A DNA stretch of 61,667 bases from NCBI GenBank assembly GCA_944341075.1, contig CALVLV010000011.1, forward strand, positions 1 through 61,667. Direction: 5' to 3'. A program made the translations under genes and the position numbers. The notes under the pieces are model-generated. The model made no database searches. It was not told where the DNA came from and was given only the letters and a program-made list of their open reading frames with translations. Below, one piece after another: positions 1-61,667 of the stretch. Each line of letters starts with the position of its first letter. The first letter of the stretch is position 1. The DNA comes from an uncultured Clostridia bacterium. Lineage in GTDB: Bacteria > Bacillota > Clostridia > Christensenellales > Borkfalkiaceae.

Positions 1-175
1 CCTGCGGGCTTTGCCTTGCTTTTGCCGCAATCTGCCCGCTTTAAATTGCTTTGCACCTTTAAATAGCGCATTTTGCGGTGGATTGGCGTGACTGACGAAG
101 CAGCAATACTCACTGCGGTATTGCAATGAGGATGAGCGCCCAAGGCATGCAAAAGGCGCATTTAAAGGCGTGTTC
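1..175. repeat. Partial copy A of a long dispersed repeat
   Basis: This stretch aligns by eye with 5004-5129 and 5238-5287. Shared landmarks include GCGGGCTTTGCCTTGC, GCCCGCTTTAAATTGCT, GACGAAGCAGCAATAC and AAGGCATGCAAAAG. It lacks about 110 bases that copy B has (5130-5237) and is cut by the window start. No coding sequence is seen in it. It lies just upstream of the nrdR promoter region. Confidence 0.75.
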
Positions 176-192
176 GTTTTATTCCCTTACAG

Positions 193-198
193 TATAAT
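193..198 (+). promoter_or_regulatory. Possible -10 box of nrdR
   Basis: TATAAT lies 35 bases upstream of the nrdR start, within an AT-rich run. The matching -35 position (about 170-175) is poor, so this is only a candidate. No NrdR-box pair was recognised here. Confidence 0.35.
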
Positions 199-232
199 AT
201 AATAAAATCCGCAACAACGGGGGTAAGTCGCC

Positions 233-700
233 ATGAAATGCATGTATTGCGGCTGCGAAGACAGCAAGGTCATAGACAGCCGTTCTGCCGACGAGGGCAG
301 AACTATAAGAAGGAGAAGGGAGTGCCTTGCCTGCGGCAGAAGGTTCACCACTTACGAAACCATCGAAGATACCCCCGTGCTCGTAATAAAGTCCAGCGGC
401 AACAGGCAGGCGTTCGACCCGCAGAAGATAAAAAACGGCGTTATAAAGGCGTGCGAAAAGCGCCCCGTGCCCATGGCCAAGATAGACGCGCTTGTAGACA
501 GCGTTTCCAAGCAGGTTTATAACTCCATGGAGCAGGAAGTCTCCTCCAAAAAGATAGGCGAAATGGTCATGGAGGAACTCAAGGCCATAGATGAGGTGGC
601 ATATGTGCGCTATGCGTGCGTATACCGTTCGTTCAACGATATCTCCAGCTTTATGGCCGAACTTCAGCGGCTTATGGAGACGAAGGGCGAAGATAAGTAA
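233..700 (+). CDS. nrdR: Transcriptional repressor NrdR
   Basis: NrdR represses ribonucleotide reductase genes when dATP/ATP binding to its ATP-cone changes its oligomeric state. The 155-residue length is normal for the family. The N-terminal zinc ribbon is intact, with cysteine pairs Cys3/Cys6 and Cys31/Cys34 and the basic stretch that follows in NrdR. The ATP-cone domain covers about residues 49-139 (VLVIKSSGNRQAFDPQKI onwards). The ATG at 233 is preceded by GGGGGTAA as a ribosome binding site. No ribonucleotide reductase gene is in the window, so the regulator acts on targets elsewhere. A hairpin terminator follows at 754-781. Identification is from family motifs and is firm. Confidence 0.96.
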   Translation: MKCMYCGCEDSKVIDSRSADEGRTIRRRRECLACGRRFTTYETIEDTPVLVIKSSGNRQAFDPQKIKNGVIKACEKRPVPMAKIDALVDSVSKQVYNSMEQEVSSKKIGEMVMEELKAIDEVAYVRYACVYRSFNDISSFMAELQRLMETKGEDK

Positions 701-753
701 GTCCCCTTCACCGCGGGGCATATATGCACCCGTGCAAAACATCACAATTCCGC

Positions 754-781
754 CGCTCCGCCTTGGCGGGGCGGTTTTTAC
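754..781 (+). terminator. Rho-independent terminator after nrdR
   Basis: A ten-base-pair GC stem (CCGCTCCGCC with GGCGGGGCGG, one wobble pair) with a two-base loop is followed by TTTTTA. It sits 54 bases after the nrdR stop codon. Confidence 0.8.
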
Positions 782-890
782 GCGGCGCTTGCAAAGTCGG
801 CGCATATTTTGCAAAAGCGCGCATATTTAACTAAATGTTATTTTAAGCGTTAAATATCATTTCTGGCGCTAAATGTCTTTTAAACGTTAA

Positions 891-1008
891 TGTCATTTCG
901 ACTAAGCGAGCCGAAGGCGAGCGCATGGAGAAATCTCTCTGCCGGAACACTTGCTTTTTTTGAGATTTCTCCGCTCCGCTCACTTCGTTCGTTTCGGTCG
1001 AAATGACA
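891..1008. repeat. Full palindromic repeat of the TGTCATTTCGAC family
   Basis: The element begins TGTCATTTCGAC and ends GTCGAAATGACA, a perfect 12-base inverted terminus. Inner arms GGAGAAATCTC and GAGATTTCTCC are also inverted. It can fold into one long hairpin. The remainder of the 701-1132 gap holds degenerate short repeats (840-890) and no gene. Half or full copies of the same family occur near 33421-33586, 45317, 47937, 51871 and 61174. Confidence 0.85.
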
Positions 1009-1132
1009 ATGTTGCAGCCTGCCGTCTTCGCTTGCGGCGTGGCGTTTCGGCTTCGCCGGGTATGAAGGCCGACGGCATTATGCTTTAAAACAGGATGACA
1101 GTCGGCGCAGTTAATTTAAAATCGGAGGGCGT

Positions 1133-2176
1133 ATGACCCGCAAAGTAAAAATAGGCAACATATACGTCGGCGGAGGCGAAAGCGTAAAGGTGCAGTCCAT
1201 GTGCACGGTAAAAACGTCGCGCGTGGACGAGGTGTGCGCGCAGATAGCCGAACTCGAGCGTGCGGGCTGCGAAATTATCCGCGTCTCCGTGCTCGACGAA
1301 GAGGACGCGGCAGCCATAACTGCCGTTAAAAGCAGAATAAACATACCGCTCGTGGCAGACATACACTTTTCGGCAAAGCTCGCCGTAGCCGCAATAGAGG
1401 CGGGGTGCGACAAGGTGCGCATAAACCCCGGCAACATAGGCGGCGAGGACAAGGTTAAGCTGGTCGCCGACTGCATAAGGGCGCACGGCATATCCGTCCG
1501 CGTGGGCGCAAACACGGGCAGCATTGAAAGGCAGTACCTTGAAAAGTACGGCGTAAGCGAAAAGTCGCTGGTGGAAAGCGCCCTGCACAGCGTGGCCATG
1601 CTTGAAAAGTACGGCATAAACGACATAGTAATATCGGTAAAGGCCTCGTCGGTGCTGCTCACCGTGCGTTCGTACAGGCTGCTTTCACAGCGCACCGGCT
1701 ATCCCCTGCACATCGGCGTTACCGAGGCGGGCACCTACAGGGCCGCGCTGGTAAAGTCGTCCGTTGCGCTCGGCGCATTGCTGCTCGACGGCATAGGCGA
1801 CACCATGCGCGTATCAATAACGGGCGATCCCGTGCGCGAGATCGGCGCCGCAAGGGACATTCTGCGCGCCGTCGGGCTGGAAAAGGACTTTGCCGACGTG
1901 ATATCCTGCCCCACCTGCGGCAGGTGCCAGTGGGATTCCTCGGGCCTCGCGGAAGAGGTTTCCGCGCTCGTGCAAAACTGCCGCAAGCCGCTCAAAATCG
2001 CTGTAATGGGGTGCGTTGTAAACGGCCCGGGAGAGGCTGCCGAAGCCGATATAGGCATAGCGGGGTCAAAGGACTACTGCGTAATATTCAAAAAGGGCAA
2101 ACTTCTGCGGCGCGTGCCCGCAGCCGAGGCCCGCACAGAGTTTTTAAAGGAGATCAAAGACCTTACAGATGGTTGA
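1133..2176 (+). CDS. ispG: 4-hydroxy-3-methylbut-2-enyl diphosphate synthase (flavodoxin) IspG
   Basis: IspG converts methylerythritol cyclodiphosphate to HMBPP in the non-mevalonate isoprenoid pathway, using a [4Fe-4S] cluster. The 347-residue protein has the TIM-barrel N-terminus (VQSMCTVKTSRVDEVCAQI, near residues 21-39) and the C-terminal cluster motifs CPTCGRC (around 259) and GCVVNGPGEA (around 293). Length fits the short bacterial form. GGAGGG lies just before the ATG. The stop overlaps the next gene by 8 bases, so the two are likely co-transcribed. In related genomes dxr and rseP usually sit upstream; here a 430-base repeat-containing gap separates it from nrdR. Confidence 0.97.
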   Translation: MTRKVKIGNIYVGGGESVKVQSMCTVKTSRVDEVCAQIAELERAGCEIIRVSVLDEEDAAAITAVKSRINIPLVADIHFSAKLAVAAIEAGCDKVRINPGNIGGEDKVKLVADCIRAHGISVRVGANTGSIERQYLEKYGVSEKSLVESALHSVAMLEKYGINDIVISVKASSVLLTVRSYRLLSQRTGYPLHIGVTEAGTYRAALVKSSVALGALLLDGIGDTMRVSITGDPVREIGAARDILRAVGLEKDFADVISCPTCGRCQWDSSGLAEEVSALVQNCRKPLKIAVMGCVVNGPGEAAEADIGIAGSKDYCVIFKKGKLLRRVPAAEARTEFLKEIKDLTDG

Positions 2177-3704
2177 AGATATAATTTCCGAAGTGCGCAA
2201 AAATCAGGGGCTTAAAAACGCCATAATGGGCGGGGTGGAGCTGTTGCAGAGCAGCGGCGCCGTCACCGTCCGCATCGTCACCGACTGCGCGTATACACAA
2301 TCCGATTACGACGGCGCCTTTGCCGCCGTGCGCAGGTTCGTGCCCGACTGTTTTTCGCTCACCCTCAGCATAACCAAGCTCACGCCCGACTGCGCCATGG
2401 TAAGGCGCGCCATAATGGCGGTGATAAACGGCCGCTACCCCGCGCTCGCGGCGGTGATAACGGAGGGCGACGTCTCCGTGGAAAAGACTGAAGGCGGCTT
2501 TGCCTTCACCGTGGCAACCATAGGCATATCGCGCTCTGCCGACGTCATCGCCACAATAGAGGCCGCACTAAAAAAGCAGTTCTGCGGCAACTTTACAGGC
2601 TCCGCCTCGTCAAAGCACATAACCGCAGAGGATATAACCGTGGAGGAGGAAGTCGTGGAAGAGGCCTTCGAGGCGCCCGCGCGCACCTTCCCCGTTGAAA
2701 ACTTTATTCCCATAGAGAGCGCCGACGCCCCCCGCCGCGCGCTGTATATCAGCGACTTCACCTTCGTTTCGGAAAACGCAGTGGTGTGCGGCAACGTGAT
2801 AGATATCCAGGAGCGCGCCTATACCCGCTCCAACGGGGAGGAAAAGCCCTACTTTGCCATAACCATATCTGACGGAACGGGCAACCTGCGCCTCACCTAC
2901 TTTTCGCGTAAAAAGAGCGTGGATAAGATAAGGGAAATAAAGGCAGGCGAAAGCATTGTGGTCAACTGCCGCAGCGAAGTGCACGGCGGCGCCCTGCGCT
3001 ACACTGCCACCACAATAAATTACGGCTCTCAGCCCGAAGGCTTCGTGCCCGAAAAGCGAGCCGCCCGTCCCGTGCCCAAGGCCTACCATACGGTAAAGCC
3101 CGAACCGTTCACCGACTATACCCAGACGGACTTTTTCACCGATACTTCCATACCCGACTGCCTCAAGGGCACGTCATTCGTGGTGTTCGACCTTGAAACT
3201 ACGGGCCTGTGTACCACTCCCGTGGCGGGCGAAATGGACGGCATAATAGAGATAGGCGCCTACAAGGTGGTGGACGGGGAGATACGCGAAAAGTTCTCCA
3301 CGTTCGTCAACCCCGAGCGCCCCGTCCCGCTCGACCAGCGCATAGTCGAACTCACGGGCATAACCGAAGCAATGGTAAAAAGCGCGCCCAGCTATAAAGA
3401 CGTGCTGCCCGACTTTGTAAAGTTTGCAGACGGCTCTGTGTTCGTCGGTCACAACGCCATGGGCTTCGATATAAAGTTCATAAAGTTCTATTGCCGCGAA
3501 CTGGGTTACGAGGTAGACGGCAGGGTGATAGATACGTTGCTGCTCTCGCAAAAGCTGCTGCGCCTTTCAAACAACAAGCTGAACACCGTGGCAGAGCACT
3601 TCGGCATAACGTTCAACCACCACAGGGCGGAGGACGACGCCCTTGCCACGGCAAAGATATTCATCGAGCTGATAAAAATAAAAAAATCTTTGCCCGATTA
3701 CTGA
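2169..3704 (+). CDS. PolC-like protein: N-terminal, OB and DEDDh exonuclease domains only
   Basis: This 511-residue protein resembles the front part of PolC-type DNA polymerase III and sits where polC lies in many Clostridia (after ispG, before rimP). In order it has a PolC N-terminal-like domain (about 1-150), an acidic linker, an OB-fold nucleic-acid-binding domain (about 190-290, YISDFTFVSENAVVCGNVID onwards) and a complete 3'-5' exonuclease domain (about 335-505). The exonuclease motifs are DLETTG, GHNAMGFDIKFI and HHRAEDDA, so a DEDDh active site looks intact. PHP and polymerase domains (about 900 further residues in PolC) are absent. The stop is real: only 187 bases separate it from rimP and that space contains a promoter, not polC coding sequence. 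It may be an exonuclease or a single-strand-DNA processing protein; its function is inferred only. Confidence 0.85.
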   Translation: MVEDIISEVRKNQGLKNAIMGGVELLQSSGAVTVRIVTDCAYTQSDYDGAFAAVRRFVPDCFSLTLSITKLTPDCAMVRRAIMAVINGRYPALAAVITEGDVSVEKTEGGFAFTVATIGISRSADVIATIEAALKKQFCGNFTGSASSKHITAEDITVEEEVVEEAFEAPARTFPVENFIPIESADAPRRALYISDFTFVSENAVVCGNVIDIQERAYTRSNGEEKPYFAITISDGTGNLRLTYFSRKKSVDKIREIKAGESIVVNCRSEVHGGALRYTATTINYGSQPEGFVPEKRAARPVPKAYHTVKPEPFTDYTQTDFFTDTSIPDCLKGTSFVVFDLETTGLCTTPVAGEMDGIIEIGAYKVVDGEIREKFSTFVNPERPVPLDQRIVELTGITEAMVKSAPSYKDVLPDFVKFADGSVFVGHNAMGFDIKFIKFYCRELGYEVDGRVIDTLLLSQKLLRLSNNKLNTVAEHFGITFNHHRAEDDALATAKIFIELIKIKKSLPDY

Positions 3705-3710
3705 TAAAAC

Positions 3711-3739
3711 TTGCAAAATGCAAAAGGCTGTGTTATAAT
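3711..3739 (+). promoter_or_regulatory. Predicted sigma-A promoter for rimP-nusA-infB
   Basis: TTGCAA, a 17-base spacer and a perfect TATAAT lie directly after the PolC-like gene. This makes rimP the probable start of a new transcription unit with a leader of about 145 bases. Confidence 0.7.
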
Positions 3740-3766
3740 ATTACCAGACTTAATACTTATGTTTAA

Positions 3767-3792
3767 GATTGAGTGCCGCAAGGCACTCAATC
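3767..3792 (+). other. Perfect hairpin in the rimP leader
   Basis: GATTGAGTGCC and GGCACTCAATC form an 11-base-pair stem closed by a GCAA tetraloop, about 22 bases after the predicted transcription start. No T-run follows, so it is not a classic terminator. It may stabilise the 5' end or be a regulator's target. Confidence 0.6.
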
Positions 3793-3891
3793 GTCATATT
3801 AAGGCCCTGAACTAAAACACCCGTCGCAAAGTGCGGCCTGTGCGTGCGGTGCGGGGCAATTTTGCGGCTTTTTGCCGCCCGAGGGTACGGC

Positions 3892-4344
3892 ATGAATTTT
3901 AAACCGGTTGAAGAGATAAAAAACTTTATGCAGGCAATAGCCGCCCCCATGGGCATAGAGGTAGTTGACGTAGAAACCAAGGGCGAAAACCTTACCGTTT
4001 TTATCGAAACGGAGGCGGGCGTAGACCTTGACACCTGCGAAAAGTTTCACAACGCCATTATGGATCCCATAGACGAGTTAGACCCCAGCTACGGCGCGGC
4101 CTACACCCTGAACGTATCCAGCCCCGGGCTCGACAGGCCCTTTAAAACCGAGCGCGACTTTCAGCGCAACCTGGGCAAGGAGGTAGAGGTAAAGCTCTAC
4201 GCCCCCTTAAAGGGCAAAAAGTTTTTGCAGGGCGTGCTTGCGGCGTTCGACGCAGGCTCGGTAACGCTCGATATCGGCGGTACGGAAGAAAAAATAAACC
4301 GCACCAAAATAGCCAAAATAAATAAGGCCATAAATTTCGATTAA
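3892..4344 (+). CDS. rimP: Ribosome maturation factor RimP
   Basis: RimP helps assemble the 30S subunit. The 150-residue protein carries the family signature YTLNVSSPGLDRPFKTERDF near the middle and a C-terminal SH3-like part (EVEVKLYAPLKGKKFLQGVL onwards). An in-frame GTG at 3844 would add 16 residues that do not resemble RimP. The ATG at 3892 has GAGGG upstream and gives the normal N-terminus, so it was preferred. It is normally followed directly by nusA; here more than 1 kb of repeat-rich DNA intervenes. Confidence 0.93.
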   Translation: MNFKPVEEIKNFMQAIAAPMGIEVVDVETKGENLTVFIETEAGVDLDTCEKFHNAIMDPIDELDPSYGAAYTLNVSSPGLDRPFKTERDFQRNLGKEVEVKLYAPLKGKKFLQGVLAAFDAGSVTLDIGGTEEKINRTKIAKINKAINFD

Positions 4345-4439
4345 ACATTGGCAGGCATTTTTTTTCGCGCCACGCTCGCGCCATAATTTGAAAATAATAT
4401 ACTTTGCCTCCCCTGCGTAAAGGTTTGATCCCACACCGT

Positions 4440-4477
4440 GCCCCCTTTGTGTAAAGGGGGGAATTAAAGGGGGGATT
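4440..4477. repeat. Short hairpin repeat (CCCCCTTTGTGTAAAGGGGG type)
   Basis: A C-rich/G-rich hairpin followed by GAATTAAAGGGGGGATT. A near copy lies at 59871-59907 and a weaker one at 38560-38599. It is one of several interspersed palindromic repeat types in the 4345-5406 gap. Confidence 0.7.
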
Positions 4478-4556
4478 GGTAAAAGTGTTAAGTTTGCCCT
4501 ATGGCAAACGTGATGGGGTGATGATGCAGGCTATGCCCGCGTGGATAAATCTCAAA

Positions 4557-4627
4557 AATCCCACCGACTTAACTTCGCTTTGTTCAGTTAAGTCACCTCC
4601 CTTTAGCAAGGGAGGCACGATTAAGGA
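4557..4627 (-). repeat. 71-bp dispersed repeat, minus orientation
   Basis: The reverse complement matches 22742-22812 and 26263-26333 nearly base for base. Each copy carries TAATCGTGCCTCCCTTG, then a second small hairpin (TTAACTGA / GTGAAGTTAA type), and ends CGGTGGGATT. Here it is embedded in sequence resembling the TGTCATTTCGAC family (half motifs on both sides, to about 4795). Confidence 0.85.
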
Positions 4628-4882
4628 ATATATTTCTCCATGCGTTCGCGTTGCTCACTTAGTCGTAAGGAGCCGTAGGCGACGGAATAGCGCATCGTTC
4701 GCCCGCAGGGCGCTATCTGCCGTTTTCCATAAATGGAAGCCTTCGGCAGAGTGTCGTCGGCTATGCCTCCTCGCGCGCGTCAATGACATATCATTTTCTA
4801 AAATAATTAACGTGCGCAAGGCGGGTTTCCCGCCGTTAGCGCGACAACATTTGCGGCGAAAGCCGGCTCACCGGAAGTGAAT

Positions 4883-5318
4883 GGCGGCATTTCTATAATG
4901 GTGGGCACTACAAGCCGAGTGCTAATAGCTTGAATTAGATTTAAAGCGGGCATATCACAACATCTGCTGTGTTAAAGCCCTTGAACGTGCTACCCGGCAC
5001 GCTCTGCGGGCTTTGCCTTGCAATCTGCCGCAATTTGCCCGCTTTAAATTGCTACGCACCCTTAAAGAGCGTATTTTGCGGTGAATTGGTGCGACAGACG
5101 AAGCAGCAATACCCACTGAGGTATTGCAGTATAGGGTTCCCGAAAAAGATTTGCAAAGCAAAGATTTTTTGGGAAGAGGAGCTGCCCGCGTTAAAGTTGT
5201 AATGTTGTGCCTGCACAACATTACAGAAAAACTGCGGAGCAGTGACGAGAGCGTTAAGGCATGCAAAAGCCGCCTTTAAGGGCTGGTTAAAACTATTAGC
5301 ACACGGCTTAATGCCGCC
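4883..5318. repeat. Copy B of a ~430-bp dispersed element with terminal inverted repeats
   Basis: The ends are inverted: GGCGGCAT (4883-4890) with ATGCCGCC (5311-5318), and AAGCCGAGTGCTAATAG (4912-4928) with CTATTAGCACACGGCTT (5293-5309, one mismatch). An inner inverted pair joins TTTAAAGCGGGC (4941-4952) to GCCCGCTTTAAA. The core, 5004-5287, is shared with the window start. No convincing gene lies inside. It could be a MITE-like non-autonomous element or encode a structured RNA. The neighbouring 4345-4882 and 5319-5341 hold other repeats and no gene. Confidence 0.65.
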
Positions 5319-5341
5319 AGAGAAACTTGGTTTCTCAATCT

Positions 5342-5381
5342 CACGGAAATTTTAGTTTTCGGCCAAAACTAAAATTTCGTG
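5342..5381 (+). other. AT-rich hairpin just upstream of nusA
   Basis: CACGGAAATTTTAGTTTT and CAAAACTAAAATTTCGTG form a long, nearly perfect stem with a CGGC loop. It ends 25 bases before the nusA start codon and 13 bases before its ribosome binding site. A smaller stem AGAAAC/GTTTCT precedes it. It is not a standard terminator because the following bases are not a T-run. Confidence 0.6.
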
Positions 5382-5406
5382 AATACATTTCTTAGGAGAA
5401 TTTAAA

Positions 5407-6525
5407 ATGACTAACAAAGATTTTTTCTTGGCGCTCGACGATCTTGAAAGGGAAAAGGGAATACCCAAGGAAGTTTTTTTAGAGGCGCTGGAAAACGCCC
5501 TTGTTTCGGCATGCAAAAAGCAGTATGCCGGCACAGTGGGCGCCGTTGAAATAAAACTCAATCCCGATAAGGGCACGCTCGACTTCTACACCGTAAAAAC
5601 GGTGGTAGATGAGGTCACCGACCGCGAAAAGGAAATTTCTTTGGAAGACGCCCGCGCGATCAAAAAGAGCTATCAGGTGGGCGACAAGGTAACGGAAAAA
5701 TTCGTGCCCAAGGACTTTTCGCGCATCGCCGCGCAGACGGCAAAGCAGGTAATACTGCAGAAGATACACGAGACCGAGCGCGACGCCGCCATGAGCGAGT
5801 TTGCCGATAAAGAGGGCGAACTTCTTGTGGGCGTGGTGCGCAAAAAGGACGCAAAGAACATATACCTCGACCTCGGCAAGGGCCAGATAGAGGGCGTGCT
5901 TCTGCCCTCAGACCAGGTGCCCGGAGAAGAGTACAATGTAAACGACAAGGTAAAGGTGTTCGTAAAAAAGGTGAAAAGCGGTTATAACGGCGCGCAGGTG
6001 CTGGTAAGCCGCACCTCTCCCGGGCTTGTGCGCAAGCTGTTCGAAGAGGAGGTTCCCGAAATTAAGCAGGGCACCGTTGAAATAAAGGAAGTCAGCCGCG
6101 AGGCCGGTTCCCGCACCAAAATGGCAATATACTCCAACGACCCCCGCGTAGACGCCATCGGCGCGTGCGTGGGCAACAAGGGCGCAAGGGTAAACGCCGT
6201 GGTTGCCGAACTCGGCGGCGAAAAAATAGACATCATCCCCTGGTCGGAAGACCCGCTTGAATTCATAGCCAAGGCGCTTTCGCCCGCAAAGGTGCTCTCT
6301 GTCACCCAGCTCGACGGCGAAAAGACTGCCATGGCCGTCGTTCCCGACGACAAGCTCTCCCTCGCCATAGGCAAGGACGGCCAGAACGCCCGCCTTGCGG
6401 TAAGGCTGACCGGCTGGAAGATAGACGTAAAGAGCCGCAGCGCGGCCGAAAAGATGGGGCTTGCCCCCGCGGCGGAGGCGGAAGGCGAAACTCAGCCTGC
6501 AGAACAAGAAGATGCCCAAGACTAA
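5407..6525 (+). CDS. nusA: Transcription termination/antitermination factor NusA
   Basis: NusA binds RNA polymerase and nascent RNA to modulate pausing, termination and antitermination. The 372-residue protein has the N-terminal RNAP-binding domain (1 to about 125), an S1 domain (about 130-200), and two KH domains (about 215-345, with GNKGARVNAVVAELGGEKIDI and AIGKDGQNARLAVRLTGWKIDV). It lacks the acidic repeats of proteobacterial NusA, as is usual in Bacillota. TAGGAGA precedes the ATG. The end overlaps ylxR by 14 bases. Confidence 0.96.
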   Translation: MTNKDFFLALDDLEREKGIPKEVFLEALENALVSACKKQYAGTVGAVEIKLNPDKGTLDFYTVKTVVDEVTDREKEISLEDARAIKKSYQVGDKVTEKFVPKDFSRIAAQTAKQVILQKIHETERDAAMSEFADKEGELLVGVVRKKDAKNIYLDLGKGQIEGVLLPSDQVPGEEYNVNDKVKVFVKKVKSGYNGAQVLVSRTSPGLVRKLFEEEVPEIKQGTVEIKEVSREAGSRTKMAIYSNDPRVDAIGACVGNKGARVNAVVAELGGEKIDIIPWSEDPLEFIAKALSPAKVLSVTQLDGEKTAMAVVPDDKLSLAIGKDGQNARLAVRLTGWKIDVKSRSAAEKMGLAPAAEAEGETQPAEQEDAQD

Positions 6526-6787
6526 AAAAATACCTTTAAGAATGTGCATCGCCTGCCGCGGGCTTAAGGAAAAGCGCGAAATGCTGCGCATAGTAAAGAA
6601 TGCGCAGGGCGAAATATTCATCGACTTTTCCTCAAAGGCAGCGGGCAGGGGGGCATATATCTGCGACAACCCCGACTGCATAAAAAAACTTAAAAAGCAG
6701 CGGCTTATAAACAAAGTTTTCTCGTGCGAGGTGCCCGAAGAGGTGTATGCCCGCATAGAGGAGGAGTACTTTGGAAAAAAGAGCTAA
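6512..6787 (+). CDS. ylxR: YlxR family RNA-binding protein
   Basis: Small (91-residue) RNA-binding or nucleoid-associated protein of the nusA-infB operon. The family pattern is present: RMCIACRGLKEKREMLRIV near the N-terminus, then KAAGRGAYICDNPDCI and a lysine-rich tail. An in-frame upstream start at 6461 would lie deep in nusA and give a poor N-terminus, so the ATG at 6512 was chosen. It overlaps nusA by 14 bases and the next gene by 17, suggesting translational coupling. Confidence 0.92.
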   Translation: MPKTKKIPLRMCIACRGLKEKREMLRIVKNAQGEIFIDFSSKAAGRGAYICDNPDCIKKLKKQRLINKVFSCEVPEEVYARIEEEYFGKKS

Positions 6788-7091
6788 GGCAGAAACATAC
6801 ATAGGCTTCTGCCTGCGTGCCCGTAAAATAGCGCTCGGCACGGGCGCCGTAGACTGCCTTAAGAGGGGCGTCTGCCTTATAATAGTGTGCTCCACGGCTT
6901 CGCAAAACGCCTTCAAGCTTGCGCAGAAGTTTGCGCGCAGGCACTCCTGCCCGCTGATGGTGTGCAGGTGCGGGCTGGAAAACGCCGTGCACAGGCCGGG
7001 CTGCAAAATCGCGGCTGTAACAGACGTGCAGCTTTCAAAGGCTATAATTTCTGCCGCGGACGAAAATTACCAATTATATGCGGAGGCATAA
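6771..7091 (+). CDS. ylxQ: YlxQ-like L7Ae/L30e/S12e/Gadd45 family protein
   Basis: 106-residue protein of the ribosomal L7Ae-like fold that binds kink-turn RNAs. The start is TTG at 6771, preceded by a strong GAGGAGGAG run in the end of ylxR. The family core LGLCLRARKI-like segment (IGFCLRARKIALGTGAV, residues 11-27) and the conserved position between ylxR and infB support the call. The exact RNA target is unknown for most members. Confidence 0.9.
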   Translation: MEKRAKAETYIGFCLRARKIALGTGAVDCLKRGVCLIIVCSTASQNAFKLAQKFARRHSCPLMVCRCGLENAVHRPGCKIAAVTDVQLSKAIISAADENYQLYAEA

Positions 7092-7099
7092 ACTGATAT

Positions 7100-9784
7100 A
7101 TGGCAAATAAATACGAAAACGCTGAAAATATAGGAAAGCTGGTATCCGGCGGAATACTTTCAGAGCTGGGTAAAAAGGTCGGCGCGTCTGAAAAGCGGAT
7201 GAGCGAGATCCTTAAAAAGCTGTCCGATATGGAGAGCGCCATTCAGGCTGCAAAGAAGCAGGAAGAGGAGCGCAAGGCCGCAGAACAGGCCGAAAAGGAG
7301 CGTGCTGAAAAGCAGGTCGCGGCCGAACAGCCCAAGGCCGAACAGCCCGCGCCTGCGGCAGAGGCAAAGCCCGCTCCCGCCCCCGCACCCGCGGAAGTCA
7401 AAATGGAAAAACCTGCCGCCGAAAAGCCTGCCGAAGTTGCGGCGCAGGCCCCTGCGGCAAAGGCCGAACAGCCCAAGGCACAAGCTCCCGCCCCTGCGGC
7501 AGAGGCAAAGCCCGCTCCTGCCCCCGCTACGGCGCCCGCGGCTGCCGAAAGGCCCGCGCAGCAGCCTGCAAAACAGCAGGCGGCCAAACCTCAGCAGCCC
7601 GCACAGCCGCGCAGGCAGGAAAACGCCCCCCGCGCTCCCCAGGCAAGGCCTGCCCGTCAGGATCAGCAAAGGGGCGGCAGGCAGGGCGATAACCGCACAT
7701 TTGTAAATAAAGATTCCCGTCCTCCCCGCCCTGCAGGCGCACGTCCCGCAGGCGGCGCAGGCGTTCGCCCCGGCCAGGCTCCCCGCCCCGCAGGCGTTCG
7801 TCCCGCAGCCCCCGCACCCGCGGCAAAGCCCAACAAGAACTTCGGGCCCGATAAAAAGAAGGGCGGCGACAGGACTTATTACGAAAAGGAGAAAAAGCCC
7901 CTCAACAAGCGCTCGCTGCAAAAACAGCAGGGCGCCAGCGTAGAGGACTTCGACGATGAAAGGGGCGTATACCGCAAGGCCCGCACCAAAAAGGCGGCAA
8001 AACAGGTAGTCCAGTCTGTAAAGATAGACCACGCCGTTGTCACCACAGACAACATCCCCATCAAGGTGCTCTCTGAAAAGCTCGGCGTCACCGCGGTGGA
8101 AATAACAAAGCGCCTGTTCAAAGAGGGCATCGTCACCACCGTAAACAGCTCGATAGACTACGAAACTGCCTTCATGATAGCCGCAGACCTGGGCATAGAG
8201 CTTGAATACAAGCCCGAAAAGACCGCCGAAGAAAAGCTCATAGAAAAGCAGGCCGACACCGTGGAGGAGATAGAAAGCCTTGTTCCCCGCGCGCCCGTCG
8301 TAACCGTAATGGGCCACGTAGACCACGGCAAGACCTCCCTTCTGGACTACATCCGCAAGACCAAGGTGACCGAAGGCGAGGCGGGCGGCATAACCCAGCA
8401 TATAGGCGCCTATTCCGTTTCGGTGGGCGGTAAAAAGATAACCTTCCTCGATACCCCCGGCCACGAAGCCTTCACCGCAATGAGGGCGCGCGGCGCGCAG
8501 GTCACCGATATAGTAGTGCTGGTAGTCGCCGCCGACGACGGCATAATGCCCCAGACGGTGGAGGCAATAAACCATGCAAAGGCGGCCGACGTCACAATAA
8601 TAGTTGCCGCAAACAAGATAGATAAACCCGCCGCAGACCTGAACAGGGTAATGCAGGAACTCACCAACTATGGGCTGGTGCCCGAAGAGTGGGGCGGCGA
8701 TACCATAGTGTGCCCCGTATCCGCCAAGACGGGCGAGGGCATAGATAACCTTTTGGAAAACATTCTCCTCGTTGCCGAAATGAAGGAGCTGCTTGCCAAT
8801 CCCGACAGGGAGGCGCGCGGCACCATAATAGAGGCCAAGCTCGATAAGGGCATGGGCCCCATGGCAAGCGTGCTGGTGCAGAACGGCACCCTTCACGCGG
8901 GCGACAACATAATCTCGGGCATGGTAACGGGCCGCGTTCGCGCCATGATAGACGACAAGGGCAGGCAGGTAAAGTCGGCAGGCCCTTCAACGGCCGTTTC
9001 GGTGCTCGGCTTCGAACAGGTTCCCAACGCGGGCGACTCTATCTACGCCGTCTCGCAGGAGCTGATGAAGCAGGTCATCGAAGAGCGCAAGCGCAAGGAG
9101 AGCGAGGCCCGCGTTCAGCAGGTTTCAAAGATCTCTCTGGACGAAGTGTTCGGAAAAATTGCCGAAGGCAACATGAAGACGCTCAACCTTATAATAAAGG
9201 GCGACGTCCAGGGCTCGGTAGAGGCCGTAAAGCAGTCTGTAATCAAGCTCTCCAACGATGAAGTTCAGGTAAAGGTAATACACAGCGGCGCGGGCGCCGT
9301 GAACGAATCGGACGTAATGCTCGCAGATTCGTCCAACGCCATAATACTTGCGTTCAACGTGCGTCCCGACTCAAAGGCCAAGGCGCTTGCCGAGCGCAGC
9401 AAGGTAGATATCCGCACCTACCGCATAATATACGACCTCCTCGACGACATGGAGGCGGCGCTCAAGGGCATGCTCTCGCCCAAGTATCAGGAGATCTACA
9501 TGGGCAAGTGCGAAGTCCGCCAGGTATTCAAAATCACCGGCGTGGGCAACGTTGCCGGCTGCTATGTGCTCGATGGCAAGATTGTCCGCGGCGGCAAGCT
9601 CCGCATCTACCGCGACGACGTGCTCGTCGTAGAAGGCAACGTCCAGCAGCTCAAGCGCTTCAAGGACGATGTAAAGGAAGTCAACCACGGCTTTGAGTGC
9701 GGCTGCTCGATAGAAGGTTTCAACGACATCAAAGTCGGCGATATTATTGAGTGTTATATTATACAGGAACTCCCCCGCAATTAA
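7100..9784 (+). CDS. infB: Translation initiation factor IF-2
   Basis: IF-2 is the GTPase that places fMet-tRNA on the 30S subunit and promotes subunit joining. The 894-residue protein has a short structured N-terminus, a long Ala/Pro/Lys/Gln-rich low-complexity region (about 50-275), the IF2_N domain (about 310-365), the G domain with [14 protein letters not shown] near residue 405, DTPGHE and NKID motifs, then domains II-IV. Its length is typical for high-Ala variants. It starts 8 bases after ylxQ. A 508-base gap with repeats follows before rbfA. Confidence 0.97.
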
Positions 9785-9819
9785 AAAAACTTTGTATATG
9801 TGTCGCATAACTGTGTCGC

Positions 9820-10225
9820 CGTTACGGGTTTGCTCAGTCATGTACTTCTGTGTACACTCCTTCGCAACATTCCGCCGGCTCCTTGTTCTGCTCGCATCTC
9901 CAAAGTTTTTGCATCGCGTTTACGGGTCTGTTCGGTCACTTACGTTTTAGTAAGCTCCCTCACAGCGTTCCGCACGCGCCTTGAACTGCTTGCTTCTCTG
10001 AAGTTTTTCGTGACAGAAAATTCTTCAGGTTTTCCTCGTGCGCCTCTTGCCTCCCTTGCCAAAGGGAGGTGGCACGCAATAGCGTGACGGTGGGATTTAG
10101 CTCGTTTCTCCAAGGGTTATCTCAGCGGGTGAAGTTTTTGCACCGCGTTATGCGCTTGCGCCGCGTTATGCGCTCTTGGCTCCCCTGCCTAAGGGGAGCT
10201 GTCAACGCAGTTGACTGAGGGGTTT
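9820..10225. repeat. Repeat-filled gap between infB and rbfA
   Basis: Three things are seen. First, two diverged tandem units of about 95 bases (about 9820-9915 and 9916-10010), each with TTACGGGT, a small hairpin (GTACTTCTGTGTAC or CTTACGTTTTAGTAAG), CATTCCGC/CGTTCCGC and ending AAGTTTTT. Second, a CCTCCCTTGCCAAAGGGAGG hairpin repeat ending CGGTGGGATT (10049-10097). Third, a GGCTCCCCTGCCTAAGGGGA hairpin repeat ending GACTGAGGGGTT (10178-10225). No gene is seen. Confidence 0.7.
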
Positions 10226-10292
10226 GATTACGGTATTTGCGGCATATGTGCGGGGCAATCGGTAATTTATATAAAAAATAAAAGGAAGTAAT

Positions 10293-10679
10293 ATGAAAGG
10301 TTTAAGGGGCGAACGCCTTGCAAGTGAATTTCAGAAGGCCGTTTACGAGGTCATATCGCGCAGGTTGCGCGACAAGGTCTCTTCGCTCTCTGCAATTATA
10401 AGCGTTACGGGCGCGGACGTTGCGCCCGACCTTAAAACGGCCAAAATATATATCAGCATTTTCGATCCTTCGGAAGAAAAAAAACTCGCCTCGTTTGCGG
10501 CCATCAAAGAAAACGCCGGCTTTATCCGGCACGAGCTTGCAGGCATGCTACGCATAAGAACGGTGCCCGCGCTCACGTTCATTCTCGATGGCAGCATGGA
10601 ATACGGCGCGCATATAGACGAAATTTTGCACAAACTCGATATGGAGCATGACGGTACAGACAATAAAGATGAGCAGTGA
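10293..10679 (+). CDS. rbfA: 30S ribosome-binding factor RbfA
   Basis: RbfA is a KH-fold protein needed for 16S rRNA 5'-end maturation and cold adaptation. The 128-residue length and features RLASEFQKAVYEVISRRLRD at the N-terminus, ISVTGADVAPDLKTAKIYIS in the middle and VPALTFILDGSMEYGAHIDE near the end are diagnostic. AAAGGAAG lies before the ATG. It overlaps the next gene by about 30 bases. Confidence 0.95.
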   Translation: MKGLRGERLASEFQKAVYEVISRRLRDKVSSLSAIISVTGADVAPDLKTAKIYISIFDPSEEKKLASFAAIKENAGFIRHELAGMLRIRTVPALTFILDGSMEYGAHIDEILHKLDMEHDGTDNKDEQ

Positions 10680-11634
10680 AAGCGGAGTAGCGGCGGCCGC
10701 CGCGCGTATAAAAAAAGCGCAGAGCGCGCTCATATTCTGCCACACCCGCCCCGATGGCGACACGCTTGGCAGCGGGCTTGCCCTGCTTTATGCAATGCGT
10801 GCGGCCGGCAAGACGGCTTATGTAGTGTGCGAAGAGGCTCCCCCCGCAAAGTTTTGCTTTCTTGAGGGCATGAGCGGCGTGCTGACTTCCGTTCCGGAGG
10901 GCGAGTTCGACTGCTATATCGCGGTGGACTGCGCCGAACCTGCGCGCATGGGCGCGCTAGGCCATGAATTTACAAAATTCAGGGGCGACACGGTCAATAT
11001 CGACCACCACATTTCAAACACAAACTATGCAAAATGCAACTGTGTGCGCGTGTGCCCCGCAACGTGCGAGCTTATGCCCGAGATAATAGACGCGGCGGGG
11101 CTTGAAATAGACGGCCTTACAGCAAACTTTTTAATGCTGGGGCTTGTTACTGATACGGGGCTGTTCGTCCACAGCGACGTCACCGCCCACACCTTTGAAG
11201 TGGCCGCCCGCCTCCGCGCGGCAGGCGCCGACGTAAACAAAATAAACTACGAAATGTTCTCCCGCCAGAAAAAGCAGCGGGCGCTGCTGTTCAGGCGCGC
11301 GCTGGGCAACCTTCGCTTCGCGCTGGAGGACAAGCTGGCGTTCATACTCGTCACCGATGAAGACATCAGGCAGACGGGCGCCGAGCGCAGCATGACCGAA
11401 GGGTTCGTCGACTACCCCCTGACCATAGACGGCGTTGAAGTTTCCATCGCCCTCATGGAGATGAAGAGCGGGCAATACAAGGCCTCTCTGCGCAGCAAGG
11501 GCAGCGTAAACGTAAACGCCGTGGCGTCAACTTTCGGCGGCGGCGGGCATATACTTGCCAGCGGCTGCATGCTCTTCGGCGAATACGAAGAGGTCATCGA
11601 CCGCCTCACCTACGCGGTGTATCAGCACCTATGA
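10648..11634 (+). CDS. nrnA: Bifunctional oligoribonuclease / pAp phosphatase NrnA (DHH family)
   Basis: NrnA degrades nano-RNAs and dephosphorylates 3'-phosphoadenosine 5'-phosphate. The 328-residue protein has the DHH domain with CHTRPDGDTLGSGLAL (near residue 31) and NIDHHISNTNYA (near 117), and a C-terminal DHHA1 domain with FGGGGHILASGC. Two starts are possible, ATG at 10648 or ATG at 10669; the first has GGAG very close and both overlap rbfA. It overlaps truB by four bases (ATGA), so the genes are translationally coupled. Confidence 0.93.
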   Translation: MTVQTIKMSSESGVAAAAARIKKAQSALIFCHTRPDGDTLGSGLALLYAMRAAGKTAYVVCEEAPPAKFCFLEGMSGVLTSVPEGEFDCYIAVDCAEPARMGALGHEFTKFRGDTVNIDHHISNTNYAKCNCVRVCPATCELMPEIIDAAGLEIDGLTANFLMLGLVTDTGLFVHSDVTAHTFEVAARLRAAGADVNKINYEMFSRQKKQRALLFRRALGNLRFALEDKLAFILVTDEDIRQTGAERSMTEGFVDYPLTIDGVEVSIALMEMKSGQYKASLRSKGSVNVNAVASTFGGGGHILASGCMLFGEYEEVIDRLTYAVYQHL

Positions 11635-12500
11635 CGGCACAGAATGTTCCCCTTTCGGGCTTTATAAACGTAAACAAGGCCGCGGGCGTATCCTCCGCAA
11701 GGGAGGTGGCCATAATAAAACGCCTCACGGGCGCGCCCTGCGGGCACATGGGCACCTTAGACCCCATGGCAAGCGGCGTTCTCCCCATAGCCGTGGGCAA
11801 CGCCACGCGCCTTTTCGACTTCTTCCTGTCCAAGCGCAAGACGTATGTCGCCGAATTTACCTTCGGCATTGAAACGGACACGCTCGACGCCACGGGCACG
11901 GTAATAAGGCAGGGCGGGGCCATACCCTCGGCAGAGCAAATAGAGGGGGCGCTCCCCTCCCTTATGGGCGAATACGACCAGGTGCCGCCGCTGTACAGCG
12001 CAAAGAGCGTGGGCGGCAGGCGCGCCTATCAGATAGCCCGCTCGGGCGGGGAAGTGGAGCTTGCGCCCAAGCGCGTAAGCGTTGGCAGGTTTGCTCTTTC
12101 TGGCGAGGTAAATAGCGGCGTGTTCCGCTTTGAAATAGAGTGCGGCGCGGGCACATACATACGTTCGCTTGCGCGCGACCTTGCCGCATTGCTGGGCACA
12201 TATGCCACAATGAGTGCGCTTATCCGTACAAAGAGCGGCCCGTTTGAAATAGAAAATTCGGTTGAAACGCGGGAACTTTCCCGCGAGAACATAGCAGCAT
12301 CTTTAATACCCGCAGATTCAGTTCTGCCATATCCCCGCAAGGTTTTATCTTCGGGTGAAGAAAAAAAGTACCTTAACGGCGTGCCGTTAAATTGCGCGCT
12401 CGAAAAGGGGGAGTACAGGATCTACCGCGCAGACGGCACCTTTTACGGGGTGGGCACGTCAGACGGCACAATTTTAAAATCGAGGTTAAAACTATGCTGA
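11631..12500 (+). CDS. truB: tRNA pseudouridine-55 synthase TruB
   Basis: TruB makes the universal pseudouridine at position 55 of the tRNA T-loop. The 289-residue protein carries [38 protein letters not shown] with the catalytic Asp of the LDP motif, and [17 protein letters not shown]. The tail, about residues 230-289, fits a short PUA-like domain. It is coupled to nrnA upstream and overlaps the ribF start by 7 bases. Confidence 0.96.
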
Positions 12501-14467
12501 AAATTGTAAATTACAACCAGGACGAATACGATTTCCCCGCGCTTGTGGTGCTCGGCTGTTTCGACGCCATTCACGTCGGGCACCAGGAACTTTTAAAAAA
12601 GGCCAAGCTTCAGGCCAAGATCAACGGCTTAGATCTCGGCGTAATGATGTTCGCCGAAGGCAAGGGCGGCAGGCAAGTGTATACCTTTGAAGAACGCCTT
12701 GCCATGCTTGAGGGATACAATACAAAGTTCGTGCTCAAAATCGACTACACCGAGGAGTTCAAAAAGACTACCGCCCAGCAATTCCTTGCCGCGCTTGAAG
12801 AAAAGATAAACTTAAAGGGCTACATGAGCGGCAAAGATTTCCGCTTCGGCGCAGGCGCAAAGGGCAAGTCGTCCACGCTCAAAAATTACGCCGACGACGA
12901 AGACAACGCCGTATGGTACATGCCTGTAAAGGACGTGGCTGTAGACGGCGAAAAGGTGAGCACCACGCTCATCAAACAGTGCATAGAAGAGGGTAAGATA
13001 AGCAAGGCGAACGCCCTGCTCGGCAGGCAGTACTTTGTAAGCGGCCGGGTGTGCGAAGGCCACGGCAGGGGCGGCAAGGTGCTCGGCTTCCCCACCGCAA
13101 ATATAATGTACCCCGCAAACAAGGTGCTCGTTGCGCCCGGCGTGTACGGCGTAGAGGCCGAAATAGACGGCAAAGTATACCAGGGCGTTGCCAACTGCGG
13201 CGCGCGCCCCACTTTCGGCGAAGACGCCTTCGTAATGGAAGTGCACTTTGCAGGCCTTGCCGAAGATCTGTACGGCAAGATAGTTACCGTTAAATTCATC
13301 AACTACATACGCGGCATCAAAAAGTTTGAAAACGCCGAAGAGCTCTCGGCGCAGATCTCCCGCGACCTTACAAAGATAGGCGCGGAGGACGCTCCCTTCG
13401 AAGAGCCCGGCGCCGCCGATACAGCTGTTGCAGAAGTCCCTGCACAGCAGCCCGAAGTTTCTGCCATGCCCGCAGCCGAACAGGCAGCCGTGGCACAGGC
13501 AGAGGCCATAGAGGAGGGCGCGGAAGAGGCCCCCGCAGCCGAAGTGCCCGCGGAGGAAATAACAATAGCCGAAGCTGAGGTAGAAAAGGCGATAGAAGAG
13601 GGCGGCGAAAGCTTTGCCGAAGTCGTGGTAGACGACATACAGACCCCCGCCGAAGAACTTGCCATAGCCGCCGAGGAGATGGAAGAGGCTCCTGCACAGG
13701 CACAGCCCGAAGAGACAGAAGTGCCCGCGGCCGAAGAAGTTGCTGAAGAGCCTGCCGTTGAGGAAGTTCCCGCCGAGGAGCCCGCGGCCGAAGAAGTTGC
13801 TGAAGAGCCTGCCGTTGAGGAAGTTCCCGCTGCAGAGCCTGTAGCCGAAGAACCTGTAGAAGAGGCAGCCGAGGAGCCCGCGGATGAAGAGGTTGCGGCG
13901 GAGCCTGCCGTTGAGGAAGTTCCCGCTGAGGAACCCGTAGCAGAAGAGCCTGTAGAAGAGGCAGCGGAGGAGCCCGCGGCTGAAGAAGTTGCGGCAGAGC
14001 CTGCCGTTGAGGAAGTTCCCGCTGCAGAGCCTGTAGCCGAAGAACCTGTAGAAGAGGCAGCCGAGGAACCCGTGGCCGAAGAGGTTGCTGAAGAGCCTGC
14101 CGTTGAGGAAGTTCCCGCTGCAGAGCCTGTAGCCGAAGAACCTGTAGAAGAGGCAGCCGAGGAGCCCGAGGCTGAAGAGGTTGCGGCGGAGCCTGCTGCT
14201 GAGGAAGTTCCCGCTGCAGAGCCTGTAGCCGAAGAACCTGTAGAAGAGGTAGCCGAGGAACCCGTGGCCGAAGAAGTTGCAGAAGAGGGCGGCGAAACTT
14301 CGGCGGAAATTGCCGAAGCCGACGATGAGGAAGAATCGGAAGAACTGGCGACCGAAGCGGCCGTTGAAGAAACCGCCGAACCCGCAGAAAAGTCCGGCAA
14401 GAACAAAAAGCGCAGAAAGGGCCGCGGCAAGTCTGACCGCAGAAAGGGAGATAACCGCAAGAGATGA
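12494..14467 (+). CDS. ribF: Bifunctional riboflavin kinase/FAD synthetase RibF with a long acidic repeat tail
   Basis: RibF phosphorylates riboflavin to FMN and adenylylates FMN to FAD. Residues 1 to about 300 form a normal enzyme: FAD synthetase domain with [15 protein letters not shown] (HxGH nucleotidyltransferase motif) and a flavokinase domain with [14 protein letters not shown]. The usual family length is about 310 residues; this one has 657. The extra C-terminal part is nearly all Glu, Ala, Pro and Val, built of roughly 32-residue repeats, and finishes with a strongly basic segment ([20 protein letters not shown]). The ATG at 12494 gives the proper enzyme N-terminus; in-frame extension to 12392 was rejected. 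The stop overlaps the next gene (ATGA). The tail's role is unknown. Confidence 0.92.
13725..14290 (+). repeat. In-frame 96-bp tandem repeats in ribF
   Basis: Repeats of 96 bases encode 32 residues such as [20 protein letters not shown] followed by [12 protein letters not shown]. For example, CCCGCGGATGAAG at 13877 recurs as CCCGCGGCTGAAG at 13973. About five full units plus partial ones are present, with enough divergence to show they are not an assembly artefact of one unit. The number of units could vary between strains. Confidence 0.9.
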
Positions 14468-15309
14468 TAAAATTCGGCCCCAGCGGCAACAGCGAAAGTT
14501 TTTACGCCATGGGTTACAAGCACACCGAACAGGCCGCAAAGTACGTAAAGGACTTCGGCCTGGACTGCTTTGAATATTCCTTCGGCAGGGGCGTGAACAT
14601 GTCTGAAGGCAAGGCCGTATCCATAGGCGAGGCATTCGCCGCAGAAAATATCGAAATTTCGGTGCACGCGCCGTACTTCATAAACTTCGCCAACCCCTCT
14701 GACGAGGCGGCGCAGAAGTCCTACGGCTACGTGCTCGACAGTGCAAAGTATACAAAGCTCTTCGGCGGCAAAAGGGTGGTTTTCCACCCTGCCGCCCAGG
14801 GCAAGGCCGCGCGCGCGGACGCCGTTGCGCTCACCGCCGAAAGGCTGAAAGTGCTGCGCGACTACATCTATATGAACGGGTACGAAGATATGTACTTCTG
14901 CCCCGAGGTAATGGGCAAGCTTGCCCAGATAGGCACGCTGGAAGAGGTGGTGCAGCTGTGCAAAACCGACCCCGTGTTTGTGCCGTGCATAGACTTCGGC
15001 CACCTCAACGCCCGCGAACAGGGCAGCCTTAAAACGGTAGACGACTACAAGACCCGCCTTGAGTACATGATAGGCGAGCTCGGCTTTGAAAGGGTGAAGA
15101 ATTTCCACGTGCATTTTTCAAAGATAATGTACGGCGGCAAGGGCGAAATAAAGCACCTCACCTTTGCAGACGAGGTATACGGCCCGGAGTTTGAACCGCT
15201 CGCAGTCGCGCTCAAGGAGCTTAAGTTAGAGCCGTATATAGTGAGCGAGTCAGACGGCACCCAGGCCGAGGACGCCCGCACCATGAAGGAAATTTACAAC
15301 AGGGTTTAA
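14464..15309 (+). CDS. Endonuclease IV-like TIM-barrel protein (AP endonuclease family 2)
   Basis: The 281-residue protein resembles deoxyribonuclease IV (Nfo), a metal-dependent enzyme cutting DNA at abasic sites. Visible family features are [18 protein letters not shown] (substrate/metal His), [26 protein letters not shown] with the metal-binding Glu, [11 protein letters not shown] with Asp and His, NFHVHFSKI and a C-terminal VSESDG in place of the usual E. Family members in Clostridia are often annotated as deoxyribonuclease IV, but some TIM-barrel paralogues are isomerases. The start overlaps the ribF stop by four bases, so it is the last gene of the operon. Confidence 0.85.
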
Positions 15310-15406
15310 ATATCGCGGGCATGCGCTGAGGGCGCGTTTTGCCGCGCTGTGCGGGCACGTTTTGCCGGGTTGCGCAATGTTTGGCCGCCCTTTGGTATGT
15401 TAAGGT

Positions 15407-15435
15407 TTGACACGGCACTTATATTTTGGTAAAAT
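15407..15435 (+). promoter_or_regulatory. Predicted promoter for pepP-efp
   Basis: TTGACA, a 17-base spacer and TAAAAT, about 80 bases before the pepP start codon. Confidence 0.7.
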
Positions 15436-15514
15436 AGTTTAAGAAAGCAATTTGCAGGCGCGTTAAGTATCAGGCGCATGCATGCGCATGCCGCATGTGC
15501 GGCGGGGCATTGAT

Positions 15515-16567
15515 ATGCTTATTGAAAGGTCAAAAAAAGTTTTAAACGATTCGGGCGCGGATATGCTGTTTATCACCGCCCCCGACTTAAGGTTTTATTT
15601 AACGGGTTTTGCAAGTTCAGACGGGCTTGTGGTCGCCGATAAAAACGGCACGACGTTCTACACCGATGCCCGCTATCTCGAGGCAGCTAAAAACGCGCTT
15701 TCGGGCAGCGGAATTAACGTTGCCGAAGTGCCCAAGGGCGGCTATATGTCGCTATCCGACGGCGCAGGCAGGCTTGCCGCCGCCTTTGACAGAATAACCG
15801 CCGACGAATATGTGGCGCTCACCTCCCGCGCAAAGCAGGTGGTCAACTGCACAAACGAGTTCAACGCGGCGATGAGTATAAAGGACGAAGGCGAACTTGC
15901 CGCCATAAAAAAGGCGTGCGAAATTGCGGATAAAGCGTATACAGACATGCTCGGCGCCTTTAAGGAGGGCATGACTGAAAACGACGCCGCCGCAGAACTT
16001 GAATACCGCATGCGCAAGTTCGGCGCAAGCGGCACCAGCTTTGAAACCATTATGGCGTTTGGCGAAGGTTCGTCCGTTCCCCATCACGAAACGGGCGAAA
16101 GAAGATTAAAGTTCGGCGACGTGATACTTATGGACTTCGGCTGCAAGTGGGGCGGCTACTGCTCAGACTGCACGCGCACGTTTCTGTTCGGCGACGATAA
16201 AAAGCACGAACAGTTCAAATCTGTGTATGCAAAGGTGCTTGAAGCGCACATGTCGGCAAAGCGCAACATAACAAGCGGCATGACGGGCAGGGAGGCGGAC
16301 GAAACGGCCCGCTCCGTTCTGCGCGGCTACGGGCTTGATAAGTTCTTTACCCATTCCCTCGGCCACGGCATAGGCATAAACATACACGAATTCCCCTATC
16401 TCGCCCCCCGCAGAGATAACGTTTTAAGGGACGGCATGGTCTTTTCAGACGAGCCGGGCGTATACTTCGAAGGCGACTTCGGCATAAGGATAGAGGACAG
16501 CGTTACCCTTTCTGAAGGAAGGGTGGTAAGCCTTACAAATACCGATAAACAGCTTTTAATTCTGTGA
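15515..16567 (+). CDS. pepP: Xaa-Pro aminopeptidase/dipeptidase (M24B family)
   Basis: The enzyme removes N-terminal residues before proline or cleaves X-Pro dipeptides. The 350-residue protein has a creatinase-like N-terminal domain (1 to about 125) and a pita-bread catalytic domain with ligands in LMDFGCKWGGYCSDCTRTF (two Asp), SLGHGIGINIHEFP (His), FSDEPGVYFEGDFGIRIEDS (two Glu). The in-frame upstream ATG at 15482 lacks a ribosome binding site; GGGG precedes the ATG at 15515. It lies directly before efp, a conserved pairing in Bacillota. Confidence 0.93.
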   Translation: MLIERSKKVLNDSGADMLFITAPDLRFYLTGFASSDGLVVADKNGTTFYTDARYLEAAKNALSGSGINVAEVPKGGYMSLSDGAGRLAAAFDRITADEYVALTSRAKQVVNCTNEFNAAMSIKDEGELAAIKKACEIADKAYTDMLGAFKEGMTENDAAAELEYRMRKFGASGTSFETIMAFGEGSSVPHHETGERRLKFGDVILMDFGCKWGGYCSDCTRTFLFGDDKKHEQFKSVYAKVLEAHMSAKRNITSGMTGREADETARSVLRGYGLDKFFTHSLGHGIGINIHEFPYLAPRRDNVLRDGMVFSDEPGVYFEGDFGIRIEDSVTLSEGRVVSLTNTDKQLLIL

Positions 16568-16675
16568 TCAAAGGCGCCGCGGCAAAACCGCCCCGCATAT
16601 GCGGGCAGGTCGCTGCGGCGGCGCGCAAAACAAGGCGCGCGCTTTTACAATAAATTTTCTAAGGAGAGTACTTCT

Positions 16676-17251
16676 ATGGCATCAATTCTGGCAGGCGATA
16701 TCCGCAAAGGTTCAACTTTTGAATACAACGGCAAGGGCGTTTACACCGTTACCGAATTCCAGCACGTAAAGCCCGGCAAGGGCGCGGCATTTGTAAGGGC
16801 AACGCTCAAAAACGTAGTTACCGGTCAGGTTCTTTCAGACGTGACCTTCAACCCCACCGCCAAGCTTGAAACGGCTCAGGTCGAAACCCGCAAAATGACC
16901 TATTCCTACACCGACGGCGAGTTCTACTACTTCATGGATCCCGACACGTTCGAGATGACTACGCTCAACTACAGCCAGGTAGAGGACGCGCTCAAGTACA
17001 TCAAGGAAAACGACATGGTCACCATGAAGTTCTTAAGCGGTTCGGCATTCTCTGTAGAGCCCGAAAACTTTGTTGAACTCAAGATAACCGAGTGCGAACC
17101 GGGCGTAAAGGGCAACACCGCCACCAACGCCATGAAGAACGCCACCGTTGAAACGGGCGCCGTTATAAAGGTTCCCATGTTCGTAGAAGAGGGCGAAATC
17201 ATCCGCATAGACACGCGCACCGGCGAATACATGTCCCGCGTGGGCAAGTAA
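16676..17251 (+). CDS. efp: Translation elongation factor P
   Basis: EF-P relieves ribosome stalling at polyproline stretches. The 191-residue protein has the three beta-barrel domains, with [17 protein letters not shown] at residues 31-47 forming the tip loop that carries the functional lysine, and the C-terminal signature [23 protein letters not shown] lies before the ATG. It is followed after 5 bases by dtd. The window's RibF and IF-2 are proline-rich, natural substrates for EF-P help. Confidence 0.97.
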
Positions 17252-17256
17252 GGCCG

Positions 17257-17694
17257 ATGAAGGCGGTAATTCAAAGGGTGCGGCGCACGTCGCTTAAAGT
17301 GGACGGGCGGCTCGTCTCTGAAATAGAGGGCGGGCTGTGCGTATACCTCGGCGTAAAGGCCGGCGATACCGACGACATGCCCGCAGCCATGGCAAAAAAA
17401 ATTGCCGCACTGCGCATCTTTGAAGACGAAAACGGTAAAATGAACCTTTCCGTCGCACAGGCGGGAGGACAGGTGCTGCTCGTTTCGCAGTTTACGCTCT
17501 ACGGCGACTGCTCGCACGGCAACCGCCCCAGCTTTACGCTTGCAGAGCGCCCCGAACGCGCCGAAAAACTCTATCTTGCCACCGCCGAAGAGCTTGAAAA
17601 GTACGGCCTTACCGTAAAGACGGGCGTATTCGGCGCCGACATGAAGATAGAACAGTTCAACGACGGGCCTGTGACAATAATTTACGAAATATAA
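17257..17694 (+). CDS. dtd: D-aminoacyl-tRNA deacylase
   Basis: DTD clears D-amino acids (and glycine mis-charged on tRNA-Ala) from tRNA. The 145-residue protein has the SQFTLYGDC motif (near 85) and the C-terminal NDGPVTIIYEI that carries the Gly-cisPro type active-site element of DTD proteins; here the pair reads GP. Length is typical. It lies 5 bases after efp and is probably co-transcribed. A hairpin terminator follows. Confidence 0.95.
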   Translation: MKAVIQRVRRTSLKVDGRLVSEIEGGLCVYLGVKAGDTDDMPAAMAKKIAALRIFEDENGKMNLSVAQAGGQVLLVSQFTLYGDCSHGNRPSFTLAERPERAEKLYLATAEELEKYGLTVKTGVFGADMKIEQFNDGPVTIIYEI

Positions 17695-17698
17695 ATTT

Positions 17699-17730
17699 GC
17701 AGGGCGGAAAATATTCTTCGCCCTGTTTTG
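17699..17730 (+). terminator. Terminator after dtd
   Basis: CAGGGCG and CGCCCTG form a stem with an AT-rich loop, followed by TTTTGCTTTT. It starts a few bases after the dtd stop codon. Confidence 0.65.
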
Positions 17731-17752
17731 CTTTTAAAGTACATATCTCACT

Positions 17753-18589
17753 ATGCAAATAAAATATTTAGGCACTGCCGCGGCAGAGGGCGTGCCCGCC
17801 ATGTTCTGCAAATGCCCCGTGTGCGCAAATATACGCGCGCTGGGCGGCAGGGAACTGCGCACCCGCACGCAGATACTCATCGACGGGGTGCTTTCGGTGG
17901 ACTTTCCGCCCGAAGCTTACGCCCATTCATTAAAATACGGTTTTGACTGCGCAGACATAAACTATCTGCTCGTCACCCATTCGCACATGGATCACTTCTA
18001 CGCGCACGACTTCATTCTGCGCGGATACCGCTATGGCAGCGGCTTTTCCAATCCGTTGCAAATTTACGGCAACAGCGAAGTTTCGGCCGTGTTTTCGGAA
18101 TGCACCCGCAGGGAGATGAAGCCCGTAGTTTCGCCAAACGTGCGCATGAACGTTATACAACCATACAAAAAGTACGCCGTGGGCGGCTACACGGTGCTCA
18201 CGCTGCCCGCAAACCATTCTGTAACCGAACAGGCGCTGCTGTTTTATATACAGCGGGATGGCAGGGGCTATCTGCACCTGCACGACACCGCCCTGCCGGA
18301 GGAGGGTATCTATGCCTTTCTCGTGCAGAACGGCGCGCACGCCGATGTCGTAAGTCTGGACTGCACCTATGCCGACCGTACGGGCATACCCCGCCCCAGG
18401 CACATGAATATTGAAGACTGCATGCAGGTAATTGGCGGGCTGATTGCCGCAGGAGTGTGCGGGGAGCATACAAAGTACGTCATAACGCATTTTTCGCACA
18501 ACTGCAACCCGCTTACTTCCCGCCTTAAGGCGCTGGAGCAAAAATACGGCGTTATCGCCGCGTACGACGGCATGGAGATATCTGTCTGA
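17753..18589 (+). CDS. PhnP-like metallo-beta-lactamase-fold phosphodiesterase
   Basis: The 278-residue protein has the metallo-beta-lactamase fold with the metal motif THSHMDHFYAHD (HxHxDH, near residue 78), a later conserved His in HLHDT and one in ITHFSHN. The N-terminal CKCPVCANIRALGGRELRTR resembles the extra structural zinc site of PhnP, which hydrolyses cyclic ribose phosphates. No other phosphonate genes are nearby, so the natural substrate is not known; tRNase Z-like or nucleotide phosphodiesterase roles are alternatives. No strong ribosome binding site is seen before the ATG. Confidence 0.75.
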   Translation: MQIKYLGTAAAEGVPAMFCKCPVCANIRALGGRELRTRTQILIDGVLSVDFPPEAYAHSLKYGFDCADINYLLVTHSHMDHFYAHDFILRGYRYGSGFSNPLQIYGNSEVSAVFSECTRREMKPVVSPNVRMNVIQPYKKYAVGGYTVLTLPANHSVTEQALLFYIQRDGRGYLHLHDTALPEEGIYAFLVQNGAHADVVSLDCTYADRTGIPRPRHMNIEDCMQVIGGLIAAGVCGEHTKYVITHFSHNCNPLTSRLKALEQKYGVIAAYDGMEISV

Positions 18590-18623
18590 AGTTTCCTGCC
18601 GCCAAAGCTTAAATTTTTATATT

Positions 18624-19223
18624 ATGCATATAATAAAACACTTTTTAACCATCACCCGCCACAGGCTGCTTGTGTGCAGGTACTGCTTTAAGGCGGGGCT
18701 TATATGGCAGGGCCTTACGCACGATCTTTCAAAATATTCGCCCATAGAATTTTTTGCGGGCGCGCGCTTTTATCAGGGCAACATGAGCCCGCAGGTAAAG
18801 GAGAGGCTGGTTTTAGGGTATTCGGCGGCATGGCTGCACCACAAGGGGCGCAACAGGCACCACTTTGAATACTGGCGCGATGTAGACAAAACTGGCAAAA
18901 ACGCACCCGTTAAAATGCCCGCAAAGTACTTCGGCGAAATGATATGCGACCGCGTTGCCGCCAGCAGAATATATTTAAAGGACAAGTACACGCAGCGCAG
19001 CGCGCTCGAATATTTCGAGCGCCGCACCGACGTATCGTACATGCACCCCGAAACGGCGGAAAAGTTGCAGTATTTTCTTGTTAAAATAGCCGAGGAGGGG
19101 GAGGACGCCGCCTTTAAGCAGCTGAAGACATACATAAAAGCGCAGACCAAGGCTGAAAAGGCCGAGCGCCGCGCGGCCGTAGCACAATACTCCGCCGAAG
19201 AGGGCAAAGAGGATAAAAAGTAA
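18624..19223 (+). CDS. DUF5662 family protein
   Basis: The 199-residue protein begins with a hydrophobic/basic helix and shows GLTHDLSKYSPIEF, AAWLHHKGRNRHHFEYW and MPAKYFGEMICDRVAA, a pattern recalled from the uncharacterised DUF5662 family (sometimes annotated as catalase without evidence). The conserved His/Asp residues suggest a metal-binding HD-like helical fold. The C-terminus is charged (KAEKAERRA...). It lies 34 bases after the PhnP-like gene and may share its transcript. Function unknown. Confidence 0.65.
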   Translation: MHIIKHFLTITRHRLLVCRYCFKAGLIWQGLTHDLSKYSPIEFFAGARFYQGNMSPQVKERLVLGYSAAWLHHKGRNRHHFEYWRDVDKTGKNAPVKMPAKYFGEMICDRVAASRIYLKDKYTQRSALEYFERRTDVSYMHPETAEKLQYFLVKIAEEGEDAAFKQLKTYIKAQTKAEKAERRAAVAQYSAEEGKEDKK

Positions 19224-19264
19224 ATTTGCGGCCTTAACCGATTTATTCAATATGATTTATAAAG

Positions 19265-19305
19265 TAAGCCCGCGGGCGCGAATTTTTCGCGCCCGCGGGC
19301 TTTTT
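19265..19305. terminator. Bidirectional terminator
   Basis: AAGCCCGCGGGCGCGAA and TTCGCGCCCGCGGGCTT form a long GC stem with flanking A and T runs. It separates the plus-strand DUF5662 gene from the minus-strand gene at 19372. Confidence 0.85.
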
Positions 19306-19371
19306 AAAACTATACAGTTGCCATACTTGCTTTAATTTACCGCTCTATAAGCCTGAAGCCTCTTCGGGCAG

Positions 19372-19707
19372 TCAGACCAGCATTGCAAAGATAAGCAATA
19401 CAAACGTCTGTAAAACCAATACAATTCCGCTGCCTATCTTATAGCCGGCAACGGCTATGTCGCTTGGCTCGTCGTCACCTTCGCGGACGGCGTTTTTTCT
19501 GTACCACAGCGAATGCCACCTGTTGTTCCACTTTGCAAACCTGTATGAAAACCTGAACACACAAATTGCCATCAGCGCGGCGATTTCCATCAATACCGCA
19601 AGCCATACGGAACAGCTTGTAAAAAATATGAGCACTATTGTCTCTGCTATGCTTATGATCAGTTGCACAACGGCAAGCACATTCGGATTTTTCAAAAAGT
19701 TCTTCAT
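19372..19707 (-). CDS. Hypothetical membrane protein
   Basis: 111 residues with hydrophobic segments at about 9-29, 32-50 and 88-110, and a basic middle (RFSYRFAKWNNRWHSLWYRK). No family is recognised. AAGGGGG lies 5 bases before the ATG. It is preceded on the same strand after 9 bases by another small membrane protein, so the two probably form an operon. Function unknown. Confidence 0.65.
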   Translation of the reverse strand: MKNFLKNPNVLAVVQLIISIAETIVLIFFTSCSVWLAVLMEIAALMAICVFRFSYRFAKWNNRWHSLWYRKNAVREGDDEPSDIAVAGYKIGSGIVLVLQTFVLLIFAMLV

Positions 19708-19716
19708 GGTGCCCCC

Positions 19717-20169
19717 TTATGCAAGCGAATACTTGCCTGAAACGGCAACTATCTGCACAGATATGTGCATCATGCCCATCAGGTCGCTCAAGTCGCCTGA
19801 GTTAAAGTTGAAATCTGCCGTAAACTTGCATTCGTACGTTTCGCCCGGGCCGAGGGCGCCCACATATGTGGTTTTCTGCCTGCCCATATTCGAATATTCG
19901 TTGCTCAGAATATAAGTTACTTCCACGTCGCTTACGCGGTACCGCTCGTCGCATGTAAACATTATGTAACAGTCGTTGCTGCCGTATGGATTTAAAGCGC
20001 CGTTTTCAATGCCGCTGCGCACGGTCAGGCATGTGTCCCAGTTGTCTCTGTTCAGCGTCCACATGCCAAATCCGCCGTGCAGAAGCATAGTTGCCACCAT
20101 TACAATAACGGCAAAAATGGCAAACGCGTAAGTGAATACCACAGCGGCGGTAGATGTTTTTTCTTTCAT
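19717..20169 (-). CDS. Hypothetical single-pass membrane protein
   Basis: 150 residues: a short cytoplasmic N-terminus, one transmembrane helix (about residues 8-31) and an extracellular domain of about 115 residues rich in Asn, Tyr and Glu, likely beta-sandwich. The ATG at 20169 gives MKEKTS...; an in-frame TTG at 20190 lies inside a hairpin and is less likely. It pairs with the downstream membrane protein. No family recognised. Confidence 0.6.
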   Translation of the reverse strand: MKEKTSTAAVVFTYAFAIFAVIVMVATMLLHGGFGMWTLNRDNWDTCLTVRSGIENGALNPYGSNDCYIMFTCDERYRVSDVEVTYILSNEYSNMGRQKTTYVGALGPGETYECKFTADFNFNSGDLSDLMGMMHISVQIVAVSGKYSLA

Positions 20170-20180
20170 ATTTCTAAAAT

Positions 20181-20205
20181 AGGCGGGCAAAGGTGCCCGC
20201 CTGTA
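20181..20205 (-). terminator. Terminator after transketolase
   Basis: On the minus strand AGGCGGGC and GCCCGCCT pair with a six-base loop, followed by ATTTTAG. It lies about 45 bases after the transketolase stop, in front of the next gene. Confidence 0.6.
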
Positions 20206-20249
20206 AATTGCCTTTCAGGCGGTGCGGCGCTGCCGCGCCGCTTGCCCGG

Positions 20250-22262
20250 TTACTTCTTGCTGTCCGCTATAATTTCTTCGCGTTCTGCTTTTGCCTTTGC
20301 CATAGAGAGCTCTGCCTTTTCGGCAACGTTCTCCTTGGTGAAGCCGAAGTGTTCAAATACCTGCTTTGCAGGGCCTGAAACGCCGAAGTCGTGCATTGCA
20401 ATAACTTCGCCGCAGTCGCCGCTGTACTTGTACCATGCAAAGTGCGAGGCCGCCTCTACGCACACGCGCGCCTTTACCTTGTGGGGCAGCACGCTCTCTC
20501 TGTATTCGGCAGTCTGCCTTTCAAATTCCTCCATGCAGGGCATGGAAACTACTCTCACCTTTATGTTCTTTGCCTCAAGCAGCTGCTTTGCGCCCATGCA
20601 AAGTTCAACTTCGCTGCCCGTGCCTATTAGTATAACGTCGGGCGTGCCCTCGCAGTCGCTCAGCACATAGCCGCCCAAAAGCGCCTTAAGGCCGGTGCCC
20701 TCGTATTGGGGCAGGTTCTGCCTGGTGAGTACAATGGCGGTGGGGTTAGACTGGGTGAGCGCAGAGATGTACGCCGCCGCCGTCTCTTTGCCGTCGCAGG
20801 GGCGGAACACCTTGAGGTTGGGTATAGAGCGCAGTCCTATCAGCTGTTCCATCGGCTGGTGGGTGGGGCCGTCCTCGCCCACGCCAATCGAATCGTGCGT
20901 CATAACGTATATGACGGGTATGTTCATCAGCGCGCTCATGCGTATGCCCGCCTTCATGTAGTCTGCAAACGAGAAGAAGGTAGAGCACAGCGCCTGCAGT
21001 CCGCCGTGCAGCTGTATGCCGTTGCATATTGCCGCCATGGCGTGCTCGCGTATGCCGTAGTGCACGTTGCGCCCCAGCCTGTTTTCGGGGGTGAAGTAAC
21101 CAACGCCCTTAAGTTCTGTCTTGGTGGAGGGGGCAAGGTCGGCAGAGCCGGAGATTATGTTGGGCATAACGTCGGCTATCTTTGCAAGCACCTTGCCGCC
21201 GCTTGCGCGGGTGGCCTCGGGCGCTATAAAGTTGAACAGCCCCTCAATCTTCTTGAAGTCGGGCTCTATGCCGTGCATGAACAGCTTGTACTGCGCGGCA
21301 AGCTCGGGGAAGGCCGCCTCGTAGCTTGCGAACATAGAATTCCAGCTCTCTTCGTCCTTCAGCTTTTCTTCGGCAATCTTTGCGCAGTGCTGTTTTACAT
21401 CGTCGGGAATTACAAAGGGTTCTTCTTCCCACTTGAAGAATTCCTTCATTTTGGCAAGGTTTGCCTCGCCCATCGGCGCGCCGTGAACGTCTGCCGAGTC
21501 GGCAAGGGGCGAACCGTAGCCTATTATCGTCTTGCAGATTATAATGGTGGGGCGGGTGAGGTCGCTCTGCGCCTTCTTTATGGCCGCGCGGAGCAAAAGA
21601 AGGTTGTTCGCGTCGTCAACGCGCAGCACCTGCCAGCCCTGGGCGGCAAATCTTGTGGGGATATCTTCGTTGAAAACGCCGTCTATCTTGCCCTCTATGG
21701 TAACGTTGTTGCTGTCGTATAAAAGTATAAGTTTGCCCAGCTTCTGCGTGCCCGCAAACGAGCATGCCTCGTAGCCGATGCCCTCTTCAAGGCAGCCGTC
21801 GCCGCATATGCAGTAGGTAAAGTGGTCAACTACGGGGTAGTTGGGCTTATTGAAGCGCGCCGCAAGGTGAGCTTCGGCAAGCGCCATGCCCACGGCGTTT
21901 GCAAGTCCCTGCCCAAGGGGCCCGGTAGAAGTTTCAACGCCGTCCGTCTTGCCGTATTCGGGGTGGCCGGGCGTGCGCGAACCGAGCTGACGGAAATTCT
22001 TTATGTCGTCCATCGTAACGTCGAAGCCGAACATGTGCAAAAGGCTGTATAAAAGCATCGAGCCGTGGCCTGCCGAAAGTACGAATCTGTCACGGTTGTC
22101 CCACTTGGGGTTCTTGTAGCTGAATTTTAAGAACTCGCTGAAAAGTTCGTACCCTATCGGCGCGGCGCCTATGCAAATGCCGGGGTGACCGGAATTGGCT
22201 TTCTGAATGGCTTCGGCCGAAATAATTCTTATCGTGTCTACGCTTTTCTGCTGAACAGACAT
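20250..22262 (-). CDS. tkt: Transketolase
   Basis: Transketolase moves two-carbon units between sugar phosphates in the pentose phosphate pathway, using thiamine diphosphate. The 670-residue full-length protein has SGHPGICIGAAPIGYEL at the N-terminus, the ThDP motif GDGCLEEGIGYEACSFAGTQKLGKLILLYDSNNVTI (near 155), and the pyrimidine domain with THDSIGVGEDGPTHQP (near 462). AAGGAG precedes the ATG. It is flanked upstream by a 595-base repeat-rich gap and followed by a hairpin terminator, so it is probably monocistronic. Confidence 0.97.
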   Translation of the reverse strand: MSVQQKSVDTIRIISAEAIQKANSGHPGICIGAAPIGYELFSEFLKFSYKNPKWDNRDRFVLSAGHGSMLLYSLLHMFGFDVTMDDIKNFRQLGSRTPGHPEYGKTDGVETSTGPLGQGLANAVGMALAEAHLAARFNKPNYPVVDHFTYCICGDGCLEEGIGYEACSFAGTQKLGKLILLYDSNNVTIEGKIDGVFNEDIPTRFAAQGWQVLRVDDANNLLLLRAAIKKAQSDLTRPTIIICKTIIGYGSPLADSADVHGAPMGEANLAKMKEFFKWEEEPFVIPDDVKQHCAKIAEEKLKDEESWNSMFASYEAAFPELAAQYKLFMHGIEPDFKKIEGLFNFIAPEATRASGGKVLAKIADVMPNIISGSADLAPSTKTELKGVGYFTPENRLGRNVHYGIREHAMAAICNGIQLHGGLQALCSTFFSFADYMKAGIRMSALMNIPVIYVMTHDSIGVGEDGPTHQPMEQLIGLRSIPNLKVFRPCDGKETAAAYISALTQSNPTAIVLTRQNLPQYEGTGLKALLGGYVLSDCEGTPDVILIGTGSEVELCMGAKQLLEAKNIKVRVVSMPCMEEFERQTAEYRESVLPHKVKARVCVEAASHFAWYKYSGDCGEVIAMHDFGVSGPAKQVFEHFGFTKENVAEKAELSMAKAKAEREEIIADSKK

Positions 22263-22285
22263 AATGAATTCTCCTTAGATAAAGT

Positions 22286-22354
22286 GTTCACGCAAATCTT
22301 TTGCTAAAGCAAAATCTTTGCCGTGAGGGTGTATTTAGTCGTAAATCGGCTTAA
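22286..22354. repeat. Direct repeat, apparent empty site
   Basis: This segment (GTTCACGCAAATC...GCAAAATCTTTGCCGTGAGG...GTAAATCGGCTTAA) recurs at 22726-22860, where a 71-bp element interrupts it. It lies just upstream of tkt. Next to it, GGGCGAA and TTCGCCC form a small hairpin (22356-22374). Confidence 0.75.
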
Positions 22355-22408
22355 CGGGCGAACTAAATTCGCCCTTGCCGATTTTCGGCGTTTATTATTT
22401 TAAAATAT

Positions 22409-22640
22409 TCACAAATTTTTCGTTCGGGCCGCGCCCGAAAAATTTCGAGAGTTGTGGAGAGCCAGCGTCTCGCGCGGCATGCGGTAAATTACCGCCGCGC
22501 TCGGTCACCGCAAAAGCCTTTACATATGCTTTTGCTCATCTCGCTCCACGCAAACAGCGCGTATGTGCTGTTTGCAGAAGTGTGTTGCTCGTTCCTTGCC
22601 CCGATTTTTAGGGGCCCCCGATAATATAATCGGGGCAATT
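22409..22640. repeat. Dispersed palindromic block shared with 26067-26174
   Basis: Starts with TTCACAAATTTTTCG, then GGGCCGCGCCCGAAAAA, and ends with GGGCCCCCGATAATATAATC followed by GGGGCAATTC. The block at 26067-26174 has TTCACAATTTTTTCG, GGGCCGCGCCCGAAAA and GGGCCCACGATTATATAATC in the same order. No gene is seen in 22263-22857. Confidence 0.6.
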
Positions 22641-22741
22641 CCCTCTTTGGTGAGCCTGCTGACCGCAGCAAATAGGGTCTTTCTACGCAAGGGAACCTTG
22701 CTTGAAACGTTGATTATTTGAAAAAGTTCACGCAAAATCTT

Positions 22742-22812
22742 TCCTTAATCGTGCCTCCCTTGCCAAAGGGAGGTGCCTTAACTGAATAAAGTGAAGTTAA
22801 GGCGGTGGGATT
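22742..22812 (+). repeat. 71-bp dispersed repeat, plus orientation, inserted in a direct repeat
   Basis: Nearly identical to 26263-26333 and to the reverse complement of 4557-4627. It begins TCCTTAATCGTGCCTCCC and ends GGCGGTGGGATT. Flanking sequence on both sides matches the uninterrupted copy at 22286-22354. Confidence 0.85.
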
Positions 22813-22857
22813 AAAACAAAATCTTTGCCGTGAGGGTGTATTTAGTCGTAAACCGGC

Positions 22858-24360
22858 TTACGCCACGAACTTTTCCAGAAGGGAAAGGTCTACGTACCTG
22901 AACCCGCGCAAAAGCTGTAAAATGGCGGAGACCATCTTTTTGCAGCCGCCTGCAGAGTTGCTCTCTACATTTATCGGCAGAATGGCTTCGTGCAGGCTCA
23001 TGCGTATAAGCAGCCAGCCGTCGCCGTGGTCTTTATCGAAGTTTATCCTTATGCCCTCGTAATTTTCGGGGGCAATGGTCGCGCCTTCGCAGTTTACTGC
23101 AAGCTTTTCCAGCTCCTTAAGCACTTCGGCGCCGTATTCGCGGAAGTCTTCGCAGGTTATTTCGGGGCGTATTTCCGCCGCCTCGGCAGGCTCTTCCAGC
23201 CCGCTTATAAGGTCGGCAAGCCGCTGCCCCTTTTTAAGCTGCCCTGCAAGTATTATAAGTATTTCCGTAACAAGGTACGCGCCGTCGTCCAAAAAGTAAT
23301 TATCTTTAAATGCGCAGTGCCCCGAAGTTTCTACGGCGAGGGGAGAATATTCCCCCGCGTTGTTCAGGCGCACGCACTCGTCGATAACGTTCCTGTAGCC
23401 GCGCATGTAGCGGTGATGCCTGCCGCCGCGCTCTTCAATGAATTTTGTAAGGCCGTCGCTCGTCACCGAGTCGGTGACTATCGTGCCCGGCCGCTTTGAA
23501 AGCAGCTGCGCCGAAATCAGCGCTATAAGCCTGTTGCGGTTTATCTCTTCGCCCTTTCTGTCCACCGCGCCCGCGCGGTCTACGTCTGTATCGAATATTA
23601 TTCCAAGGTCGGCCTTGTTTTCAAGCACGGCCGCCTTCAGCGTTGCCATCGCCTTCTTGTCTTCGGGGTTGGGCGCGTGGTGGGGGAACATGCCGTCCGG
23701 CTCTAAATACAGGCTGCCCGTTGTGTCGGCTCCGAGCGGCTTTAAAACCAGTTCGGTAAAGAACCCGCCCGCGCCGTTGCCGGCGTCAACTATTATCTTC
23801 ATGCCGTCAAGCGGCCTTTCGCTGCCGCAGGCCGAGCGCACGCGGTCGGCAAGCTGGGCGCTGTATTCTGCCATGAAATAGTCGCGCGTCAGCGTTCCTT
23901 CGCCGTCCTTAAAGTCGCCCCATTCGGCTATGTCGAGTATCTCGTCCACGTCCTCGCCTTCCAGCCCGCCTTCGGGCGTAAAGAATTTAAGGCCGTTCCT
24001 GTCTGCAGGCAGGTGCGAAGCCGTGACCATTACAGAGCCGTCTATGGCGCGCGCCTTGCTCTGCAGTATCATGAACATAGAGGGGGTGGAGGATAGGCCG
24101 GTATATATCACGTCGGCGCCGCTCTTCATGGCGCCCCTTTCAAAGGCGGCAACAAGTTCGTCGGCGGTTATCCTGCTGTCGTTGCCTATGGCTATCTTCA
24201 CTCTGCCCTTGCCCGTACGCTTTTCAAGCCAGGCGACAAATGCGCGCGCAATCAGCTCCACTGCGCCCGTGGTAAGGGTGACGTTCCTTCCAAGTATAGG
24301 CGAGGCCACTCCGCGCACGTCTGTGCCGCTCTTAAGTTTTTTAATGCCGTAAGTTTCCAT
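22858..24360 (-). CDS. Phosphomannomutase/phosphoglucomutase family phosphohexomutase
   Basis: Alpha-D-phosphohexomutases move phosphate between C1 and C6 of hexose phosphates. The 500-residue protein shows all four motifs: the phosphoserine loop TASHLPADRNGLKFF (near 113; LP instead of the usual NP), the metal loop FDTDVDRAG (near 255), the sugar loop ETSGHCAFKDN (near 343) and the phosphate-binding loop RMSLHEAILP in domain 4. Whether mannose, glucose or glucosamine phosphate is preferred cannot be read. Its stop codon lies in the edge of the repeat copy at 22726-22860. Confidence 0.9.
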   Translation of the reverse strand: METYGIKKLKSGTDVRGVASPILGRNVTLTTGAVELIARAFVAWLEKRTGKGRVKIAIGNDSRITADELVAAFERGAMKSGADVIYTGLSSTPSMFMILQSKARAIDGSVMVTASHLPADRNGLKFFTPEGGLEGEDVDEILDIAEWGDFKDGEGTLTRDYFMAEYSAQLADRVRSACGSERPLDGMKIIVDAGNGAGGFFTELVLKPLGADTTGSLYLEPDGMFPHHAPNPEDKKAMATLKAAVLENKADLGIIFDTDVDRAGAVDRKGEEINRNRLIALISAQLLSKRPGTIVTDSVTSDGLTKFIEERGGRHHRYMRGYRNVIDECVRLNNAGEYSPLAVETSGHCAFKDNYFLDDGAYLVTEILIILAGQLKKGQRLADLISGLEEPAEAAEIRPEITCEDFREYGAEVLKELEKLAVNCEGATIAPENYEGIRINFDKDHGDGWLLIRMSLHEAILPINVESNSAGGCKKMVSAILQLLRGFRYVDLSLLEKFVA

Positions 24361-24371
24361 ATTCGCTTTAT

Positions 24372-24401
24372 ATTATACATTATTTCAGCCCCCAAATACA
24401 A
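24372..24401 (-). promoter_or_regulatory. Predicted promoter of the phosphohexomutase gene
   Basis: On the minus strand TTGTAT, an 18-base spacer and TATAAT end about 12 bases before the start codon, so the message would have a very short leader. A match by eye only. Confidence 0.5.
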
Positions 24402-24523
24402 GTGTTTGCCGTAAATTTATTTTCTAAAAATACCGCGCGCTTAAAATTTTTTTTCGCTTTGCCGTTTTTTGCCGCTTTTTGCCGCCCGCGGCGCTTAAAA
24501 TTACACTATAATATTCAAAATAT

Positions 24524-24552
24524 TTGCCGCCGAGCGGCCGATGTGATATAAT
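24524..24552 (+). promoter_or_regulatory. Predicted promoter of proS
   Basis: TTGCCG, a 17-base spacer and TATAAT (in TGATATAAT) about 78 bases before proS. No T-box features are seen in the leader. Confidence 0.6.
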
Positions 24553-24629
24553 CGTTGTGTCAAAACAATATACAGCAATTCTGCCGCGCGCGCCGCAACT
24601 GCCGCCGCGGGCATGTCAAAGGAGTATCT

Positions 24630-26060
24630 ATGGCAAACGACAGCCAGTTTGTAAACCAGATCGCCGATATAGAGAGCGATTTCCCCCAGTGGTATACCGA
24701 CGTGGTATTAAAGACCAAACTTGTCGACTACGGCCCCGTAAAGGGCACCATGGTCATCCGCCCCTACGGCTACGCCATATGGGAGAACATCCAGCGCGAG
24801 CTTGACAGGCGCTTTAAAGAGACGGGGCACGAAAACGCATATTTCCCCCTGCTCATTCCCATGAGCTTTTTATCAAAGGAGAAGGAGCATGTAGAGGGCT
24901 TCGCCCCCGAAGTTGCCGTTGTTACCCACGCCGGCGGCGAAGAGCTGGCCGAACCGCTTGTCGTGCGTCCCACTTCGGAGACGATATTCGGCAACATGTA
25001 TGCAAAGTGGATACAGTCCTACCGCGACCTGCCCGTGCTTATGAATCAGTGGGCAAACGTTATGCGCTGGGAAAAGACCACCCGCCCCTTTTTGCGCACT
25101 TCGGAATTTTTGTGGCAGGAGGGCCACACCGCACACGCAACCGAGGAGGAGGCGCTTGAAGAGACCATAAAGATGCTGGGCGTGTACAAGGAGTTTGCCG
25201 AAAACTGCCTTGCCATACCCGTGATAACCGGCAAAAAGACGGAAAAGGAAAAGTTTGCGGGCGCCGTTGCCACATTCGGCATGGAGGCCATGATGCACGA
25301 CGGCAAGTCGCTGCAGGCGGGCACTTCGCACTACCTCGGCCAGAACTTTGCCAAGGCGTTCGATATAAAGTTCCTCGATAAGGATGGCGCCCTCAAGTAC
25401 GCATATACCTCAAGCTGGGGCGTTTCTACCCGCCTTATAGGCGCCCTTATAATGGCTCACGGCGACCAGCGCGGCCTGTGCCTGCCGCCCGTAGTTGCGC
25501 CCGTTCAGGCGGTGATCGTGCCCATAGCGGCAAAAAAGCCGGGCGTAATGGAAAAGTGCGCCGAAGTAAAAGCCCTGCTCGAGGCCGCAGGCATACGCGT
25601 AAAGCTGGACAATTCCGATAACAGCCCCGGCTGGAAGTTCAACGAATGGGAGATGAAGGGCGTGCCCCTGCGCATAGAGCTCGGCCCGCGTGACATAGAG
25701 GCGGGCAAGGCACTTGTGTTCCGCCGCGACAGGCTGGAAAAGGGCGAGGTCGCCCTGGAAGGCATTGCTCAAGCCGTAAAGGACATGCTTGCCACCGTTC
25801 AGAAGGACATGCTGGAGGCGGCAAGGCAGCGCCGCGATAAGCGCATAGTTTATGCAACCGATATGGCGGGCATACTCAAAGGCGTTGAAGGCGGCAACTT
25901 TGTAAAGGCGGGCTGGTGCGGCTGCCGCGAGTGCGAAGATAAAATAAAGGCCGAAACGGCCGCCACCGCGCGCGTCTACGCCGAGGGCGAAACCGCCGAA
26001 ACATGCGCCGTGTGCGGAAAGAAGGCGGAGCATGTAGTCATCTTCGCCCGCGCCTACTGA
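24630..26060 (+). CDS. proS: Prolyl-tRNA synthetase, eukaryote/archaeon-like (short) type
   Basis: Class II synthetase charging tRNA-Pro. The 476-residue length, the motif 2/3 regions (VMRWEKTTRPFLRTSEFLWQEGHTAHATEEEA and GAL IMAHGDQRGL) and the C-terminal zinc-binding region (WCGCRECEDKIK ... CAVCGKKAEHV) mark the short, archaeal/eukaryote-like form without the editing insertion of E. coli-type ProS. The ATG at 24630 follows AAAGGAG; the in-frame extension to 24555 was rejected. It lies alone between two repeat-bearing gaps. Confidence 0.96.
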   Translation: MANDSQFVNQIADIESDFPQWYTDVVLKTKLVDYGPVKGTMVIRPYGYAIWENIQRELDRRFKETGHENAYFPLLIPMSFLSKEKEHVEGFAPEVAVVTHAGGEELAEPLVVRPTSETIFGNMYAKWIQSYRDLPVLMNQWANVMRWEKTTRPFLRTSEFLWQEGHTAHATEEEALEETIKMLGVYKEFAENCLAIPVITGKKTEKEKFAGAVATFGMEAMMHDGKSLQAGTSHYLGQNFAKAFDIKFLDKDGALKYAYTSSWGVSTRLIGALIMAHGDQRGLCLPPVVAPVQAVIVPIAAKKPGVMEKCAEVKALLEAAGIRVKLDNSDNSPGWKFNEWEMKGVPLRIELGPRDIEAGKALVFRRDRLEKGEVALEGIAQAVKDMLATVQKDMLEAARQRRDKRIVYATDMAGILKGVEGGNFVKAGWCGCRECEDKIKAETAATARVYAEGETAETCAVCGKKAEHVVIFARAY

Positions 26061-26066
26061 GAGGGG

Positions 26067-26405
26067 TTCACAATTTTTTCGTGCGGGCCGCGCCCGAAAA
26101 AATTCGTGATTTTAAGGGGCCAGCCCCTCTGGCGAAGATAATTAAGGGCCCACGATTATATAATCTTCGCCATTCACCCCGCTGAGGCGCAGGTATGCGC
26201 AAATTGTGTCCTGCTGCGGCGGCATAGCCGCCTTGCGACATTATTTATTTCAGAAAAATATTTCCATAATCGTGCCTCCCTTGCCAAAGGGAGGTGGCTT
26301 AACTGAACAAAGTGAAGTTAAGTCGGTGGGATTTGGCAATACAGGCTCCCCTGCCTAAGGGGAGCTGTTGCAAGCGAAAATAAGTGAGCTTGCGACTGAG
26401 GGGTT
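26067..26405. repeat. Repeat cluster in the proS-mgsA gap
   Basis: In order: the TTCACAATTTTTTCG...GGGCCC block (26067-26174), a 71-bp repeat nearly identical to 22742-22812 (26263-26333), and a GGCTCCCCTGCCTAAGGGGA hairpin repeat ending GACTGAGGGGTT (26343-26405) that matches 10178-10225. No gene is seen. Confidence 0.75.
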
Positions 26406-26480
26406 AGGTTACATACGGTATTTTAACCGCAACAGGCAACATAAGCTGCATTACAATAAATATATAAGGCGGTAATAAAA

Positions 26481-26876
26481 ATGGATGAGAAGAAAAAGAC
26501 CATTGCGCTCATAGCGCACGACAATAAAAAGGCCGAAATGGTGGAGTGGGCTATGTTCCGCAAAACCGAGCTTGAAAAGTATAACCTGTGCGGCACGGGC
26601 ACAACGTCGCGCCGCGTGGCAGAGGCCACGGGGCTTGATGTTCAGGGCTTCCTTTCAGGCCCTTTAGGCGGCGACCAGCAGATAGGCGCGCACCTTGCCG
26701 AAGGCAAGATAGACGCGGTTATATTCTTCTGCGACCCGCTCACCGCCCTTCCCCACGACCCCGACGTAAGGGCGCTTTTGCGCATAGCAGTCGTCTACGA
26801 TGTTCCCATAGCCACTAACAGGGCAACTGCAGACTGCATACTGGCGGCGGGCATTTCAGACTTTTTCGGCAAGTAA
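26481..26876 (+). CDS. mgsA: Methylglyoxal synthase
   Basis: MgsA turns dihydroxyacetone phosphate into methylglyoxal, a bypass of lower glycolysis when phosphate is short. The 131-residue protein shows IALIAHDNKKAEMVEW, CGTGTTSRRV (phosphate binding), SGPLGGDQQIGA with the catalytic Asp, and FFCDPLTALPHDPD. Length and motifs are standard. It is followed by a strong terminator and is likely a single-gene unit. Confidence 0.97.
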   Translation: MDEKKKTIALIAHDNKKAEMVEWAMFRKTELEKYNLCGTGTTSRRVAEATGLDVQGFLSGPLGGDQQIGAHLAEGKIDAVIFFCDPLTALPHDPDVRALLRIAVVYDVPIATNRATADCILAAGISDFFGK

Positions 26877-26942
26877 TTTTTAAATTCGTGCGGCAATATG
26901 TGCCGATCAATACGGCTATTTGTTGCAGGTATAACTGTATTT

Positions 26943-26990
26943 AAGGCGCTGGCGCGGCGGAATTTTCCGCCGCGCCAGCGCCTTCTTTAT
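26943..26990 (+). terminator. Terminator after mgsA
   Basis: An 18-base-pair GC stem (AAGGCGCTGGCGCGGCGG with its complement) with an AATTTT loop, ending in CTTCTTTAT. Confidence 0.85.
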
Positions 26991-27016
26991 ATCTCACCGC
27001 CATAAAATTACTTATA

Positions 27017-27034
27017 TGGTTGATTAATCAACAA
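27017..27034. promoter_or_regulatory. Operator 1 for the MarR regulator
   Basis: TGGTTGATTAATCAACAA: inverted repeat of the form TTGTTGATNNATCAACAA with one mismatch, just upstream of the -35 box at 27041. Confidence 0.75.
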
Positions 27035-27040
27035 ATTTGG

Positions 27041-27070
27041 TTGACAAACGCATATATACGGGTGTATAAT
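27041..27070 (+). promoter_or_regulatory. Promoter of the marR gene
   Basis: Perfect TTGACA and perfect TATAAT separated by 18 bases, bracketed by two matching operators. Confidence 0.8.
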
Positions 27071-27075
27071 ATCAT

Positions 27076-27093
27076 TTGTTGATAAATCAACAA
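27076..27093. promoter_or_regulatory. Operator 2 for the MarR regulator
   Basis: TTGTTGATAAATCAACAA: perfect 8+8 inverted repeat with a 2-base centre, at the transcription start. Its centre is 59 bases from that of operator 1. Confidence 0.8.
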
Positions 27094-27151
27094 TTTAGCC
27101 GTGTATTAAAAGCTTGTTCCGTCCCGCAGGGCGGCGGAAGGGGAGGGCAAT

Positions 27152-27589
27152 TTGGACAGGTTTGAAAATTTTACCGCGCTCATACTTAAAATAAGCAAGC
27201 TCATTCACAGGGTAAAGCTGTTTGAAATGGATGGCTACGACCTCAAGGCCATACACGTCATGTGCATATATTATGCTGGTGGCAGGCCGTGCACCGCGGG
27301 CGAACTTGTGCGTCTGACCGGCGAAGACAAGGCCGCCATATCGCGCGCGCTTGCCCTTTTAAAGTCGCGCGGGTTTATAAATTACGACGCCGGCAGATAC
27401 AATGCCGCGGTTACGCTTACGCCGCAGGGCGAAAAGCTGTTCGGGTTTATAAACGTGCGTGCGGCTGCCGCGGTGGACGCGGCGGGCGCAGACCTGACCG
27501 ACGAGGAGCGCGCGATATTTTATAAGTCGCTCGCCTCAATAGCCGAAAACCTTGAAAAGTACTACAACGGCCTTAAATCGGGCGGCTGA
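27152..27589 (+). CDS. MarR family transcriptional regulator
   Basis: 145-residue winged-helix regulator. The helix-turn-helix region is visible as CTAGELVRLTGEDKAAISRALALLKSRGFI (about residues 49-78), with the wing YNAAVTLTPQGEKLF after it. Translation starts at TTG (27152), 6 bases after GGGGAGGG. Paired operators around its promoter predict autoregulation. The next genes are two choloylglycine-hydrolase-family enzymes, which it may control if transcription reads through; a ligand such as a bile acid or fatty amide is a guess. Confidence 0.9.
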   Translation: MDRFENFTALILKISKLIHRVKLFEMDGYDLKAIHVMCIYYAGGRPCTAGELVRLTGEDKAAISRALALLKSRGFINYDAGRYNAAVTLTPQGEKLFGFINVRAAAAVDAAGADLTDEERAIFYKSLASIAENLEKYYNGLKSGG

Positions 27590-27690
27590 GCCGCCTGCCC
27601 GTGCGCAAAGCTTTTTGTGCACAGTATATTCACATTCGGCTGCCATGCGGCGGTTTGAAAATATCTTGTTCAGGAGAATTTGAAAGGACA

Positions 27691-28950
27691 ATGCAGACAA
27701 CTAAAAAACGCAGGATATGGTGGAGGGTGCTGGTGATAATACTCGCCGTCATCATATTTGCGGCGGCATGCCTTGCCGTGGCAGTGGCATGGGTGTGGAC
27801 AGACGAAATCTACACCATAGCAAGCTTTACAAAACTGCGCGACCGCAACGACACCAACGAAGAGGGCTCCATATACAGTATGGACGTGCACGGCGGCTTC
27901 TACTTCGACGACTTCCTCGCCCAGGGCGGCGCCTCGAGCGATTCAGAGCTCATCGACTTCATCACGGGCAAAATTACCCGCGGCCTTATAGATATGAACA
28001 TAAAGCAGACCGATATAGGCTGCTCGGCGTTCATTGCCAAGGCTGAAAACGGCGACATACTCTTCGGCAGGAACTACGACTTCGACAAGACCAACGTAGC
28101 GCTCACCTTTGCCGATCCCGGCGAGGGCAGGTATAAGTCGTTCTCTTCGGTAGACCTCAACTATGTGGGTATAGACACAGACTCCGACGTGGGCGGGCTG
28201 ATGGATAAGATAACCTGCCTTGCAGCGCCCTATGCGCCCCTTGACGGCGTAAACGAAATGGGCGTAAGCTGCGGAATATTCATGTCCTACCAGGGCGAAC
28301 AGACCGAGGAGACCAACCAGCAGCAGGCGGGCAAAGACAACATCACTTCAACCACCATGCTGCGCATGATACTCGACTACGCCGCCACCACAGACGAGGC
28401 GGTGGAGCTTGTGCAGAAGTATAACCTGCACGATTCGGCAAACACTTCCTTCCACTACATGATAGCCGACGCCACGGGCAGAAGCGCCATTTTAGAGTGG
28501 GTGCCCGCAGACGGGGTGACGGACAGCGGCGACAACGACGGTTCGGCGCGCACGCTAAACGTCATCTACAACGACGACCCCATGTATGAAGAGATGCTTG
28601 AAGGGGCGGACTTCAGGTATCAGTCCATAACCAACTTTATAATAACGCCCGGCTATTACGACGGCGAGCCCGAAGAAGCCGCCAACGGCGTAGACCGCTA
28701 CGACTACATAAATTCGCAGCTTGCCGCAGGCAGCGGCGTGATAAAGGACGAACAGGCTGCCATGGATATCCTTCAGGCAGTCGGCCGCAGAACGTGGGCG
28801 GGCGGCGGCGGAGTGACCGTGCACAGCGCCGTCTACAACCTGACCAAAAAGACCGTCCTGTGGGTCGGCAACGAAAATTACGACGACCCCACCGCCGTGT
28901 GGCAGTACGACCTTACAACGGGAGAGCTTACTCACCCCGCTCAGGTTTAA
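27691..28950 (+). CDS. Membrane-anchored Ntn hydrolase, choloylglycine hydrolase/C45 type
   Basis: 419-residue protein with an N-terminal transmembrane helix after a basic start (KKRRIWWRVLVIILAVIIFA, about residues 4-23). After a propeptide-like region comes GCSAFIAKAENGDILFGRNYDF, typical of linear-amide Ntn hydrolases; Cys111 would become the N-terminal nucleophile after self-cleavage. Later motifs are GVNEMGVSCGIF, a serine/threonine-rich active-site strand and RTWAGGGGVTVHSAVYNLTKKTVLWVGNENY. The ATG at 27691 has AAAGGA upstream. Position suggests an extracytoplasmic enzyme cleaving an amide such as an N-acyl amino acid. A terminator follows. Confidence 0.82.
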   Translation: MQTTKKRRIWWRVLVIILAVIIFAAACLAVAVAWVWTDEIYTIASFTKLRDRNDTNEEGSIYSMDVHGGFYFDDFLAQGGASSDSELIDFITGKITRGLIDMNIKQTDIGCSAFIAKAENGDILFGRNYDFDKTNVALTFADPGEGRYKSFSSVDLNYVGIDTDSDVGGLMDKITCLAAPYAPLDGVNEMGVSCGIFMSYQGEQTEETNQQQAGKDNITSTTMLRMILDYAATTDEAVELVQKYNLHDSANTSFHYMIADATGRSAILEWVPADGVTDSGDNDGSARTLNVIYNDDPMYEEMLEGADFRYQSITNFIITPGYYDGEPEEAANGVDRYDYINSQLAAGSGVIKDEQAAMDILQAVGRRTWAGGGGVTVHSAVYNLTKKTVLWVGNENYDDPTAVWQYDLTTGELTHPAQV

Positions 28951-29043
28951 AAGTTTCTGTCGCAGGCATGCATGTTACGCCGCAGTCTGCGGCGGTGCGT
29001 GCAACATTTAAATCAGCTTACACCTTTAAACAGTGAATCTCCG

Positions 29044-29090
29044 TAAGCGGGGGCGCGGCATGTTGCCGCGCCCCCGCTTAACTTTTTTAA
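29044..29090 (+). terminator. Terminator after the membrane-anchored hydrolase
   Basis: A 17-base-pair stem (TAAGCGGGGGCGCGGCA and complement) with a TGT loop, then ACTTTTTT. The rest of the 28951-29252 gap holds several GCAGGCATGC words but no gene. Confidence 0.85.
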
Positions 29091-29252
29091 TTGCATGCGC
29101 TGCCCTGAAAATCCTGCGGCAGGCATGCGTTTTCGCTTGACTCTATCAGAATGTGCGCCACATGTCTTGGCAGGCATGCGCCGCCGTGCATGCATTATTG
29201 CGCCCGTACTTTCCTATAATATATTTATAACATTTGTATCAGGGAGGGCGAC

Positions 29253-30239
29253 ATGTGCACGGCTGCGGCAATAAAAACTTCTTCTCTGTTCTTCGGCAGA
29301 ACATTGGACTATCACAAATCTTTCGGCGAAGAGGTGGTGTTCACTCCCCGCCGCTTCACCTTTCCCATGCGCTTTTGCGGCGACTGGAGGCGGCACTACG
29401 CAATGGTGGGGGCGGCTATCGTGGCGGAGGGCTATCCGCTCTACTACGACGGCATGAACGAGCGCGGAGTGTGTGTTGCAGGGCTCAACTTTCCGCACAG
29501 CGCGGCGTTCTTTCCGCCCTCGCAGAGCAAGATCAATCTTGCGCAGTTTGAAATAATACCCTACATTCTCGGCAGCTGCGCCACTGCCGCGCAGGCCGCG
29601 CACGAGCTGGAAAATGTAAACCTCACGCGTGAAAATTTTTCAAAGGAGCTGCCCGCCGCGGGGCTTCACTGGCTGATAGCCGACGGCGCCGACTGCTTTG
29701 TTGCCGAAAGCGTTGCAGGCGGCATGCGCATACACCGCAACAACTTAGGCGTGCTGACCAACGAGCCTCCGTTTTTATACCAACTTTCAAACCTGTCGCG
29801 GTATATGATGCTTTCGCCGGGTCTCCCTGCCAACAACTTCTGCAAGGGGGCAGATATCCGTCCCCAAGGCATGGGCTACGGCGCAATAGGGCTTCCGGGC
29901 GACATGTCGCCGCAGTCGCGCTTTGTGCGCGCCGCCTTTTTTGCCTGCAATTCAAATTGCGGCGGCGGTGAGGAGGAGGGCGTCAACAGGCTGTTCCATA
30001 TTCTCAGCGGTGCCAGCGTGCCCCACGGCTGTTGCGCCGCAGGGGATGGCGGTTGGGAGAGTACCCTGTATACCTGCTGCTGTTCGCCAGCCTCGGGCAG
30101 GTATTACTTTACAACATACTCTTCGCCCGCGCCGCGCTGCGTGGATATGCGGCTGGAAAATTACGAAGGCGACGCCCTTGTGCGCTACCCCATGCGCGGC
30201 GGATTTTTCGCGCAGGTGGTAAACGGGCGCGCCCGCTGA
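29253..30239 (+). CDS. Choloylglycine hydrolase family enzyme, candidate bile salt hydrolase
   Basis: 328-residue cytoplasmic Ntn hydrolase. Cys2 directly follows the start Met, as required for the bile salt hydrolase/penicillin V acylase nucleophile. Compared with the C. perfringens enzyme the key sites are in place: GRTLDY (Arg16, Asp19), GMNERGVCVAGLNFP (Asn near 79), LTNEPPFLYQL (Asn near 170) and GLPGDMSPQSRFVRAAF (Arg near 222), plus a C-terminal YTCCCS...YYFTTY block. GGGAGGG precedes the ATG. Bile salt hydrolase is preferred over penicillin acylase because of the GLNFP and GLPGD blocks, but the substrate is inferred. Confidence 0.88.
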   Translation: MCTAAAIKTSSLFFGRTLDYHKSFGEEVVFTPRRFTFPMRFCGDWRRHYAMVGAAIVAEGYPLYYDGMNERGVCVAGLNFPHSAAFFPPSQSKINLAQFEIIPYILGSCATAAQAAHELENVNLTRENFSKELPAAGLHWLIADGADCFVAESVAGGMRIHRNNLGVLTNEPPFLYQLSNLSRYMMLSPGLPANNFCKGADIRPQGMGYGAIGLPGDMSPQSRFVRAAFFACNSNCGGGEEEGVNRLFHILSGASVPHGCCAAGDGGWESTLYTCCCSPASGRYYFTTYSSPAPRCVDMRLENYEGDALVRYPMRGGFFAQVVNGRAR

Positions 30240-30337
30240 GGCGCCGCTTGCTATACGCCGTGTTGTCGGGCTACAATAACAAGCAGATTAACAAAACTGT
30301 GTAAAATACTGTATTTTTGCAATTAAAACTTTATATT

Positions 30338-30379
30338 TTAATGCGGCAGGCGCACAGTAAACTGTGTACCTGTCGCCAT
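30338..30379 (-). other. Tiny ORF with perfect ribosome binding site (13 codons)
   Basis: On the minus strand AGGAGG is 5 bases before an ATG that opens MATGTQFTVRLPH and then stops. The sequence resembles the start of a ribbon-helix-helix antitoxin (TQFTVRLP). It overlaps an imperfect hairpin (30343-30376). It may be a decayed gene start, a leader peptide or chance. The rest of 30240-30626 is AT-rich with several TATAAT-like words on both strands and no other gene seen. Confidence 0.35.
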
Positions 30380-30626
30380 ATATACCTCCTGTGCCGCGCT
30401 TTGGGCAAGGCATGTGTTTATATTCAGTTTATATTTATATAATAAAATTATATTAGCTTATTATAGGCTTTTCGGCCCTGTTTGTGCGCGCAAGGGGCTG
30501 CGTGCGCAAAATCAGTAAATTTATTATTGCTAAACGGCTTGTTTTATGTTATCATATTTATGTGCAGTCTGTGCAGTGTTCTGCGCGGCCTGCATTTTCA
30601 TGGTAACTACGCTTTCAGGAAAGAAT

Positions 30627-32282
30627 ATGAACCAAAGAAGAATAGACGGCGCGGCCTTCCGCGCAATGCTGGCAAGCGGGCTTAAATTTCTCAAAGCCAA
30701 CGCAGAAGAGATAAATTCCCTAAACGTTTTCCCCATTCCCGATGGGGACACGGGCGACAACATGGTCTCCACTCTTTCGGGCGGCCTGCACGCCGTGGCC
30801 GAAGGGCAAAACGATATAGGCGTGGCGGCACAGGCGGCTGCCGAGGGCATGCTTTTGGGTGCGCGCGGCAACTCCGGCGTAATACTTTCGCAGATGTTCG
30901 CAGGCATTGCGGGCGGGCTTTCGGGCAAGGAAACGGCCGATGTTGCCGAACTCAGTTCTGCATTTGTCACGGGCGTGCAGTACGCATATTCATCTCTCAG
31001 CCAGCCCGTAGAGGGCACCATGCTCACCGTTATGCGCCGCGCTGCAGAATACGCGGGCAGTAGGGTCACTGAACAGAGTACCATTTCAGGCTATATTTCC
31101 GACTATGAGGAGGAGGCTGAGCGCACCCTGCGGCAGACGCCCGAACTTTTAGACGTTTTAAAGCAGGCGGGCACGGTAGACAGCGGCGGCGCCGGCCTTT
31201 TGGCGGTTATACGCGGTTTTTTGAGCGCGGCAAACGGCGAAGAGGCGCACGGCGACATAGCCCTGCCTGCAAAGCAGGTTTCGGGCGCGCCCGATATTTC
31301 GCTGTTTACCGAAGACAGCGTGCTCACCTACGGATACTGCACCGAATTTTTGCTCCGCCTTACAAATGCCAAAACGGATATAGCCGCGTTTTCAATAGAA
31401 GATTTCCGCGCGGAAATAAGCAGGCTGGGCCAATCTGTAGTGGCGTTCAGGCAGGGCACCGTTGTAAAGGTGCACGTGCACGTAATGGAACCGTGGCAGG
31501 TGCTTAAATACGCCCAGTCGTTCGGCGAGTTCCTCACCGTAAAAATAGAGAATATGAACATCCAGCACAGCGAGGCCGAGGGCAAAAAACAGCCCGTTTT
31601 CTCCCGCCGCGGCGCTCGCAAGGAATTCGGCGTTGTGGCGCTGTGTTGCGGCTCCGGGCTGTGCGCCGCCTTCAAAGAGCTGGGCGCCGACATAATAATA
31701 GACGAAGAAAAATACGGCAACCCCTCTGTAGAGCTTCTCATTCAGGCGGTCGAAGCCGCCAACGCCGATACGGTATTCCTTCTGCCGAACAATTCCAACG
31801 TTATAATTGCCGCTAACGAGGCTGCCTCCGCCTGCAAAAGCTGCAGCGTGCGCGTGCTGCCCACCCACAGCCTGGGCGAGGGGTATGTAGCCCTGTCCTC
31901 CCTCGACTGCGACAGCGGCGACGCCGACAAAATAATGTCGCTCATGCAGGAGGAGGTAAGCAGTTCCGTAAGCGGGGCTGTGGCGCGCGCGGTGCGCAAT
32001 ACCGAAATGTGCGGCGTAAGCGTGGAAGAAGGCGACTACATAGCAATGTCGGGCAAAAAACTGCTCGCCGCCTCAAAGAACAGGGAAGAGGCCGCGGTTG
32101 CGCTGGCGCAGTCGCTCGGCGCAGGCCAACGCGACTTTATAATAGTTTTCTTCGGCTGCGACGCAGATGAAGACGGCCGCGCCCGCATACGTGCGGCGCT
32201 TTCACACAATTTCCCTTCCGCCGAGTACTACGAAATAGACGGCGGACAGAAAATTTACGACGTGATAATGGTGGTGCAGTAA
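30627..32282 (+). CDS. fakA: Fatty acid kinase FakA (DAK2/YloV family)
   Basis: FakA phosphorylates fatty acids held by a FakB protein, feeding exogenous fatty acids into phospholipid synthesis. The 551-residue protein has the DAK2 kinase domain with LNVFPIPDGDTGDNM (near residue 33), LLGARGNSGVILSQMF and VDSGGAGL, then a middle domain and a C-terminal DegV-like domain. The ATG at 30627 follows CAGGAAAG; the in-frame upstream start would add an unrelated hydrophobic leader. A FakB-type gene follows after 174 bases. Confidence 0.93.
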   Translation: MNQRRIDGAAFRAMLASGLKFLKANAEEINSLNVFPIPDGDTGDNMVSTLSGGLHAVAEGQNDIGVAAQAAAEGMLLGARGNSGVILSQMFAGIAGGLSGKETADVAELSSAFVTGVQYAYSSLSQPVEGTMLTVMRRAAEYAGSRVTEQSTISGYISDYEEEAERTLRQTPELLDVLKQAGTVDSGGAGLLAVIRGFLSAANGEEAHGDIALPAKQVSGAPDISLFTEDSVLTYGYCTEFLLRLTNAKTDIAAFSIEDFRAEISRLGQSVVAFRQGTVVKVHVHVMEPWQVLKYAQSFGEFLTVKIENMNIQHSEAEGKKQPVFSRRGARKEFGVVALCCGSGLCAAFKELGADIIIDEEKYGNPSVELLIQAVEAANADTVFLLPNNSNVIIAANEAASACKSCSVRVLPTHSLGEGYVALSSLDCDSGDADKIMSLMQEEVSSSVSGAVARAVRNTEMCGVSVEEGDYIAMSGKKLLAASKNREEAAVALAQSLGAGQRDFIIVFFGCDADEDGRARIRAALSHNFPSAEYYEIDGGQKIYDVIMVVQ

Positions 32283-32456
32283 AATAATGGCGGTGCGGCA
32301 AAGCGCCCCGCAGGACAAATTGCCCCTATGCTTAAAACTGATTGACACATACAATATAGCAAATTGCCCCCATACTATGCGGCAAACAATCAACTTTTAA
32401 TAAAAAAAATGCCCGCGCAAAAAAGCGGTGCAAATAAAAATACAAAGGTGGAAATA

Positions 32457-33356
32457 ATGAGAGATTTTGTTATTTTAAGCGATTCCTGCTGCGACCTTGA
32501 CAAGGGTCTGCGCGAAAGGTTCGGCGTAGACTACATACCCATGCGCATACTCTACAACGACGTAGACATTCCCGCCAGCCTTGACTGGGAAAAGATAACC
32601 TCCAAACAGTTCTACGACCTTATGCGTTCGGGCGTGCGCATACGCACGGCGCAGATAAACACCGACGAATATAAAGAGGTGTTCGAAGATTACCTCAAGT
32701 CGGGCAAGGACGTGCTGTATATAGCGTGCTCGTCGGCGCTCTCCAATTCGTACAAGAGCAGCCTGCCCGCACGTGACGCCCTTGCGGAAAAGTACCCCGA
32801 AGGCACCGTTGTGTGCATAGACAGCCGCAACGCCTGCATGGGGCTGGGCATGATCTGCATGACGGCCTCCGACCTGCGCGCCGAGGGGCTGAACATAGAG
32901 CAGACCGCGCAATACATAGAGGAACACAAGCAGGAGGTAAACCAGTTCGCCACGGTAGAAAGCTTAAATTATTTAAAGCGCGCGGGCAGGGTAAGCACCA
33001 CCAGCGCGGTGTTCGGCAGCCTTCTGCAGGTAAAGCCGATAATAATCTCAGATACCGACGGCCAGAATGTGGCGGTGGAAAAGGTAAAGGGGCGCAAAAA
33101 TTCGCTTGTCCGCCTTGCCGACCTGTTCAAGGAGACTTACCGAGAAAATCCCCACCAGCGCGTGTGCATAGCGCATGCCGACTGCCCCGAAGCGGCAGAA
33201 GAGCTTAAGGCGCTGGTAATGGAGCGCATGCCCGATAAAAATGTAGAGGTAATAACCGCAGGCCTCGGCCCCATAATAGGCGCCACCACTGGCCCGGGCA
33301 CCGTGGCGGTGTACTGCTACGGCAAGGAAGTAACCTTCTGCGCGGCAGAAAAATAA
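32457..33356 (+). CDS. fakB: DegV family fatty-acid-binding protein (FakB-like)
   Basis: 299-residue DegV-fold protein that would present a fatty acid to FakA. Features are ILSDSCCDLDKGLRERFGVDYIPM at the N-terminus, IRTAQINTDEYKEVF (the fatty-acid carboxylate-binding Thr/Ser region), CSSALSNSYKS, and VESLNYLKRAGRVS with the conserved Arg loop, ending GPIIGATTGPGTVAVYCYG. AAGGTGG precedes the ATG at 32457; the upstream in-frame extension crosses a dispersed motif and is rejected. A copy of the TTGCGGCATA-type motif lies at 32361-32390. Confidence 0.93.
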   Translation: MRDFVILSDSCCDLDKGLRERFGVDYIPMRILYNDVDIPASLDWEKITSKQFYDLMRSGVRIRTAQINTDEYKEVFEDYLKSGKDVLYIACSSALSNSYKSSLPARDALAEKYPEGTVVCIDSRNACMGLGMICMTASDLRAEGLNIEQTAQYIEEHKQEVNQFATVESLNYLKRAGRVSTTSAVFGSLLQVKPIIISDTDGQNVAVEKVKGRKNSLVRLADLFKETYRENPHQRVCIAHADCPEAAEELKALVMERMPDKNVEVITAGLGPIIGATTGPGTVAVYCYGKEVTFCAAEK

Positions 33357-33420
33357 TTGCGAGCTAAACAGGGGAGTTCCTGAAGGGTGCTTAATTTATG
33401 TAAACATGCCATCTCGACCA

Positions 33421-33586
33421 TGTCATTTCGACCGAATCACACGAATGTGTGCGGAGCGGAGAAATCTCAAAAAAATCCTTCCGCCTTGCTCTCGCATACG
33501 CTTGCGCAAGGCACCTCCCTTAGTAAAGGAGGCTATAGTGTGGGCAAAGAGATTTTTCCACTCGCTTTCGCTCGGTCGAAATGACA
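33421..33586. repeat. Full palindromic repeat of the TGTCATTTCGAC family with nested hairpin
   Basis: Starts TGTCATTTCGAC and ends GTCGAAATGACA, with inner GGAGAAATCTC and GAGATTTTTCC. A CACCTCCCTTAGTAAAGGAGG hairpin sits inside. It lies between fakB and the acyltransferase gene; no gene is seen in 33357-33733. A TTGCGGCATATGTGCCG motif follows at 33651-33667. Confidence 0.8.
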
Positions 33587-33733
33587 TTAGCTATTACTGT
33601 TTATATACGTAGTCGGGAACACTTGTTAAATAATAAAATTATTATAATAGTTGCGGCATATGTGCCGCCCGATTTTGCATTTGCTCCCCCGCCGCGCGCA
33701 TGCGTGCAACACAAAAAAGTTTAAGGAAAAGTA

Positions 33734-34459
33734 ATGAAGATAGAGTATCAGCCCCCAAAAAGGCGGCAGCCGGTGTTTGCGCTGTTTAAAGGACTTTTAA
33801 GAATATTCATACGCAAGGTGCGCGTTGTCAGCCTTGGCGGCGAACCGCAAGAGGACTGCCTGTACCTTGCCAACCACGCCAATAAAATGGGCCCCATGAT
33901 ATATAATATGTTCTTTAATGTCTACCACGTAAAGTGGGGCGCAAGCCAGATGCTCGGCAGCTATAAGGAGCGCTTTGCCTACCTGCGCGATGTGTTGTAT
34001 ATTCAAAAAAACAACTCGCCGCGCGCGCTCGCCTCGTTCAGGGCGTTTTTCGAAGCCTTCTTTTCGGCGTTCGTATACAAGGGCATGAAGCTTTTGCCCA
34101 CGTATACAGATGGCCGCCTTGCCCACACCGTAAAAAAGAGTGTGGAGCTTTTGGGGCAGGATACCGCCATAATGATCTTTCCGGAAAATTCCGAACAGGG
34201 GTATAAGGACGAGCTGACCGACTTTTTCCCCGGCTTCGTGCTGGTGGCAAAGGGGTATAAAAAGGCGTACGGGCGCGATGTGCCTATGCGCCCTATGTAT
34301 TATCACAAAAAAAAGCGCGTTATAGTGGTGGGCGAGCCCTTTTATCTCTCCGATTTCGGCGCGGCAAAAAAGGAGGATGTAGCCGAGGCGGTGCGCCTTA
34401 AGGTGAACGACCTCTATCACCGCATAGAGGGCGGCGAGTTCGATAAAAAGAAGGGGTAA
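33734..34459 (+). CDS. PlsC-like 1-acyl-glycerol-3-phosphate acyltransferase
   Basis: 241 residues related to lysophosphatidate acyltransferases. Motif I, normally NHxxxxD, reads NHANKMGPM, so His is kept but the catalytic Asp position is Gly. Motif III is FPENSEQGYKDE instead of FPEGTR, and a VPMRPMYY stretch matches the family's later strand. It may be a divergent acyltransferase with altered chemistry or a non-acyltransferase relative. Its place after fakA and fakB suggests acyl transfer to lipid. A strong terminator follows at 34526. Confidence 0.7.
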   Translation: MKIEYQPPKRRQPVFALFKGLLRIFIRKVRVVSLGGEPQEDCLYLANHANKMGPMIYNMFFNVYHVKWGASQMLGSYKERFAYLRDVLYIQKNNSPRALASFRAFFEAFFSAFVYKGMKLLPTYTDGRLAHTVKKSVELLGQDTAIMIFPENSEQGYKDELTDFFPGFVLVAKGYKKAYGRDVPMRPMYYHKKKRVIVVGEPFYLSDFGAAKKEDVAEAVRLKVNDLYHRIEGGEFDKKKG

Positions 34460-34525
34460 TATGCCTTAAATACCTGCAAATAAAAGCAAAAAAAGAGCTT
34501 TGAATATTTTTAAATAATTTATGTC

Positions 34526-34562
34526 TGCCGCGGCGCGCCTTTTGGGCGCGCCGCGGCATTTT
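34526..34562 (+). terminator. Terminator after the PlsC-like gene
   Basis: TGCCGCGGCGCGCC and GGCGCGCCGCGGCA pair perfectly around a short TTTTG loop, then TTTT. Confidence 0.85.
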
Positions 34563-34662
34563 CCGTCGGGCGACAGCCTGCATAACATGCCGACGTATGT
34601 ACATTTAGGCGCGCGCAGGAGCAATGTAACATACATTTGCGCATTTTGTAACATGCCGCATA

Positions 34663-34691
34663 TTGAATTTTTGTTCTTTCCGTTGTAAAAT
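34663..34691 (+). promoter_or_regulatory. Predicted promoter for the 34755 gene
   Basis: TTGAAT, a 17-base spacer and TAAAAT, about 64 bases before the TTG start codon. Confidence 0.55.
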
Positions 34692-34754
34692 GAGTATGTA
34701 AAAAAATTGCCGCGCGGCACAGGCGTAAACAGTGCAGCGCAGGGGGATGTTATT

Positions 34755-35336
34755 TTGGAAGAAAATAAATATTCTCAGAACAATATTCCGCAGCAAGAGG
34801 GCGATGAGAATAATGGAGCGGGCAACACCCGCAAAAGTAATATTCGCGGCCTTTTGATAGCCATGTGCGTCTGCTTAGGCGTTGCGGTTGCATTTCTTTT
34901 GCCTGCCGTTGTATGGGAAAACGGGCCCATGCTGCTGTTGGCCGTCGCCGCGGCCATTGCGGGCATTATCATACTTGCCGTAATTATTGCGCGCCGGCTA
35001 AGGGCACGCGGAACGCGCGGAACACATAATTTAACGTTGCCCGTCACGGCGTTGGTGCTCTCGCTGTTATGGGCGCCGCTGCTCGGCTTAGGCACCTTGT
35101 TTTTGTTTGTCGGTTTTGGCATCGTCGATTTTATCGCGCTTATCATGTATCTCGCCATGCCCATAACCGCCGTTGTAGGCGTGGTGCTCGGCATAGTCTG
35201 CCTTACGGTATGCAAATCTAAAATCGGCCGCCTCGGCAAGGCGCTCGCCGCGCTGGCAATAGTAATTCCGCCCGTCACGGTCATAGTCGTCATCGCCCTG
35301 CTCAGCTCGGGCGTCATAATAATCGCACTTATGTGA
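34755..35336 (+). CDS. Hypothetical multi-pass membrane protein
   Basis: 193 residues: a polar N-terminus (about 1-32, EENKYSQNNIPQQEGDENN) then four to five hydrophobic segments. Translation starts at TTG 34755, 8 bases after AGGGGG; no in-frame ATG fits as well. No family is recognised. It precedes a PstS-like gene by 9 bases, so the two are an operon and may act together at the membrane. Confidence 0.7.
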   Translation: MEENKYSQNNIPQQEGDENNGAGNTRKSNIRGLLIAMCVCLGVAVAFLLPAVVWENGPMLLLAVAAAIAGIIILAVIIARRLRARGTRGTHNLTLPVTALVLSLLWAPLLGLGTLFLFVGFGIVDFIALIMYLAMPITAVVGVVLGIVCLTVCKSKIGRLGKALAALAIVIPPVTVIVVIALLSSGVIIIALM

Positions 35337-35345
35337 GGTGCCGCC

Positions 35346-36542
35346 GTGAAAGGTAAAACAGCTTCAAAACTCATGCTTGCGGCGCGCATTTTTATAACCG
35401 CCGCCCTGTTTGCCGCGGCGTTTGCAGTGCTGTATGTATTCGGCTACATAACCAACTTTGCCGCCATAGATAACCTTGTCGGCGCAATGCCCGTGGCTCT
35501 GGCGCTCATATTTGCGGGCGGAGGCACCGCCCTTGTATGGATGAAGCACACCCGCCGCACCATGGCCGTCACGGTGGCGCTTGCCGCGGTGCTCGTTTTG
35601 TCCGCCGCGCTCTACCCCGTGGCGCTCCGCGGCAACTGGTGGATACGCCCGAAGACGGAGTATTCGGGCGACTCTCCAGACCTTTCGCTGTACGCCCCGT
35701 TCAAAGAAGATACGCTTTTAGTCGGTCTTGAAGAACCTTCCTCGCTGCGCCTTTCGGGCGACATGCCCGTGCTGGACGGCGCCACGGCGCTCTATCCCGT
35801 ATACGCCGCGTTCGCGCAGGCCGTTTACAGCGTGGACGACTATTCGGAAGATATGGTGCGCTGCACCAACACCGCGGGGGCGTACCGCTCTGTTATAAGC
35901 GGCGATGCCGATATCATATTTGTCGCCGCGCCCTCGGTAAGCCAGAAAAAAGCGGCGGAGGAGGCGGGTGCCGACCTGCATTTTACGCCCATCGGCAAGG
36001 AGGCGTTCGTGTTCATCGTAGGTAAAAGCAACCCCGTGGAAAGCCTCACCGACCGCCAGATAAAAAATATTTATTCGGGCAGAACGGCAACGTGGGGCAC
36101 GCTCGGCTGGAGGGAAGGCGGCAGCATAATCGCCTTCCGCCGCCCCGAAACTTCGGGCAGCGAATCGGGGCTTACAAACCTTGTAATGAAGGGCCTGCCC
36201 GTCGTCGCGCCCCAGCCCATACCGGGCGGCGCGCTCAACGGTTCCAACAGCCTAATGCAGCAGGTCTCGGTGTGGTACAACGGCGTTCAGCCCGCGCTCG
36301 GCTATTCATACCGCTACTTTGCGCAGTCCATGTACCCCAACCCCGATACAAAGTTGCTGGCAATAGACGGGGTGTACCCTTCGGATGAAAACATAGCAGA
36401 CGGAACTTACCCGTACGTTGGCGAAATTTACGCCGTCACGCGCGGCAAACCACAGGGCGACGTTGCCGCCCTTCTTGAGTGGATACTCTCTGCCCAAGGG
36501 CAGTATCTGGTGCAGGCAACGGGTTACGCGCCCATAAACTGA
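35346..36542 (+). CDS. Membrane-anchored PstS-like phosphate-binding protein
   Basis: 398 residues. Three transmembrane helices (about 9-34, 43-65, 71-93) precede a periplasmic-binding-protein domain of the PstS family (about 125-398): LDGATALYPVYAAFAQAVY, CTNTAGAYRSVISGDADIIFVAAPS, FRRPETSGSESGL (anion-binding loop) and GEIYAVTRGKPQGDVAALLEWILSAQGQ. Ordinary PstS is a lipoprotein and lies next to pstCAB; here there are no transporter genes and the anchor is polytopic. It starts with GTG after GAGGTG. It may sense phosphate rather than feed a transporter. A terminator follows. Confidence 0.8.
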   Translation: MKGKTASKLMLAARIFITAALFAAAFAVLYVFGYITNFAAIDNLVGAMPVALALIFAGGGTALVWMKHTRRTMAVTVALAAVLVLSAALYPVALRGNWWIRPKTEYSGDSPDLSLYAPFKEDTLLVGLEEPSSLRLSGDMPVLDGATALYPVYAAFAQAVYSVDDYSEDMVRCTNTAGAYRSVISGDADIIFVAAPSVSQKKAAEEAGADLHFTPIGKEAFVFIVGKSNPVESLTDRQIKNIYSGRTATWGTLGWREGGSIIAFRRPETSGSESGLTNLVMKGLPVVAPQPIPGGALNGSNSLMQQVSVWYNGVQPALGYSYRYFAQSMYPNPDTKLLAIDGVYPSDENIADGTYPYVGEIYAVTRGKPQGDVAALLEWILSAQGQYLVQATGYAPIN

Positions 36543-36547
36543 AATTT

Positions 36548-36597
36548 GCGCCCCGCCGCAGGCAAAATTGCCTGCGGCGGGGCGCATTTTTCTGTAC
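36548..36597 (+). terminator. Terminator after the PstS-like gene
   Basis: A 17-base-pair stem (GCGCCCCGCCGCAGGCA and complement) with AAAT loop, then ATTTTTCTG. Confidence 0.85.
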
Positions 36598-36676
36598 GGC
36601 TGCGGCAATAATATGGCGGGGCGGGCAGTTGTTAAAAATTTTTTACGCGCAGCGCAACTTTATCGCTCTTAAAATA

Positions 36677-36705
36677 TTGATTATCGCCTTTTTTTGTGTT
36701 ATAAT
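36677..36705 (+). promoter_or_regulatory. Predicted promoter for the NifU-like/GGGtGRT operon
   Basis: TTGATT, a 17-base spacer and TATAAT, about 60 bases before the first start codon. Confidence 0.65.
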
Positions 36706-36765
36706 CGCATACGGAAAGACAAGCGGGAAACCCCCGCGGCGAATTTTTTAACGGAGGAACACAAA

Positions 36766-37491
36766 ATGCAATATTCAAAAGACGTTGAAAATATGATTTG
36801 TGTTGCCAAGGGTGTGTCCGGCAGGTTCGAACACGGCCCCGCTCCCATCCCCGAAGAAGGGCAGTGGATCCAGGCAAAGGAAATCAAAGATATCAAAGGT
36901 CTTACCCACGGCGTAGGTTGGTGCGCACCCCAGCAGGGAGCCTGCAAGCTCACGCTCAACGTCAAGGAAGGCGTCATTCAGGAGGCGCTGGTTGAAACCA
37001 TCGGCTGCTCCGGCATGACCCACTCTGCCGCCATGGCCGCAGAGATCCTTCCCGGCAAGACCATTCTGGAAGCGCTCAACACCGACCTCGTGTGCGACGC
37101 GATAAATACCGCCATGCGCGAGCTGTTCCTGCAGATAGTTTACGGCAGAACGCAGTCCGCCTTCTCTGAAGACGGCCTTGTTATCGGCGCGGGACTTGAA
37201 GACCTGGGCAAGGGCCTCCGCTCGCAGGTGGGCACCATGTACGGCACCAAATTAAAGGGCGTAAGGTACCTTGAAATGGCCGAAGGCTATGTGCTCTCTA
37301 TCGCGCTCGATAAAAACAACGAAGTATGCGGCTACAAGTTCGTATCCCTCGGCAAGATGACCGACTTTATAAAGAAGGGCCTTACCCCCAACGAGGCATA
37401 CGAAAAGTCTATCGGCACCTATGGCAGGTATACCAAGGAACAGGGCGCCGTTAAGCATATCGACCCCAGAACGGACAAGGAGGTTGACTAA
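36766..37491 (+). CDS. NifU/IscU-like iron-sulfur scaffold family protein
   Basis: 241 residues. The central part resembles the NifU N-terminal scaffold fold: GACKLTLNVKEGVIQEALVETIGCSGMTHSAAMAAEILPGKTILEAL matches the family's GC...SAS...E...GKT pattern (about residues 58-104, read in pieces). The protein is longer than NifU_N (about 125 residues) with an additional C-terminal half. ACGGAGG precedes the ATG at 36766. It is followed after 2 bases by the GGGtGRT gene, an arrangement I recall as conserved. Function of the pair is not known. Confidence 0.75.
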   Translation: MQYSKDVENMICVAKGVSGRFEHGPAPIPEEGQWIQAKEIKDIKGLTHGVGWCAPQQGACKLTLNVKEGVIQEALVETIGCSGMTHSAAMAAEILPGKTILEALNTDLVCDAINTAMRELFLQIVYGRTQSAFSEDGLVIGAGLEDLGKGLRSQVGTMYGTKLKGVRYLEMAEGYVLSIALDKNNEVCGYKFVSLGKMTDFIKKGLTPNEAYEKSIGTYGRYTKEQGAVKHIDPRTDKEVD

Positions 37492-37493
37492 CA

Positions 37494-38495
37494 ATGGCAC
37501 TTTTTGAAGGATACGAAAGAAGGGAAAAGAAAATTTTAGGCGTACTTAAAGAGTACGGCATAAACAGCATAGAGGAGTGCAAAGATATCTGCCTTTCAAA
37601 GGGCGTGGACTGCGATAAGATAGTCCGCGGCACCCAGCCCATCTGCTTTGAAAACGCCGTTTGGGCATACACCGTAGGCGCCGCCATCGCAATAAAGAAG
37701 GGCTGCACCAAGGCATACGACGCAGCCGCCGCAATAGGCATCGGCCTGCAGAGCTTCTGCATCCCCGGTTCGGTTGCCGAAAACAGAAAGGTCGGCCTCG
37801 GCCACGGCAACCTGGGCGCAATGCTCCTTCACGACGATACCGACTGCTTCTGCTTCCTTGCAGGGCACGAATCGTTCGCCGCTGCAGAGGGCGCCATCAA
37901 AATTGCAGAAAACGCAAACAAAGTGCGCAATAAGCCTTTAAGGGTAATCCTCAACGGCCTCGGCAAGGACGCGGCATATATCATCTCCCGCATCAACGGT
38001 TTCACCTATTGCAGAACGCAGTTCGATCCCTACACCGAAACGGTAAAGGTTACAGATACCGTCGCCTTTTCAGAAGGCAGCCGCGCAAAGGTAAAGTGCT
38101 ACGGCGCAGATTCCGTTCCCGAAGGCGTTGCCATCATGCAGCTTGAAAACGTTTCCGTTTCCATCACCGGCAACTCCACCAACCCCACGCGCTTCCAGCA
38201 CCCCGTTGCAGGCACCTACAAAAAGTGGTGCATCGAAAACGGCAAAAAGTACTTCTCGGTTGCATCGGGCGGCGGCACGGGCAGAACGCTCCACCCCGAC
38301 AACATGGCTGCAGGCCCCGCAAGCTACGGCATGACCGATACCATGGGCAGAATGCATTCCGACGCCCAGTTCGCAGGTTCGTCCTCCGTACCCGCGCACG
38401 TTGAAATGATGGGCCTTATAGGCATGGGCAACAACCCCATGGTAGGCGCCACCGTCGCCGTTGCCGTTGCCGTACAGGAAGGCATGACCAAATAA
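37494..38495 (+). CDS. GGGtGRT family protein
   Basis: 333-residue protein named after a motif that is visible here as SGGGTGRTLHPDNMA (near residue 260). Other conserved-looking blocks are CFENAVWAYTVGAAIAIKKG, GLGHGNLGAMLLHDDTDCFCFLAGHESFAAAEGA and FAGSSSVPAHVEMMGLIGMGNNPMVGATVAVAVAV. The family has no described activity. Many Cys, His and Gly-rich loops suggest a metal, cluster or nucleotide cofactor. It is tightly linked to a NifU-like scaffold gene, and the strong codon pattern suggests a highly expressed pair. Confidence 0.85.
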   Translation: MALFEGYERREKKILGVLKEYGINSIEECKDICLSKGVDCDKIVRGTQPICFENAVWAYTVGAAIAIKKGCTKAYDAAAAIGIGLQSFCIPGSVAENRKVGLGHGNLGAMLLHDDTDCFCFLAGHESFAAAEGAIKIAENANKVRNKPLRVILNGLGKDAAYIISRINGFTYCRTQFDPYTETVKVTDTVAFSEGSRAKVKCYGADSVPEGVAIMQLENVSVSITGNSTNPTRFQHPVAGTYKKWCIENGKKYFSVASGGGTGRTLHPDNMAAGPASYGMTDTMGRMHSDAQFAGSSSVPAHVEMMGLIGMGNNPMVGATVAVAVAVQEGMTK

Positions 38496-38528
38496 TCCCG
38501 GTCACAAAAAAATAAATAAAATTTTACG

Positions 38529-38557
38529 CGGCTGCGGGTTTCCCGCAGCCGTTTTTA
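38529..38557 (+). terminator. Terminator after the GGGtGRT gene
   Basis: CGGCTGCGGG and CCCGCAGCCG pair around TTT, followed by TTTTTA. A hairpin repeat of the CCTCCCCTGCATAAGGGGAGG type follows (38560-38599). Confidence 0.8.
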
Positions 38558-38664
38558 TGTGCCTCCCCTGCATAAGGGGAGGAATTAAAGGAGGGGTTCG
38601 GGCGGCGCGGCGGCCCAAACTTGCCAAACTTACAAAATTTAACGGCAAGCGCGCAAACTTTATG

Positions 38665-38692
38665 TTTACAGCAGGCAAAAATGTATTATAAT
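38665..38692 (+). promoter_or_regulatory. Predicted promoter of mcsA-mcsB-clpC
   Basis: TTTACA, a 16-base spacer and TATAAT, about 110 bases before mcsA. No CtsR heptad repeat (GGTCAAA type) is seen around it. Confidence 0.55.
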
Positions 38693-38801
38693 TATACTGT
38701 ATTATTATATATAGTGTATGGCGGCTTTTGTCGGGCTATCGGTACATGGTTTTGCCGCCGTGCCCGCCGCATACGCGGCAAACAATACATATGGAGGACG
38801 C

Positions 38802-39293
38802 ATGCTCTGTCAGCGCTGTAAAAAAAGGCCTGCTACGGCAAATTTCATAGAGATACACGACGGCAAAAAGGTCGGCTATAACCTGTGCGATGAGTGCTAT
38901 AACGAGATGTTCGGTTCGCTGAACAACTCGGTCAACAGCGACGTGCTCGCGGGGCTTTTCGGTCAGTCCAAGCGCAAGCGCCCCGGTGTATGCCCCGTGT
39001 GCGGAATGGAATATTCCGAGTTTGAAAGAACGGGCCTTCTGGGCTGTGCCGCCTGCTACGACGTGTTCAAGGCCGACCTTATGCCGTATATCGAGCGCAT
39101 ACAGGGCAAGGTGGTGCACGTGGGTAAGGTGGGTCAGGACGCAAGCACGCACGACCTTACCCGCAAACTTTCGCACCTGCAGGAAGAGCTGGAAAAGGCC
39201 CTTCACGAGCGGCGCTATTCCGCGGCGGAGAGCATTAACAGGCGCATAGCCGAACTCAGCAAAAAACTCAGCGGCGGCGAGGGGGACAAATGA
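38802..39293 (+). CDS. mcsA: McsA, activator of protein arginine kinase
   Basis: McsA is a zinc protein that activates McsB. The 163-residue protein has two zinc-finger CxxC pairs at the N-terminus (CQRCKKRP and CDECYNEM), another pair (CPVCGMEYSEF, GCAACYDVF) and a C-terminal UvrB/UvrC motif (LSHLQEELEKALHERRYSAAESINRRIAEL). The ATG at 38802 follows GGAGGA. It overlaps mcsB by four bases (ATGA). Confidence 0.93.
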   Translation: MLCQRCKKRPATANFIEIHDGKKVGYNLCDECYNEMFGSLNNSVNSDVLAGLFGQSKRKRPGVCPVCGMEYSEFERTGLLGCAACYDVFKADLMPYIERIQGKVVHVGKVGQDASTHDLTRKLSHLQEELEKALHERRYSAAESINRRIAELSKKLSGGEGDK

Positions 39294-40306
39294 GCAGCAT
39301 TTCCGAAGGAACTCTCGTTTCAACAAGAATACGCCTTGCGCGCAACCTTGAAGGCTATCCCTTCCCCTCGCACCTCAAGGACGAAAAGCAGGCCAAGGAG
39401 ATAATCAGGCTGGTTTCGTCAGGCCTCAACCGCCTGGACGACTTCAGGCTCTACTACATGGACGGCGTGACGGAGTGGGAGGCCGACGCCCTGATAGAAA
39501 ATCACATGATAAGCCCCGCCCTTATAGAAAAAAAGCACTACGCGGCGGCGCTTATAAACGGCGACAGAAACCTTTCGGTGATGATAAACGAAGAAGATCA
39601 CCTGCGCGAACAGTGCATAATTAAGGGTCTGTGCCTCCGCCGCGCGTACGATAAAATTTCTGATATAGACAGCAAGATAGGCCGCACAATAAAGTTTGCC
39701 TACGACGAGCAGCTTGGGTACCTCACCGCGTGCCCCACAAATCTGGGTACGGGGCTGCGCGCCTCGGTAATGCTGTTTTTGCCCGCCATAACGCTCAATG
39801 ATAACATGCGCGAGGTGGTGCGCTCGATCTCAAGGCTGGGGCTCACCGTGCGCGGAGTATACGGCGAGGGCAGCGGCGCCGAAGGTTACATGTACCAGGT
39901 CAGCAACGAGGTCACCCTCGGCGTCACCGAAGAGGAGATCATCTCCCAGGTAGACGAGGTCGCCCGCAAGATATGCACGCTGGAAGAAGCCGAGCGCATG
40001 CGCCTTAAAACGGGGTCTGCCCGCATGGGGGTAATGGATAAGTGTATGCGCGCCTACGGCATAGCAACCAACTGTGTGGTGCTTTCCTCTGAAGAGCTGA
40101 TATCGCTTGCGGCGGATATAAAGCTGGGCGCCTGCCTTGGGTACCTGCCCATAGAGCACGTTTCGTCTATAGACGACCTTGTTTCGCGCATGCAGCCGCA
40201 CAACATAAACCAGTCTGCGGGCAGGCAGCTTTCGGCAGACGAGCGCGATGTGTACCGCGCCGACTATGTTTCCAACCACATAAAAAAACTGGCCGAACAC
40301 AAGTAA
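39290..40306 (+). CDS. mcsB: Protein arginine kinase McsB
   Basis: McsB phosphorylates arginines on proteins to mark them for ClpC. The 338-residue protein belongs to the phosphagen-kinase fold: VSTRIRLARNLEGYPFP (N-terminus), INEEDHLREQCIIKG (substrate-binding Glu), LTACPTNLGTGLRASVMLFLP (catalytic Cys, phosphate-binding) and GVYGEGSGAEGYMYQVSNEVTLG. Arg residues of the ATP site are kept. It is translationally coupled to mcsA. A 172-base gap with a TTGCGGCATA-type motif separates it from clpC. Confidence 0.96.
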   Translation: MSSISEGTLVSTRIRLARNLEGYPFPSHLKDEKQAKEIIRLVSSGLNRLDDFRLYYMDGVTEWEADALIENHMISPALIEKKHYAAALINGDRNLSVMINEEDHLREQCIIKGLCLRRAYDKISDIDSKIGRTIKFAYDEQLGYLTACPTNLGTGLRASVMLFLPAITLNDNMREVVRSISRLGLTVRGVYGEGSGAEGYMYQVSNEVTLGVTEEEIISQVDEVARKICTLEEAERMRLKTGSARMGVMDKCMRAYGIATNCVVLSSEELISLAADIKLGACLGYLPIEHVSSIDDLVSRMQPHNINQSAGRQLSADERDVYRADYVSNHIKKLAEHK

Positions 40307-40478
40307 GCTCTGCTTTGGCAACGCCGTATTTCGCGGCAGAACATAACGGCATTAAAACAAAAAGGACGGCACATATGCCGCAACCAATACAGTATAGCGC
40401 CGCATGCGGCAAAGGCAGGGCGGCGCACGCTTCACATGAATGCGCACAACAGTGCGCACCCGTAAGGAGGAAAAACAA

Positions 40479-42986
40479 ATGGAAGATTTCGGTAAATTCA
40501 CCTCTAATCTCGTAAAGGTAATAGAGACGGCGGAGGGCGCCGCCGAGATGTTCGACAGCAGCTACGTCGGCAGCGAGCACATAGTGTTCGCCATGCTCAA
40601 CACCCCCGACTGCACGGCCTGCAAAGTCATGGCGTCGTGCGGGGTAGAGGAGGCGCCGTTCAGAACATACTTCGCCCGCTCTATTGATACAAATTCAAAC
40701 ATAAAGGGCTTTACGCCGCGCACAAAGCACATGCTCATCCAGGCGGTGGAACTTGCCGTGGCTCTGGGCGGCGACGACGCCCTTGCGGGCACCGAGCACA
40801 TGCTGTATGCCATAATGGCCGAACCCACCTGCCTCGCCATGCGCATTTTCAACGCCATGGGCGTAAACCTCACCCGCCTCGCATCCAAGCTGGAGGTGGT
40901 AATACACGAAGGATTAAGCGAAGAAAACAACCTCGCCGAAGAAGATCCCTTCTCCTCGCTGTTTTCTGCCTTCGGCGAAAAGCCCCGCCCCGCTGCCCGT
41001 CAGGAGCGCAAGAGCGATTCCCTCGGCGGAGAGATAGAAAAGTACGGCGTAAACCTCACACAGAAGGCGCGCGAGGGCAAAATCGACCCCGTTATAGGCA
41101 GAAAGAAGGAGATTGATAAAATAATCCAGGTGCTCTCCCGCCGCACAAAAAACAACCCCGTGCTTATAGGCGAACCGGGTGTGGGCAAGTCGGCGGTGGT
41201 AGAGGGCCTTGCCCAGGCCATAGTCAACAACGAAGTCCCCGACCTGCTAAAAGATAAAATAGTGTTCTCGCTCGACCTTGCAAGCATGGTTGCAGGCTCC
41301 AAATACAGGGGCGACTTTGAAGAGCGCCTTAAAAACGCCATAAACGCCGTTAAAAACAAGGGCAACGTAATACTGTTCATAGACGAGATCCACCAGATAG
41401 TGGGCGCGGGCGCAACCAGCGACGGCAGCATGGACGCGGCCAATATACTGAAGCCCATGCTCGCGCGCGGCGAACTGCAGACCATAGGCGCCACCACGCT
41501 GGAGGAGTACAGAAAGTACATCGAAAAGGACGCCGCCTTAGAGCGCCGCTTTACCCCCGTGCAGGTGGACGAACCCTCGGTTGAGGACACCATAGAGATA
41601 CTCCGCGGCCTGCGCGACAAGTACGAGGCGCACCACAAGGTGGTAATAACCGACGAGTCGATAATTGCCGCGGCGACCCTCTCCGACAGGTACATCACCG
41701 ACCGCTACCTGCCCGACAAGGCCATCGACCTGATCGACGAGGCCGCCTCGCGCGCGCGCCTCAACAGCCACTACGCGCCCGAAGAGGTGAAGGAGCTTGA
41801 AGATAAATTAAAGCGTCTCACTCTGGAAAAGAACAAGGCTGCCAAGGACGAGCAGTACTCCCGCGCGCAGAAGCTTGTGGAGGAGATAAACGAAGTACAG
41901 CAGCAGATAAACGCCGCAAAGCAGAATTGGCGTGGCGGCAAGCAGACAAATGCGCCCAGCATAGGCTCGGAAGAGATAGCCGAAATAGTCAGCGGCTGGA
42001 CGGGCGTGCCCGTCACAAAGCTCACCGAGGCGGAGAGCGAAAAACTTTTACACCTTGAAGAGAACCTTCACAAGCGCATAATCGGTCAGGACGAGGCTGT
42101 TTCCGCCGTGTCCCGCGCCATACGCAGGGCAAGGGCGGGGCTGAACGAACCCAACAAGCCCATAGGTTCGTTCATATTCGTCGGCCCCACGGGCGTGGGC
42201 AAGACCGACCTTGCCAAGGCGCTTGCCGAGTGCATGTTCGGCGACGAAAAGCTTATGGTAAGGCTGGATATGTCTGAATTCATGGAAAAGCACACCGTAT
42301 CCAAGCTCATCGGCGCGCCCCCGGGATATGTTGGCTACGACGACAACAACGGCGGTCAGCTTACCGAAAAAATAAGGCGTAAGCCCTATTCGGTGGTGCT
42401 GTTTGACGAGATCGAAAAAGCCCACCCCGACGTGTTCAATATCCTTCTGCAGATTCTGGACGACGGCCGCCTTACAGACAGCAAGGGCAGGGTGATAAAT
42501 TTCAAGAATACAATTATAATCATGACGTCCAACGTCGGCGCAAGCCAGATCAAAAAGATGTCCAACTTCGGCTTCCGCTCAGAGGAGGACGACGGCTACG
42601 TAGACATGCGCGAAAACATAATGGACGCCCTGCGCGAACAGTTCAAGCCCGAATTTTTAAACAGGCTGGACGACATTATAATCTTCCGCAGGCTCACCCG
42701 CGAAGAGCAGGGCAGAATTTGCGAAAAGATAATCGCCGGCCTCAGCGAAAAGCTTAAAGTAAAAAATATCTCGCTCGAAGTCACTCCCGAGGCGATGGAT
42801 AAGCTCCTCTCTGAGGGCTACAGCGAGGAGTACGGCGCCCGCCCCATGAAAAGGGTGGTGCAAAAGCGCATAGAAGACAGGCTTTCAGACGAGATCCTTG
42901 CCGGCCGCGTTCTGCCCGGCGAGCGCGTCACCGTGAACGTCAACGGCGAAGGGGAGCTCTCCTTCAGGTCTGAAGTGGTAAATTAA
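40479..42986 (+). CDS. clpC: ATP-dependent Clp protease ATP-binding subunit ClpC
   Basis: ClpC is the AAA+ unfoldase that feeds ClpP and recognises phospho-arginine. The 835-residue protein has the N-terminal repeat domain (1 to about 150), first AAA+ module with [13 protein letters not shown] and [13 protein letters not shown], the coiled-coil middle (M) domain (about 420-475) typical for ClpC, and the second AAA+ module with [14 protein letters not shown] and [12 protein letters not shown], followed by the ClpP-contact loop region. AGGAGG precedes the ATG at 40479. The operon lacks ctsR. Confidence 0.96.
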
Positions 42987-43082
42987 GCCTGCAAAAGTGG
43001 CGGGCAAAGATGCGGGCATAATATGTTGCGCCGTACAATAAAATATTGATTGGCCTGCATATATCATGCAACCAACGGCTGC

Positions 43083-43127
43083 GGGGGCGGCGATTTTTCC
43101 AAATCGCCGCCCCCCAAATTTTTTATA
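43083..43127 (+). terminator. Terminator after clpC
   Basis: GGGGGCGGCGATTT and AAATCGCCGCCCCC pair around TTCC, followed by AAATTTTTTATA. Confidence 0.85.
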
Positions 43128-43162
43128 ATTATTCGGTTAAATGTCATAAAACGCCCAAACTG

Positions 43163-43191
43163 TTTACTTTGTTGTCGGTTTATGGTAAAAT
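43163..43191 (+). promoter_or_regulatory. Predicted promoter of the alpha/beta hydrolase gene
   Basis: TTTACT, a 17-base spacer and TAAAAT, 36 bases before the chosen start codon. Confidence 0.6.
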
Positions 43192-43227
43192 ATCCCTGTC
43201 ATGCGCCACGGCGCAAAGAGAGGGGAT

Positions 43228-44166
43228 ATGAGTTTTCACAGATTTTTCTTCAAGGCAATAGACCATATTTACGAACCGTTTCAAAACCGCCGCCGCTGCA
43301 CAAAGTTTGGCGGCGTGCAGTTTGATATTGCCCGCGACATTGTATACGATAATGCCTTCCCCGACGTCTGCCGCCTGGATGTGTGCAGGCTTAAAAGGGA
43401 GGGGAAGGCCGTCGGCCCCGACATTAACGGGTCGCCTGTTGTGCTGTACTTTCACGGAGGCGGTTTCGCGGCGGGCGATAAGCACTGCCGCCGCGCCCTT
43501 GCGCGCTGGCTTGCGGTAAACGGCTATGCCGTTGTAAACGTAAACTACGGGCTGGCGCCAAAATATAAATTTCCCTCCCAGCACCGCCACATAGTCTCCG
43601 CCCTCGGCTGGCTGCAAAACAACGCGCAGAAATACGGGCTGGATATCGGCCGCGCGGTTTTTGCGGGCGACAGCGCGGGCGCGTACTATGCCGCCATGCT
43701 CGCCTGCCTGTGCGTGCGGCCCGACCTTGCGCGCAAGCTGGGCACAGCGGTAAATTTCAGACCGCGCGGCGTAATACTCAACTGCGGCGTGTACGACATG
43801 CCGTCCCTTGCGACTGATAAAATGCTGTTCAACCTCGGCAAATACATATTCAGGGATATCACAGGCATGCAACGCCCTCATGCGGATGGGTACATGTGGG
43901 GCGAACTGCTGAGTATTCCCGCGCTTGTCACGCCCGATTTTCCGCCCGCGCTGCTCATCTACGCCTCGCGCGATACTCTCTGCGGCCGCCAGCACGAGGG
44001 CATGATAGCCGCCCTGCATAATAATAACGTTCCGCTCACCGTTTACGCCGCCCAAAGCAAAAGGTACGACCACTGTTTTTCGCTTATGTGGAAGGGCGAG
44101 GCCGCCGAACAGGCAAACGCGCACATACTCAGTTTTTTAAGCGAGCGCCTTGGCACAAGCCGTTAA
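43228..44166 (+). CDS. Alpha/beta hydrolase, HSL/acetylesterase-like
   Basis: 312-residue esterase/lipase-like protein. The oxyanion HGGG motif (LYFHGGGFAAGD), the nucleophile elbow GDSAGAYYA, a likely acid residue in IYASRDTLCG and His in RYDHCFSLMW form a complete catalytic triad. The family includes acetyl-esterases and carboxylesterases acting on small esters. The ATG at 43228 follows AGAGAGGGG closely; the alternative at 43201 has no ribosome binding site. No signal peptide is clear, although the N-terminus is aromatic-rich. Confidence 0.85.
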   Translation: MSFHRFFFKAIDHIYEPFQNRRRCTKFGGVQFDIARDIVYDNAFPDVCRLDVCRLKREGKAVGPDINGSPVVLYFHGGGFAAGDKHCRRALARWLAVNGYAVVNVNYGLAPKYKFPSQHRHIVSALGWLQNNAQKYGLDIGRAVFAGDSAGAYYAAMLACLCVRPDLARKLGTAVNFRPRGVILNCGVYDMPSLATDKMLFNLGKYIFRDITGMQRPHADGYMWGELLSIPALVTPDFPPALLIYASRDTLCGRQHEGMIAALHNNNVPLTVYAAQSKRYDHCFSLMWKGEAAEQANAHILSFLSERLGTSR

Positions 44167-44288
44167 AAAACCCGAGCGGCACAAAACATACCGCTATTTT
44201 TTTACTCATTCAGATTGTTGTGTATTGCCGCTTAACCACAATATATTGTGTTTGCTAAAATTTTACAAAACAAAATATCGTAAAATCC

Positions 44289-44317
44289 TTGACTTTGGCG
44301 CACACTGTTGATATAAT
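44289..44317 (+). promoter_or_regulatory. Promoter of the pyruvate formate-lyase operon
   Basis: TTGACT, a 17-base spacer and TATAAT, immediately upstream of the ZTP riboswitch. Confidence 0.8.
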
Positions 44318-44334
44318 CGTAGCGTAAGGAAAAA

Positions 44335-44420
44335 GTCGCCCGCCGTAACTGACGAATTTGCAGAAAAAACTGCAGGGGAATGGCGGTGCGTAGGGTTTTT
44401 GTCGTTCGTCTGGGCAGTTT
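44335..44420 (+). ncRNA. ZTP (pfl motif) riboswitch aptamer
   Basis: The leader matches the pfl-motif consensus that senses the purine precursor ZTP/ZMP. CCGCC (44340-44344) pairs with GGCGG (44382-44386). Between them come the conserved TAACTGACGAA, a hairpin TGCAG/CTGCA and AGGGGAAT. The second half carries the hallmark CGTCTGGGCA (44407-44416), the counterpart of CCGCCTGGGCA. Its position directly before pflA is where the motif was first named. When ZTP signals 10-formyl-tetrahydrofolate shortage, it would raise expression of this formate-producing enzyme. Confidence 0.9.
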
Positions 44421-44429
44421 GGATATCGC

Positions 44430-44471
44430 AGGGCGCGGTTTGCGCCACGGCATATGCAACCGCCCTTTTTT
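44430..44471 (+). terminator. Expression-platform terminator of the ZTP riboswitch
   Basis: GGGCGCGGTTTGC (44431-44443) pairs imperfectly with GCAACCGCCC (44456-44465), followed by TTTTTT. The 3' arm could also pair with GGGCGGT (44481-44487). Ligand binding upstream would be expected to disturb this hairpin. Confidence 0.75.
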
Positions 44472-44528
44472 CACCCCTTCGGGCGGTCGGCGCCCGTGCA
44501 GCTAACATGCGGCGCAAGGTTTTGGTTT

Positions 44529-45260
44529 ATGGTCGGAAGAATACACTCGTTTGAAAGTTTCGGCACGGTCGACGGGCCGGGTATAAGGTTTGTGGTGTTC
44601 ATGCAGGGCTGCCCCTTAAGGTGCAGGTACTGCCACAACCCCGACAGCTGGGAGGTAAACGGCGGCACAGAATACACCCCCGAACAGGTGGCGCAGAACG
44701 CGCTCCGCTACAGGCACTACTGGCGCAGGGGCGGCGGCATTACGGTATCGGGCGGCGAACCGCTGTTGCAGATACAATTCGTGACCGAACTCTTCCGCAT
44801 TTTAAAGGGGGAGGGCGTGCACTGCACGGCGGATACCTCGGGCATTACCTTCAACCCCGAAAGCGAGCGTAGCTTGCAGCTGCATTCCGAACTTATAAAG
44901 TATACCGACCTGTTCCTTCTGGACATAAAGCACATCGACCCCGACGGCTGCCGCAAACTTACGGGGGCGGACAACAAAAACGAACTTGCCTTTGCACGCT
45001 TCCTTTCGCAAAATGGCAAGGACATGTGGATAAGGCAGGTGCTGGTGCCCGGCATAACCGACAGCGAGGAGTACCTTGCCCGCACCCGCGCCTTCATTGA
45101 TTCGCTCGCCACGGTCAGGCGGGTAGAGGTGCTTCCCTACCACACCATGGGCGAGGTAAAGTATAAAAAGATGGGTATAGACTACCCGCTTGCAGGCGTA
45201 AAGCCGCCCGAAAGGGAGAGCGTGGAGCGCGCAAAGCGTATCCTCGGCGCGGAGTACTGA
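44529..45260 (+). CDS. pflA: Pyruvate formate-lyase activating enzyme
   Basis: Radical-SAM enzyme that makes the glycyl radical on pyruvate formate-lyase. The 243-residue protein has FESFGTVDGPGIRFVVF and CPLRCRYCHNPDSW (CxxxCxxC cluster ligands; near residue 29), TVSGGEPLLQ for SAM binding and the family end VLPYHTMGEVKYKKMGIDYPL. It is upstream of the lyase genes rather than downstream as in E. coli. The ATG at 44529 has only AAGG upstream; longer in-frame extension lies in the riboswitch platform and is rejected. A 210-base gap with dispersed repeats follows. Confidence 0.95.
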   Translation: MVGRIHSFESFGTVDGPGIRFVVFMQGCPLRCRYCHNPDSWEVNGGTEYTPEQVAQNALRYRHYWRRGGGITVSGGEPLLQIQFVTELFRILKGEGVHCTADTSGITFNPESERSLQLHSELIKYTDLFLLDIKHIDPDGCRKLTGADNKNELAFARFLSQNGKDMWIRQVLVPGITDSEEYLARTRAFIDSLATVRRVEVLPYHTMGEVKYKKMGIDYPLAGVKPPERESVERAKRILGAEY

Positions 45261-45316
45261 GTTTTACTTTTACGGCAACAGCCTGATTTTTAATTTGTTT
45301 TTCTGGGTTGCCTTCC

Positions 45317-45404
45317 GTCATTTCGACTGGAACGAACGGAGTGAGTTAAGTGGAGAAATCTCAGAACATAACAGGCAATTGCCCCGCATATATGCCGCAA
45401 ACAA
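45317..45404. repeat. Dispersed repeats between pflA and the thioredoxin-like gene
   Basis: A half copy of the GTCATTTCGAC...GGAGAAATCTC family (45317-45363) is followed by AATTGCCCCGCATATATGCC and GCAAACAA (45377-45404), a TTGCGGCATA-type motif in reverse orientation. Confidence 0.7.
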
Positions 45405-45470
45405 CGCGGATTTTTGCCTGCTTCAGGGCACAATATATTCAAAACTTAAAAACTTACTTAAGGACAAAAC

Positions 45471-45776
45471 ATGTTTGATAAAACATTTACAGATAACGGC
45501 CTGTGCCTTGTTGAAATAGGCGGTTCGTCCTGCGCGGGGTGCCATCAGCTTATGCCCTCCGCCAGGCAGGCGGCAGCTTCCGCAGGCATCCCCTTTTACT
45601 ACTTCGACGCCGAAGAGGCGGGGGAACTTATACAAAAGTGGCAGGTAAAAAGCCTTCCGTCGCTGTTCATTGCAGACGGCGGGCAGCCGTTTGCCGAGGC
45701 GCACGGCTATCAGCCGCAGGAAATACTTGAAATATGGTTAGATTATAAAATACAGGAGCATAAAAATGGCAAATGA
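45471..45776 (+). CDS. Thioredoxin-like protein in the pfl operon
   Basis: 101 residues with a compact thioredoxin fold: CAGC active-site motif ([13 protein letters not shown], Cys20 and Cys23), then [13 protein letters not shown] with the cis-Pro after Leu, as in thioredoxins. The CAGC pair replaces CGPC and may change redox potential. It sits between pflA and the lyase gene and overlaps the lyase start by 11 bases, so production is coupled. A redox role for the oxygen-sensitive PFL cysteines, PflA cluster or glycyl-radical partner is inferred from position. Confidence 0.8.
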
Positions 45777-47805
45777 CATCAACCGCCCCGAATGGGAGGG
45801 CTTTGTTCCCGGCAAGTGGAACGACGGCGAAGTTAACGTGCGCGACTTTATTCAGCGCAACTATACCCCTTACGAGGGCGACGGCAGCTTTCTTGCACCC
45901 GCAACAGAGGCCACAAAAAAGCTCTGGGACAAGGTTATGCAGCTCTCTGCCGAAGAACGCAAGGCGGGCGGCGTTTTAAAGGCAGACACCTCTGTCGTCT
46001 CCACGCTCACCTCGCACGGCGCGGGTTATATAGATAAAGACCTTGAAAAGATAGTCGGCCTGCAGACTGACGAGCCCTTCAAGCGTTCGCTGCAGCCCTT
46101 CGGCGGCATAAAGATGGCCGAACAGGCGCTCAACATGTACGGCTATGAAATAGACCCCGATGTAAAGGAGATATTCACCAAGTACCGCAAAACGCACAAC
46201 GACGGCGTGTACGACGTATACACCCCCGAAATGCGCCTTGCCCGCCGCGCGCACATACTCACAGGCCTGCCCGATACCTACGGCCGCGGCCGCATAGTGG
46301 GCGACTACCGCCGCGTGGCGCTGTACGGCACCGACTACCTTGTTGCCTGCAAGGAGCGCGACAAACTCAACTTAAGCGGCGACATGACGCCCGACAAGGT
46401 GCGCGACAGAGAGGAACTTGCCGACCAGATAAAGGCGCTTAAAAACCTTGCCAAAATGGCCGCCGAATACGGCATGGATATCACCCGCCCCGCCGCCAAC
46501 GCGCAGGAGGCCGTGCAGTGGCTGTACTTCGGCTACCTCGGCGCGGTAAAGGAGCAGAACGGCGCGGCAATGTCCATCGGCCGCAACTCTACCTTCCTCG
46601 ACATATATATCGAACGCGACTTAAAGCGCGGCGTGCTCACCGAAGAGCAGGCGCAGGAGATAATCGACCACTTCGTAATGAAACTGCGCATAGTAAAATT
46701 CATGCGCATAAAGGAATATAACGAACTGTTCTCCGGCGACCCCACCTGGGTCACCGAATCCATCGGCGGCATGGGAGTGGACGGCAGAACGCTGGTCACC
46801 AAAAACTCATTCCGCGTACTGCATACGCTTGAAAACCTCGGCCCCGCGCCCGAACCCAACCTCACCGTGCTGTGGTCTACCAACCTGCCCATAAACTTCA
46901 AAAGGTACTGCGCGCAGGTATCCATATCCACTTCGGCAATACAGTACGAAAACGACGACATGATGCGCGCGGAGATGGGCGACGACTACTGCATAGCCTG
47001 CTGCGTAAGCAGTATGCGCGTGGGCAAGGATATGCAGTTCTTCGGCGCAAGGGCAAACCTTGCAAAGTGCCTTTTATACGCGCTCAACGGCGGCACCGAC
47101 GAGCTGCTAAAGGACAGGGCCACGGGCAAGCCTCTTCAGGTTTCGCCCAGGTTCATGCCCGTGCTCGGCGACGGCCCCCTGGACTTCGACGACGTAATGC
47201 AAAAGCTTGAACAGATGATGGACTGGCTTGCGGGCCTGTATGTGAATACCCTCAACGTAATTCACTACATGCACGATAAGTACTGCTACGAGGCGCTTGA
47301 AATGGCGCTGCACGACAGTAAAGTTCACCGCTTTTTTGCAACGGGCGTTGCCGGCCTTTCGTGCGCGGCAGACTCGCTTTCGGCAATAAAATATGCCAAA
47401 GTATACCCCATCCGCAACCAGGACGGCATAATCACCGACTTCAGAACGGAGGGCGACTACCCCAAATACGGCAACAACGACGACCGCGTAGACAAGCTTG
47501 CCGTGTGGCTGGTAAAGACCTTTATGACCAAGATAAAGAGCCACACCACCTACCGCGACAGCGAACCCACCATGAGCGTGCTCACCATAACCTCAAACGT
47601 GGTTTACGGCAAAAACACCGGCAACACGCCCGATGGCAGAAGGGCAGGCCAGCCGCTTGCGCCCGGCGCAAACCCCATGCACGGCCGCGATACAAACGGC
47701 GCGCTCGCCTCGCTCGAATCGGTTGCAAAACTTCCCTACGAATACTCGCGCGACGGCATTTCAAACACCTTCTCGGTAACGCCCAATTCGCTCGGCAAAA
47801 ATTAA
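45766..47805 (+). CDS. pflB: Pyruvate formate-lyase catalytic subunit lacking the glycyl-radical domain
   Basis: PFL splits pyruvate with CoA into acetyl-CoA and formate. The 679-residue protein aligns from its start to the family segment [16 protein letters not shown], then stops. Active-site cysteines are present in [15 protein letters not shown] (Cys412-Cys413). [19 protein letters not shown] and [15 protein letters not shown] are canonical. The C-terminal ~80 residues with the radical glycine are missing but are encoded by the next gene; 679 plus 80 equals the usual ~760. CAGGAG precedes the ATG. The stop codon is followed by repeat sequence, not by a frameshifted continuation. Confidence 0.93.
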
Positions 47806-47936
47806 ATTGCACGGCACATATGCCGCAACTATCGCGTAGTATTCAGTTATGCGGGCGCCGCCCTTATCCGTAATTTATATGGGCACAATACGGGCGCATC
47901 CGCACCCGTAATTCCGGCCGAACGACAGCCCTTACC

Positions 47937-47975
47937 TGTCATTCCGACCGGGCGACAGCGAGCGGAGGAATCTCA
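47937..47975. repeat. Half copy of the GTCATT-CGAC repeat between the PFL subunit genes
   Basis: CTGTCATTCCGACCGGGCGA and AGCGGAGGAATCTCAAAAA match the dispersed family. With a GGCACATATGCCGCAAC motif at 47814-47830, repeats occupy much of the 211-base space between the catalytic and radical subunits. Confidence 0.75.
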
Positions 47976-48016
47976 AAAACATTCAAACTTCAAACAGAAA
48001 TTAAAGGAGTAATATT

Positions 48017-48259
48017 ATGGCAGCAAAATCAGACAGAGTTGAAAACCTTGTAAACATGATAGACGCATACGTTGAAGACGGCGGTCATCACCTCAACGTC
48101 AACGTGTTCAACCGCGATACGCTCCTCGATGCTCAGGCTCATCCCGAAAAGTATCCCCAGCTCACGGTAAGGGTTTCGGGCTATGCCGTAAACTTCAACA
48201 AGCTCACCAAAGAGCAACAGGACGACGTAATCCACAGAACCATACACGAATCTTTATGA
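48017..48259 (+). CDS. grcA: Autonomous glycyl-radical subunit of pyruvate formate-lyase (GrcA/YfiD-like)
   Basis: 80-residue protein equal to the C-terminal domain of PFL. It has [21 protein letters not shown], then [19 protein letters not shown] and [19 protein letters not shown]; Gly55 in RVSGYAV is the radical site. AAAGGAG is 8 bases before the ATG. In E. coli GrcA is a spare part for oxygen-damaged full-length PFL; here the catalytic subunit has no own radical domain, so this protein should be essential for activity. A terminator follows. Confidence 0.93.
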
Positions 48260-48295
48260 TCTTTAACCGTGTATAAAGGCGATCGACGCCAATGC

Positions 48296-48334
48296 AAAAA
48301 CCCCCGCGCAGGCGTGCCCGCGCGGGGGTTTTAA
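48296..48334. terminator. Bidirectional terminator after the pfl operon
   Basis: AACCCCCGCG and CGCGGGGGTT form the stem with A- and T-runs on both sides. It serves the pfl operon and the convergent zinc-ribbon gene. Confidence 0.85.
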
Positions 48335-48353
48335 CATGTAAAAATTTTTATTC

Positions 48354-48824
48354 TCAGTCAAGCTTTGCGCCACACTTGTCGCAGTATGCGCCCGCCCTTA
48401 CCTGCTCGCCGCAAACGGGGCAGGTGATATACAGCGGCTTGCCGCAGTGGCGGCAGAACTTTGCGCCTTCTTCGTTGGGCTTGCCGCAGTCAGGGCAAAT
48501 ATTTCTTTCTGCTCCTTTCGCCGCGCTCGCAATGGCGCTCACTGCCGGCGCTATCTCTTCGCCAGCCTCGTTGACTACCGGAACAGATTCATTTTTCGTA
48601 TAGCGTATTATTTCTCTTCTGAACCCTGTCAGGCTGATCATTGCGCCTATTGCAATTAAAGGAAGTCCGGCTATCAGCCCCCAGAACAGTGAAGGCATTT
48701 CCCCTTTTCTGGTAGAGATTATCATATCCGCAAATCCCATAATTGCCAGACCCAGTCCGCATAGCGCTATGATCGGCCCGATTATTTTCAGTATTTTTTT
48801 TGTTTTTTCGTGTTTTTTACCCAT
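48354..48824 (-). CDS. Zinc-ribbon membrane protein
   Basis: 156 residues: a Lys-rich start, two transmembrane helices (about 12-34 and 46-66), a linker and two C-terminal zinc ribbons, CPDCGKPNEEGAKFCRHCG and CPVCGEQVRAGAYCDKCG. Such double-zinc-ribbon membrane proteins are common in Clostridia and have no defined role. The ATG at 48824 follows AGGAGGGGG; a longer in-frame reading to 49043 has no such site and looks non-coding. Confidence 0.85.
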   Translation of the reverse strand: MGKKHEKTKKILKIIGPIIALCGLGLAIMGFADMIISTRKGEMPSLFWGLIAGLPLIAIGAMISLTGFRREIIRYTKNESVPVVNEAGEEIAPAVSAIASAAKGAERNICPDCGKPNEEGAKFCRHCGKPLYITCPVCGEQVRAGAYCDKCGAKLD

Positions 48825-49039
48825 GATCGACCCCCTCCTGTAAAAAGTATACCATCCCTTTACAAAGTTGTCAACCCCGGCATGTAGAATGTGCGGCAAT
48901 ATGCCTTGATCAATGCGGGCGCGGGCCTTACAATGGCCCGCGCCCGCGTTTTTCGCAATCACAGCATAAATTATTTTAATTGCCGCGCCTTTATAATTTA
49001 ATTGCGGCGCACATATCATTAGTTTACTTGCCGCGCGTA

Positions 49040-50284
49040 TCACTTTTTGCGTGCAACTTCAATGTTGTCGCGCTCTCTGCTGCGCAGGCTCTTTACGGGG
49101 TGGTCGCCCTCCTGATAGCGGTAGTCCCTGCCCCACAGCTTTATCGCCTTTTCTATTACAAGGTGCGAAGGCGTCTTTGTGCCGTCTGAAAGGAACTTTT
49201 CCTGAAAGGTAAAGTAGCGGAAGTCGTCGGGCAGGCGCGCAAGCTCGCTGTAACCCTCGTCCTTCATGGTAAGCGTAACCGTCTCTTTAAGCACCTTGCG
49301 TATATATTCCTTGTTCGAGCCAAGCTGCAGCAGCCTTGGGAACTGACCGTCGCCGCCTATCACCTGTTCGTAGCCCTTGCCCTCATACTTCTTCAAAAGC
49401 GCCGCCGCCGCTTTAAGGTGCGCTATCTCCGTTTTATAGTGTTCCAGCCATATCCGCTTCAGGTTGTCGTCGCTCTCGTCCTCGTACATAGAGTAATACA
49501 GCCAGCACTCGGTGTATTCGTGCATCACCCACATTTCAAGCCAGCTTGTGTTGGGGTCTTTAAGGCTCTCGTACTGCGTAACGTGCGCCTCTTCTATCAT
49601 GGCTATCTCGGCATACAGTTTGCGGCCGAGGTCGTTTTTATACCACTGCGCAATGTTCATGTAGTAGTTCATCGTCTGCTGTTCGGCGGCCGTTATGGTG
49701 TTTACTACAAGCTTGCTGAAAAGGTCTGCCGTCTTGCAGTCTATGTGCGGCTTTACCTCGTCCGCGGGGAAGCGGTGTTCGGCTATTGTCGGCCGCCCGG
49801 GCATTATTTCGGTAAATTTGCCCACAAGCATGTCTGCGTCTATGCCCTTGTCCATCTTTAAAAGGTTGGCATAGCGGTACAGGTGGTCAAAGTCCTCCAA
49901 AAGCGCAAAGTTCAGCGCCTTAATGTTGTTTTCGTCCTTTTCGTGAATGGCAAGGGTGGCGGTCAGGTCTATCGCCAGCTGTTCATAGGCTATAGTCGTT
50001 TCAAGTATGCTCTCATTCAGCGGCTTTAAACAGCTTATGCGCTTTTGTTGCTGCTGTTCCTGGCGGCGCACTATGGCAAGCGCCTGCTTTATTTCGGGCA
50101 CGTCGCAGTGGCGGGCGAACTGGTGCATGAACCATGCCGACTCAAACTCTGTGCCGTTCATAAGTATCACGCGCGTCTTCGAATAGGGCGAGGTGCGCTC
50201 TTTGCTGTAGCTTTTTGGGTACATTTTTTTCAGCGGTAAAAAGTTGTTTTCAAGCGATCTGCTTCTTTCCTTAAAAGGGTTCAT
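49040..50284 (-). CDS. Ferritin-like superfamily protein, 414 residues, function unknown
   Basis: Alpha-helical protein with several segments that look like di-iron ferritin helices: EMWVMHEYTECWLYYSMYEDE, EIAMIEEAHVTQYESL and EHYKTEIAHLKAAAALLKKYEG each contain E and ExxH-like residues. The N-terminal third is polar with QEQQQQKR. No specific family is recognised. The ATG at 50284 follows GGAGGA. It stands alone between the zinc-ribbon gene and the TIR gene. A role in metal or oxidative-stress handling is possible but inferred only from the fold guess. Confidence 0.65.
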   Translation of the reverse strand: MNPFKERSRSLENNFLPLKKMYPKSYSKERTSPYSKTRVILMNGTEFESAWFMHQFARHCDVPEIKQALAIVRRQEQQQQKRISCLKPLNESILETTIAYEQLAIDLTATLAIHEKDENNIKALNFALLEDFDHLYRYANLLKMDKGIDADMLVGKFTEIMPGRPTIAEHRFPADEVKPHIDCKTADLFSKLVVNTITAAEQQTMNYYMNIAQWYKNDLGRKLYAEIAMIEEAHVTQYESLKDPNTSWLEMWVMHEYTECWLYYSMYEDESDDNLKRIWLEHYKTEIAHLKAAAALLKKYEGKGYEQVIGGDGQFPRLLQLGSNKEYIRKVLKETVTLTMKDEGYSELARLPDDFRYFTFQEKFLSDGTKTPSHLVIEKAIKLWGRDYRYQEGDHPVKSLRSRERDNIEVARKK

Positions 50285-50384
50285 AAACTTTCCTCCGCAT
50301 AAGTTTTTGCCAATGCTCCGCAATTTTAGTCGTTTTCGGCTGTTTTGTTAAAATTAAAGCGCGCGGTATTTAACCGCACGCTAC

Positions 50385-51257
50385 TTATCCTATATTAATA
50401 TAAATGTTCGTTGCAAAATCAAGCTGTATACCGTAACGTTTTGAAATGTACTGCTCTATCACTTTATTTATACCTCTAAAAATTTTTCTGGCTTCAGAGA
50501 ATGATGTCATGGCAATTTTCAATTGTATAAAATGATATGTCTCTGTATTAAGGTATACTTCAAAAGGATATACCGAATGGGTATCTGTATATTCTATCAG
50601 ATCTTCGACTATGTTTTTCTGAACGTCGTTAAGGTCATTTTGGTCGCCTATGCTTACATAATTTGGTTTATCTGTATATATAATATTTATTTTCTGCCCG
50701 TTTGCTTCATAATTGATCTCTGTATTAGGAATCGGTTCTTGCAGCAGTCTGTCATAATTCGAGACGGGGTGTTCTTGTTTTGAATTCGCATTTTGTTTGG
50801 CCGTTTCGGGCAGCGGGTCAAAATGAACCGACTTTTTAAATACTGACAGTATAAACTGGTATAAACTTTGCTCTTCTCCCTCACAGAACATTTCAAATTT
50901 GCGCAAACCTATCGGAAAGCAATTCAATGATCCGCCATTTACCGCATATAAAAATATATGTCCGTTTTTTCTTTTCCCCAGTATCTCATTCAGAAAGGTT
51001 CCCCATTCATGCCTTACCCATGAATCGTTTGTGAAATCTATATTGCTACTTACAACAATCATACAGGTTGCCTCGTCAAGGGCCTTGTCGATATAAAGCA
51101 TATAATCGTCTGAGCCTTGCTGTCTGAGGGTTTCGTTCATCATAAATACATTAAACCCTAAAGACTTTAATCCTTCATAGATTTCTTTTGCTGCAAAACT
51201 ATCATATGTCTTTTTACCTTTACATGTATTTTTAAACGATATAAAAATATCGGTCAT
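50385..51257 (-). CDS. TIR domain protein
   Basis: 290 residues. The N-terminal TIR domain (about 1-145) begins TDIFISFKN and has EALDEATCMIVVSSNIDF-like and DSWVRHEWGTFLNEILG; Glu84 in the last is the candidate NADase catalytic residue. The C-terminal part (about 185-290) is a separate alpha/beta domain of unknown family, with a Tyr/Asn-rich edge. Base composition is clearly more AT-rich than neighbours, suggesting transfer. GAGGA lies about 10 bases before the ATG. TIR proteins of this kind often act in antiphage defence, yet no known partner gene (cyclase, Thoeris-like TIR/SIR2 pair) adjoins it. Confidence 0.85.
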   Translation of the reverse strand: MTDIFISFKNTCKGKKTYDSFAAKEIYEGLKSLGFNVFMMNETLRQQGSDDYMLYIDKALDEATCMIVVSSNIDFTNDSWVRHEWGTFLNEILGKRKNGHIFLYAVNGGSLNCFPIGLRKFEMFCEGEEQSLYQFILSVFKKSVHFDPLPETAKQNANSKQEHPVSNYDRLLQEPIPNTEINYEANGQKINIIYTDKPNYVSIGDQNDLNDVQKNIVEDLIEYTDTHSVYPFEVYLNTETYHFIQLKIAMTSFSEARKIFRGINKVIEQYISKRYGIQLDFATNIYINIG

Positions 51258-51294
51258 CTTTTGTTATCCTCGTTTGATTTAAAAATCTGTTAGT

Positions 51295-51705
51295 TTAGTC
51301 CTGCGAGCCTTGCGTCTTGTAACTTTCCATGGCAGAAGTGGAGCCGAGCGACTGAGCCGTTTTATAATACCATACCTTGTAATCTATCATCTTAAGGTGG
51401 CGTTCAAGTTCAGATATCTGGTTTTTTACGCTCTCGCGCTGCGCTTCAAGTATTTTTAGCCGCTCGCCAATTGTGCCGTCGCCCTCGCGTGCACACTCTA
51501 TAAAGCGGCGTATGCCCTTTATGGGCATGCCCGTCGCCTTAAGGCAGCCAATAAGTTTCAGCCAGTCCATGTCGCTCTCCTTGAACATTCTCAGCCCGCT
51601 TTCGCTCCGCTCCACAAACGGAAGCAGCCCCTCTTTGTCGTAATAGCGCAGGGTAGAGGGGGCAACGCCCAGAATTTTGGCCGCTTCGCCAACAGTATAA
51701 AACAT
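51295..51705 (-). CDS. MerR family transcriptional regulator
   Basis: 136 residues. The winged helix is at the N-terminus (YTVGEAAKILGVAPSTLRYYDKEGLL), followed by a coiled-coil dimerisation helix (about 75-120). There is no cysteine metal site; it resembles regulators of the aldehyde/aldo-keto reductase type. It is divergent from an aldo/keto reductase gene whose promoter (51737-51767) has the overlong 19-base spacer that MerR proteins need for activation. Confidence 0.9.
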   Translation of the reverse strand: MFYTVGEAAKILGVAPSTLRYYDKEGLLPFVERSESGLRMFKESDMDWLKLIGCLKATGMPIKGIRRFIECAREGDGTIGERLKILEAQRESVKNQISELERHLKMIDYKVWYYKTAQSLGSTSAMESYKTQGSQD

Positions 51706-51736
51706 AATTTTTCTCCCGTAAAAAATAAAAAAAGTA

Positions 51737-51767
51737 TTGACTTAAAGTATAGTTTAACTTATATAAT
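51737..51767 (+). promoter_or_regulatory. MerR-type promoter/operator for the aldo/keto reductase
   Basis: TTGACT and TATAAT are separated by 19 bases instead of 17. The spacer, TAAAGTATAGTTTAACTTA, is an imperfect dyad. This geometry is diagnostic of MerR-activated promoters, which are untwisted upon induction. Confidence 0.8.
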
Positions 51768-51870
51768 GTAATTAAACTTGAATGTATTATACAATATTTT
51801 TACACGCCTGTCAACGGCGGGTACTCGCGCAAGCGTACCCGAAAGGGGTGTATAAATAAAAACAGATCCT

Positions 51871-51937
51871 CTTTATCTGTTATTTCGACTAAGCCGCCGC
51901 AGCTTTTGCCGCGGTAGCGAGTGGAGAAATTTCTTTT
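51871..51937. repeat. Half copy of the ATTTCGACTAAG...GGAGAAATTTC repeat
   Basis: TGTTATTTCGACTAAGCCGC and TGGAGAAATTTCTTTTTTAT flank GCAGCTTTTGCCGCGG. It lies in the ~250-base leader of the aldo/keto reductase transcript. Confidence 0.65.
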
Positions 51938-52016
51938 TTATCAAATTGCTTTTTGCATATATAAAAGTGCAAAATAAATATATTTTACAAATAAAACTTT
52001 GTGTAAGGTGGCATCT

Positions 52017-53162
52017 ATGAATTATCGTCAATTGGGCAATACCGGTCTTTCCGTCGGCGAAATAGCCCTGGGGTGCGAAGGTTTTCTTGGCAAGAGTAGG
52101 GCCGAGGCCGACGAAATGTTCGGCATCGCCTTCGACGGCGGCATAAACTGTATGGACATGTACAGCCCCAACCCCGACCTGCAAAAGCTTGTGGGCGGCG
52201 CAATGTCTTCCCGCCGCAAAAACTTTGTGCTGCAGTCGCACCTGTGCACGGAGTGGAAAGATGGCCAATACCGCGCTATGCGCGACATTAAAACCGTGCA
52301 ATCGGCATTTGAAAGTTCGCTTAAAAATTACGGCACCGACTATATAGACGTAGGCATGATCCACTATGTGGACAGCCTTGCCCTGTGGGATAAAATTCTG
52401 AACGGCGGCATAGCCGACTACGCCTTAAAGCTGAAAAAACAGGGCAGCATACGCCACATAGGCATAAGCTCGCATAATCCCGAAGTAGCTTTAAAGGCGG
52501 TGGAAAGCGGAATAGTGGAGGTGCTGATGTTTTCGGTCAACCCCTGCTACGACCTGCTGCCCGCCGACGAAGACTGCAACACTCTGTGGGACGAAAACAG
52601 CTATTCAAAGCCGCTGTTCAACATAGAGCCCTCGCGCGAAAAACTTTACCAGACCTGCCAGCGCCTCGGCGTCGGCATAGATGTGATGAAGGTGTTCGGC
52701 GGCGGCGACCTTCTCACCGAAAATTCACCCGCAGGCAGGGCTTTAACGCCCGTGCAGTGTATCCACTATGCGCTTACGCGCCCCGCGGTAGCCTGCGTGA
52801 TGAGCGGCGTTCACTCAAAAAAGGAACTGCTCGACAGCCTCGCCTACGAAACCGCGACGGAGGACGAGCGCGACTTTGCTGAAGTTTTTGCGTCCTTCCC
52901 CAAAATGAGCTGGCGCGGCCACTGCATGTATTGCGGACACTGCGCGCCCTGCCCCAAGGGAATTGATATTGCAACCGTTACAAAATTCTTAAACCTTGCC
53001 AAAGCCCAGGGCGAAGTTCCCGAAACGGTGCGCGAACACTATGCTGTACTCCCTGCAAAAGCGGGCGACTGCATAGCCTGCGGCGCGTGCGAAAAGCGCT
53101 GTCCCTTCGGCGTGTTTGTCATTCAGAACATGGCGGACGCACGCAAGATATTCGGAAAATGA
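52017..53162 (+). CDS. Aldo/keto reductase with C-terminal [4Fe-4S] domain
   Basis: 381 residues. An aldo/keto reductase TIM barrel (about 1-285, YRQLGNTGLSVGEIALGCEG onwards) is followed by a ferredoxin-like tail with two cluster motifs, CMYCGHCAPCPKGID and CIACGACEKRCPFG. The usual catalytic Tyr/Lys/His/Asp set seems partly altered, as in this subfamily, which is common in anaerobes and uncharacterised. AAGGTGG precedes the ATG at 52017. It is followed after 92 bases by a cupin gene and is controlled by a MerR promoter. Confidence 0.9.
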   Translation: MNYRQLGNTGLSVGEIALGCEGFLGKSRAEADEMFGIAFDGGINCMDMYSPNPDLQKLVGGAMSSRRKNFVLQSHLCTEWKDGQYRAMRDIKTVQSAFESSLKNYGTDYIDVGMIHYVDSLALWDKILNGGIADYALKLKKQGSIRHIGISSHNPEVALKAVESGIVEVLMFSVNPCYDLLPADEDCNTLWDENSYSKPLFNIEPSREKLYQTCQRLGVGIDVMKVFGGGDLLTENSPAGRALTPVQCIHYALTRPAVACVMSGVHSKKELLDSLAYETATEDERDFAEVFASFPKMSWRGHCMYCGHCAPCPKGIDIATVTKFLNLAKAQGEVPETVREHYAVLPAKAGDCIACGACEKRCPFGVFVIQNMADARKIFGK

Positions 53163-53254
53163 TACACATATAACTATTTATTGTCAATGTAAATATATAT
53201 TTGCAATATAAGCAGTTTAATTATTTCTTAACATTTAAAAGGAGATATTTAATT

Positions 53255-53686
53255 ATGGATAAGCAACAGCAGGAACAGATGGAAAAAGATCTCGGCTGCG
53301 GTGCCGTATTCCCCGTCGGCGGGCTGAACACGGCGTTTGCACAGTACTTTACGGGCAACAGCTACCTTAAAATGCTCACTACCGAACGCGTGCCCATCGG
53401 CAATGTGGTGTTTGAACCTGCCTGCCGCAACAACTGGCACATCCACCACAAGGGCGGGCAGATACTTCTTGTCACCGGCGGCGAAGGCTGGTATCAGGAG
53501 TGGGGCAAGCCCGCGGTCAGTCTGCATGCGGGCGACGTGGTAAACATTCCTCCTGAAGTTAAGCACTGGCACGGTGCCGCAAAAAACAGCTGGTTTGCCC
53601 ACCTCGCGGTGGAGGTTCCTGCCCAGGGCGCCTCAAACGAGTGGCTCGAACCCGTCACCGACGAAGAGTACGACAAGCTTGGCTGA
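53255..53686 (+). CDS. Cupin domain protein
   Basis: 143-residue single-domain cupin. The metal-binding motifs are visible: NNWHIHHKGGQILLVTGGEGWYQ (two His and a Gln/Glu position) and GDVVNIPPEVKHWHGAAKNSWFAH (His). Similar small cupins often accompany aldo/keto reductases and flavodoxins in MerR-controlled clusters. GGAGATATTT precedes the ATG at 53255. Substrate not known; it may isomerise or bind a small carbonyl compound. Confidence 0.88.
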   Translation: MDKQQQEQMEKDLGCGAVFPVGGLNTAFAQYFTGNSYLKMLTTERVPIGNVVFEPACRNNWHIHHKGGQILLVTGGEGWYQEWGKPAVSLHAGDVVNIPPEVKHWHGAAKNSWFAHLAVEVPAQGASNEWLEPVTDEEYDKLG

Positions 53687-53783
53687 CAATATCCCCCTTA
53701 AAACGGGCGCTTTAAATTACTCCGCTTACAATGCGTAAGCATGCATTTTGTTCACAGGTTATAAAAACACCTCCTATAATGCG

Positions 53784-53819
53784 GTTGCGGCGCGGGGCAA
53801 AAATGCCCCGCGCCGCAAC
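53784..53819. terminator. Bidirectional terminator
   Basis: GTTGCGGCGCGGGGCA and TGCCCCGCGCCGCAAC pair perfectly around AAAA. It lies between the cupin gene and the convergent ATP-grasp gene. Confidence 0.8.
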
Positions 53820-53864
53820 TTATATATGCAAAATTTGCCAATACTATATAGTTTTCTGTGCAAT

Positions 53865-54746
53865 TTACTTTCCGTATATCTGCCTGCACATGTGGTCGGC
53901 ATACAGCCCGCCCACGTTTACTTTTGTCACACTCTCTATTCCGCCGAAAAATGCGTTGGAGTTCACCTCGCACAAAAGGTAGCCGTCTTTGCCGAACAGT
54001 ACATCGGCGCCGCAGTAGTCCAGGCCCAGCGCCGCGGCCGCGTGCAGCACTATGTCCTTTATTTCTTCGGGCGGGTCAATGGCGGTGCCGTGCCCGCCGA
54101 GCTCTATGTTGGAGCGGAAGTCGCTGTCTGAACTTCTCACCATCGCCGCAACGCACCTGCCGCCCACAACTATCACGCGCATGTCGCGCCCGCGGCTTTC
54201 GGAGATGTATTTCTGGAACAGGTGCGGCTGGCACTTCAGCTGTGCGCATATGCCCTCAAGCTCAGTGCGGCCGTCGGCCTTGTATACGCCCTTGCCCAGC
54301 GAACCGTAGCATGCCTTAACTATCATCGGGTAGCCAAGTTCGCGTTCGGCAATGTCAAGTGCGCTCTTTTTCACGGGTTCGCCCTCGTCGTAGCACAAAA
54401 GCCCGGGCAGAGTCTTCGGCATGGGAATTTTATGCCCGCTCAGCTCGATAAACGTTGTCATCTTGTCGTCGCACTTCTCTATGGCGTCGGCGCTGTTAAA
54501 AAGCCTCATGCCCGCCCTTTCCAGCATGTGCGAAATATACTTGTCCTTGTCAATGTACACGCAAAAGTCGTAGCCGCTCAGCCGACTTACAATACCGTTG
54601 CCCTCTATCGCGGCGGCAAAAAAATCGTTTGGCAGTATGTCGGTCTTTACTCCGCGCTTTTCCAGCTCGGCCTTCAGCCTTTGGCTCTGGTTAAGGCTGC
54701 TTTTAAGCCTTGAATATGCGTTTATAAGTATTACAGCTCTCTTCAT
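53865..54746 (-). CDS. RimK-like ATP-grasp ligase
   Basis: 293-residue ATP-grasp enzyme of the RimK/glutamate-ligase family, which joins amino acids to carboxylates through acyl phosphates. Key parts are YPMIVKACYGSLGKGVYK (ATP lid Lys and Gly loop), FQKYISESRGRDMRVIVVGGRCVAAMVR, and GADVLFGKDGYLLCEVNSNAFF with the Mg-binding Glu/Asn. Its start overlaps the stop of the TIR-methyltransferase by four bases (ATGA), indicating one transcript. Whether it modifies a protein, peptide or small molecule is unknown. Confidence 0.9.
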   Translation of the reverse strand: MKRAVILINAYSRLKSSLNQSQRLKAELEKRGVKTDILPNDFFAAAIEGNGIVSRLSGYDFCVYIDKDKYISHMLERAGMRLFNSADAIEKCDDKMTTFIELSGHKIPMPKTLPGLLCYDEGEPVKKSALDIAERELGYPMIVKACYGSLGKGVYKADGRTELEGICAQLKCQPHLFQKYISESRGRDMRVIVVGGRCVAAMVRSSDSDFRSNIELGGHGTAIDPPEEIKDIVLHAAAALGLDYCGADVLFGKDGYLLCEVNSNAFFGGIESVTKVNVGGLYADHMCRQIYGK

Positions 54747-56092
54747 TTTAAACCTGCTATGGCTATATATGTGGTATTGCAGTACCAGAATTTCGGTGAG
54801 GAAAATTCAGTTTTGAATTGGTTTATCAGATTTTTTACTCTTTCACATTCTGCTCTGAGTTTTTTATTGTCAGGATTTAGTTCCATAAGTTCATTAAGCC
54901 GCCTTATCCTGAACGAAAAGCCCACGTCGTACATATATTCGCGCTCTCTTCTGTTTCTGTTACACGTGTCCCGTATTGAGTACATAAGCTGAATGTTAAG
55001 ATAGCCTGCGTCATATAGCATGGAATATATTTTTCGTCCGTTCTGTCTGTCGGAATTCGGCAAAAGAGCATAGTAGCTGTGCAGTATATCTTCAAGCAGT
55101 TCACTGTTCGGGTAACAGAGTTTACCGCCATCGTCTGAACCTCGCACTATTATCTTTCCGTCGTCAGAAAATATGTAATATAGGCTCAGTAGTAGTCGTT
55201 GCGGTGCCTTTAGGTGATGTAAAACAAGTGCAGCAAATACCACGTCTACTTTTTCGCGGCCGTTTTCTTTGAGTATCGCCATAAGAATGTCCAGTATGTG
55301 CTCGTCTTCAAGGTCTGCAGCATAAAAACTGAATTTATCGCCGTACTTTTCTGCCGAACGTTTTGCGGCATCTATTGCATCGGTATTGATGTCTATGCCG
55401 ATCACTTTAGTTATGCGGCCTATTTCTGCAAAGCGCGAAATTGTCAGCTCACCGTTTGAACAACCAATGTCGAGTACACACAGGTCGTCGCCCTCTATCT
55501 GCATAAGCGCAGCATTTATCGCCGTGGTATCAACGTCAGCATAACCCAGCTGTTGCGATTTCAGCCTTTCCTGTTCGCTGCTGGCGCTCGCATCATACGC
55601 AGGCAGCACAATTGCCTCACCGTCGGGAGAGTCGCTAAAAAAGTGCCAGCTTTCAAACGTGGACTTCAGTTTTTTCCAGTCTATCTTGCCTGCTGTAGCA
55701 TAAAGCTGTTCCGGCGGAAAACAGTTTACGATGCTGTCTGCAATATACCGACTTCTTTCATCTAGGCCTGAATATATGCTGTCCTTAAGTTCATTCAAAG
55801 ACAGATCCTGCAGCATGAGCACTATACAGTTTTTTCTGAATTCGCGCATAAGGCCCGTTTCTTGTAGAATCTGCTTACTTACGGCCGAATTTCTGCTCAT
55901 GGCAAAAATAATACCTTTGCACTTATCGTTCCCTATATAGCGTCTTACGCTTAGATCCCATTCTTTGCCGTATTCTATGGAATCATCGTAAACTATATTA
56001 TAGCCTTTATTTTCAAATTCCGCAAGTATAGGCGCCACTTCATCGCGGTGCGAATAACTGAAAAATACATAATCTCGAGTTCTGTCGTTCAT
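54743..56092 (-). CDS. TIR domain-SAM methyltransferase fusion protein
   Basis: 449 residues. Residues 1 to about 130 look like a TIR_2-type domain: YVFFSYSHRDEVAPILAEF, GYNIVYDDSIEYGKEW, FAMSRNSAVSKQILQETG with Glu78 at the likely NADase position. A linker (about 135-195) leads to a class I methyltransferase: VLDIGCSNGELT (208-217, SAM motif I), GIDIN (Asp234), AADLEDE (Asp260) and VVFAALVLHHLK (post I motif). The C-terminus (about 380-449) is helical and charged. GGGGGAAA precedes the ATG. Fusion of a TIR domain to a methyltransferase is unusual to me. It has its own promoter and couples to an ATP-grasp gene. Confidence 0.82.
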   Translation of the reverse strand: MNDRTRDYVFFSYSHRDEVAPILAEFENKGYNIVYDDSIEYGKEWDLSVRRYIGNDKCKGIIFAMSRNSAVSKQILQETGLMREFRKNCIVLMLQDLSLNELKDSIYSGLDERSRYIADSIVNCFPPEQLYATAGKIDWKKLKSTFESWHFFSDSPDGEAIVLPAYDASASSEQERLKSQQLGYADVDTTAINAALMQIEGDDLCVLDIGCSNGELTISRFAEIGRITKVIGIDINTDAIDAAKRSAEKYGDKFSFYAADLEDEHILDILMAILKENGREKVDVVFAALVLHHLKAPQRLLLSLYYIFSDDGKIIVRGSDDGGKLCYPNSELLEDILHSYYALLPNSDRQNGRKIYSMLYDAGYLNIQLMYSIRDTCNRNRREREYMYDVGFSFRIRRLNELMELNPDNKKLRAECERVKNLINQFKTEFSSPKFWYCNTTYIAIAGLK

Positions 56093-56133
56093 GTTTTATT
56101 TCCCCCGTTGTAAAAATGAGTAACTCGATTATA

Positions 56134-56162
56134 AGTATACCACAATAGTGTACAATTTTCAA
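56134..56162 (-). promoter_or_regulatory. Predicted promoter of the TIR-methyltransferase operon
   Basis: On the minus strand TTGAAA, a 17-base spacer and TATACT, about 40 bases upstream of the start codon. The region is shared with a divergent promoter at 56217-56245. Confidence 0.6.
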
Positions 56163-56216
56163 TAGAAACTTCTTTTTTGTTGCGTAGCTCATTATTTATG
56201 GGTGAAATGTACATGG

Positions 56217-56245
56217 TTGACTTTTTTTCGCGGCAAGGTTATAAT
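56217..56245 (+). promoter_or_regulatory. Strong predicted promoter of the small protein at 56286
   Basis: TTGACT, a 17-base spacer and TATAAT, about 41 bases before the start codon. Confidence 0.75.
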
Positions 56246-56285
56246 TAGATTGTATAAATGATCATGCAAATAAGGAGGAAACTAC

Positions 56286-56549
56286 ATGAGAGGAGGAATG
56301 GGCCGCGGAGGGCCTCCCCGCCACGGCAGATCTCCAAGGGTAGGCAGGGCGCCACGCCCCGCACGGCCGCATTCAGGCGGCCCCGCATTTCACCGTGCGC
56401 CGCCACCGCCCCCGCCCAGGGGCAATCCCAGGCCTTACCGCAGGCCGTACGGCAGACCGCGCAGAAGGGGAGTGGGTTGTTGTCTGCCCGTGCTCGGCGT
56501 GTTAGCTGCCATAGGCGCTATAGTCGCGCTGGTAGTCGTTCTCGTATAA
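56286..56549 (+). CDS. Small Arg/Gly/Pro-rich tail-anchored membrane protein
   Basis: 87 residues. The first ~60 are almost only Arg, Gly, Pro, His and Ala (RGG, PPPPPP and RPYRRPYGRP), strongly basic and disordered. Then GVGCCLPVLGVLAAIGAIVALVVVLV gives a C-terminal transmembrane helix preceded by a Cys pair. AAGGAGG with good spacing and a strong promoter support real expression. No family is recognised. It is divergent from the TIR-methyltransferase operon. It could be a surface-charge, nucleic-acid-binding or antimicrobial-like protein; this is speculation. Confidence 0.7.
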   Translation: MRGGMGRGGPPRHGRSPRVGRAPRPARPHSGGPAFHRAPPPPPPRGNPRPYRRPYGRPRRRGVGCCLPVLGVLAAIGAIVALVVVLV

Positions 56550-56604
56550 TATAAAGCTTTCGCTCCGCAGTGGCGGAGTGCGGGCATTTATACATGCTTT
56601 TGGC

Positions 56605-56645
56605 AAAACGAGCCGCGGCGCTTTTAAAGCGCCGCGGCTCGTTTT
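56605..56645. terminator. Bidirectional terminator
   Basis: AAAACGAGCCGCGGCGCTTT and its complement form a ~19-base-pair stem with A- and T-runs at the ends. It separates the small protein from the convergent GH43 gene. Confidence 0.85.
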
Positions 56646-56679
56646 CAAGTTACTATCTCTTATTACAGCAATCAATTTT

Positions 56680-58116
56680 TCAGACTATCAGCGTAAAGTC
56701 GAGTATGTCGCACGCGCCCTCGCCGTTATAGGTCAGCTTCAGCTCGTGCACTCCGTCCGCAAGGCTGCAGTCTGCCTTGAACTGCGCCCAGTTCTCCGTC
56801 TTTTTAATGGGCACTTTGGCAAACGGCTCGTCCGCGCCGTCGGCAAAAACTTCTATGGCTCCCTCGCCGCCGCGCACTGTGGCGGCAAACGCCTTCAGCC
56901 CCTTTATGTCAAAAAATCTGTAGTCAGCCCGGCTGCCGCGGCGCAGGTTCTGAATAAACTGCCGCCCGTTCTCCTGCGTTATGCAGGGGTGCTCGCCGTA
57001 AGTCCACCTGCGCATCGGGCCGTAGGCGCACTTGCACGCACCCGCTTCGCTTCTAAGCCCGCAGGCAATGTAGGCGGGGTAGGTGCCCTCGCCCTTAAGC
57101 GGCCCGCCGTTCAAGCCGCAGCTGGTTGTCTGCACCTGCTTTATTTTTCCGTCGCCGTCTATATATATCGGCTCGGCGCAGCCCTGGCGCGTCTGCTCGT
57201 TCTTGTTGGTCTGCCTGTGATAGAATATGTACCACTGCCCGTTCAGTTCTACTGCCGAACCGTGGTTGTTCCCCCAGTATGCCTTCGGCTCGTCGGGCGC
57301 GCGCCCTATACCAAAGTCGCCGTTGGAAATTATTGTCCCGCCGTATTCAAAGGGGCCGTCGGGCCTGTCGCCTACGGCGTAGCACAGTTCGTGGCTTAAA
57401 ACGGAGGAATATATAAAATAAAACCTGCCGCCTATTTTGCGCATGGAAGATGCCTCGTAAAACTCATGCCCCTCAAAGCCCGTGCCCGCGCTGTTGCTGC
57501 GCCCCGGCGCGCTCATCTTCGGCTCGCCGTCTATGGTGGTCATGTCGGCTTTCAGCTTCATCACCTGCCCGCCGACCTCTTTAACGTTTTTAAGCCCTTT
57601 CAGTTTCAGGCCCGTGCGTATGAGAAGGGAGGGGGAAAAGCCGGAGTACAGATAGGTCTGTCCGTCTTCGTCGGTGTACAGCGCCGGGTCAAAGCACATC
57701 ACGTCGCCATTCTTTGTGCCGTAAAGTTTGCCGTCGGCGTGCTTTACGCAGCCTATAATTTCAAACGGCCCGTCGGGCATATCGCTTGCGGCAACGCATA
57801 TCCTGTTTTCAAAATCAAAGCAGAAGTACAGGTAATACCTTCCGTCCGCGCCGCGCGTGCAGTCGGGCGCATACATGCACTTGTAGCCCGATTTGTTATA
57901 GATGTTCTTCCTCGGCAGGGCCACCTTGTCGCAGCTCCATGCCGAAAGGTCATCAAGCGGGGCCGACCATACCTTATAGTCGCCCATGCAAAAGCGGTTG
58001 CCGCCAAATTTGTCGTGGCTGGCATATACGTATACCCTGTCGCCGAAAACATGCGGTTCGCCGTCGGGGAAGTATTGCCCCTCGGGCAGGTAGGGGTTAA
58101 AAATCTGCTCTCTCAT
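56680..58116 (-). CDS. Glycoside hydrolase family 43-like enzyme with C-terminal carbohydrate-binding module
   Basis: 478 residues. A five-bladed propeller (about 1-330) typical of GH43 (xylosidases, arabinofuranosidases): FPDGEPHVFGDRVYVY with an early Asp, MYAPDCTRGADGRYYLYF, FDPALYTDEDGQTYLYSG (Asp), GHEFYEASSMRKIGGRFYFIYS (catalytic Glu) and WGNNHGSAVELNGQWYIFYH. A beta-sandwich, CBM6-like domain follows (about 375-478). There is no signal peptide, so it acts on imported oligosaccharides. No transporter genes adjoin it. Confidence 0.88.
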   Translation of the reverse strand: MREQIFNPYLPEGQYFPDGEPHVFGDRVYVYASHDKFGGNRFCMGDYKVWSAPLDDLSAWSCDKVALPRKNIYNKSGYKCMYAPDCTRGADGRYYLYFCFDFENRICVAASDMPDGPFEIIGCVKHADGKLYGTKNGDVMCFDPALYTDEDGQTYLYSGFSPSLLIRTGLKLKGLKNVKEVGGQVMKLKADMTTIDGEPKMSAPGRSNSAGTGFEGHEFYEASSMRKIGGRFYFIYSSVLSHELCYAVGDRPDGPFEYGGTIISNGDFGIGRAPDEPKAYWGNNHGSAVELNGQWYIFYHRQTNKNEQTRQGCAEPIYIDGDGKIKQVQTTSCGLNGGPLKGEGTYPAYIACGLRSEAGACKCAYGPMRRWTYGEHPCITQENGRQFIQNLRRGSRADYRFFDIKGLKAFAATVRGGEGAIEVFADGADEPFAKVPIKKTENWAQFKADCSLADGVHELKLTYNGEGACDILDFTLIV

Positions 58117-58195
58117 ATCTTACTCCGGTGTCGTCGCCGTCCGCAGCCGGCGCCCGTAATGCACTGCGCTGACTGCTTCAGTAAACACCCATAAA

Positions 58196-58224
58196 ATAAT
58201 ATCACACAACAATAATTCAGTCAA
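58196..58224 (-). promoter_or_regulatory. Predicted promoter of the GH43 gene
   Basis: On the minus strand TTGACT, a 17-base spacer and TATTAT, about 80 bases before the start codon. Confidence 0.6.
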
Positions 58225-58337
58225 CGCCAAAAGCAAAAATAATGCCGGCTTGTGCAAAAATTTTACAAACTTTTTTGCCTCCGCTTTTGCCTTCGGCCTG
58301 CCTGCAGAAAATATTGCGCCACTCCCTTAATTTTAAG

Positions 58338-58367
58338 TTGACTGCGTGCCTTGCCCGCGGCTATAAT
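58338..58367 (+). promoter_or_regulatory. Predicted promoter of the asparaginase gene
   Basis: TTGACT, an 18-base spacer and TATAAT, about 95 bases before the start codon. A TTGCGGCATA-type motif (58409-58436) lies in the leader. Confidence 0.65.
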
Positions 58368-58460
58368 ATAACCGTGCAGGGGCGCGGCGCCTGCACGGCA
58401 TACCGTTGGTTGCGGCATATTCCCGCACCAATTGCCGTTTTTTGCCGCAAAGGTCGTTAA

Positions 58461-59450
58461 ATGAAAAAGATCCTTATGATAGCAACGGGCGGCACCATCG
58501 CCTCTAAAGAAACCGAAGAAGGGCTTGCGCCCGCCATCTCCTCGCAGGAGCTTTTGTCCTGCGTGCCGGAAGTGGCGGAGGCGTGCTCTGTGGATACCGT
58601 TCAGCCGTTCAATCTGGATAGCACCAACGTCCGCGCGCCCCACTGGCTGCAGATAGCGGACATAATAGAGCGCAACTACGGCATTTACGATGGTTTCGTA
58701 GTAACGCACGGCACAGACACAATGGCGTACACCGCGGCGGCTCTGTCATATCTCATACAGAACAGCTCCAAGCCCATCGTGCTTACCGGCTCGCAAAAGT
58801 CGGTCTACTCGCGCGATACCGATGCGCGCCGCAACCTCTCCGACGCTTTTCTGTTCTGTGCGGATGATAATTCTTACGGTGTGCGCATAGTCTTCGATGG
58901 CAGCGTCATCTTAGGCACGCGCGCAAAAAAGACGCGCACCCGCAGTTTCAACGCCTTTTCCAGCATAGATTTCCCCGCCGTCGCCGTCATGCGCGAAGGC
59001 AGGCCCTTCTACTATATAAAGGGCGCAAAGCCGCAGGGCGGCCCCGTATTCTACCATTCCATGGACGAAAACGTGTTCGTGCTTAAAATGATACCGGGTC
59101 TCAGTGCCGACATCTTCGACTATCTCGAAGGCCATTGCGACGGGCTTATAATCGAATCGTTCGGCGCGGGCGGCCTGCCAAACTACGCCGACGACGCCTT
59201 TTTCACCCGCCTCAAGGGCTACCTTGCAAAGGGCAAGCTTGCCGTGCTTACCACCCAGGCCGAGCACGAGGGCAGCGCCATGGATAAGTACGCCGTAGGC
59301 CGCAGGCTCCGTTCGTGCGGCAGGGTGCTGGAGGCCCGCTGCATGACGTTAGAGGCTATCGTCGCCAAGCTCATGTGGATATTGTCTTTCGCCCATGGCG
59401 ACCGTGCCGAACAGCTCTTTTATACCCCCGTCGAAAACGATATTTTTTAA
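58461..59450 (+). CDS. ansA: L-asparaginase (type I, cytoplasmic)
   Basis: Hydrolyses asparagine to aspartate and ammonia. The 329-residue protein has both catalytic threonine motifs, IATGGTIASKETEEG (Thr near residue 12) and VVTHGTDTMAYTAAAL (Thr near 86), and the Lys/Asp of the second triad in SQKSVYSRDTDARRNL. There is no signal peptide, matching the cytoplasmic type I. AAAGG precedes the ATG. The protein seems a single-gene unit with a terminator at 59628. Confidence 0.93.
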   Translation: MKKILMIATGGTIASKETEEGLAPAISSQELLSCVPEVAEACSVDTVQPFNLDSTNVRAPHWLQIADIIERNYGIYDGFVVTHGTDTMAYTAAALSYLIQNSSKPIVLTGSQKSVYSRDTDARRNLSDAFLFCADDNSYGVRIVFDGSVILGTRAKKTRTRSFNAFSSIDFPAVAVMREGRPFYYIKGAKPQGGPVFYHSMDENVFVLKMIPGLSADIFDYLEGHCDGLIIESFGAGGLPNYADDAFFTRLKGYLAKGKLAVLTTQAEHEGSAMDKYAVGRRLRSCGRVLEARCMTLEAIVAKLMWILSFAHGDRAEQLFYTPVENDIF

Positions 59451-59627
59451 AGGTATTTTTAAAGTATTTGCGGCATACTATGCGGTCAATTTGCGCACCG
59501 CCTTTATCTGTATTTCGTCAATATATTTTGGCGGCAGTTTTTGTATAGTAACTGTAAAGTGCGTCGTTGTAAACTGCGCTGTCGGTTTTTTATGTATTGT
59601 AATAAAGTATAATATTTCTTTACAATA

Positions 59628-59664
59628 TAGCCGCGGGGCGCACTTCTGCGCCCCGCGGCTAGTC
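59628..59664 (+). terminator. Hairpin after the asparaginase gene
   Basis: TAGCCGCGGGGCGCA and TGCGCCCCGCGGCTA form a 15-base-pair stem with loop CTTC. It lies ~180 bases beyond the stop and has only a weak T-rich tail, so it may be a distal terminator or a repeat. Confidence 0.6.
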
Positions 59665-59762
59665 TGATTAAAGTATAGTCGTCCTTTATTTTGTAATCTT
59701 GATTAAGGACGGCGTTTTTTATTTTTTAAGTGTTCCCGAAAAGTGTGTAATTTAAACAATTA

Positions 59763-59967
59763 TGTCATTGACGCTATTGGCGCTAACGCGCAACAATAGC
59801 TATTCTGTCGCCTGCGGCTCCTTACGACCAAGGGCGTAGCCCGCGCGGAGAAATCTCTGCCTAATTCCTTGTCCCCCTTGTGTAAAGGGGGAATTAAAGG
59901 GGGATTGCGCCTTATTTTGAGATTTATCTGCCGTTTCCCATAGGGAACGCCTCGGCAGGGCTTGCCC
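59763..59967. repeat. Composite dispersed repeat in the gap after the asparaginase gene
   Basis: Contains GTCATTGACGC and GGAGAAATCTC pieces of the palindromic family, a CCCCCTTGTGTAAAGGGGG hairpin repeat (59871-59907, near copy of 4440-4477) and a CTGCCGTTTCCC / GCCTCGGCAGGGCTTG hairpin (59930-59967) that recurs near 4718 and 61266. A TTGCGGCATACTATGCGGTC motif is at 59468. No gene is seen in 59451-59978. Confidence 0.7.
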
Positions 59968-59978
59968 TTAAACTTAAA

Positions 59979-60821
59979 TTATTTGTTTGTTTTAGATTTA
60001 AGTTCATCTAAAATAGATTGTGCTTGCATAATTTCAGATTGGGACAAAACATTGCTGTACGATTTAATGATTTCTGTCAGAGTAAATTCTGCCAAATCTA
60101 AATCAATTATTCTTTTCGCAGCAAGCAAACGTTCTTCTTTTTCTTTTGGGGTATAATTCTCATATATTGTAACATCACGCAGAGGCAACCTTTTTATTTG
60201 CGTATAATACTTTATAAAAAATTTAATGCCGCATTGATGAATCAAAGTTTTATACTGTTCAGTTTTTTGCTTTGTTTCTTTTTCAAGTTTTTCTTTTGCT
60301 TGTTGCTTTTGTCTTTCAACGATAAATGTTGGAGGGTTATTTTGCCATTCTTGTTTAATCAAAATACAGGTATAAATTAAAAAGATATCAGATGCATAAA
60401 GAAAAATGTGTGCTGGTAACATATATCCACAAAAATATGCCCAAGTTAAAGGGTTTGGTGACCCAAAGCATGCAAATAGCAAAATATTAAATATTAAGTA
60501 GATATATGGTATAAAAGATACGATTATTATTGTTAATGTATTAATGAAATCATTGTTAAGACTTTCTTCATGTTTTAAAGCATTCCTTGTAACTTTTTTA
60601 TTAGCATTAATTGAGGGAATTAAAAAATCTAATGGTAAAACGAGAATAATAAAATAGAAAAACCATTGTTCATTTAAAAAACCTGCGTTCGGATGATTAG
60701 CATATTTGTTGTATGTATATATCATTATAGTCAATACTGAAAAAACTATTGAGATGATTGATAGGACTTTAACTATTTTAAAGTTCTTATATATCGTCTT
60801 ATTTGAATACTGTCTTAACAT
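59979..60821 (-). CDS. AT-rich membrane protein of unknown function
   Basis: 280 residues. Four hydrophobic segments in the first ~165 residues, then a Lys/Glu/Gln-rich coiled-coil (QKQQAKEKLEKETKQKTEQ) and a charged C-terminus. No family is recognised. Codon use is far more AT-rich than the surroundings, suggesting recent acquisition. The chosen start (ATG 60821) has no typical ribosome binding site; the G-run of a C10/A8 tract (60836-60853 on the plus strand) lies upstream. An in-frame extension through that tract to 60923 exists but would be sensitive to its length. Confidence 0.7.
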   Translation of the reverse strand: MLRQYSNKTIYKNFKIVKVLSIISIVFSVLTIMIYTYNKYANHPNAGFLNEQWFFYFIILVLPLDFLIPSINANKKVTRNALKHEESLNNDFINTLTIIIVSFIPYIYLIFNILLFACFGSPNPLTWAYFCGYMLPAHIFLYASDIFLIYTCILIKQEWQNNPPTFIVERQKQQAKEKLEKETKQKTEQYKTLIHQCGIKFFIKYYTQIKRLPLRDVTIYENYTPKEKEERLLAAKRIIDLDLAEFTLTEIIKSYSNVLSQSEIMQAQSILDELKSKTNK

Positions 60822-60898
60822 TTTGAAAATCTTTACCCCCCCCCCAAAAAAAAGTGCGCCAGCCGAAGCTAACGCACGAAAAACGCAAACTCCAACTG

Positions 60899-61049
60899 TC
60901 GCCAAACAATTCTTATATAGCACGAAACTGTACCAATATAAGCGGAATTTGCATTTTTGCTAAATTCTGCATTATTGGTACAGTAAAAGTTGGGCCGTTT
61001 TAATAAAAAAAGTCCGTGCTTATAAAAATATCTATAAGAATTGTTTGGC
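60899..61049. repeat. ~150-bp nested palindrome
   Basis: GCCAAACAATTCTTATA (60899-) is inverted at the right end as TATAAGAATTGTTTGGC (to 61049). Inside, GCACG / CGTGC and ACTGTACCAAT / ATTGGTACAGT form further nested arms. The element is AT-rich and lies upstream of the AT-rich membrane protein gene. It can fold into one long branched hairpin and looks like a MITE-type element or a regulatory RNA. Confidence 0.7.
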
Positions 61050-61173
61050 ATATTTAGTATAGCATACTGTTAAATAAAAATCAATAGATTGATAGCAGGT
61101 TTTATTTAGTTTACAAAAAGAGGTGCCCGAAATGGTACCTCTTAAATAATATCAGAACACATATTCTCTTCTG

Positions 61174-61300
61174 TCATCTCGACTAAGGCGCAGCCGCACG
61201 GAGAGATTTCAAATTGCTGTATTCTTAATAATAATGTGAAAAATAAGTGGGAGGGGGTGTTTACTGCCGTTTCCACGCTATGCGCGGAGCCTCGGCAGGG
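61174..61300. repeat. Dispersed palindromic pieces
   Basis: A half copy of the GTCATCTCGACTAAG...GGAGAGATTTC family (61174-61211), then CTGCCGTTTCC...GGAGCCTCGGCAGGGCTTGT (61266-61300), related to 59930-59967. Confidence 0.6.
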
Positions 61301-61360
61301 CTTGTCGGCTATCGCCGCCAAAGCTCGCCCTGTGGGCTCTTGAAACACCGCCGACTGCCA

Positions 61361-61398
61361 ACGCAAAAAGCACTGACAAAAGTCAGTGCTTTTTGCGT
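61361..61398 (-). terminator. Terminator hairpin next to a tRNA-tail fragment
   Basis: ACGCAAAAAGCACTGAC and GTCAGTGCTTTTTGCGT form a perfect 17-base-pair stem with loop AAAA. On the minus strand it directly follows the tRNA 3'-end fragment at 61398-61418. Confidence 0.75.
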
Positions 61399-61418
61399 GG
61401 TGGGAGGGGGTGGATTCG
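61398..61418 (-). pseudogene. Detached copy of the tRNA-Tyr 3' end
   Basis: TGGTGGGAGGGGGTGGATTC plus one more base is identical to the last 21 bases of tRNA-Tyr at 61591-61611, including CCA. Beyond it the match stops. A related TCGAATCCACC word lies in opposite orientation at 61519-61529. Such duplicated tRNA tails mark integration or recombination sites. Confidence 0.7.
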
Positions 61419-61546
61419 CGCCTTGAGCGGACGCGCACGGAAAACAGCGGGTATCCGCTGTTTTGTCGTCGGTCGAAACCTCCGACCTGCGCAATCTTTC
61501 AGATTGCTTGCCTCCCCTCGAATCCACCATCCCTCGCACCAAGAAA

Positions 61547-61590
61547 AACCCCACCCGAAACAAACTGAAAAGTTTGTTTCGGGTGGGGTT
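61547..61590 (-). terminator. Terminator of tRNA-Tyr
   Basis: AACCCCACCCGAAACAAACT and its complement form a perfect 20-base-pair stem with loop TTTC on the minus strand, directly after the CCA end of tRNA-Tyr and followed by TTTTTC. Confidence 0.85.
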
Positions 61591-61667
61591 TGGTGGGAGG
61601 GGGTGGATTCGAACCACCGAAGTCGGAGACGTCAGATTTACAGTCTGATGCATTTGGCCACTCTGCA
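61591..61667 (-). tRNA. tRNA-Tyr (GTA), 5' end cut by the window
   Basis: On the minus strand the sequence shows the anticodon loop ACTGTAAAT (anticodon GTA), a variable-arm stem GACGTCTCC GACTTC typical of a long-variable-arm tRNA, the T-loop GGTTCGAATCC and an encoded CCA end. About eight bases of the 5' acceptor strand lie beyond the window. Confidence 0.93.

Follow-up and report, generated by a model that had tools for sequence, protein, structure and literature searches.

Pyruvate formate-lyase (PFL) is familiar as a glycyl radical enzyme encoded as a single chain. The 61,667-nucleotide stretch of DNA from an uncultured Clostridia bacterium analysed here (the window) instead carries two neighbouring open reading frames (ORFs), one resembling the catalytic part of PFL and the other the part that bears the radical glycine. 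This immediately raises the question of what the pair represents: two genes for one enzyme, the debris of a broken gene, an enzyme with a spare part beside it, or an artefact. Judged from the sequence comparisons below, the two genes very probably encode a single enzyme, an obligately two-subunit PFL.

Organisation of the locus

The genes concerned are collected in Table 1. The thioredoxin-like ORF and the start of the large-chain ORF overlap by 11 bases, and the pflA gene is the sole match above the TIGR02493 cut-off in a genome-wide profile search. From their strand and spacing, the large- and small-chain genes probably form one operon, and no terminator-like site was seen on the plus strand of the gap between them (47806-48016). 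A weak promoter-like match on the plus strand just before the small gene (47989-48018) means that the latter might also be transcribed alone; such sites numbered two in 900 bases, against 0.6 expected.

Table 1. Features of the PFL locus in the window
Feature	Position	Strand	Evidence and remarks
pflA, PFL-activating radical SAM enzyme	44454..45260	+	TIGR02493, 300.8 bits (cut-off 231.75)
Thioredoxin-like gene	45471..45776	+	PF00085, 36.3 bits; between pflA and the large-chain gene
PFL catalytic (large) chain, 679 aa	45766..47805	+	TIGR01255, profile 1-662 of 744
Intergenic gap, 211 bases	47806..48016		Dispersed repeats; ribosome binding site of the small gene
Glycyl-radical (small) subunit, 80 aa, putative GrcA3 family	48017..48259	+	NF038360; PF01228, profile 50-106

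The original prediction gave the large ORF its correct length, but the chain ends one residue (N) beyond the K at which it had been placed. ORFs and profile coverage agree with its proposal that the downstream gene supplies the missing C-terminus, including the motif RVSGYAV with the radical glycine, Gly55. The ribosome binding site proposed for the small gene is also present, as AAGGAG lying 7 bases 5' of the ATG.

Two chains, probably one enzyme

The two chains share out the Pfam Gly_radical model, of which positions 2-48 fall on the large chain and 50-106 on the small. Against TIGR01255, the large chain by itself passes the curated cut-off (1084.2 bits against 994.2) and the small chain matches positions 664-744 of 744. 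When mapped on Escherichia coli PflB, the large chain corresponds to residues up to 677 and the small to 681-759; C418 and C419 become large-chain Cys412 and Cys413, and the radical glycine G734 becomes small-chain Gly55. These two cysteines are identical in the large chain, as are R176, R435, W333, F327 and A272, which we take to be substrate residues of PFL. The complementary coverage of Pfam, TIGR01255 and PflB, and the retention of the catalytic residues checked, uphold the earlier claim that the two ORFs together equal one full PFL. The companion claim, that the catalytic chain has no radical domain in cis, is likewise borne out: the large chain stops at profile position 662, and the radical glycine is not in the same chain as the catalytic core. 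The break point is the linker preceding the glycyl-radical domain. In fused PFLs this linker, if measured from the xLG glycine up to the domain, has a length of 8 residues in all 99 parsable proteins (of 111), and the two chains separate exactly at its position.

The small protein scores 158.0 bits with the NCBIfam model NF038360, whose cut-off is 158, and 156.8 bits in the genome search, so that it seems to belong to this family or to lie at its edge. Its structural model has a helix at residues 3-20 (mean pLDDT 72) and is matched by Foldseek to YfiD (6owr) with an E-value of 7.9e-05. Residues 22-29, where the barrel-completing strand should begin, have pLDDT below 50, which fits the absence of a partner but proves nothing.

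The family score is one reason to ask whether the small gene might encode a GrcA-type spare part for a fused PFL, the adjoining large chain being a different or inactive enzyme. Another is that E. coli GrcA acts in trans on PFL, according to the accessible text of PMC8683613 and PMC12338860. Every checked catalytic residue is, however, kept in the large chain, and no fused PFL to repair was found in the source genome, a draft (G000) of 44 contigs and 94.73% completeness. This has one PF02901 match, and its PF01228 matches are the two halves described here and an NrdD with an NrdG-like neighbour; these profile searches thus found no second or fused PFL in the 94.7% complete draft. The two checks suggested with the original prediction gave, for another full-length PFL, nothing in this assembly and, for a PFL C-terminus elsewhere, only the NrdD. 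A second pflB could be absent from an assembly of 94.7% completeness. The genome also encodes a pyruvate:ferredoxin oxidoreductase, so PFL need not be essential.

Comparison with the known spare part points the same way. Like E. coli YfiD/GrcA, the window's small chain is a small separate protein with a radical-glycine domain. In YfiD, however, the N-terminal half (60 residues) is disordered, and the protein repairs fused PFL (PMC8683613, accessible text), whereas the window's small chain begins with the helix of the domain itself and is paired with a chain that has no radical domain to lose. With Gly55 in a chain of 80 residues there is no YfiD-like disordered half, and the conserved NL has only a few residues before it in 43 aligned small chains. 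As to function, no fused PFL that a GrcA/YfiD-like protein could repair in the same cell was found in the 94.7% complete genome. The contrast drawn originally with GrcA of E. coli, which is only a repair part there, holds by anatomy; the accompanying proposal, that radical transfer always runs between subunits, would follow if the pair works like fused PFL. T4 Y06I is a further protein of the YfiD/GrcA spare-part type, named in a reference of PMC12338860 (accessible text).

Split pairs in other genomes

A scan with one genome per species yielded 393 relatives, of which the best 80 were retained. Among these best 80 of 393 loci, 71 have a small gene downstream, six are fused and three have no small gene in the available DNA; in two of the three (L052 and L037) the contig ends 146 and 213 bases past the match, respectively, and in the third (L079) 5 kb lack the gene. 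Together with genome samples and one viral contig, the retained loci provided 129 split pairs, four of them the window itself and 121 with distinct small-gene DNA. The small gene is on the same strand as the large and downstream of it, with gaps of -38 to 438 bases (median 84).

The small genes have the marks of independent translation. A Shine-Dalgarno sequence of at least five bases at the proper spacing precedes 117 of the 121, a figure somewhat flattered by the choice of start codons partly by Shine-Dalgarno sequence; the controls gave 7% for shuffled upstream pieces and 52 of 2871 for ATGs within 900 bases upstream of the large-gene end. Substitution patterns show both genes to be under purifying selection, pN/pS against the six nearest loci (L005-L010) being 0.064-0.109 for the small gene and 0.078-0.124 for the large. 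Against four farther loci, where silent sites are near saturation, the values are 0.12-0.26 and 0.18-0.27.

Production of one full-length protein by stop read-through or programmed frameshifting might be entertained from the 39 of 121 pairs in which the small gene is in the frame of the large chain. This is just the third expected by chance, and neither the range of gap lengths nor the existence of distant and reversed genes (see below) accords with the idea; it was rejected on the frame counts and the distant genes, and we consider it scarcely credible. That the window was wrongly sequenced or assembled, for which the draft nature of the source might speak, deserves equally little credence: a single indel cannot join the ORFs across 211 bases, near relatives are broken alike with other gap lengths, and isolate records also contain split genes.

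Those isolate records are of Ruminococcus sp. Marseille-P6503, with one split pair, and R. flavefaciens MA2007, with two (G873 C10 and C3); no fused PFL was found in either. In a sample of 101 genomes from the window's family, counting PFLs above the cut-off and leaving aside fragments below it, 55 genomes have a PFL, split in 31, fused in 23 and cut by a contig end in one. The comparison of relatives for fused and split forms that had been proposed originally thus finds both. At class level (391 genomes), the GrcA3 model was matched at E = 1e-25 or better in 212 genomes, and a stand-alone small ORF of 78-106 residues occurs, among the matches listed, in at least 23. All 23 listed stand directly behind a PFL that lacks the domain and, among the matches listed, 21 of the 23 genomes have no second GrcA3 match at E = 1e-25. 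Both these results tell against a spare part, a reading that can draw on the other two genomes (G838 and G735), where a fused PFL does accompany the split pair; overall we regard it as improbable. In the phylum sample (398 genomes), 118 have a PFL above the cut-off, and only those of the source genome and G222 end before the domain. Split PFL occurs in Clostridia, in Ruminococcus isolates and in Gastranaerophilales, and is far commoner than one window could show.

Dispersed repeats between the genes

The original prediction placed members of two dispersed repeat families between the genes. They are real: with 40 of 115 candidates scored, at least 32 other places in the genome match within gap bases 103-177, and at least three within the first 32 bases of the gap. 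The accompanying suggestion that repeat insertion split an ancestral gene does not survive comparison. Three relatives whose large chains are 92-93% identical to the window's (L005, L006 and L008) are split without any 12-base word of the repeat in the gap and, throughout the 129 pairs, no such word of the longer repeat was found between the genes save in the window's own four copies. Repeat insertion as cause of the split was rejected on this ground. Since no other locus examined shares such a word, the repeat probably came into the window's gap after the split.

The same observations bear on whether the locus is simply broken, that is, a fused pfl interrupted by a stop or a repeat insertion and heading for loss. 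The repeats in the gap and the fused relatives in the same family (23 of 55) are what this would lead one to expect. Opposed to it are not only the restriction of the repeat word to the window but also the recurrence of the same break in 121 distinct pairs across deep branches, the ribosome sites before 117 of 121 small genes, the purifying selection on both genes and the fact that the pair is the only PFL found in the genome. We therefore consider a broken gene highly improbable, and a functional two-gene enzyme the better reading.

Genes apart or in reverse order

In two genomes the small gene does not adjoin the large. The large genes of L037 (Gastranaerophilales) and L079, whose products are 94% identical, have no small gene beside them, and the sole GrcA3 match in each genome is carried by a different contig (39.7 and 44.7 kb long), about 7.5 kb in from an end. 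Even were the contigs adjoining, the small gene would be at least about 7 kb from the large. In both genomes the distant small gene lies back to back with a gene for a Crp-type regulator (L285 6818-7986; L286 7348-8530), which suggests separate control. In the genome of L052, which has a split-type large chain, no GrcA3 match was found in the 1.3 Mb searched; this genome is probably incomplete.

Two viral contigs, L146 (1956-7270) and L156 (530-5808), share a near-identical block in the order nrdD, nrdG, small gene, large gene, the last of which carries the same frameshift in both. As kilobases separate the two genes in two genomes, and two viral contigs have them in reverse order, the chains must meet in trans, and read-through is excluded as a general mechanism.

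Small genes are not rare in phage sequences, with 1539 of 50,697 phage records matching the small protein. We found the gene on 12 viral contigs (L145-L156); in the available DNA, nrdD is present on five (L146, L148, L149, L154 and L156) and a PFL large gene is absent from nine. A DNA ligase gene, a ThyX-like gene and a topoisomerase II gene lie near the L146 block. L145 has the bacterial gene order and bacterial-looking neighbours (PriA, an ECF transporter), and may be misfiled as viral.

Clades and evolutionary history

The split PFLs fall into two groups. In clade A, which contains the window's family, large chains end within a few residues of the LGK motif; in clade B, comprising Ruminococcus, Gastranaerophilales and other Clostridia, they have a longer tail. 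All 51 long-tailed chains whose completeness allowed their use in the tree belong to clade B. After the motif, F.G[DEGS] occurs in 66 of 70 long-tailed large chains and in none of 51 short-tailed ones; conservation of this kind suggests that the long tail is a docking element acquired along with the split. Cysteines occur in 25 of the 70 long tails, some as GCC motifs (e.g. L040 and L078). The clades also differ in gene order: pflA precedes the large gene at 26 of 27 clade-A loci (L005-L084), the last having no upstream DNA, while at 26 of 53 clade-B loci it is downstream. A thioredoxin-like gene is upstream at 19 of 21 split clade-A loci (L005-L084) and at none of the six fused ones, an association that may merely reflect descent, the fused loci being close kin of each other.

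Trees were made from a 61-row alignment of core plus domain (LG+G4) and from a 100-row alignment of the core. In the 61-row tree, clades A and B and the fused L213, L214 and L222 form a clade (support 100/98) among fused PFLs, a nesting that makes fusion the likely ancestral state. Within clade A, fused members are interspersed among split ones at several places and the tree needs seven changes; fission, fusion or gene exchange thus happened several times. A single clade of all split rows was rejected (p-AU 1.3e-05 with 61 rows, 0.0123 with 100). The constraints of A and B as one clade (p-AU 0.496 and 0.891) and of the clade-A split rows as one clade (0.113 and 0.725) were not rejected, although for the 100-row values it should be borne in mind that the free search did not give the best tree, two constrained trees scoring higher. 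The trees agree both with one split followed by several re-fusions and with several separate splits. Retention of the 8-residue linker in all 12 fused clade-A members leans towards retained fusions.

How a two-subunit PFL may work

By homology, the large chain would bear the substrate site and the cysteine pair, and the small chain the radical glycine. The genes would be translated separately, each from its own ribosome binding site, and the small chain would dock into the large at the position that the C-terminal domain occupies in a fused PFL. PflA, encoded just upstream, would then install the radical on Gly55, from which, if known PFL chemistry applies, it would move to the two large-chain cysteines for catalysis. 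The E. coli radical passes from G734 to C419 of the same subunit and not across the dimer (PMC12338860, accessible text), so the small chain should occupy the active site of its own large chain. YfiD is proof that a separate domain is able to do so.

Work on E. coli PFL cut after residue 695 hints at what such an arrangement needs. According to the accessible text of PMC8683613, binding of YfiD to the cut enzyme was not measurable and 32-fold less radical was formed, yet once activated it was fully active. The poor binding indicates that a working split needs docking features; sequence analysis identified none on the window's short-tailed large chain. The natural break lies about 15 residues before the E. 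coli cut, so that the helix with which the domain opens stays with the small chain; as modelled, this helix may be the means of binding the large chain.

A likely benefit is that oxygen would cleave the 80-residue chain only, which could be replaced without remaking the 679-residue chain. A bolder idea is that the small subunit serves as a radical cartridge that can be exchanged, being produced in excess or separately controlled, activated and, following damage by oxygen, replaced in the large chain, and that phages bring their own, thereby sustaining host formate for phage DNA synthesis. Class III ribonucleotide reductase uses formate as its reductant (PMC12288474, accessible text), and a phage cartridge beside nrdD and nrdG would, if the idea is right, keep the host PFL supplying this compound. 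We offer this tentatively and think it on balance doubtful.

Relation to known proteins and significance

The window's chains are each 65% identical to the corresponding part of fused E. coli PflB (PDB 1H16), with which they have the Cys-Cys pair, the radical-glycine domain and a nearby PflA gene in common; the difference is that there one chain does what is here divided between two. Parts of this picture are already on record. NF038360 is named 'autonomous glycyl radical cofactor GrcA3', which implies a spare part, whereas its stand-alone ORFs instead follow a domain-less PFL (23 of 23 listed, class sample); the name appears to mislabel an enzyme subunit. In the PDB, the recent chains 38la and 38lb, both named 'Formate acetyltransferase' and of 687 and 739 residues, look from their sequences like split large chains already solved. 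The former ends one residue past ...SLGKE, like split large chains, and the latter has a tail like those of long-tailed chains (GNVMFGECDM plus about 43 residues). Three clade-B queries match 38lb with 1134, 1129 and 1114 bits, against 1022 for the window, and 38la with 1152, 1127 and 1112 bits, against 1114, two of the three being higher. Alternatively, these entries could be cut constructs. No small chain besides YfiD was found among the PDB matches. Given these two entries, others probably already have split-type PFLs in hand.

No description of a natural split PFL was found in the open-licence literature, where passing mentions could be missed, nor in the accessible parts of PMC11528403, PMC8683613, PMC5476646, PMC9239101, PMC13252398, PMC12288474 and PMC12338860. 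With the GrcA3 family and the two PDB entries already known, the novelty of split PFL is real but partial. In the literature examined, as far as its accessible parts go, a radical domain on a separate chain has so far been studied only as a repair of damaged or mutated enzyme. The pairs described here would represent a natural split-enzyme experiment, run repeatedly in gut bacteria. Such a two-part system lends itself to asking whether activation by PflA precedes or follows docking, how tight the binding of the radical domain must be, and whether oxygen tolerance is gained from having a radical part that can be replaced.
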